IMG/VR virus record: IMGVR_UViG_3300018476_000044
Location: 1-23,072 of that record
DNA: 23,072 nucleotides
Direction: 5' to 3' (one strand)
From: a virus
The notes below the pieces were generated by a model. That model was not told where the DNA came from. It ran no database searches and saw nothing but the letters and a program-made list of their open reading frames with translations. The number at the start of each line of letters is the position of its first letter. The first letter of the stretch is position 1. Below, in pieces: positions 1-23,072 of this stretch. The position numbers were made by a program, and so were the translations under genes.

Positions 1-196
1 ATATCTTATCCGAGTCCATTCTAAGTACTGCATTCTTATCATTGATGCGAGTATACTCTCCGGACTTAAGCTTTAGAAAGATATGGGTGCCACATTCCGG
101 GCAATAGTTCGGAAGGCGTGGATTGACCCAACACAGCATTAGATGACAGCACGGCATCTCCATTAGTCGAAATTGGATTATCTGATTAGTTATCAC
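1..196 (-). CDS. Small zinc-ribbon protein, 3' end outside window
   Basis: The frame runs from a GTG at 194-196 off the left edge of the window, so only the first 65 residues are visible. The GTG overlaps the end of the upstream gene and has an AGGAAG Shine-Dalgarno (SD) sequence about 7 bases ahead. An ATG at 161-163 is an alternative start. The visible part has C16-C17, C22 and a CPEC pair at residues 32-35, as expected for a small zinc ribbon. No function is recognised. It is one of several Cys-rich small proteins in this block and is probably translationally coupled to the gene before it. Confidence 0.55.
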   Translation of the reverse strand, partial: MITNQIIQFRLMEMPCCHLMLCWVNPRLPNYCPECGTHIFLKLKSGEYTRINDKNAVLRMDSDKI

Positions 197-521
197 TGGG
201 TTCTTCCTGGTTGAAATATTCTTCGAGTTTCCAGTCCAGAACATGTTGGTCGTGATTGCGAGATCTAATCGCGTACCAATCTCTGTACGTGATATAGCTG
301 TCCCCGAGGAAGGTATAGCTATCATCTGGAGAGCGATGTCTATACGGTTCTCCAACTGTGTCGTACCAGAGTTCGAATACGAGTACCGGATCTGCGCTTA
401 TAGTTGCGCATGCTCTGCAGTAGGCGCAAGAGTATGGTATTGAAGTACACGCTACTCCAACTGCTGGATGAACCCTGGGGTCGCGTTGACATACGTCGCA
501 GCGCATGTCTATCATCGTCAT
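186..521 (-). CDS. Cys-rich hypothetical protein (111 aa)
   Basis: The start ATG overlaps the stop of the upstream gene as ATGA, which fixes the start. Cysteines cluster in the first 40 residues (C8, C11, then C25, C32, C35, C38) in CxxC pairs, which suggests one or two zinc sites. The C-terminal half is acidic and rich in Tyr, Trp and Asp. No family is recognised. The overlaps on both sides place it in the same translationally coupled run as its neighbours. It could be a small nucleic-acid-binding or protein-binding phage factor, but nothing in the sequence decides this. Confidence 0.6.
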   Translation of the reverse strand: MTMIDMRCDVCQRDPRVHPAVGVACTSIPYSCAYCRACATISADPVLVFELWYDTVGEPYRHRSPDDSYTFLGDSYITYRDWYAIRSRNHDQHVLDWKLEEYFNQEEPSDN

Positions 522-814
522 GTTGAATTTCCATCACTCGGTACATCCCGCTCGTGGGATGTTATTGCCGCTTCGGAAATAAACTGAACCGCACCGAGGC
601 GGTCCATAATTCGTCCAAGCTGTCCGCAACCGCGCTGATCCCAATCGCCGCGACAGGCCACATCACGTTTAGCAATCGACGCTTTGTGACAAACGAAGTG
701 GCAATCCTTCCTCGTAATCTCCCGCAAAATCTCAGCGCGCCGTTCATTGCTGACGATCTTGTCGGGGCCGTACAGGCATTGGTTACAACGCTCGGCCATC
801 ACTTCGAAGCCCAT
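518..814 (-). CDS. Conserved phage Cys-rich hypothetical protein (98 aa)
   Basis: The start ATG has a clear SD (GAGGTGA, 4 bases away). The protein has C10-x2-C13, C38-x3-C42, C54 and C63 in an ordered pattern, with a CNQCLYG opening and a CRGDWD segment. Such spacing suggests a metal site (zinc or Fe-S). The overall pattern looks like a family of short phage proteins seen in other siphoviruses, but I know no function for it. The gene ends in an ATGA overlap with the next gene. A second Met at residue 6 is possible but has a poorer SD. Confidence 0.6.
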   Translation of the reverse strand: MGFEVMAERCNQCLYGPDKIVSNERRAEILREITRKDCHFVCHKASIAKRDVACRGDWDQRGCGQLGRIMDRLGAVQFISEAAITSHERDVPSDGNST

Positions 815-842
815 CAGTTCACCTCTTGCTGAGCACTTTTCG

Positions 843-1130
843 TCATGCGACCAACCTCAGTTTGGGCTTGCGCCTGACTGTCTTGCGCTCGCCGATGCGG
901 AACGATGCCCTCACCGAATTGGCGACGGCCGCGACGCAACAGTAGCGCGGTGAAATGGTGGCCCCGAAGAACCAGTTGCGGAGCGTGGTGTTCGTCACGC
1001 CGCTCGACTTGGAAATCTGGGCGATCACCGTGCCGAACTTGACGCCTTGGGCTTCCGCTTCGAATTGCAGCGCCGTGCGCAACAGATCGATCACGGGGTC
1101 TTTGGTCTTGAACAGATAGGACTTGTACAT
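843..1130 (-). CDS. Helix-turn-helix DNA-binding protein (95 aa)
   Basis: The start at 1130 is chosen because an AAGGAG SD sits 6 bases before it; the frame is open further upstream but has no better start. Residues about 33-73 read as a Cro/CI-like helix-turn-helix: a helix with FGTVIAQISKSSG, a turn, then VTNTTLRNWFFG as recognition helix, followed by a third helix. The C-terminus is very basic (RKTVRRKPKLR), consistent with DNA contact. It probably acts as a small phage transcription regulator. A pair of direct repeats just upstream (1149-1170) could be its own operator. Family assignment rests on pattern only. Confidence 0.6.
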   Translation of the reverse strand: MYKSYLFKTKDPVIDLLRTALQFEAEAQGVKFGTVIAQISKSSGVTNTTLRNWFFGATISPRYCCVAAVANSVRASFRIGERKTVRRKPKLRLVA

Positions 1131-1148
1131 CTTAGTCTCCTTGTGTGA

Positions 1149-1170
1149 TTGGTATCTTTTATTTGGTATC
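1149..1170 (-). promoter_or_regulatory. Direct repeats ahead of the HTH gene, possible operator
   Basis: The octamer GATACCAA (minus strand) occurs at 1163-1170 and again at 1149-1156, a 14-base period, immediately upstream of the SD of the helix-turn-helix gene. The segment between them is A/T-only. The upstream copy overlaps the last codons of the MazG-like gene. An autoregulatory operator is an inference; no good promoter elements are visible beside it. Confidence 0.25.
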
Positions 1171-1467
1171 CCAGACAGTCTGCATGAAACGTTCCAATTT
1201 GGCCTGCTTACCATCCCATCCGCTATCCATAGCGGTCGTCCGCATCAGACCCATTTTGTGGGCCATCATTCCGATGTAAATAGTTTCACCATATTCGATA
1301 CTTAGATGATCAACGTTTGCCATGCCGTCTGGCCGGTTCTCTTTCCCAAAGCGAATCAATTTAGAGGCGGCTAGGATAACCTCAGCACATTCCTCCATTA
1401 GAATTGTGAGAACTTCTTTCTCATGGGCACTGAGGGGTGTTCCTGTAGGTGTGTACTTCTCGGTCAT
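1159..1467 (-). CDS. MazG-like nucleotide pyrophosphohydrolase (102 aa)
   Basis: The start at 1467 gives an ATGA overlap with the upstream stop; a longer open frame to 1641 exists but would overlap the upstream gene entirely. The core has a MEECAEV segment (E26-x2-E29) followed by a second helix with EYGE (E58-x2-E61). This is the all-alpha NTP pyrophosphohydrolase layout (ExxE...ExxD), with Glu in place of the last Asp. Members of this superfamily hydrolyse NTPs or dNTPs to monophosphates and pyrophosphate. Phages use them to clean nucleotide pools or to manipulate host alarmone signalling. This is the second such gene in the window. The substrate cannot be told from sequence. Confidence 0.6.
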   Translation of the reverse strand: MTEKYTPTGTPLSAHEKEVLTILMEECAEVILAASKLIRFGKENRPDGMANVDHLSIEYGETIYIGMMAHKMGLMRTTAMDSGWDGKQAKLERFMQTVWDTK

Positions 1468-1700
1468 TTGTTTTCCAGACTGTTTGGTGGTAGTGAATAG
1501 ACAACCATCCAGCTTCTCTTGCACTGACTGGTTTTCTGCGGAATTTTTCTTTTGATCACAAGCCCTCGCACTACAAGCGTCTCGAGGGTCTTTCGCATGT
1601 CGGAATATCCCATCCAGGTCCATTCCGATTGTGTAGTCCACGACCCGTGGATGTTGAGCGCCTTCAACACCATCATTTGGGTGTGCCCGATAGGCCTCAT
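1464..1700 (-). CDS. Winged-helix-like small protein (78 aa)
   Basis: ATGA overlaps at both ends fix the limits. The N-terminal 55 residues read as a winged helix: a first helix (HTQMMVLKALNIHG), a second around MGYSDMRKTLETLVVRG that resembles the recognition helix of MarR- or PadR-like folds, and then a beta wing (LVIKRKI). The C-terminus is short, with two hydrophobic strands. It may be a DNA-binding regulator. The fold call is by pattern only, and no family name is claimed. Confidence 0.45.
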   Translation of the reverse strand: MRPIGHTQMMVLKALNIHGSWTTQSEWTWMGYSDMRKTLETLVVRGLVIKRKIPQKTSQCKRSWMVVYSLPPNSLENK

Positions 1701-1921
1701 AACTTCTTCCTTGAGACAGTACCCATCAGAAGATGAGTAGCGTAGGCTTTAGTCTCCGGTTCACCGTTGACGAACCAAGCGAACCGATTGCATGCTGGAT
1801 AATAGGCGCAAGCCACATTGCCCCGTGTGGCCTTCCCTGTTGTGCTTCCGGCGATACCCTTACTAGAGTTTCGTATTGCTTCAGCTTGAATTGATTTTAC
1901 GAGTGGAGACTCCGTTTTCAC
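1697..1921 (-). CDS. Hypothetical protein (74 aa)
   Basis: A GTG at 1919-1921 overlaps the upstream stop as GTGA and has GGGG about 6 bases ahead, so I take it as the start. A GTG 12 bases further upstream (1933) is the alternative. The protein is small and mildly basic, with two cysteines close together (ACAYYPAC) and aromatic residues around them. I do not recognise it. Its stop overlaps the start of the winged-helix-like gene (ATGA), so the two are translated together. Confidence 0.5.
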   Translation of the reverse strand: MKTESPLVKSIQAEAIRNSSKGIAGSTTGKATRGNVACAYYPACNRFAWFVNGEPETKAYATHLLMGTVSRKKL

Positions 1922-2115
1922 TTCAATCCCCACAGATCAATCTGCTGCTCCTGAAGTGTCTTCCACTGTGTGGCGCCACCGTCGTGGAAGGATTCCATGT
2001 GGCGATCGTACGCGGCTTCTTCTGCATTTTCGGTACACGATCTGCAGATGAGTTCCCCGTAGTCGTTCGGGGGAAGATTACAGGGGCAGGCACACTTCTC
2101 GCAGGGAGGGGTCAT
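1918..2115 (-). CDS. Small zinc-ribbon-like protein (65 aa)
   Basis: The ATG overlaps the stop of the MazG-like gene as TAATG. The first 28 residues carry CEKC, CPC and CRSC, giving six cysteines suited to one or two zinc ions. The rest is acidic and helical, with several His residues. Small Cys-rich proteins of this kind are common in phage early regions and are often of unknown role. No function is assigned. Confidence 0.55.
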   Translation of the reverse strand: MTPPCEKCACPCNLPPNDYGELICRSCTENAEEAAYDRHMESFHDGGATQWKTLQEQQIDLWGLK

Positions 2116-2477
2116 TAGTCAGTTCCTTCTGGTTTCAATTTCGTGGTGTAGCCAATCTCGACTGACTTACTATCGAACACCTCAACCATGGATTCGCCAA
2201 GTTGGAAGCCGAGTGACTGTGCTATCAAGTCAAGATAGACACCGGTGTCGCCAATCTCCTTGCGCAACTTCGCACGAAGTACATCGTCAGATTCTTTGTT
2301 GCCTGGGATGCCGTCGCGCGAGCGATTGAGTTTCTTAGCGATGTTAGCTGCCTCGCCAAGCTCCCCCATGATCGCAACGAACCAGTCGCTGGTCGACCAA
2401 CCAGACAGTGGATGATTAAAACCATCCCGTGCTTCGCAACGGGTACGATTGGCTTTGCTGAATTCCTCGAACGTCAT
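2115..2477 (-). CDS. MazG-like NTP pyrophosphohydrolase (120 aa)
   Basis: The start ATG has a GGGAG SD about 9 bases away. The active-site pattern of the MazG superfamily is intact: E39-L-G-E42 in helix one and E74-I-G-D77 in the next helix, the four acidic residues that bind magnesium. The length matches single-domain phage members. The likely reaction is hydrolysis of an NTP or dNTP to the monophosphate plus pyrophosphate. In a phage with modified DNA this may trim unwanted dNTPs, but the substrate is not readable from sequence. The gene is coupled by TAATG overlap to the zinc-ribbon gene after it. Confidence 0.7.
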   Translation of the reverse strand: MTFEEFSKANRTRCEARDGFNHPLSGWSTSDWFVAIMGELGEAANIAKKLNRSRDGIPGNKESDDVLRAKLRKEIGDTGVYLDLIAQSLGFQLGESMVEVFDSKSVEIGYTTKLKPEGTD

Positions 2478-2482
2478 CTTGT

Positions 2483-2830
2483 TTATCTCCCGTCTACTTG
2501 TGAAGGTAACATGGAACGGATTTTACTGATCTCATCTTCCCAATGTCCTCTATCGGGGTGCCCGTTGCCATTCGGTATGGATGCAGAGATCTGCAGACCT
2601 TTGAATAGGTCAGCGGTCTTGCCACAGAACGCTACATAGGATCCGATGACGTCAGTAATCTCGAGTGTTCGTGCGCCGATATCGTTTTCGAATTTAGTAG
2701 CTATTTGGCGTATAGCTTCTGCCATCTTATCGGATTGTTCGACCACGGCTTTGATATCCGCAACCATACGGTCAGCAGATGTTCGAACTGCATCGGTAGT
2801 TAGGCTAGCGATTCTTTGGTTCTCAGTCAT
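2483..2830 (-). CDS. Helical hypothetical protein (115 aa)
   Basis: The start is fixed by an ATGA overlap with the upstream gene. The first 70 residues look like two long amphipathic helices (many Ala, Asp, Lys and Ile in heptad-like spacing), so it may form a coiled coil or helical bundle. The C-terminal part contains NGNGHPDRGHWEDEI, a likely loop followed by a short helix. No family or catalytic motif is recognised. Confidence 0.55.
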   Translation of the reverse strand: MTENQRIASLTTDAVRTSADRMVADIKAVVEQSDKMAEAIRQIATKFENDIGARTLEITDVIGSYVAFCGKTADLFKGLQISASIPNGNGHPDRGHWEDEISKIRSMLPSQVDGR

Positions 2831-3045
2831 TCAGATCTCCTGGTTGCTTTGTCGTAGAGATGGGGTATGCAGTACTTGACTAGATCTAATGTTGCTTTTA
2901 CAGATAGAGTTGTCTCGCAGATGATTGTTCCATCCGCGCGATATGAAAAGATGTGCAGACCAACTGCCGGATCGTCACAGAATGTAACGTCATAGTGATC
3001 GGCCTTCTCGACCTCAGGACCGGAAGGTCGGTAGTCGAATTCCAT
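2827..3045 (-). CDS. Hypothetical protein (72 aa)
   Basis: I place the start at the ATG at 3043-3045, which has GGTGA four bases upstream; a GTG nine bases earlier lacks an SD. The protein alternates short beta-like stretches (YDVTFCDD, GLHIFSYRADGTIICETTLSV) with a final helix (ATLDLVKYCIPHLYDK), as in a small alpha/beta fold. No family is recognised. It ends in an ATGA overlap with the gene downstream. Confidence 0.5.
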   Translation of the reverse strand: MEFDYRPSGPEVEKADHYDVTFCDDPAVGLHIFSYRADGTIICETTLSVKATLDLVKYCIPHLYDKATRRSE

Positions 3046-3058
3046 TTTTGTCACCGGC

Positions 3059-3241
3059 TTATACTTTATGATAATAGTCGAGTACCATTTCTATGCTGCA
3101 CGATTGTTTGAGACCGTTATCTCCCATCTTAACGAGGTGGGTGATACCATGCCCCATTAACATACGCAGAATTGCTGCACCATTTGGCGTGGTCTGCAAT
3201 TCTTTACCTAAATTGTCCCACTTGACTTCGATATCTTTCAT
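3059..3241 (-). CDS. Hypothetical protein (60 aa)
   Basis: The frame is open back to 3286, but an ATG at 3239-3241 forms an ATGA overlap with the stop of the upstream gene, so I use that start. The product has a charged N-terminus and a helical middle (TTPNGAAILRMLMGHGITHLVKMG), ending DYYHKV. I do not recognise it. The gene is part of a translationally coupled string. Confidence 0.45.
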   Translation of the reverse strand: MKDIEVKWDNLGKELQTTPNGAAILRMLMGHGITHLVKMGDNGLKQSCSIEMVLDYYHKV

Positions 3242-3657
3242 CTGCAACTCGTCTTGACGACGCTCCCTGAACGGTAACTGCGACATTGTGAATAGAAATC
3301 CTTGCCGTCGCAGGTTGTGATGCTCACTGAACCGCTACGGCGCGTAGTGCAGCTGGCTGCCTCACTAGGGTTCGGCAGCAGAAATGTTGTGAGCAACATT
3401 AGCGTTGCAGCAATTCTTTTCATCTTTAACTTCGGGCGCTTTCTAGGTAATACTATGCAGACTCGCCCTACGAATTGACTGAATCCAGATTCTGAATTAG
3501 CGAGACGAGCAATATTATCTCGATCGACTGCAATAAACATTCGAGATATAGTTACTTCGTGTTGAACTCTATCAGCCACACTCTGAGCGGCATTGTGAGC
3601 GTTTGTCTTATTGGCAAAGAAACGTTTCTCTCCGGCATCTATGTAGTAGAGATTCAT
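3238..3657 (-). CDS. Two-part protein with internal signal-peptide-like segment (139 aa)
   Basis: The ATG at 3657 has a GGGAG SD and lies about 25 bases after a predicted transcription start. Residues 1-78 look like a small soluble domain with a strand-rich start (MNLYYIDAG). At M79 an apparently separate unit begins: a basic residue pair, a hydrophobic stretch (AATLMLLTTFLL), then SEAASC, which looks like a signal-peptidase site. A 38-residue Cys-rich tail with repeated SGSV follows. The second half resembles short secreted proteins that normally stand alone. An internal start at 3423 is possible, but its SD is weak. Either this is a fusion or two products arise from one frame. No function is assigned. 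Confidence 0.5.
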   Translation of the reverse strand: MNLYYIDAGEKRFFANKTNAHNAAQSVADRVQHEVTISRMFIAVDRDNIARLANSESGFSQFVGRVCIVLPRKRPKLKMKRIAATLMLLTTFLLPNPSEAASCTTRRSGSVSITTCDGKDFYSQCRSYRSGSVVKTSCR

Positions 3658-3688
3658 TGCTTACTCCCGTTTAGCTTGACGGTAACAC

Positions 3689-3717
3689 ATTATTGCACAT
3701 TACGTAGTAGATGTCAA
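3689..3717 (-). promoter_or_regulatory. Sigma70-like promoter
   Basis: On the minus strand a perfect -35 TTGACA (3712-3717) is followed after exactly 17 bases by AATAAT (3689-3694), five of six matches to the -10 consensus. The -35 overlaps the stop region of the upstream gene. Initiation would be expected near 3682, giving a leader of about 25 bases before the ATG at 3657. This is the best consensus promoter seen in the window and should feed the block from 3657 towards 1. Confidence 0.7.
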
Positions 3718-3944
3718 GGGCGAGCCTTTCGAGGTTGAATAATGATATCTACCTCAGAACCTGTCTCGAGACCTTCTGGTTTCTCGTACCCAACAAAGAG
3801 AGCTTCCCAGCTTCCCTCGAAGTGTACAAACCATCCTAAGTTTTCCATTATAGTTATTGCTTCTCCATTCTTATCTTTTCTGCTATAAGAAATACGTTTC
3901 TTTTCCTCAAGTTTCTTTACTCGAGTCGGGATGCGAATGTTCAC
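3714..3944 (-). CDS. Hypothetical protein (76 aa)
   Basis: The start is GTG, overlapping the upstream stop as GTGA. The N-terminus is very basic (RIPTRVKKLEEKKRISYSRKDK) and is followed by a beta-rich section with a WFVHFEGSWEALFVGY core and a PEGLETGSEVDIIIQP end. This could be a small beta-barrel with a basic arm. No family is recognised. The gene and its two upstream neighbours are AT-rich relative to the replication genes. Confidence 0.5.
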   Translation of the reverse strand: MNIRIPTRVKKLEEKKRISYSRKDKNGEAITIMENLGWFVHFEGSWEALFVGYEKPEGLETGSEVDIIIQPRKARP

Positions 3945-4096
3945 GCGTCTCCACTCCAGATCTTATCTAATTGCTCATAATCTTTATCGATATGAACAGG
4001 CAACATGCCCAACTTCATCCACATCTCATAATGTTTATTGACTTGGTAAAGTAGATAGAAATATCTGATGTGTCTTATGATGATCCAGCGTTTCAT
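3941..4096 (-). CDS. Hypothetical protein (51 aa)
   Basis: This short gene begins at an ATG five bases after the upstream stop and ends in a GTGA overlap with the next gene. The product is rich in aromatic and basic residues at the N-terminus (MKRWIIIRHIRYFYLLYQVN) and acidic at the C-terminus. The N-terminal helix is amphipathic and could touch a membrane or a partner protein. There is no recognised family; support comes from the tight gene packing. Confidence 0.45.
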   Translation of the reverse strand: MKRWIIIRHIRYFYLLYQVNKHYEMWMKLGMLPVHIDKDYEQLDKIWSGDA

Positions 4097-4100
4097 TTTC

Positions 4101-4280
4101 TTATCTTTCTAATTCTTCACGAGTAGCAAGCCAGGTGCATTCACCAAGTAATCTTACCTTATCTCGATTTTTATTTATCCATTTTAAGATATCAACACTG
4201 GATCTCGCAACCATTAATTCTTTTGTACGTTCTGAAATACGTATCATAGCTTCGGTATCAAGTTGATCTACAGCTTTCAT
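4101..4280 (-). CDS. Hypothetical protein (59 aa)
   Basis: The ATG overlaps the upstream stop as ATGA. The product is an all-helical small protein with two charged helices (residues 1-25 and 28-45) and a C-terminal LGECTWLATREELER. No family is recognised. The tight overlap upstream and the five-base gap downstream argue that it is a real gene despite its length. Confidence 0.5.
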   Translation of the reverse strand: MKAVDQLDTEAMIRISERTKELMVARSSVDILKWINKNRDKVRLLGECTWLATREELER

Positions 4281-4537
4281 TTTCTGAATCCCTTACAGGC
4301 TAATTTCACTGAGCGGGGATCGTCTGCGCGACCTGCGGTACTAATACTGACACGAAGGTCGCATTTCGGACATTCAATGATATAATACCCTATTCGTTTT
4401 GCTGGATAGGGTAACATAACAAGGCACATCTCTTTCTGGCCCTTAGACATATCGAGATCAATGCCAAGAGGGTATTTCGGATTGGGTCTACCTTCAGCCT
4501 CTGCTTTACTGTCGACCCATTGAATTCTGTGATTCAT
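4277..4537 (-). CDS. Hypothetical protein with CxxC zinc site (86 aa)
   Basis: The start at 4537 is set by an ATGA overlap with the ribbon-helix-helix gene; the frame is open further upstream without support. The middle has a hydrophobic beta stretch (CLVMLPYPAKRIGYYIIECPKC) ending in a CxxC pair, then AGRADDPRSVKLACK with another Cys. This pattern occurs in short phage hypothetical proteins and suggests a zinc-stabilised fold. The function is unknown. Confidence 0.55.
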   Translation of the reverse strand: MNHRIQWVDSKAEAEGRPNPKYPLGIDLDMSKGQKEMCLVMLPYPAKRIGYYIIECPKCDLRVSISTAGRADDPRSVKLACKGFRK

Positions 4538-4728
4538 TGACGTGGCTCCAATGCATCGCTCTCTTCGACACAAAGTTTGCCGCAGGTAACGAGACCCACT
4601 ACTGTGGCATTGAAATCCTTTCCGTCCGATTTAGCTATCTCAATAATCTCTTTGAACAATTTGGGTGGAAAACGAACAGCGATCTGTTTCTTACCATCGC
4701 CTCTGACTATTCCAACTGGGTATTTCAT
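4534..4728 (-). CDS. Arc-like ribbon-helix-helix regulator (64 aa)
   Basis: I place the start at the second Met (4728) because AGGAG lies about 9 bases ahead, while the first ATG abuts the SD directly. After a basic N-terminus, residues 14-20 (KQIAVRF) form the DNA-contacting beta strand of an Arc/MetJ-type fold. Two helices follow: PPKLFKEIIEIAKSDG and DFNATVVGLVTCGKL. Such dimers bind operator repeats and act as small phage repressors. The target is unknown. The gene lies directly after the HNH endonuclease gene. Confidence 0.6.
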   Translation of the reverse strand: MKYPVGIVRGDGKKQIAVRFPPKLFKEIIEIAKSDGKDFNATVVGLVTCGKLCVEESDALEPRQ

Positions 4729-4740
4729 CTTCTGCATCTC

Positions 4741-5283
4741 CTATTTTGTGCGCCAAAATTCGCCGTGCAATTTACGAGCTTCTGCTTCATAAGCTGCGGC
4801 TGCTTCTTCTACGGTCGAGAACGAACCAATGTGGTATATAGCACCATTAACTCCGATACTCGCACGCCACTTTTTACCTGAAGGGGTGACTCCTTTATAT
4901 CCTGATTTGTTATCTTTTCTTACCCCGCTATTCCAATTCTGTTCACTTTTCGTTGCCTCACGTAGATTAAACCAACAGTTGTTTTGTCGATTAAGATCCT
5001 TATGATCTATAAACGGAGGGGGTTCTTTTCCCGTCTGCAATTTCCAGATGATGCGATGCTGTAAATACATCTGCCCATCAAGTCGAACTTGTAGATATGA
5101 GTGATTGCCAACAGATCTAGCTTCCTGAGTTGCACATTTACTGTTCACTGCTAGAGCAGTTTGTAATGTAGAAAAATGTCTATGAGGTCTGAGCCTCCAG
5201 AACAATTTTCCTGTATCTGGATCATATCGAAAACATTCACGTAGATATTCTACGTCTGGTAAGATCAACGTCTGCAACGCCAT
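4741..5283 (-). CDS. HNH homing endonuclease with AP2 domain (180 aa)
   Basis: Residues about 70-118 form an HNH_3-type nuclease: H76 (HRIIW), then the IDHKDLNRQNN block (D93, H94, N97) and the NLREAT helix. Residues 126-173 form an AP2-like DNA-binding domain: SGYKGV, KKWRASI, IGSFSTVEEAAAAYEAEARKLHGEF. This domain order is typical of free-standing phage homing endonucleases, which cut intron-less or gene-less sites and promote their own spread. No intron or split gene is visible next to it. It overlaps the upstream membrane-anchored gene by 19 bases. All key residues are present, so it is probably active. Confidence 0.85.
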   Translation of the reverse strand: MALQTLILPDVEYLRECFRYDPDTGKLFWRLRPHRHFSTLQTALAVNSKCATQEARSVGNHSYLQVRLDGQMYLQHRIIWKLQTGKEPPPFIDHKDLNRQNNCWFNLREATKSEQNWNSGVRKDNKSGYKGVTPSGKKWRASIGVNGAIYHIGSFSTVEEAAAAYEAEARKLHGEFWRTK

Positions 5284-5654
5284 TTATATCTTCCTACGTA
5301 GACTTTACGCATACCATGAGCTCTACAGATTTCCGATCGCGCTGGTCTAAATCTAGTTCTTCTATGGGGTCTTTTAATCTCTTCTTCTATCTGAGGCGCA
5401 ACCTCTTTTACTTCAACTGTTTCAATGGGTTCTCTAGTGATTGCAATAGTTCTTACCGTGGTGATTTTCGGAGGAGAGACTATAACGTTGCTCGGTGTGT
5501 TACCCCATCGCTCCTGAAGTGTGGCGCGTATCTCCTGTTTAACGATTGGCTGTTTTCGAGGCGGTTCTTTCCTGACGAAGGTTATACTCCAGGAAATAAG
5601 AGTGGCAATGAATACCGCAACGATGGGGTAGATAAGTTTTGTCAATGTGTTCAA
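5265..5654 (-). CDS. Membrane-anchored basic protein (129 aa)
   Basis: The likely start is a TTG one base after the upstream stop, with GGAAGTG as SD; the next in-frame TTG is an alternative. Residues 7-27 form one hydrophobic span (LIYPIVAVFIATLISWSITFV) followed by RKEPPRKQ, as in an N-in single-pass anchor. The rest is Pro-, Glu- and Arg-rich and probably extended. It ends with a basic Cys-containing motif (CRAHGMRKVYVGRYKWRC). No family is recognised. An i-spanin role was considered, but there is no lysis cassette nearby. Confidence 0.5.
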   Translation of the reverse strand: MNTLTKLIYPIVAVFIATLISWSITFVRKEPPRKQPIVKQEIRATLQERWGNTPSNVIVSPPKITTVRTIAITREPIETVEVKEVAPQIEEEIKRPHRRTRFRPARSEICRAHGMRKVYVGRYKWRCRR

Positions 5655-5655
5655 C

Positions 5656-5889
5656 CTAATTCACTTCCGTACTTAGGGCGTACCAGTCTATATCTTTTTT
5701 GACGTAACTATCTCCAATCAATTGGAATAGCATCTTACGAGCATAAGCAGATGTAAAAGCAGATTCCTGTTGAAATAGAATGGAATCTTCAAAGTTCTTA
5801 TCTGCAAGATGTGTTGCTGCCCATCGCGCATAACTGGCTGCCACTTCCTGGAGATGGATAAGTAGATTGCAGCTATCTTCTTCGCTCAT
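5656..5889 (-). CDS. Helical hypothetical protein (77 aa)
   Basis: I use the ATG at 5887-5889 (MSEEDSC); the frame is open to an ATG at 5916 that lacks an SD. The product is nearly all helix, with a long Ala/Tyr/Trp-rich first helix and a second around FQQESAFTSAYARKMLFQLIG. No family is recognised. The chosen start would overlap, as ATGA, the stop of a small upstream frame that appears broken (see the entry at 5873-5986). Confidence 0.45.
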   Translation of the reverse strand: MSEEDSCNLLIHLQEVAASYARWAATHLADKNFEDSILFQQESAFTSAYARKMLFQLIGDSYVKKDIDWYALSTEVN

Positions 5890-5986
5890 TTCTTTTCCAA
5901 TTCTTGGATCGCCCATTCGATGTCGCCAAGTGTAATTTCTTGGCGACCGTTAAGTTCGGTTTAAGATCTCTCCATGGTTTTGTCAT
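5873..5986 (-). pseudogene. Short ORF with possible frameshift (37 aa as read)
   Basis: An ATG at 5984-5986 has an excellent SD (AGGGAG, about 5 bases). The frame it opens gives a 37-residue basic peptide ending inside the next gene. A second frame through the same bases reads ACC-GAA-CTT onward as TELNGRQEITLGDIEWAIQE and ends with a TGA overlapping the next ATG. That looks much more protein-like, but it has no start after an in-frame TAA at 5961-5963. Joining the two frames with a -1 shift near the AAA at 5960-5962 would restore one product. It may be a decayed gene, a sequencing indel or programmed frameshifting. Confidence 0.35.
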
Positions 5987-6000
5987 TGATCTCCCTTTCG

Positions 6001-6237
6001 TTACATTGAAGTGGAAAGCGCACCGACCGCGTGCGCCCGCGCGAGTATTGCGTGAGGGTGGTCATCCTTAGCCCACTCGTCACCCCACATGATCATGCGC
6101 TCGCGAACAGCATCAAGCTCACGAAACTTTTCAGCAATTTCCATGACCTGAGTTTTAGTGGCGCCGATCTTTTTCAACGCAGCGGTCACTTCGCGTCTTA
6201 GACGGGCGATCTTCTGGCTGCGGCGTGTCTCTTTCAT
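6001..6237 (-). CDS. Helical hypothetical protein (78 aa)
   Basis: The ATG has AGAGGT about 8 bases upstream. The N-terminus is strongly basic (KETRRSQKIARLRREVTAALKKIG). A helix with VMEIAEKFRELDAVRERM and a His-containing WAKDDHPHAILARAH segment follow. The basic start and helical nature would fit a small nucleic-acid or RNA-polymerase-binding factor, but no family is recognised. The gene stands slightly apart from its neighbours, with 60 bases before it and about 15 after it. Confidence 0.5.
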   Translation of the reverse strand: MKETRRSQKIARLRREVTAALKKIGATKTQVMEIAEKFRELDAVRERMIMWGDEWAKDDHPHAILARAHAVGALSTSM

Positions 6238-6300
6238 TTCACAACCTCTTCCACTAACTCATAGACTTGGAACGTGTAGACTGTATCAATTGCTAAGCCA

Positions 6301-6561
6301 TCAGACGTCAACTTGTGGTGGCGAAACTACAGTTTTCCCACTGAACATCATAGCTAGTGCTGTTCGATTCTTCGTCCCGGTCTTAGTATAGGCCGTGTGT
6401 AGCCACATCTTAACAGTTCCTTCGGCAACACTCATCAGTTTTGCTATCTCTTTATTAGACAGCCCTTTGATGAGATGCTCGACAACTTCGCGCTGACGCG
6501 GTGATAATTGTCCAATGTTCGTAAGAGGACAATCATGACACGGTCTCTCTATTGAGCCCAT
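6301..6561 (-). CDS. LuxR-type HTH regulator (86 aa)
   Basis: A GGGAG SD lies 7 bases before the ATG. Residues 18-75 match a LuxR/GerE-type helix-turn-helix: LSPRQREVVEHLIKGLSNKEIA, then the recognition helix MSVAEGTVKMWLHTAYTKTG and the closing helix NRTALAMMF. There is no receiver or autoinducer domain; the first 17 residues only hold a CHDC pair. Stand-alone GerE domains occur in some phages and act as transcription regulators. Targets might be phage middle or late promoters or host genes; this is not readable here. Confidence 0.8.
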   Translation of the reverse strand: MGSIERPCHDCPLTNIGQLSPRQREVVEHLIKGLSNKEIAKLMSVAEGTVKMWLHTAYTKTGTKNRTALAMMFSGKTVVSPPQVDV

Positions 6562-6590
6562 GACAAATCTCCCAGCCTTTGTCTCTCATG

Positions 6591-7022
6591 TTAAGTTTCC
6601 TTTCGATACATACGCCGCCCCAGTTTTCGTGATTCTTCGTGAGATAGACCTTTTATTCCAACCTGATTGGCAGGTGGCATGCGCGGATGCGGAAAGTGAG
6701 TATCTTTCCATAGGTGGAGCACATAAGGGTGATTGTTGATGTGGTCCTCTTTAGGCACATGATATTGAATAACTAACTCATTTTCTTCCCAAAATAGATC
6801 TTTAATGAAACACATTTCTTCCCAATTCGGACATCTTCTTTCGGTGCTCACACTAACGTGTTCCCAACCGTGTGCATCCGGATGTTCAGCACCATTAGAT
6901 ATGATTCGTAATGACGTACCGCAGGGACCCATCAATTGAAATGCTCCTGCCAGCGCCGATTTAGGATAACCGTAGCCCTCGAGACGTGCTGTCTTAAGTT
7001 TCGTCGGAATAACCCTACGCAT
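6591..7022 (-). CDS. DUF7694-like phage protein (143 aa)
   Basis: The start at 7022 overlaps the end of the Lar-like gene; the frame is open upstream but would bury that gene. Residues about 52-122 carry the strongly patterned block HGWEHVSVS, CPNWEEMCFIKDLFWEE, VIQYHVP, NNHPYVLHLWK and PPANQVG. I recognise this as a common phage domain of unknown function (recalled as DUF7694). The conserved His, Trp and Glu residues suggest an enzymatic or metal site, but no activity is known to me. Confidence 0.65.
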   Translation of the reverse strand: MRRVIPTKLKTARLEGYGYPKSALAGAFQLMGPCGTSLRIISNGAEHPDAHGWEHVSVSTERRCPNWEEMCFIKDLFWEENELVIQYHVPKEDHINNHPYVLHLWKDTHFPHPRMPPANQVGIKGLSHEESRKLGRRMYRKET

Positions 7023-7239
7023 GGCGTTTATTCCAGTTCGCTGCTGCTTCAACCCGACGCGCATAGCCAATTGAGTTTGTGTATCCGATTGGACATTCAT
7101 CCTTGACATCGCGGCAATAAACGTACCACGACGCCAAGTCCCAACTTTTGTCATGTTCGAATGAACAAGGTGAACCGCAGAATGGGCATGGTAATAGTTC
7201 GTCGGGTTCGGCTTCGATGATTACCCGTTCTGCGGCCAT
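7015..7239 (-). CDS. lar: Lar-like restriction alleviation protein (74 aa)
   Basis: I start at the ATG at 7237-7239, with ACGGAG nine bases ahead; the open frame continues upstream without an SD. The protein shows the Lar zinc-ribbon plan: LLPCPFCGSPC (C18, C21), then YVYC (C42) and C49, ending in the helix ARRVEAAANWNKR, which matches the usual A...WN.R close. Lar of the E. coli Rac prophage reduces type I restriction, at least partly by promoting modification. Many phage homologues are only zinc-ribbon relatives, so the anti-restriction role is likely but not certain. It has its own predicted promoter. Confidence 0.7.
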   Translation of the reverse strand: MAAERVIIEAEPDELLPCPFCGSPCSFEHDKSWDLASWYVYCRDVKDECPIGYTNSIGYARRVEAAANWNKRHA

Positions 7240-7263
7240 AGACTTGTGCTCCGTTAGCCGCAC

Positions 7264-7292
7264 AGTATATGTAGATCTGCCTGTTGACGCAA
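7264..7292 (-). promoter_or_regulatory. Probable promoter for the lar-like gene
   Basis: On the minus strand TATACT (7264-7269, five of six to the -10 consensus) is preceded after 17 bases by TTGCGT (7287-7292, three of six to the -35). It sits in the 56-base gap between the resolvase-like gene and lar, and initiation would fall near 7257, just before the ACGGAG SD. The -35 is weak, so an activator may be needed. Confidence 0.4.
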
Positions 7293-7295
7293 GCT

Positions 7296-7736
7296 TTATT
7301 TTTGGAGGGTGGCTTTTACCCACCCGGTAAACCAAATCCGAAAAGTATCCCAATCGATTTCTGCAATAGCCTGCATCTGGTGACCTTCGGGAAGGGGCAT
7401 TGAGATGTAAGTTCTAACTCGCCACGGCTTTTTATTCTGTCTATAAATAAGAACAGGAATTGCATTGTCTCGCTTTGCAGACGTCTCACATTGCTTCCAC
7501 CAAGTGTTGACGCTAAGTGTCTCTTGTCGTTTAACTTCGACTGAAAGACCGTAGCAACCAATCAGATCCGAACCTCCAATAGCAGTTTGTATCTGATTCC
7601 TTTGGATGGTACACATCCCCTTAAGACATTCTTCTCTCGGATAACCTAAGTCTGTCATTGCAAGGTAGATACAATAATTCATTGCATCTGCAACCTCGCG
7701 CTCTCCCGTTTTTCCTTTGTTGACAATGTGAATCAT
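7296..7736 (-). CDS. PD-(D/E)XK resolvase-like nuclease (146 aa)
   Basis: The protein has the core of a small PD-(D/E)XK nuclease: E13 in the first helix, GGSD at 54-57 (D57), and VEVK at 66-69 (E67, K69) on the next strand. A helix (TWWKQCETSAK) and the strand IPVLIYRQNKKPW follow. This resembles the Hjc-like or RusA-replacing resolvases and VRR-type nucleases found next to phage polymerases. A likely role is cleaving branched DNA during replication or recombination. An AAGGG SD lies about 8 bases before the ATG. The 78-base gap upstream shows a short imperfect hairpin but no clear promoter. Confidence 0.7.
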   Translation of the reverse strand: MIHIVNKGKTGEREVADAMNYCIYLAMTDLGYPREECLKGMCTIQRNQIQTAIGGSDLIGCYGLSVEVKRQETLSVNTWWKQCETSAKRDNAIPVLIYRQNKKPWRVRTYISMPLPEGHQMQAIAEIDWDTFRIWFTGWVKATLQK

Positions 7737-7814
7737 TTGCTGGTGCCCTTGCGTTGCTAGCTCTGTGTTTTGATGTGTACGTAGGCCGCAGCGCCGTCGC
7801 TACAGTGCGTTTCT

Positions 7815-9851
7815 CTAGCTGGCCTGTGCTGCTGTGACTACTTGTTGATCGGGGGCTACAGCCGGCGGCTGCGCGGCGCCAATATCGACTAATATTCTCT
7901 CTGCCTCTGTGATATACCATTCATAGTTTATGTCGGTTGGGAGAGAATCCGGAAGTACCATTAGTTCCCGAGCTCCGTCAGAACGAGGTACTTTGTTACC
8001 TGAGATAACATAGACTAATTCCCCCTCGACTCCCGTTGCATAGTACCATCTAATGGCACGGCCGACATATTCGTTCCCAGCGGGCTGAACCCTCGCAGCG
8101 CCCCCGCGTACATTGCGGACACTAACAAACTTCGTTATATCGGTGCAAGCTCGAATTGTGGTTTCTAATGAAATTCCCTTAGTGAAGTAATCAATCACTG
8201 CATCTAGACAAATAGTTGCTGTCGGATTCTTATGCAGTTTTTGTTCAGATTGTTCTGGCTTTGCATAAGCCCCTTTCGATTTGATCTTTCCATCTTTCTT
8301 AATCGCAATATAATTATTTACATCTCGTGAATAGAGAGCCTGAAATTCAGATCCCTCAGTCTCAAAGCGAGTATCGAATTCCCAAGCTTTAATAATCGAA
8401 TTCATTGTATCTTGAAGAGAGCGAGGGCACTTGATCACAATACCATCTGTGTTAGCACTGACAACACGGATCCCTGCAAGCTCTAAACGTTCGATAAGAA
8501 GTAACAATGTTAATTGTCCAGTCAATGTAACCTGGAACAGTAGGTCTGGCGAATAGATAATCGAGTGCATGTTGCCTAGCTTACCGAACGTTCCATTGAC
8601 AACAATCTTCAAGGATTCAGCAACAGCTTTATTTCCAGCTCGTTTTGCTTCGATACGTTTGTTGACGATTGCGCGATACACAGTAAGGAATGGATCACCT
8701 AAATGATGTGGTGTCAACCCAAGATTTAAAATAATGAATGGATAATAAGATGTCACGTCTTTATCTAACAATATGAAATCATTATCGCTTATGTGAGCAG
8801 CAGTTTGTTCAGAACTATGTAGACCTCCAATTCCCATGCGATACACGGAACCATTCATGTTTATCGGAAGTTCTTTAATCTCTTTCGGCATTGCGATCGA
8901 GCCGGTATAGTCGACAATGAACTCGGCGTTCGCAACAACATTCAAAGCATATTTCATTAAGTCGGATTGGAAATTAAGATAATACGGAACCTTGTATTTG
9001 TAGATTGTACCAATTTCGACTTTAGGTCTGGTTGGGAAACGTCCTGTAATTCTTTTGAGTTCTTTATTGATAACAGCTTCTGCAATCTGTGCGTCAGATT
9101 TCGAACGTAGATCAACACCAAATTCATTACTCAATTCATAACGCAGTTCAATCTGTTCCTTTAAGCACTCTCTAAGAAGTTGGGTATTAAGAGTATCGTT
9201 TACGCAATACCAACGGACAATGATAATCTGGTCTTCGCTCAGAACAGTATCCGGATGGAATGGAAGATCCTGCATCTTCTTTGCATGGAGTCTTCCCGCA
9301 TACGTTTTCAGACTTGCGAACAGTGGAGCAACTTCAATTAAGTCGATATGATTAACACCGAATTTCTTAATCCTGTATCTATGATGAATCTCATAAGGAC
9401 TCACATTGAATTTGATTAAAGCATCGGAGATCTCTTTTACGAATTCGGTTGACAGACCTTCACAGACGCAGTAACAAATTGTCAGATCGTATGAGATAGA
9501 ATTGAATCCGATTGTAAGACAATTCGCCATGATCCAACGCAACCCATGTTTGTATTCAGGTTGCGTAGAATCTAGATAGAAAACTTTACCTGACACCACA
9601 TGGGTGAATACAGCGAGGAAGTAATTCGAGAATACTTCTACGTCGACTATAAGTTCTTCTTGCTTTATAGATATATCAAGCAGTTCTTCATAAGTCAATA
9701 GCTCGACTGGGAATGCCCGGGCTTCTTCAAGTCCGGGCAAATGATCGAGCCAAGTTTGTTCAGGAGGAGTACGCTTCTCCCGTTGGATCTTTTCCTTCGG
9801 GGGTGGTGGCGTGTCATCCCAAAAGAGACCCTCGACGGGATTGCGCGGCAT
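7815..9851 (-). CDS. Family B DNA polymerase with 3'-5' exonuclease (678 aa)
   Basis: The N-terminal DnaQ-like exonuclease shows ExoI D70-V-E72, ExoII N117-S-I-S-Y-D122 and ExoIII Y215-C-V-N-D219. The polymerase domain has motif A D365-V-T-S-Y-Y-P371, motif B K415-x3-N419-x3-G423 (Phe in place of Tyr before the Gly), motif C N467-T-D469-G and a KGAY segment (526-529) like the KxY motif. Motif C lacks the first Asp of the usual DTD; the catalytic second Asp is kept. The length fits compact phage PolB enzymes. It should replicate the phage genome together with the clamp gene just upstream. The ATG lies one base after the stop of the small coiled-coil gene. Confidence 0.9.
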   Translation of the reverse strand: MPRNPVEGLFWDDTPPPPKEKIQREKRTPPEQTWLDHLPGLEEARAFPVELLTYEELLDISIKQEELIVDVEVFSNYFLAVFTHVVSGKVFYLDSTQPEYKHGLRWIMANCLTIGFNSISYDLTICYCVCEGLSTEFVKEISDALIKFNVSPYEIHHRYRIKKFGVNHIDLIEVAPLFASLKTYAGRLHAKKMQDLPFHPDTVLSEDQIIIVRWYCVNDTLNTQLLRECLKEQIELRYELSNEFGVDLRSKSDAQIAEAVINKELKRITGRFPTRPKVEIGTIYKYKVPYYLNFQSDLMKYALNVVANAEFIVDYTGSIAMPKEIKELPINMNGSVYRMGIGGLHSSEQTAAHISDNDFILLDKDVTSYYPFIILNLGLTPHHLGDPFLTVYRAIVNKRIEAKRAGNKAVAESLKIVVNGTFGKLGNMHSIIYSPDLLFQVTLTGQLTLLLLIERLELAGIRVVSANTDGIVIKCPRSLQDTMNSIIKAWEFDTRFETEGSEFQALYSRDVNNYIAIKKDGKIKSKGAYAKPEQSEQKLHKNPTATICLDAVIDYFTKGISLETTIRACTDITKFVSVRNVRGGAARVQPAGNEYVGRAIRWYYATGVEGELVYVISGNKVPRSDGARELMVLPDSLPTDINYEWYITEAERILVDIGAAQPPAVAPDQQVVTAAQAS

Positions 9852-9852
9852 C

Positions 9853-10038
9853 TTAGCCCAGTACTGTCCGGGTTGCGTCCTTCAGCTCTTGGACTGCTTT
9901 CGAGTATTCTTCTTTGGACATATCATATGCTTGATGCGCCCGTTCTAGAGCTCGCTCATCCGCGGCAAACTTCTTTCGAGCTGCAATCAGATTGTCCTGG
10001 ATAGTTCCGAGATCAACTGACTTGGTCTTGAGTGCCAT
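9853..10038 (-). CDS. Small coiled-coil protein (61 aa)
   Basis: An ATG at 10036-10038 has GGAGG five bases upstream; a second ATG four codons earlier overlaps that SD and is less likely. The product is one long charged helix (residues 12-58, rich in Ala, Glu, Lys) with heptad-like spacing, so a coiled-coil dimer is expected. It lies between the sliding clamp and the polymerase, one base from the polymerase start. It may be an accessory factor of the replisome; this is inferred from position only. Confidence 0.55.
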   Translation of the reverse strand: MALKTKSVDLGTIQDNLIAARKKFAADERALERAHQAYDMSKEEYSKAVQELKDATRTVLG

Positions 10039-10062
10039 TGTATCCTCCATTGGGTTTATGAT

Positions 10063-11016
10063 TTATCCACGCATACCAACAATCGCACCACGCAACTTTT
10101 GTCCAAAGAACAGAACTGGTTGTGGATAACGTGTGAAGTCTGCTGTCTCAGCGACTCCCTCAAGTAAACGAAGCATCTTAATCTGATAGATTCCCCCAAT
10201 ACCCAGACCGTTTACTTCGTAGCTGGCTCCAGTTTCTTCATCTAGATGAGTTTGGAGAACTCCGTCTTTGATATGAATGCGCGTAAGGTCATCTGAGAAT
10301 GCAGTTAGATTATCAAGCGCAGGATAGAGGCGTGGATCAATTGGAACTGGTTCACATTTATGATCTAACACCTTGCTGATGTCCGGCCACTCTGTAACGT
10401 AGAGTTGAGTACGAATCCATCTACCACCCGGGTAATGAAAGGTGACAGAGTTATTATCAAGCTGAAGATGGGATGGGGGTTCCCCAACGCGGATCACTTC
10501 TTTAACTGCCGACCCGGGAATGTTAACCACAAACGGGATGTCGATCGCAAGCCAGTATTCAATCACACAAACGTTGTTGGTTGCGAAAGCGGATTGTCCC
10601 CGTAACAGAATACCGTTGGTCCAGGGACGAGATGCATCGTTACCAACAAAGGCGCTAATCTTTTCGAATGAGTCAAGTAATGCTGATCCATCGATATGAA
10701 CAATGTTACCCGACGGCTCTGGATGTGTTGCATCTGTGTCAACGGTTTCAACAAAGGCTTTGAAGTTACCACTCTGTACACGAAGACGTTTCTTCTCAGT
10801 TAGAGTAAGAACAACTTCCTCTTCGCAATTGGAGATTGCACGAACTAGAGTTTCAGCCTTCGGTACGCATTCCAAGTCCAATGCAATGGGACTGCAGATG
10901 GCTAGGTTACCGTTGAATGATCGAACGGTTCCTTTCTCAATACGGAAATGAGTCATTGCGGGAACGAAATCCTTCTTAGCGACCGCGCCTTGCACAAAAC
11001 GAAGTTCTTTTAACAT
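10063..11016 (-). CDS. dnaN: DnaN-like sliding clamp (317 aa)
   Basis: Overall pattern and length fit a short version of the bacterial beta clamp (about 366 residues in E. coli). There are three repeats of beta-alpha-beta-beta-beta type. Recognisable segments include NGNLAICSPI in domain one, NGILLRGQSAFATNNVCVIEYWL in domain two, and the C-terminal PVLFFGQKLRGAIVGMRG. The last matches the conserved DnaN ending (M-P-M-R-L) that shapes the partner-binding pocket. It would encircle DNA and tether the phage polymerase or other enzymes. The ATG follows the dpdA stop with no gap, so the two are co-translated. Sequence similarity is distant, so the call rests on pattern. Confidence 0.75.
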   Translation of the reverse strand: MLKELRFVQGAVAKKDFVPAMTHFRIEKGTVRSFNGNLAICSPIALDLECVPKAETLVRAISNCEEEVVLTLTEKKRLRVQSGNFKAFVETVDTDATHPEPSGNIVHIDGSALLDSFEKISAFVGNDASRPWTNGILLRGQSAFATNNVCVIEYWLAIDIPFVVNIPGSAVKEVIRVGEPPSHLQLDNNSVTFHYPGGRWIRTQLYVTEWPDISKVLDHKCEPVPIDPRLYPALDNLTAFSDDLTRIHIKDGVLQTHLDEETGASYEVNGLGIGGIYQIKMLRLLEGVAETADFTRYPQPVLFFGQKLRGAIVGMRG

Positions 11017-11943
11017 CTAGAATAATTCCCTTACTCTGCCTTTATAGATGCCACCGTTAACTGCGTCGACCAAAGCGTTTATAACACCATACGACCAGAG
11101 ATTGTAAGCTGCACGAGACTCATAAACGGTGGACAACCGTTCGTAGGTAAAACCCATATCCTCAAGATGCTTGAAGATAACATCTTGTTCGATCGGAGAC
11201 AAAGTTGTGGCGTGCTGACCAGCGTCATGCCGCTGTGGGCTCTTCGAGGAGACGTTAATCGGACCCCATTGGGGTGTCTGAATACCACCGAACGCAGCAG
11301 TCTGCACCCAGGAAGATGAGTCACAACTATACCAAGGATATGCTTCCATAATTGGAATAGAAGTGATTCCGAATCCGTGTACTTTGATACGCGGGCGGCC
11401 ACTGCCATCGACTAGATACTTATCCCAGATTCTATCGAGCCACTTCATAAGCTGCGTCGAAGAACTTCCGACCATACCACCCAAAGTGATGTAGTCGTAG
11501 TTTTGAACGTAGTGTTCGAGATAACGTTCATCTTCACCCGCGTGGAAACAAGGTAACGGACGGACGCCCCGAGCTTCCATCTCGCATTGGTTGCGATATG
11601 TTTGAAGTGGGTCACCAATACCGTCGAGCACAGACGCCATTACAACTCCGTCTTCGACGCGTATGATATCTAAATTGCGTTTGATGTACTCACAGTATTC
11701 GGCAACCGAAAGATCTACCTTGAGCGTGTAAGCAGAGAACGCTCCTGAGTCAAGGAACACCCGTACTTTATCTTCGCGCATGGCGTCGACAAACTTTTGC
11801 TTCCCGACGTAATGATATGATTCCAGAATGTGCGGGACGGCATCAACTAACCGTTTCTCATTGTCAGTCAAATTCTGGTAACGACCGGAGTTACCTCCAG
11901 CCCGATATCCGTTTGTGTAGATAGCAGCTAGATAGATTTGCAT
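11017..11943 (-). CDS. dpdA: DpdA-type DNA guanine transglycosylase (308 aa)
   Basis: This is a relative of tRNA-guanine transglycosylase that acts on DNA, exchanging guanine for a 7-deazaguanine base such as preQ0. Visible features are the FLDSGAFSAY block with D65 (general acid/base position), a DGIGDP turn (108-112), the LGGMVGS loop (154-160), HGFGIT (189-194) and the SCDSSSW block with D208 (nucleophile position). The C-terminal zinc cysteines of tRNA enzymes are absent, as in phage DpdA. Length also agrees. The whole preQ0 pathway lies just upstream. The SD is weak and the start is 4 bases after the previous stop, so translation is probably coupled. I do not assign a DpdA subfamily. Confidence 0.88.
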   Translation of the reverse strand: MQIYLAAIYTNGYRAGGNSGRYQNLTDNEKRLVDAVPHILESYHYVGKQKFVDAMREDKVRVFLDSGAFSAYTLKVDLSVAEYCEYIKRNLDIIRVEDGVVMASVLDGIGDPLQTYRNQCEMEARGVRPLPCFHAGEDERYLEHYVQNYDYITLGGMVGSSSTQLMKWLDRIWDKYLVDGSGRPRIKVHGFGITSIPIMEAYPWYSCDSSSWVQTAAFGGIQTPQWGPINVSSKSPQRHDAGQHATTLSPIEQDVIFKHLEDMGFTYERLSTVYESRAAYNLWSYGVINALVDAVNGGIYKGRVRELF

Positions 11944-11947
11944 TTAA

Positions 11948-12841
11948 TTATCCGATTATTTTTGATCTTCTATCTGTACCAGCTATACGCATGATTTCAC
12001 GTTCTACTATTAGAGCATCTCTTTTATCAATATCAAATTGGGAAGGATTCAATTCAATATTCATATCTTTCCAATTAAATTGAGTTGCTCCTCGAAGATG
12101 TTTACGAACATAGATTTCCATATCGGGATCGTGACGCCTTTGTCTCCAATGATCATTGATCCAAGTTATTAATGATTCACGACGATCTTTACCTTCTGGA
12201 AGATCACGAAGTCGAAACATATCTTTAATTCCTGTCGGATCAGTAGCAAAACGAATTGAAGGACTTTCAATAAGACTGAAAGAAGCAGACCATTCATAAC
12301 GTTGATTCAAAGCTATAGATGAAGATAGATTAATTAACAATCCCTCATTAGAATTAGTTGTATTAAATCTTTCTATTAGACCTGATTTTAAATGAACTGT
12401 TTTAACTTCGGATTGTACCCATGCTCCTCCTATCCAGGACCAGAGTGATGAAGCATTCAATATCTTATTATCGAAAACTTGTGCATGATCCATACGAACC
12501 ATGTATTGACTATATCGACTAGCGTATCCTCTAACTTCTTTCATATTAACGGTTCTGACACTACTAAGAGTGATATCGTTATCATTTCGCTTTGAAATCG
12601 ATCCAACATTAATCGGCCAAATAAGATCTGGAGGACATTCTGTTGGATTGAAAAATGTTTTATCTTCGTATAAACCATTAAATCCTATTGGTTCGAGACG
12701 ACGAAAAGTTTTTAAGGACGGAGGAGCTAACCAATCCCCTCTTGCTGATTCTTTTGTCATTGGAAATGATTCGATTAATTGAATAATTTCCAGAGAGATT
12801 GATTTTAGTTTTTTAGCTTCTTTAGTCGGTTTGTTAGTCAT
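11948..12841 (-). CDS. AT-rich protein of unknown function (297 aa)
   Basis: The ATG at 12839-12841 has GGAG seven bases away (ACAACGGAG leader); an ATG two codons earlier is too close to the SD. I do not recognise the product. It has a basic N-terminal helix and a middle rich in Trp, Ser and Asn (SLWSWIGGAWVQSE). Near the C-terminus come WINDHWRQRRHDPD and a helix with REIMRIAG. There is no signal peptide or membrane span. Base composition is strikingly low: two sampled 60-base lines give 28 percent G+C and one gives 35, against about 45-55 percent in dpdA and folE. It lies between folE and dpdA, 4 bases from dpdA, so it may belong to the modification system or be a recent insertion. Confidence 0.6.
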   Translation of the reverse strand: MTNKPTKEAKKLKSISLEIIQLIESFPMTKESARGDWLAPPSLKTFRRLEPIGFNGLYEDKTFFNPTECPPDLIWPINVGSISKRNDNDITLSSVRTVNMKEVRGYASRYSQYMVRMDHAQVFDNKILNASSLWSWIGGAWVQSEVKTVHLKSGLIERFNTTNSNEGLLINLSSSIALNQRYEWSASFSLIESPSIRFATDPTGIKDMFRLRDLPEGKDRRESLITWINDHWRQRRHDPDMEIYVRKHLRGATQFNWKDMNIELNPSQFDIDKRDALIVEREIMRIAGTDRRSKIIG

Positions 12842-12858
12842 TTCCATTCTCCGTTGTG

Positions 12859-13413
12859 TTATTTCATCCCAAGAAATTCGGAACGAGCGGAGTCTTCTGT
12901 CTTAAACACACCACGTAGAGCACTCGTGACAGTGTAGTGTCCCTGTTGACAGATGCCTCGCGACTCCATGCACAGGTGACGGGCCCGCACTATAACGCCA
13001 CAACCCAGAGGGTTCAGTGCTTCACTAATAGCGTCTGCGATCTGACACGTCAGGCGTTCCTGTACTTGCAGGCGGCGGGAGTAGATCTGTAGTAACCGAC
13101 CGAGCTTACTCAATCCAACGATACGTTTGTGAGGTAGGTAACCAATTGTTGCAGTACCGAAGAATGGAGCAAGATGGTGTTCACAATGAGAATAGAAAGG
13201 TAGATCTTTGATTACAACCATCTCGTCTACACCTTCGGATCCATCAACAAAGGTTTTGAGAACACTAAGGGGATCCATCTCGTAGCCTGAAGTCCAGAAC
13301 TCCCAAGCACTAGTTACACGATCTGGTGTTTCGATTAAACCTTCTCGATTCGCATCTTCTCCCTTGATGTTCTTGAGAACAGCTCTGAACGCTTCGCGCA
13401 GAGTCTCGGCCAT
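12859..13413 (-). CDS. folE: GTP cyclohydrolase I (184 aa)
   Basis: It catalyses GTP to 7,8-dihydroneopterin triphosphate, the first step of both folate and 7-deazaguanine synthesis. The zinc ligands are C77 and H80 (SHCEHHLAPF) and C148 (RHLCMESRG). The substrate-binding GLSKLGRL (100-107) and the QERLT (118-122) segments are intact. The length is slightly below that of E. coli FolE (222). A strong predicted promoter lies directly upstream, and the SD is ACGGAG with 6 bases to the ATG. In this context it supplies the pterin precursor to QueD rather than folate. Its G+C content is clearly higher than that of the gene after it. Confidence 0.95.
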   Translation of the reverse strand: MAETLREAFRAVLKNIKGEDANREGLIETPDRVTSAWEFWTSGYEMDPLSVLKTFVDGSEGVDEMVVIKDLPFYSHCEHHLAPFFGTATIGYLPHKRIVGLSKLGRLLQIYSRRLQVQERLTCQIADAISEALNPLGCGVIVRARHLCMESRGICQQGHYTVTSALRGVFKTEDSARSEFLGMK

Positions 13414-13432
13414 GCTTTGCTCCGTTGTGGCA

Positions 13433-13461
13433 ATTATAAACGGGATGCTACGCTTTTACAA
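13433..13461 (-). promoter_or_regulatory. Sigma70-like promoter of folE
   Basis: On the minus strand a perfect -10 TATAAT (13433-13438) is preceded after exactly 17 bases by TTGTAA (13456-13461, four of six to the -35). Initiation is expected near 13426, giving a leader of about 13 bases that contains the ACGGAG SD. The -35 overlaps the 3' end of the deoxyribosyltransferase-like gene. This gives folE, the AT-rich gene, dpdA and the replication genes a start separate from queE-queC-queD. Confidence 0.65.
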
Positions 13462-13846
13462 GTAGATTCTGCAAGAATAATTTGATATCTTCAAATCTAG
13501 GTACAATAGTCGTGCAGTGAAATTTGAGCCAAGGTCCAACAGATTTTTCAGTTGGATTCCAAGCAACGATTGGAATCATTAGGCTGTGAGCGTAAAATAT
13601 TTCCATCGCAGTCCCCCATGAAGGCATATCAATTAGAGCAAGAACTGCATCGCATGACTTAATAGCATCAAGATCACCCTTGACAAGTCTCTCTACAGCT
13701 TCTTCACTGTCTTCGTCGTCGATAAATAATTCGATCTTAGTTGGATCAACTACTTCCCAGCCTTCTGGCATCTTAGTAGCGAGTTTGCGTCTCCATGAAA
13801 TTGGATCCGCTACATTTCGTATGGGACCTGCGAGATATACTTTCAT
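13448..13846 (-). CDS. Nucleoside 2-deoxyribosyltransferase-like protein (132 aa)
   Basis: The start at 13846 forms an ATGA overlap with the upstream gene. The protein opens with KVYLAGPI, the P-loop-like strand typical of this family. It has D60 within GDLDAIKSCDAVLALID and a PSWGTAMEI block in which E82 sits where the family's catalytic Glu lies. These enzymes move or hydrolyse the deoxyribose-base bond of nucleosides or nucleotides. Within a 7-deazaguanine cluster it could recycle the guanine released by DpdA or handle a modified nucleoside, but this is an inference. It might equally be a general phage nucleotide salvage enzyme. Confidence 0.65.
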   Translation of the reverse strand: MKVYLAGPIRNVADPISWRRKLATKMPEGWEVVDPTKIELFIDDEDSEEAVERLVKGDLDAIKSCDAVLALIDMPSWGTAMEIFYAHSLMIPIVAWNPTEKSVGPWLKFHCTTIVPRFEDIKLFLQNLLVKA

Positions 13847-14031
13847 GAGTGATCTACCTTGACAAGTCTCCACTCTGCAACCCATTGTTCTTTTAGTTCA
13901 CCGTTATTCCACCACGATACTTGAATCGTTACATCGTGAGGGTAGAAAGCAAAGCCTATCACAAAGGCGTTGACACTACCCCCATCGATACGTACTACAT
14001 CTCCGAACGTAAACTTGCTTTCGAGCTTCAT
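13843..14031 (-). CDS. Small SH3-like protein (62 aa)
   Basis: ATGA overlaps tie it to queD upstream and to the deoxyribosyltransferase-like gene downstream. The product looks like one compact beta-barrel: FTFGDVVRIDGG, then AFVIGFAFYPHDVTIQVSWW, then ELKEQWVAEWRLVKVD. The GDVV opening and closing EWRL resemble short phage proteins of DUF2158 or SH3-like type, though I do not claim that family. Its location inside the que operon is the main clue; a structural or substrate-handling role is possible but unproven. Confidence 0.5.
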   Translation of the reverse strand: MKLESKFTFGDVVRIDGGSVNAFVIGFAFYPHDVTIQVSWWNNGELKEQWVAEWRLVKVDHS

Positions 14032-14480
14032 TGTTCCTCCATGAAGATTGCAGAGTTAGCACCATGCTCACATACTTCAACAGACCGCATGCGTACACGC
14101 GGATAGTAACCATTGTCGACCAACCAGATCACAGCGCATTCGTAGATCATCTGTGCGAATGCTTCACAACCTGTGGCAGGCACGATAGTTATCTGGGCAA
14201 GCCCAAGGCCTGCCATGATTTCAAGAGCAGAACGATGTGGATCGTCTTCAGCAATCAACAGGCGATGATCAAAGGTCTTTTCTAACCAACCCTTGAAGCC
14301 TTTCAGGCTACCAAAGTCAACAACCCAGTTGCGATCATCTAATTCTTCTGCTTCAAATTCAATACGAACGGAGAGAGCGTAGCCGTGGAGAAATCGACAG
14401 TGGCTCTGTGCTTTCCATTGGCGGAAACAAGAGGAGAGACCTATCTCATGACCATAGGTTTTTGTTGAGATATAAGTCAT
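14028..14480 (-). CDS. queD: 6-carboxytetrahydropterin synthase (150 aa)
   Basis: It makes 6-carboxy-5,6,7,8-tetrahydropterin from dihydroneopterin triphosphate, the second step to preQ0. The catalytic Cys (C28 in SHCRFLHGY), the DxF of VVDFGSLK (D55) and the Asp-His pair D71-H72 (FDHRLLI) are present. So is the Glu in CEHGANSAIF near the end. In E. coli the zinc ligands are H16, H31 and H33. Here H32 is present, but the third position is Y34 (HGY instead of HGH) and the first aligns near C18. This is a variant metal site or a diverged subfamily. The ATG directly follows the gat-queC stop, and a GGGGG SD is present. Confidence 0.85.
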   Translation of the reverse strand: MTYISTKTYGHEIGLSSCFRQWKAQSHCRFLHGYALSVRIEFEAEELDDRNWVVDFGSLKGFKGWLEKTFDHRLLIAEDDPHRSALEIMAGLGLAQITIVPATGCEAFAQMIYECAVIWLVDNGYYPRVRMRSVEVCEHGANSAIFMEEQ

Positions 14481-15872
14481 TCATTCCCCCTTTGAATTAG
14501 CGTACTGAATGACCTCAGGTAATTTATTAATTTCGAATGCGGTCCGTCTCATGTAACAAGGGCCACATGTTCCACAGTGAATTGAGCCTGCGCGATAGCA
14601 ACTCCATGTGAGGTGCAACGGAGCACCATTGGTATGTCCAAGAGCAACAATCTCATGTTTCATAAGATTGCCTACTGGCATGATAACTCGAACTCTTTTT
14701 CCATCACCAACTGCAAAAGGGAGCATGCCATTGAAACGATTAATGAACTCAGGTTCGTTATCGGGATATGCACCTGCTTCTTCTAGATTGTTTCCAAGTG
14801 CTATTGTATTGATTCCTCTAGCTTCGGCGAATGCAGTTGCAAGAGCTAACATCACAAGATTGCGTGCCGGGACCCATTCGTGTGCAAATTCAGCCCCAGC
14901 TTCTCCACCTGCGATTTTACTATCAGCTTGAAGCAATGGAGAGTCTTCTTGTCTATAGATTCCCATTGGAATGAAATGTGATGGAACACCAAAATGGATT
15001 GCTACATTTTGAATTGCAGTTACTTCTGGACTCTCCGCTCTTGACCCATAAAGGAAATGAATTAATTCAATATCATATCCATACTTTATTATCTGTGCAG
15101 CAGCGACAACGCTATCCATTCCACCGCTACAGATAACAAGGGCTTTCTTACCCGAAAGCGGTACCATATCTAGACGTTCAGTATCGTTAGGTCCAAATGC
15201 CCAGATCGAATAAGGTTCAAGCATTTCAGGGACCAAGCCTCTTATAAAATAATCTCGAGAGCTTGCAAAAAAGATTCCATATTCTCGTCTGGCCATCCAA
15301 ATGGGTCTATAGTTGCAGGCAGCTAATATCAGATCTGGAAAGTCATCGTGTGTTGCTAGGATTGCGTAGCTACCTTTGAGTTTACCAATGATAAGTTGAA
15401 ATACATATTTTGCGAGTTCGCGATCCTGGATATCGCCTGCGGCAGCAAGTTGCTCAACAATTGCCACGCTATCGATACCAGTTGTGGTACCTTCATCCGT
15501 TCGCAGTTCTTTATCGTTTGCGATGGTTCCGTTGTGGACAATATTCCACTTATTGAGTGAATAGGGTTGCTGATCGTATTCGCGTTTGTGGCGTACAAAC
15601 TCCGTTGTCGGCTCGGCGCGGAAGTTACCAATCATATTCTTAGTTGGACTAAAGATATTAAGACTAAAGAATTCGTGTTGTGTTTCCCAACCTGTTGATC
15701 TTATAATCGATTTATTTTTATGACCTACAGTAAGACCGTCCCTGACATAATATCCCCACCCATCGCGACCACGTGCAAAGCTTTCATTTCCAATATAATT
15801 CAAAATACGATTGGCATCAAGACGTTCGTACGCAGTTGCATTCCAAATGAGGGCTCCCATGATTGCGCACAT
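14481..15872 (-). CDS. queC: Glutamine amidotransferase-QueC fusion (463 aa)
   Basis: Residues 1 to about 235 form a class II glutamine amidotransferase: Cys2 nucleophile after Met removal, GNFRAEPTT (82-90), HNGTI (113-117) and D134-S135. Residues 241-463 form QueC, the ATP-dependent 7-cyano-7-deazaguanine synthase. It shows the SGGMDS PP-loop (249-254), VPARN (334-338) and the zinc cysteines C425, C433, C436 and C439. QueC turns 7-carboxy-7-deazaguanine into preQ0 using ammonia. Gat-QueC fusions occur in some archaea (archaeosine synthesis) and in phages of the 9g type whose DNA carries deoxyarchaeosine. All catalytic residues of both domains are intact, so conversion of preQ0 to the formamidine is predicted. 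Confidence 0.93.
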   Translation of the reverse strand: MCAIMGALIWNATAYERLDANRILNYIGNESFARGRDGWGYYVRDGLTVGHKNKSIIRSTGWETQHEFFSLNIFSPTKNMIGNFRAEPTTEFVRHKREYDQQPYSLNKWNIVHNGTIANDKELRTDEGTTTGIDSVAIVEQLAAAGDIQDRELAKYVFQLIIGKLKGSYAILATHDDFPDLILAACNYRPIWMARREYGIFFASSRDYFIRGLVPEMLEPYSIWAFGPNDTERLDMVPLSGKKALVICSGGMDSVVAAAQIIKYGYDIELIHFLYGSRAESPEVTAIQNVAIHFGVPSHFIPMGIYRQEDSPLLQADSKIAGGEAGAEFAHEWVPARNLVMLALATAFAEARGINTIALGNNLEEAGAYPDNEPEFINRFNGMLPFAVGDGKRVRVIMPVGNLMKHEIVALGHTNGAPLHLTWSCYRAGSIHCGTCGPCYMRRTAFEINKLPEVIQYANSKGE

Positions 15873-15873
15873 C

Positions 15874-16593
15874 TTATTCTACCCCGAGATATTTGTGGAT
15901 TTGCAATTGTAGCTTATAGCCGAACTTCATGCAAGACTCAGTTACGGCTTTGATATTCCGTTCATTGTGCGCAGGATCCTTTGTATCCATTGGTTGGAGA
16001 TAGATTGGCTTATCCCAGTCAACAGGAGGTCGCGCAAGCTGAGGATGAGCAGTGTGGCCGAGGGCGCGAATCGGAAGGCCGTCTTCTGGATTCATACTGT
16101 CTGCATCGAGAACATATTTGAGACAGAGTGCCTTATCTAAAAGTATTGGATTGATACGTCCAGTCTTTGGACTGCAGACGATATGGACCCCGTGGAAATG
16201 ATCGATCCGAGTATATATTGAATACTCGTAATCGCTCGGAGGGAGAGTTCCGTTACTCTCAACCTGAACGAGATGTCCAAGTGCTACAAGATGCTCAAAC
16301 AGATTAGTCAGATTTTGCCTGAACGGTTCCCCACCCGTAATAACTACGAGACCTTTCGGTAGGCTCAGTGAGTTCACATACTTTGCAACGACCGAAGGAT
16401 GTGCAAGGCGTCGCCCCTGGGTATATTCGGTATCACAGCCAGGGCACTGGAGATTGCATCCAGCGAGCCGAATAAAAACGGCGGGGAACCCACTGAAAGG
16501 TCCCTCGCCCTGGATGGTGTAGAAGATGCTGTGGACGTCGAGCAATCCCTCAGGATGCTCAACCGACTTCTCGATTGCCTGTTGATTTAACAT
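15874..16593 (-). CDS. queE: 7-carboxy-7-deazaguanine synthase, radical SAM (239 aa)
   Basis: It rearranges 6-carboxytetrahydropterin to 7-carboxy-7-deazaguanine. The cluster-binding motif is C46-x3-C50-x2-C53 (CNLQCPGC) with DTEYT after it. TIQGEGPFSGFPAVFIRLAGC is the classic QueE opening, and ITGGEP (85-90), VESNG (111-115) and CSPKTG (140-145) are all present. The length is normal for the family. It is the first gene of the que operon, with gat-queC one base downstream. The SD GGAG lies six bases before the ATG inside a GC-rich leader that can form two alternative hairpins. Confidence 0.94.
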   Translation of the reverse strand: MLNQQAIEKSVEHPEGLLDVHSIFYTIQGEGPFSGFPAVFIRLAGCNLQCPGCDTEYTQGRRLAHPSVVAKYVNSLSLPKGLVVITGGEPFRQNLTNLFEHLVALGHLVQVESNGTLPPSDYEYSIYTRIDHFHGVHIVCSPKTGRINPILLDKALCLKYVLDADSMNPEDGLPIRALGHTAHPQLARPPVDWDKPIYLQPMDTKDPAHNERNIKAVTESCMKFGYKLQLQIHKYLGVE

Positions 16594-16599
16594 GTCTCT

Positions 16600-16637
16600 C
16601 TCCGGGAGGTAGCCCCGGAGGCGAATTCCTCCGGGGC
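16600..16637 (-). promoter_or_regulatory. queE leader with two mutually exclusive hairpins
   Basis: On the minus strand a 10-bp stem (GCCCCGGAGG/CCTCCGGGGC, 16612-16637, six-base loop) lies just before queE. The 3' arm of that stem also contains CTCCGGG (16614-16620), which is exactly complementary to CCCGGAG at 16600-16606. That second segment holds the SD of queE, so an alternative 7-bp hairpin with a seven-base loop would hide it. The two structures cannot coexist. No U-run follows, so a simple terminator is unlikely. A translational switch is inferred. Confidence 0.5.
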
Positions 16638-16658
16638 AGGTTTCGGCGAGACGTTAAA

Positions 16659-17222
16659 TCAGGCAGCCGGCTGCGTTTGCGGTGCCGCAGTCGGGGCGAG
16701 CGACGGGGTCGGCGGAATCATACCGGACAGACCGTGGAACTTCTTCCACCGCGGGTATTCCGCTTTGACGTTGCCTTCGTTCAGCTCGCTGCCCTTGGAC
16801 ATCGCTGCACGGATTTCCGCCGCGGCGACAGGAGCGCCTTTCGCCTGAGACAGCTGATCGAACAGCGCCCACGCTTTGCCGCACTCGCCTTCCGGTTTCG
16901 GCCGGCGGATGCCGTTCTGCTCGGGCTGCTTCGCCTGCTCCTTCTGAGCCTGTTTGGCTGCCTTCGCTTCGTTCTTGGCGAGCACTGCCGCAGCCTTGGC
17001 CTCTTCCTTGGCCTTCTTCTCGGCCTGCTTCGCTGCCTTGGCAGCTTCCTTGGCTTCAGCAGCAGCGTTCTTCTCCGCCTCCTTGGCGGCCTTGGCAGCT
17101 TCCTTCTCTGCCTTTTTCGCTGCGGCTTCCATCTCCTTCTGTGCTTTCACATCCGGAGCCTGCTCACCAGGGGCGACTGCTGACGGAGGGGCAGCCCACG
17201 CGGGATCGGTCTGTTGGTTCAT
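16659..17222 (-). CDS. Lys/Ala/Glu-rich helical protein (187 aa)
   Basis: A strong AAGGAG SD precedes the ATG. Residues about 27-100 are almost only Ala, Lys, Glu and Gln in a KEAAKA-type pattern, predicted to form one long helix or coiled coil resembling histone H1 tails. Residues about 104-168 form a separate folded part: RRPKPEGECGKAWALFDQLS, VAAAEIRAAM, and NVKAEYPRWKKFHGL. The end is Pro/Ala-rich. The C-terminal part looks like a conserved phage domain of unknown function. The gene is much richer in G+C than its neighbours, largely because of Ala codons. It may bind DNA or RNA; this is not shown. Confidence 0.6.
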   Translation of the reverse strand: MNQQTDPAWAAPPSAVAPGEQAPDVKAQKEMEAAAKKAEKEAAKAAKEAEKNAAAEAKEAAKAAKQAEKKAKEEAKAAAVLAKNEAKAAKQAQKEQAKQPEQNGIRRPKPEGECGKAWALFDQLSQAKGAPVAAAEIRAAMSKGSELNEGNVKAEYPRWKKFHGLSGMIPPTPSLAPTAAPQTQPAA

Positions 17223-17243
17223 GTTGGATCTCCTTACTCTGTG

Positions 17244-17285
17244 TTACAATAGAACATACATATTACAATACGCCGCAGATTGCAA
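17244..17285 (-). promoter_or_regulatory. Possible promoter and TATTGTAA repeats
   Basis: After the strong terminator at 17312-17352 a new start is needed for the Lys/Ala-rich gene. On the minus strand TTGCAA (17280-17285) and TATGTA (17257-17262) are 17 bases apart but match consensus only partly. The octamer TATTGTAA occurs twice (17263-17270 and 17244-17251), a 19-base period, which may mark a regulator site. Both parts of this call are weak. Confidence 0.3.
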
Positions 17286-17311
17286 GGACGATTTTGGCTC
17301 AATTTTAGCCG

Positions 17312-17352
17312 AAATAAAAAGACAGAGCGGAGAACGATCTCCGCACTGTCTT
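17312..17352 (-). terminator. Intrinsic terminator after the DUF932 gene
   Basis: Starting 13 bases past the DUF932 stop, the minus strand forms a stem AAGACAG/CTGTCTT plus GCGGAGA/TCTCCGC, separated by one mismatch, with a four-base loop. It is followed directly by TTTTTATTT. Stem strength and U-run are those of a Rho-independent terminator. Confidence 0.88.
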
Positions 17353-17364
17353 GTGTTGTATCAA

Positions 17365-18321
17365 TTAGGCAGCCATCTCCATCAATTTCCCCTTGACCTT
17401 GTCCTTCATCTTGCCGGCTTCGCCCAGCCAGCTATTGAACAAGCGGGAGTCTTTGGAGTTGCCTGCCATATGATCGGCCCAGAACGTGACACCATTCAGA
17501 ACGCCCCAGCCATTGCCGGGAGTCGCACCAGGCGCCTTTTCAGTTGCCCAAAGAACTTTCTGCAGCCGTGCGGAGCGTGCATCCGGCTCGTTGATCAGTT
17601 CCTCGATGTTGTGCTCGGTGTTGTTCGGCAGCGCAGGCTGAAAGAACTCTGCCAATACGCGGACCGTATCGTACTGACTCATCTTCAATTGCTGCAGAGC
17701 CAAGGAATCCAATTCCATCTTGGCAACTTCTTCCTTTACCAATTGGACAGATGCCTTGGCGGCAGAGGTGTCGAAGTTATAGATGTGGCTCTGACGATAC
17801 TCTGCGTTCTTGCCCTGAACCCCACCGGCCATCGCTAGTGTATTGGCGCACACGACACGAACCGTTGTGGTTCGAACAGTACTCGCCTTTCCAACTTCGT
17901 GTGGTGATACCAGAAGGATATAGGCTTTTACAGCGTCTCTACCTGGAAGTATGAAGCCAGCAGAGACGCGCGCCAGTGCCCAGATAATTTTTCCACCGCG
18001 CAGCGAGCCGGCTGTCTCAAGTGTACAGCCACCGACGTTAGTCCATTCCCGAAAGAACTCCATCGCATCCTTGTTCTGGAAAGGACGCCAGTTCATGCCA
18101 GTAACGGTCAGAACTCTCTTGTCCGTGCTGCGAACCAACGCCTTACGCTCTACAGGCACTTGCTTTCCGTCGACGTTGATGAAACAGGGAATTTCTTCCA
18201 CTGTCCAGTTGAGGCCAGAGGCAACGAGCATCTCGTCGCAGGTTACTTCACCCTCGACGCGATTGCCGAGACCGTGCCATGGAACTTCGTGTGCCCAGGC
18301 CATTGTTTCTACTTCGTGCAT
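17365..18321 (-). CDS. DUF932 (TIGR03299-like) phage protein (318 aa)
   Basis: The N-terminus WAHEVPWHGLGNRV, followed by LVASGLNWTVEEIP, matches the DUF932 family. This is a widespread phage and plasmid protein sometimes annotated as TIGR03299. Other family-like stretches are KIIWALARV, YILLVSPHEVGKAS and RVVCANTLAMA. The length is typical. No biochemical function is established as far as I know; genes of this family often lie in early or replication regions. An ACGGAG SD is eight bases from the ATG. The gene ends in a strong terminator, so it closes the transcription unit that starts to its right. Confidence 0.85.
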   Translation of the reverse strand: MHEVETMAWAHEVPWHGLGNRVEGEVTCDEMLVASGLNWTVEEIPCFINVDGKQVPVERKALVRSTDKRVLTVTGMNWRPFQNKDAMEFFREWTNVGGCTLETAGSLRGGKIIWALARVSAGFILPGRDAVKAYILLVSPHEVGKASTVRTTTVRVVCANTLAMAGGVQGKNAEYRQSHIYNFDTSAAKASVQLVKEEVAKMELDSLALQQLKMSQYDTVRVLAEFFQPALPNNTEHNIEELINEPDARSARLQKVLWATEKAPGATPGNGWGVLNGVTFWADHMAGNSKDSRLFNSWLGEAGKMKDKVKGKLMEMAA

Positions 18322-18411
18322 TTTCGTACTCCGTTGTTGGTGTAGCGTTGATAGGAACTATTACTGCCCCACTATTAATGCACATATCTTCGCCTCAATG
18401 CAAGCATTATT

Positions 18412-18483
18412 TTACCTCAAGAAAAGCCAACGCGCAATGAAAAGAAATATGATGAGAAGAACGAGCCAGAGGAGAAACATCAT
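18412..18483 (-). CDS. Tiny single-span membrane peptide (23 aa)
   Basis: Seven bases after the stop of the upstream gene, and with a GGAG SD in that gap, an ATG-ATG pair opens a 23-codon frame. The product is almost pure hydrophobic (FLLWLVLLIIFLFIA) and ends RWLFLR, the profile of a one-helix membrane peptide with a basic end. Such peptides are known in phages as toxins, holin-like or regulatory proteins. It is short enough to arise by chance; SD and spacing are the support. Confidence 0.4.
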   Translation of the reverse strand: MMFLLWLVLLIIFLFIARWLFLR

Positions 18484-18490
18484 TTCTCCG

Positions 18491-18946
18491 TCACCATTGT
18501 AGTCTCTCCAGTTTCCAATAACCATAGACGCAACGTCTGCCACCACGCGAAGGATCGTGGGTATCGTGAATGACCCCATCGACTACTGCGGTAAGATGTT
18601 TGCTGACAGATACTACCAATCCCCCGGAGGGAAGTTCGTCTGCCCGCAAATGAACTCTACAACCAGATCCGATAAACATAGTTGGAGTCCAGATGAAATT
18701 AAGGCTCTCCATATAACGTTTGAATAGAACACTCGTGGTATAAATACCATAGAATGCGCTATGGAGACCTGCTGTTCGACGACCCCTGGTCTTAGGCATT
18801 GTGGCATTAATCCATGCCATATCACTATAGACTTTAGAATATGGTATGTTTGTGACAATTGCAATCGAACGGGTAACACAATCGCCTGCCTTACCTGTAT
18901 ATCCGTAAGCGGCGCGCCCTCCGTCGTTCCTAATCCAGTGAGTCAT
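18491..18946 (-). CDS. Papain- or transglutaminase-like small protein (151 aa)
   Basis: The N-terminus has the pattern NDGGRAAYGYTGKAGDCVTRSIAI, with C23 at the start of a helix as in papain-like folds. A His (H117, KHLTAVVDG) and an Asp (D128 or D131 in HDTHDPSR) follow at the right places for a Cys-His-Asp triad. Similar short proteins occur in many phages and are usually unannotated. A cysteine peptidase or amidase role is plausible but unproven. No good SD is seen apart from GGGGG about 11 bases upstream. The start codon itself lies in the arm of a 12-bp inverted repeat, which suggests translational control. Confidence 0.6.
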   Translation of the reverse strand: MTHWIRNDGGRAAYGYTGKAGDCVTRSIAIVTNIPYSKVYSDMAWINATMPKTRGRRTAGLHSAFYGIYTTSVLFKRYMESLNFIWTPTMFIGSGCRVHLRADELPSGGLVVSVSKHLTAVVDGVIHDTHDPSRGGRRCVYGYWKLERLQW

Positions 18947-18987
18947 GTTTGTGGTGCCCCCGTTGTAAGCGATTACACCACAAACAT
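18945..18987 (-). promoter_or_regulatory. 12-bp perfect inverted repeat over a start codon
   Basis: ATGTTTGTGGTG and its exact complement CACCACAAACAT (arms 18976-18987 and 18945-18956) are separated by 19 bases. The downstream arm contains two bases of the ATG of the papain-like gene. The loop holds a smaller inverted repeat (TGTAA/TTACA). In RNA this could hide the start codon; in DNA it could be an operator. Confidence 0.55.
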
Positions 18988-19017
18988 AGCAGGTCTGTGT
19001 GCTAGGTGCAAGCCGAT

Positions 19018-19407
19018 TTATGGCTCGCTTGGCAGATCGATCTCCGAATGATTGTCAAATTCGATTTCGATCTCAGGTGGGAATTCGATAGTTACTTCCT
19101 CGAGTTCAGCACTCTCCCAAGCACTAAGCCAGGCGTCGACACCAGATCCAGTATCGCCTTCTTTCCAGGTATCAGATTTGTCTTCGAATTCCCCACGTTT
19201 GTCTTCTGCGACCGTCTCAACGAATGAACGCAATTCGTTTAGATATTTATTGTATTCTTGTAACATTTCTTGAAGCGGTTCAACAGCTTCGTTCACCTCT
19301 TTGTTATAGGTGTTGATAGCCGTTGTGAGTTCGACATGTTTCGCAGCGAGAGCGGTCTTTAGACGCGCGAATTGATCTTCCTCGTTCTTATTCAATTTGA
19401 AGCTCAT
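19018..19407 (-). CDS. Acidic coiled-coil phage protein (129 aa)
   Basis: An ACGGAG SD lies about 8 bases before the ATG, which follows the helicase gene after 13 bases. Residues 1-70 are helical and charged (NEEDQFARLKTALAAKHVELTTAINTYNK and onward), probably a coiled coil. The C-terminal 55 residues are very acidic and end in an EFPPEIEIEFDNHSEID stretch. The acidic tail could mimic DNA or bind a basic partner. No family name is claimed. The gene may belong with the replication or recombination module to its right. Confidence 0.6.
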   Translation of the reverse strand: MSFKLNKNEEDQFARLKTALAAKHVELTTAINTYNKEVNEAVEPLQEMLQEYNKYLNELRSFVETVAEDKRGEFEDKSDTWKEGDTGSGVDAWLSAWESAELEEVTIEFPPEIEIEFDNHSEIDLPSEP

Positions 19408-19420
19408 CAGCTTTTCTCCG

Positions 19421-21229
19421 TTAGAATGGGATTTCCGTATCTAAGTCAGTCTTCTTCAGCGTAGCCAGAGAGGAAACGATTGTCGGAACCTCGTCTGACA
19501 TCTCCTCCGTTCCAAAAGCAGTGCCATCAAAACAGATAGCCATAATCTCTGGGTACGGATTCTTGTTCACCCAGACGCGAATGTGCGTTGGGTGATTGAT
19601 CTCTTCGAGGCGAGTGAGCCCCTCGTTAACTGTAGTGGGAACGGGATTGTTCAACGTATCGTTCCATTTTGATTTCATTCTTACTTTCCACCAAGCTCGC
19701 GCGCGGCGTTGGGCGAAAGCATTACTGTTTTCAAGGGTTACGAATTCGGTGTACATCTTCAAACCACAATAGTATGAGACGCGCATAGAGACAGAACCAC
19801 CACCGTGTTTCTCATGTCGTGCTGCGCTGATATGATCCACTTTGAATACCTTTGTTATCGGTAATTCACCTTTCAATGGGCTAATGGAACTTGCTGTCTG
19901 TACGATGTTAATCTGGAATTTAAATTCATTACCACAATGTGGGCAGACTCGAACGCTAGCGTGAACATAAGTATCGCAGACGTCGCAGAGTTTAACTGGG
20001 GCTGGGCGCGTTCCTTTCGACTTAGGCGGCTCTGGAATCACTGGGTCATTGATTGGCCCCAGGCGGCGCGTGTTACCTGCATAATCCAGAACTAAGCAAT
20101 CAAGTTTGCCACTGGCTTTGATCGCAGCCATACGCTGTTCTAACGTCTCGCTGTTGAATCCAGGGGGATAGACGGGCCGGGTGCCTCGTCCTAACATCTG
20201 AACCCACAGCACTGTAGACATAGTTGGCCGCAGGACAATGATCATATCCACTGTTGGATCGTCGTAGCCAGTTGTCAAAATGTTATTATTGACTAGCGCG
20301 CGGATTTTGCCTGCTCGGAAGGCCTTGATTGTGGCGTCACGATCTTCGCGCCTGCTGTGGACGCATCCAGCAGGGACTCCCATCTCGTTTAAGATCTGAG
20401 TAATGTGTTCAGCATGTTCAATGCCTGCTCCAAACACTAACCACTTCTTACGATCCTTACCAAGATCGATAGCTTCTTTAATTGCAGCAACGGTGATCTC
20501 ATGCTTGTCGACTGCAATCTGTAGATCTTTCTCTATGAATTCACCACCACGTAGATGGACTCCGTCTACGTTAAGTTCTGTCTTCATCTTCTTAGGGATC
20601 AGTGGGACAAGATAGCCCTCTGCGATCAACCTATTGAAGCTATGATAGTTTGTGATGTCAAAGCAGAAATCAGTAAAGACACTTGGATGTAGCTTCCCAT
20701 CTTTATCTAGATATGGATCAGTTAATTTCCCGTGTCCCATACGCCAAGGAGTAGCAGTAAGTCCGATCACACGAAGTTTTGGGTTTATCTTTTTTAGTGC
20801 ATCAATAAGTGTCTGATACATTGTATTGCCACGTGGGCTAACTAGATGGACTTCGTCAATGATGATTAAGTCAACATGACCAAAGAGTTGAGGTTGTCTC
20901 CAAACAGAAGCAATGCCGCCTAATGTGATGGGCTGTTTTGAATTCTTTTGTCCGAGTCCATCACTATAGATGCCGACAGGGGCATCGGGCCATAGCGCAA
21001 TCAGCTTCTCAAAATTCTGTTGAATTAATTCCTTAACGTGAGTCAGTAGCATAACTTTTTGGAATGGAAAGTTCTTAAAGATACCTTCGAGGAAACGGGC
21101 ATTGACAATCGTCTTGCCACTGCCGGTAGGCATTGCAAGAATTGGATTGCCAATAGAATGGGTTTCGAAGTATGCCCATATACTATTGACTGCTTCCGTT
21201 TGATATTGTCTGTCGATAAAAGGCTTCAT
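19421..21229 (-). CDS. SF2 DEAD/DEAH-type helicase (602 aa)
   Basis: The start at 21229 forms an ATGA overlap with the exonuclease gene; the frame is open to 21355 but would run through that gene. Motifs from the chosen start are: Q-like RQYQTEAV (7-14), Walker A PTGSGKT (34-40), DEVH (125-128), TATP (158-161), motif V LTTGYDDPTVD (318-328) and motif VI QMLGRGTRP (344-352). A four-Cys zinc ribbon follows (C415, C418, C429, C432). The arrangement resembles SSL2/RecQ-like phage helicases used in replication or recombination. The C-terminal 160 residues have no recognised domain. Position next to a Cas4-like exonuclease suggests joint action on DNA ends. Confidence 0.9.
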   Translation of the reverse strand: MKPFIDRQYQTEAVNSIWAYFETHSIGNPILAMPTGSGKTIVNARFLEGIFKNFPFQKVMLLTHVKELIQQNFEKLIALWPDAPVGIYSDGLGQKNSKQPITLGGIASVWRQPQLFGHVDLIIIDEVHLVSPRGNTMYQTLIDALKKINPKLRVIGLTATPWRMGHGKLTDPYLDKDGKLHPSVFTDFCFDITNYHSFNRLIAEGYLVPLIPKKMKTELNVDGVHLRGGEFIEKDLQIAVDKHEITVAAIKEAIDLGKDRKKWLVFGAGIEHAEHITQILNEMGVPAGCVHSRREDRDATIKAFRAGKIRALVNNNILTTGYDDPTVDMIIVLRPTMSTVLWVQMLGRGTRPVYPPGFNSETLEQRMAAIKASGKLDCLVLDYAGNTRRLGPINDPVIPEPPKSKGTRPAPVKLCDVCDTYVHASVRVCPHCGNEFKFQINIVQTASSISPLKGELPITKVFKVDHISAARHEKHGGGSVSMRVSYYCGLKMYTEFVTLENSNAFAQRRARAWWKVRMKSKWNDTLNNPVPTTVNEGLTRLEEINHPTHIRVWVNKNPYPEIMAICFDGTAFGTEEMSDEVPTIVSSLATLKKTDLDTEIPF

Positions 21230-22170
21230 TTGTAGTGATCCGCTATCTTGTACAGTGGGCAACCTATGAGCTGCTTTTCTGTACTTAGTATAGCACATTG
21301 AGTCGGGTGAGTGCAAGCCCATCGTCCTTCGGATTGGACTTGAACATATTTGCAAGTTCGACAGTTTCTGTCAGGTGCTCGTTTCATATGACAGATAGGC
21401 TTGTGTTCGCACCAGGTACATTTCCAGAACCCTGGCGAAGTACTGAGCTTAGTTGGGGGCGTCGCAGCTTGTATCAACTTCTCGCCTCTCTCAATATATT
21501 GGTCTGCATGCTCAGGATTGAGAGTAAGTATCTCGATATAAAGATCATCCGTGTTCTTATTGACTGCCATATAGAGACAGCTCGCAATACCCATCTTACG
21601 CATGTAGATTTGTGCTTGAACAAAGTGTTCTGGTTTTCCATCGCGAACACCTTTACCTTTAAAATGACCTTCGCTAGCTAGATATGCCCGCCATTCTTCA
21701 AGCTTTCCTGCTAACTCGATAAAAGATCTTTCGTTATGAGTTTTACATTCAAGAAGAGTGGGGCTGTTATTATAATGTGTGACCCCGTCACCACTTCCAC
21801 CACCGTGACCATCTCCAAACTGAATTCGAAATTGCTTTCCTTCTGCGTCTTGTTGATAGACAGGCATTCCAACAGTGAGTAGCATTGCGATGAAACGTGC
21901 TTCCTCAATGTGCCCACGATTAAATAGACGGAGCATACGACCTTGGTGCGCAGCTTTGGTAGCCCATCGAAAACTGTACCATACGGCTCGGCCACAGTCA
22001 TGCCCGAGCTGAGAAGCTCCCATGTGGCTTCGATGAGACTCCTCTGTGTCCCTGTATGCGTCCGACATGTGCGGAAGTACCTGACCTAGCCAACCTCTGT
22101 ATGCAGCGCCTTGATCAATCGCAATAGCTTTATCGATAGCAAGACATAGATCACGAGCAATATCAACCAT
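21226..22170 (-). CDS. Cas4-like PD-(D/E)XK exonuclease (314 aa)
   Basis: The nuclease core has D128 (GSGDGV), E141-C-K143 (LLECKTH) and the QxxxY motif Q185-Y189 (QAQIYM). A Cys in the early part (C59 in HDCGRAVWY) and a C251-x2-C254-x5-C260 group (CTWCEHKPIC) match the 4Fe-4S arrangement of Cas4 and AddB. Unusually, five further cysteines follow (C270, C273, C286, C292, C304), perhaps a separate zinc site. Phage relatives act as recombination exonucleases. No cas genes are nearby, so a CRISPR role is not suggested. The gene is coupled at both ends (TAATG and ATGA overlaps). Confidence 0.87.
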   Translation of the reverse strand: MVDIARDLCLAIDKAIAIDQGAAYRGWLGQVLPHMSDAYRDTEESHRSHMGASQLGHDCGRAVWYSFRWATKAAHQGRMLRLFNRGHIEEARFIAMLLTVGMPVYQQDAEGKQFRIQFGDGHGGGSGDGVTHYNNSPTLLECKTHNERSFIELAGKLEEWRAYLASEGHFKGKGVRDGKPEHFVQAQIYMRKMGIASCLYMAVNKNTDDLYIEILTLNPEHADQYIERGEKLIQAATPPTKLSTSPGFWKCTWCEHKPICHMKRAPDRNCRTCKYVQVQSEGRWACTHPTQCAILSTEKQLIGCPLYKIADHYK

Positions 22171-22319
22171 TAAGATTTATCCTTATTTAAGATGTCCTGA
22201 ATAGCTTGTTTCAATTCTTCATTCGGTGCAAGTAGACCATAATCAGTCTCTCTCCACCAACGTTGTCGCAATGCGAGTGGAAGTTTAGACCAGATTTCTT
22301 TTGTCATTTCCCAACTCAT
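22170..22319 (-). CDS. Small hypothetical protein (49 aa)
   Basis: An AGAGGTGG SD precedes the ATG by about five bases, and the stop overlaps the exonuclease start as TAATG, so the frame is very probably real. The product has an amphipathic core (EIWSKLPLALRQRWWRETDYG) with two adjacent Trp residues, then an acidic helical end (NEELKQAIQDILNKDKS). No family is recognised. It may be a short partner of the exonuclease or helicase, a view based only on the coupling. Confidence 0.6.
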   Translation of the reverse strand: MSWEMTKEIWSKLPLALRQRWWRETDYGLLAPNEELKQAIQDILNKDKS

Positions 22320-22333
22320 TATCCACCTCTATT

Positions 22334-22363
22334 GAAAAATAGGGGCTCCGCGAATGGAGCCCC
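22334..22363 (-). terminator. Intrinsic terminator after the DUF669 gene
   Basis: On the minus strand a perfect 8-bp stem GGGGCTCC/GGAGCCCC with a six-base loop is followed by TATTTTTC. It lies about 20 bases after the DUF669 stop. No promoter is evident between it and the next gene, so some read-through is likely. Confidence 0.88.
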
Positions 22364-22382
22364 TTGAGTTGGTTACGTTCAG

Positions 22383-23072
22383 TTACGAAGGCTGCCTGGC
22401 CCATGGCGGCTGGGCAGTTTGAGCAGCAGTGACAGCAGGATCTTGCGGCTGTTGAACAGCCTGAGGAGCCTGTTGAGTCGGAGGAGGCGCAGCGAACCCA
22501 ACGGGCGCGGACTGTTGTACCGGTGCCTGTTGGGGTTCGGCCTGCTGTACAGGCTGCGTCTGCACAGGTGCCTGCATCTGTTGCGGAGCTTGCTGCGGAG
22601 GCTGTCCCCAAGGCTGCTGAGTCTGAGGTTGCTGCCAACCACCGTTTGGAGGAGCTGCCTGTTGTTGCGGAGGCTGCTGCGGAGCTTGCTGCTGCGGAGG
22701 TGCCCAAGTCTGCTGTGGTACTTGCTGAGGTGCCTGTTGAGGCGTCCAGCCAGTGGGTGCTGTTGCGGGAGCTCCCTGAGGTTTCGTTCCGGGTTGAGCA
22801 AGAACACCAGGGACCACATAGTTGATGGGCTTGTAGCTCTTGATCTCCGACTTGTCGTCGTAGACACCGTTGGGGTCCTTGATGGTCTTGACACGTCCCT
22901 TCAGCGGGATGTTGTGGAGTTGCTGAGTGTCCTGAACGTAAGGCAGATTGAGAGCGGCACAGATTGCACTCAGTTCGCGATTCGCAATCTCCATTGTCTG
23001 GATGTTGGTATGCCGCATGTTCAAACCAGTGAACACCTTACGTCCCTGGTGTGGTCCGTCGATGATGGAGAA
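22383..23072 (-). CDS. DUF669 protein with Gln/Pro-rich tail, 5' end outside window
   Basis: The frame is open to the right edge, so the start lies outside. The visible N-terminal part (IIDGPHQGRKVFTGLNMRH, then ANRELSAICAALNL and the QQLHNIPLKGRV block) matches DUF669. This is a phage family found beside recombination exonucleases and helicases and often suspected of binding single-stranded DNA. The last 137 residues are Gln, Pro and Ala repeats (QQAPQQ-like) and are probably disordered. Similar low-complexity tails occur on SSB-type proteins. A GTG at 23036 is in frame but lies inside the conserved domain, so it is not the start. A terminator follows the gene. Confidence 0.75.
   Translation of the reverse strand, partial: FSIIDGPHQGRKVFTGLNMRHTNIQTMEIANRELSAICAALNLPYVQDTQQLHNIPLKGRVKTIKDPNGVYDDKSEIKSYKPINYVVPGVLAQPGTKPQGAPATAPTGWTPQQAPQQVPQQTWAPPQQQAPQQPPQQQAAPPNGGWQQPQTQQPWGQPPQQAPQQMQAPVQTQPVQQAEPQQAPVQQSAPVGFAAPPPTQQAPQAVQQPQDPAVTAAQTAQPPWARQPS
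22386..22796 (-). repeat. Low-complexity Gln/Pro-coding repeat tract
   Basis: The DNA coding for the tail of the DUF669 protein consists of irregular repeats of CAG, CAA and CCT-type codons. Units such as CCGCAGCAAGCTCC recur in varied order. The tract is free of stops in the coding frame and gives open shadow frames on both strands. Length variation by slippage is likely between relatives. Confidence 0.7.

Follow-up and report, generated by a model that had tools for sequence, protein, structure and literature searches.

In many phages queE helps to make an altered DNA letter, and in the virus record analysed here (23,072 bases in all, hereafter the window) it is the opening gene of a 7-deazaguanine (DNA modification) cluster. 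The question raised by this locus is whether the short leader in front of queE carries a regulatory RNA and, if so, how that RNA would act. The original prediction was a switch between two mutually exclusive folds, in which the 3′ arm of a 10-bp hairpin swaps partner and hides the SD of queE. The genes around the leader are the following.

17222..16659, minus strand: upstream open reading frame (PHROG 18634, function not known), directly 5′ of the queE leader
16658..16594, minus strand: gap between the upstream frame and queE, the queE leader, 65 nt
15874..16593, minus strand: queE, QueE-like radical SAM protein (PHROG 2076, E 9.1e-56)
15872..14481, minus strand: gat-queC (Pfam), downstream of queE
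14480..14028, minus strand: queD (Pfam), downstream of queE
13885..13448, minus strand: gene with a Nuc_deoxyrib_tr domain (Pfam), downstream of queE
13413..12859, minus strand: folE (Pfam), downstream of queE

The order on the minus strand is helicase, unknown genes, the PHROG 18634 gene, leader, queE, gat-queC and queD, followed by the Nuc_deoxyrib_tr gene, folE, a family-less gene, a PHROG 887 gene, clamp and DNA polymerase. The Pfam radical-SAM match of the window QueE lies under the curated cut-off. The product of the PHROG 887 gene is queuine tRNA-ribosyltransferase-like, and the gene presumably sits in the place of DpdA. The annotated gene order in Nipunavirus phages and in Sphingomonas phage MMDA13 is much like that of the window. 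The gene under control of the leader is presumed to be queE. Further upstream, between two unknown genes, a terminator-like hairpin (GCGGAGATCGTTCTCCGC) with a T-rich tail (TCTGTCTTTT) lies at 17344..17327 on the minus strand.

Architecture of the queE leader

The 65-base gap and its hairpin are as originally described: the gap spans 16658..16594 on the minus strand, and the hairpin is a perfect 10-bp stem, GCCCCGGAGG-AAUUCG-CCUCCGGGGC, at 16637..16612. An 82-nt stretch covering the leader folds at −41.7 kcal/mol, compared with −20.0 ± 3.1 kcal/mol for shuffled sequences (z = −7.0), and none of 200 shuffles matched the native fold energy. Judged by comparison with its relatives, the hairpin belongs to a larger conserved RNA element. 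The earlier proposal had overlooked a second stem, P1, in which the SD pairs with a CCG just 5′ of the hairpin; compensating changes keep P1 paired, and the single-stranded letters that separate P1 from the hairpin vary very little. The parts of the element in the window are listed below, with the hairpin as P2.

16596..16649, minus strand: whole element (match to covariance model R1), 64.6 bits and the sole window match at E up to 1, with a window-clade leader of identical letters (L011) among the 17 training rows of R1
16644..16646, minus strand: P1 5′ strand, CCG, whose partner in the best fold is the CGG of the SD
16638..16643, minus strand: internal loop 5′ side, AAACCU, with AACC at loop positions 2–5 in 32 of 35 leaders
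16628..16637, minus strand: P2 5′ arm, part of the hairpin of the original prediction, with a double change in 9 of 10 modelled pairs
16622..16627, minus strand: apical loop, varying in length and sequence among relatives
16612..16621, minus strand: P2 3′ arm, covariation as for the 5′ arm
16605..16611, minus strand: internal loop 3′ side, UACCUCC, with an A-Y-Y-U core in 32 of 35 leaders
16602..16604, minus strand: P1 3′ strand, CGG, the first letters of the SD CGGAG, identified by fold, covariation and the P1 pairing test
16594..16601, minus strand: remainder of the SD and spacer up to the queE start, AGAGAGAC

The layout common to the relatives is P1, then [A/C/U]AACC, P2, AYYU and the closing 3′ strand of P1, which abuts or overlaps the SD, followed by the queE start. 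From P1 to P1 the element reads CCG-AAACCU-GCCCCGGAGG..CCUCCGGGGC-UACCUCC-CGG in the window, GGG-AAACCU-GCAAAGGGGCA..UGCCCCUUUGC-UAUCUAC-CCC in PaMx25 and CCG-CAACCUC-CUAAGGGUGCA..UGCACCCUUAG-AAACCUC-CGG in a further relative, L227. These loop letters are common to leaders whose QueE proteins are ∼50% identical. Thirty-five leaders were parsed by hand, and among them P1 takes the forms CCG/CGG (28), GGG/CCC (4), CCC/GGG (2) and CGG/CCG (1). P2 is free in its letters, with 25 distinct 5′ arms, and it is 2–17 bp long, with merely 2–3 bp in three leaders. G is absent from all 480 letters of the two loop sides as parsed, partly by construction, because the parse assigns pairable G to stems. With starts taken from tblastn or annotation, 4–16 nt separate the end of P1 from queE in 33 of the 34 leaders measured, and 8 nt in the window clade; the outlier, L195, has 34 nt to a start placed by tblastn. 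How P1 engages the SD varies: it takes in part of the SD in the window and the GAGG of the SD in phage 9g, and in the GGG/CCC members it lies just upstream of the SD.

The proposed alternative pairing fares less well. The 3′ arm of P2 is indeed complementary over 7 bases to the SD region (CUCCGGG/CCCGGAG), but forcing this pairing on the 65-nt gap gives −23.3 kcal/mol against −32.9 kcal/mol for the best fold, 9.6 kcal/mol weaker, and its computed probability in the window leader is ∼1e-6. Nor is it kept. Of 34 parsed members, three, each from the clade of the window itself, can pair the P2 3′ arm with the SD region over at least 7 consecutive bases; two more from that clade and one Nipunavirus have runs of 6, and the remaining 28 have runs of 2–5. 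Thus, when both stems are followed through the relatives, the hairpin stem is conserved and the alternative stem is not, and the two-fold switch is rejected because its alternative pairing is both weak and not conserved.

Two other pairings were considered and dropped, both by eye. An outer stem joining the upstream-stop region to the queE-start region in a longer window fold is imperfect in L013 and gone in L014–L020, and a pairing of AACCU in the first loop with AGGUU after the SD is present in NP1 and L202 and missing from the window, L182 and L195. One relative, L012, has lost a base in the P2 5′ arm, either in reality or by sequencing error.

Covariation and occurrence among phages

Alignment of 17 leaders (A4) gave 94.0% of cells paired, compared with 64.6% after shuffling, and a covariation score of 0.661 against 0.141, a value that none of 500 shuffles reached. 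Double changes were present in 11 of the 13 pairs and never seen in the other two. When the partner was slid by one column, pairing fell to 54–57%, and the true register beat every slid version. A second alignment of 29 leaders (A6), which was fitted to the model and is thus biased towards it, had 91.9% of cells paired, double changes in 11 of 13 pairs and a score of 0.396 versus 0.080. All such pair counts are inflated, because these same sequences were also the source of the structure and the parse.

P1, with its 3 core pairs, was assessed separately. At second-loop lengths of 6–8, 31 of the 35 leaders pair, where permutation gives a mean of 22.6 and none of 2000 permutations reaches 31; in a control, 17% of 945 other upstream triplets pair. 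Holding the loop at the single length of 7 leaves 18 of 35 leaders paired, a weak excess that 42 of 2000 permutations equal. The two CCC/GGG leaders are weak evidence for P1, because CCG would pair there too. A quick QueE tree, whose leader-class labels omit several members (L014, L224, L267 and others) and from which this one figure was taken, implies at least 6 changes of P1 type. In single-sequence ensembles the probability of P1 ranges from 0 to 0.98 (median 0.71), and the RNAalifold consensus on A6 draws P2 and omits P1. The general mark of a riboswitch, a leader whose conserved fold is upheld by compensating changes, is found here, and the structure, the covariation and the placement before queE are established by sequence comparison.

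The placement rests on searches of relatives fetched via QueE from viral contigs (the best 80 of 582 QueE-bearing stretches) and from named phages. Model R1 was built from 17 leaders and R2 from 29, and both strands were searched with R1. In 98 sources (391 kb), R1 matches with E < 0.01 are confined to the site immediately 5′ of queE, and the strongest match elsewhere has E 0.03; in 80 sources (624 kb), the best match away from queE has E 0.16. The whole NP1 genome, searched as two overlapping pieces, has a single match, before queE. Leaders outside the training set were also found, namely L232 (2.5e-7), L177 (5e-6), L249 and L238 (both 1.7e-4), MMDA13 (2e-4), L180 (0.0016), L224 (0.0032) and L231 (0.0039).

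At E < 0.01, R2 matched 42 of 133 distinct queE contigs (37 of 80 and 5 of 53), which is not an unbiased frequency because the 133 were picked by QueE similarity, and 27 of the 42 are training contigs, this set having supplied 27 of the 29 training leaders. Most of the other 15 are near copies, and L228 had served to build R1; only L224 and L259 are both independent of the two models and distinct enough not to count as near copies. Each R2 match is directly before queE, with none elsewhere in the fetched stretches. The remaining 91 of the 133 contigs have no R2 match at E < 0.01, and therefore the pathway does not need the element.

When 40 records were searched whole, 32 matched at E ≤ 0.05, 28 of them once and 4 with a second, weak match. 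Five hand-parsed members were missed (L194, L225, L258, L259 and L266), of which L259 was recovered by R2. The extra weak matches, at four places, have E 0.003–0.026; those of G008 and G009 are inside coding regions, lack the fold and were discarded, and that of G025 is 26 nt long. In G017, a record that also carries the element before queE, the extra match (L347:893-941, minus strand, E 0.003, CCGAAACC) has a partial stem and lies where one reading frame finishes, immediately ahead of the ATG of a second.

A loose DNA pattern found at least 80 loci in viral contigs: 11 have stems of at least 10 bp, all before queE, and among the other 69 loci listed, L058 has 8 bp (before an apparent tRNA) and 68 have at most 5 bp and are taken as chance. 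A second viral pattern gave 6 hits, two of them known members and the remainder scoring at most 15.3 bits. The five hits of a pattern scan of cellular genomes for one subtype reached at most 14.5 bits with the model and were likewise set aside as chance; the element was thus seen here only in phages, cellular genomes having been scanned for that one subtype.

Among named phages, the element is present in Nipunavirus and in Sphingomonas phage MMDA13, and copies from Xanthomonas and Variovorax score the same as those of Nipunavirus. Of ten other named phages searched, JG054 and JG012 have matches at 1e-11, JenK1 and Klebsiella phage K9PH25C2 reach 13 bits at the right place, and CAjan, SD04, Iggy, Bhz54 and RHph_I36 have no model match. 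MiCath reaches 15 bits across part of the model and was not counted as a member; its leader has its own long hairpin. Leaders of the 9g type score only 13 bits (E about 0.3), and by computed folding phage 9g and its kin appear to have a diverged form of the element. They fold into the same layout, with AAACU or CAACU in the first loop and a second loop that, as folded, is longer and begins with G. P1 over the SD is 7 bp in 9g and 5 bp in the Klebsiella type, the fold with the 7-bp P1 being the one computed as most stable for 77 nt of 9g, and two double changes separate the P2 stems of the two groups. Phage 9g infects E. coli, and for two of its relatives, JenK1 and FritzHoffmann, the listed host is E. 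coli K-12.

Leaders of other kinds also occur before queE. In ten relatives (L183, L185, L188, L192, L212, L219, L241, L296, L303 and L309), CCCG(U/C)AC is followed by a free-sequence stem, uninterrupted over 5–12 bp in 7 of the 10, and then by UCYUC and GAGG; Rfam searches of nine of the ten returned nothing except tRNA. A third type, seen by eye in L036 (= L008, BcepGomr), L037, L038 and L041, carries CCCUUAGU after a short hairpin, which reads CCGGC..GCCG in three of them. Were the element a riboswitch for a 7-deazaguanine compound, both types would be additional answers to the same regulatory problem. Also by eye, a −10-like hexamer (TACAAT, TATAAT or TAAACT) lies at the centre of a short inverted repeat upstream of the element at L222, L258, L272, L201, L216, L238, L240 and L259, with arms that vary (e.g. 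GCGGTACAATACCGC); L201 and L216 have the hexamer and no model match at E < 0.01. The hexamer with its repeat is possibly a phage promoter with an operator.

Proposed control of queE and competing explanations

The part of the original prediction that called for a regulatory RNA acting at the SD of queE is supported by the covariation, the site before queE and the lack of an Rfam match. The element is probably an undescribed switch for queE, since its fold was kept while its letters changed and it reaches the ribosome start site. On balance, we favour a cis-regulatory RNA in which P1 closes over or beside the SD and limits translation of queE, perhaps in response to a 7-deazaguanine product. 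When its internal loop is organised by a partner, P1 would close and fewer ribosomes would load on queE; without the partner, P1 would open and queE would be translated. The likeliest partner would be a pathway metabolite, either preQ0, the precursor of preQ0 or a base of the archaeosine type, and the element would then be a translational feedback riboswitch; a guanine-like ligand would find partners in the C, U and A of a G-free loop. The ligand, the OFF direction and the assignment of control to translation are all inferred. The distance from the upstream stop to P1 (known or annotated stops only) is 12 nt in the window and in K9PH25C2, 36 nt in PaMx25, 40 nt in JG054 and 67 nt in MMDA13; the element thus keeps near the queE start and not the upstream stop, which points to initiation on queE, and the pathway to which queE belongs suggests a 7-deazaguanine ligand. 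The fuller claim of a new, phage-confined riboswitch class that senses a phage-made 7-deazaguanine compound and throttles queE is put forward tentatively.

As the main alternative, the same conserved RNA could be the operator of a protein, either an autogenous or other phage-encoded translational repressor or a host protein, bound to the internal loop and the SD. Conserved unpaired letters between free-sequence stems fit such operators too, as do the single match in 28 of the 40 records searched whole and the gene of no known function (PHROG 18634) just upstream of the leader; five of the ten window proteins scanned have no Pfam family, and a regulator could therefore be among them. We nevertheless consider a protein partner rather unlikely, as the loops, whether from Pseudomonas or Sphingomonas phages, are much alike across leaders whose QueE proteins share about half their residues, copies from Xanthomonas and Variovorax score as the Nipunavirus ones do, and the Pfam matches include no RNA-binding family. 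The computed results do not tell a metabolite partner from a protein one. Control might also need no partner molecule, if a ribosome finishing the upstream gene opened P1 and thereby let queE start. Such coupling or insulation would suit the 12-nt distances of the window and K9PH25C2 (the latter from annotation) and the longer window fold in which the regions of the stop and the start are paired, but the annotated stops of PaMx25, JG054 and MMDA13 are much farther off, the stop–start pairing is lost within the window's own clade and the conserved loop letters are left with no role, so that we regard this explanation as improbable.

Depositors have read the hairpin differently, as an intrinsic terminator, which here would mean termination or attenuation between the upstream gene and queE. 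Terminators are annotated at the hairpin in PaMx25 (L001:3302-3327, exactly P2), SP8 and HdK1, that of Seurat at the same place has a U-run, and the tail after P2 is U-rich in the 9g type (UUUGUUAUCUU). The window tail (UACCUCCC) has no U-run, a terminator scan of the window did not call the queE-leader hairpin, and the letters conserved after P2 are A-Y-Y-U, not U. This explanation, which leaves both the pairing of P1 and the conservation of the loops unaccounted for, is very unlikely.

Presumably, phages with 7-deazaguanine in their DNA must balance synthesis of the altered base against the drain on GTP and the upset of host tRNA modification. A conserved RNA before queE makes the control of these phage genes testable, with a diverged form at hand in E. 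coli phage 9g, and if a ligand were found, a phage pathway for DNA modification would turn out to contain its own sensor.

Relation to known regulatory RNAs

In the parts of the literature on phage 7-deazaguanine and queuosine genes that were covered, which left subscription journals and preprints outside, the element is not described and no account of the control of these genes was found. In the portions seen, PMC6884629 does not contain 'riboswitch', 'leader' or 'hairpin', PMC7472734 (MMDA13) mentions predicted promoters and terminators with no 'riboswitch' or 'hairpin', and PMC4342423 (Seurat) has 'riboswitch' solely within a reference.

Rfam at gathering score had no matching family in the window and no leader family in the loci of 15 relatives; at E up to 1, 18 loci gave tRNAs only, and at E up to 10 the window leader gave five sub-threshold matches only. 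The preQ1-I riboswitch (which we take to be Rfam RF00522) has no gathering match in the window and is absent from those five, and the preQ1-II and preQ1-III models match neither the window, the leader nor the relatives' loci. The expectation that the element falls outside the known preQ1 classes thus agrees with the lack of any Rfam match.

PreQ1 riboswitches I–III are small leader RNAs on 7-deazaguanine (queuosine) genes that often hide the SD, and the queE element resembles them in being a small leader RNA at the SD of such genes; they are pseudoknots, whereas the queE element has an internal loop between two stems. The annotated 'terminator' of PaMx25, SP8 and HdK1 occupies the same site as the element, which differs from a terminator in having no conserved U-run and in its extra conserved stem and loops. 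Phage translational operators such as those of T4 gene 43 and regA share with it a structured or conserved RNA over a phage SD, but they are hairpin-loop or linear sites and the queE element is built of two stems and an internal loop. In small OFF riboswitches a stem closes at the SD, the unpaired core is conserved and the apical stem is free to vary. The queE element is like the translational members of that group in its unpaired core between covarying stems, in having the SD in or by the closing stem and in its place before a single gene of a single pathway, the pathway being what suggests a possible ligand.
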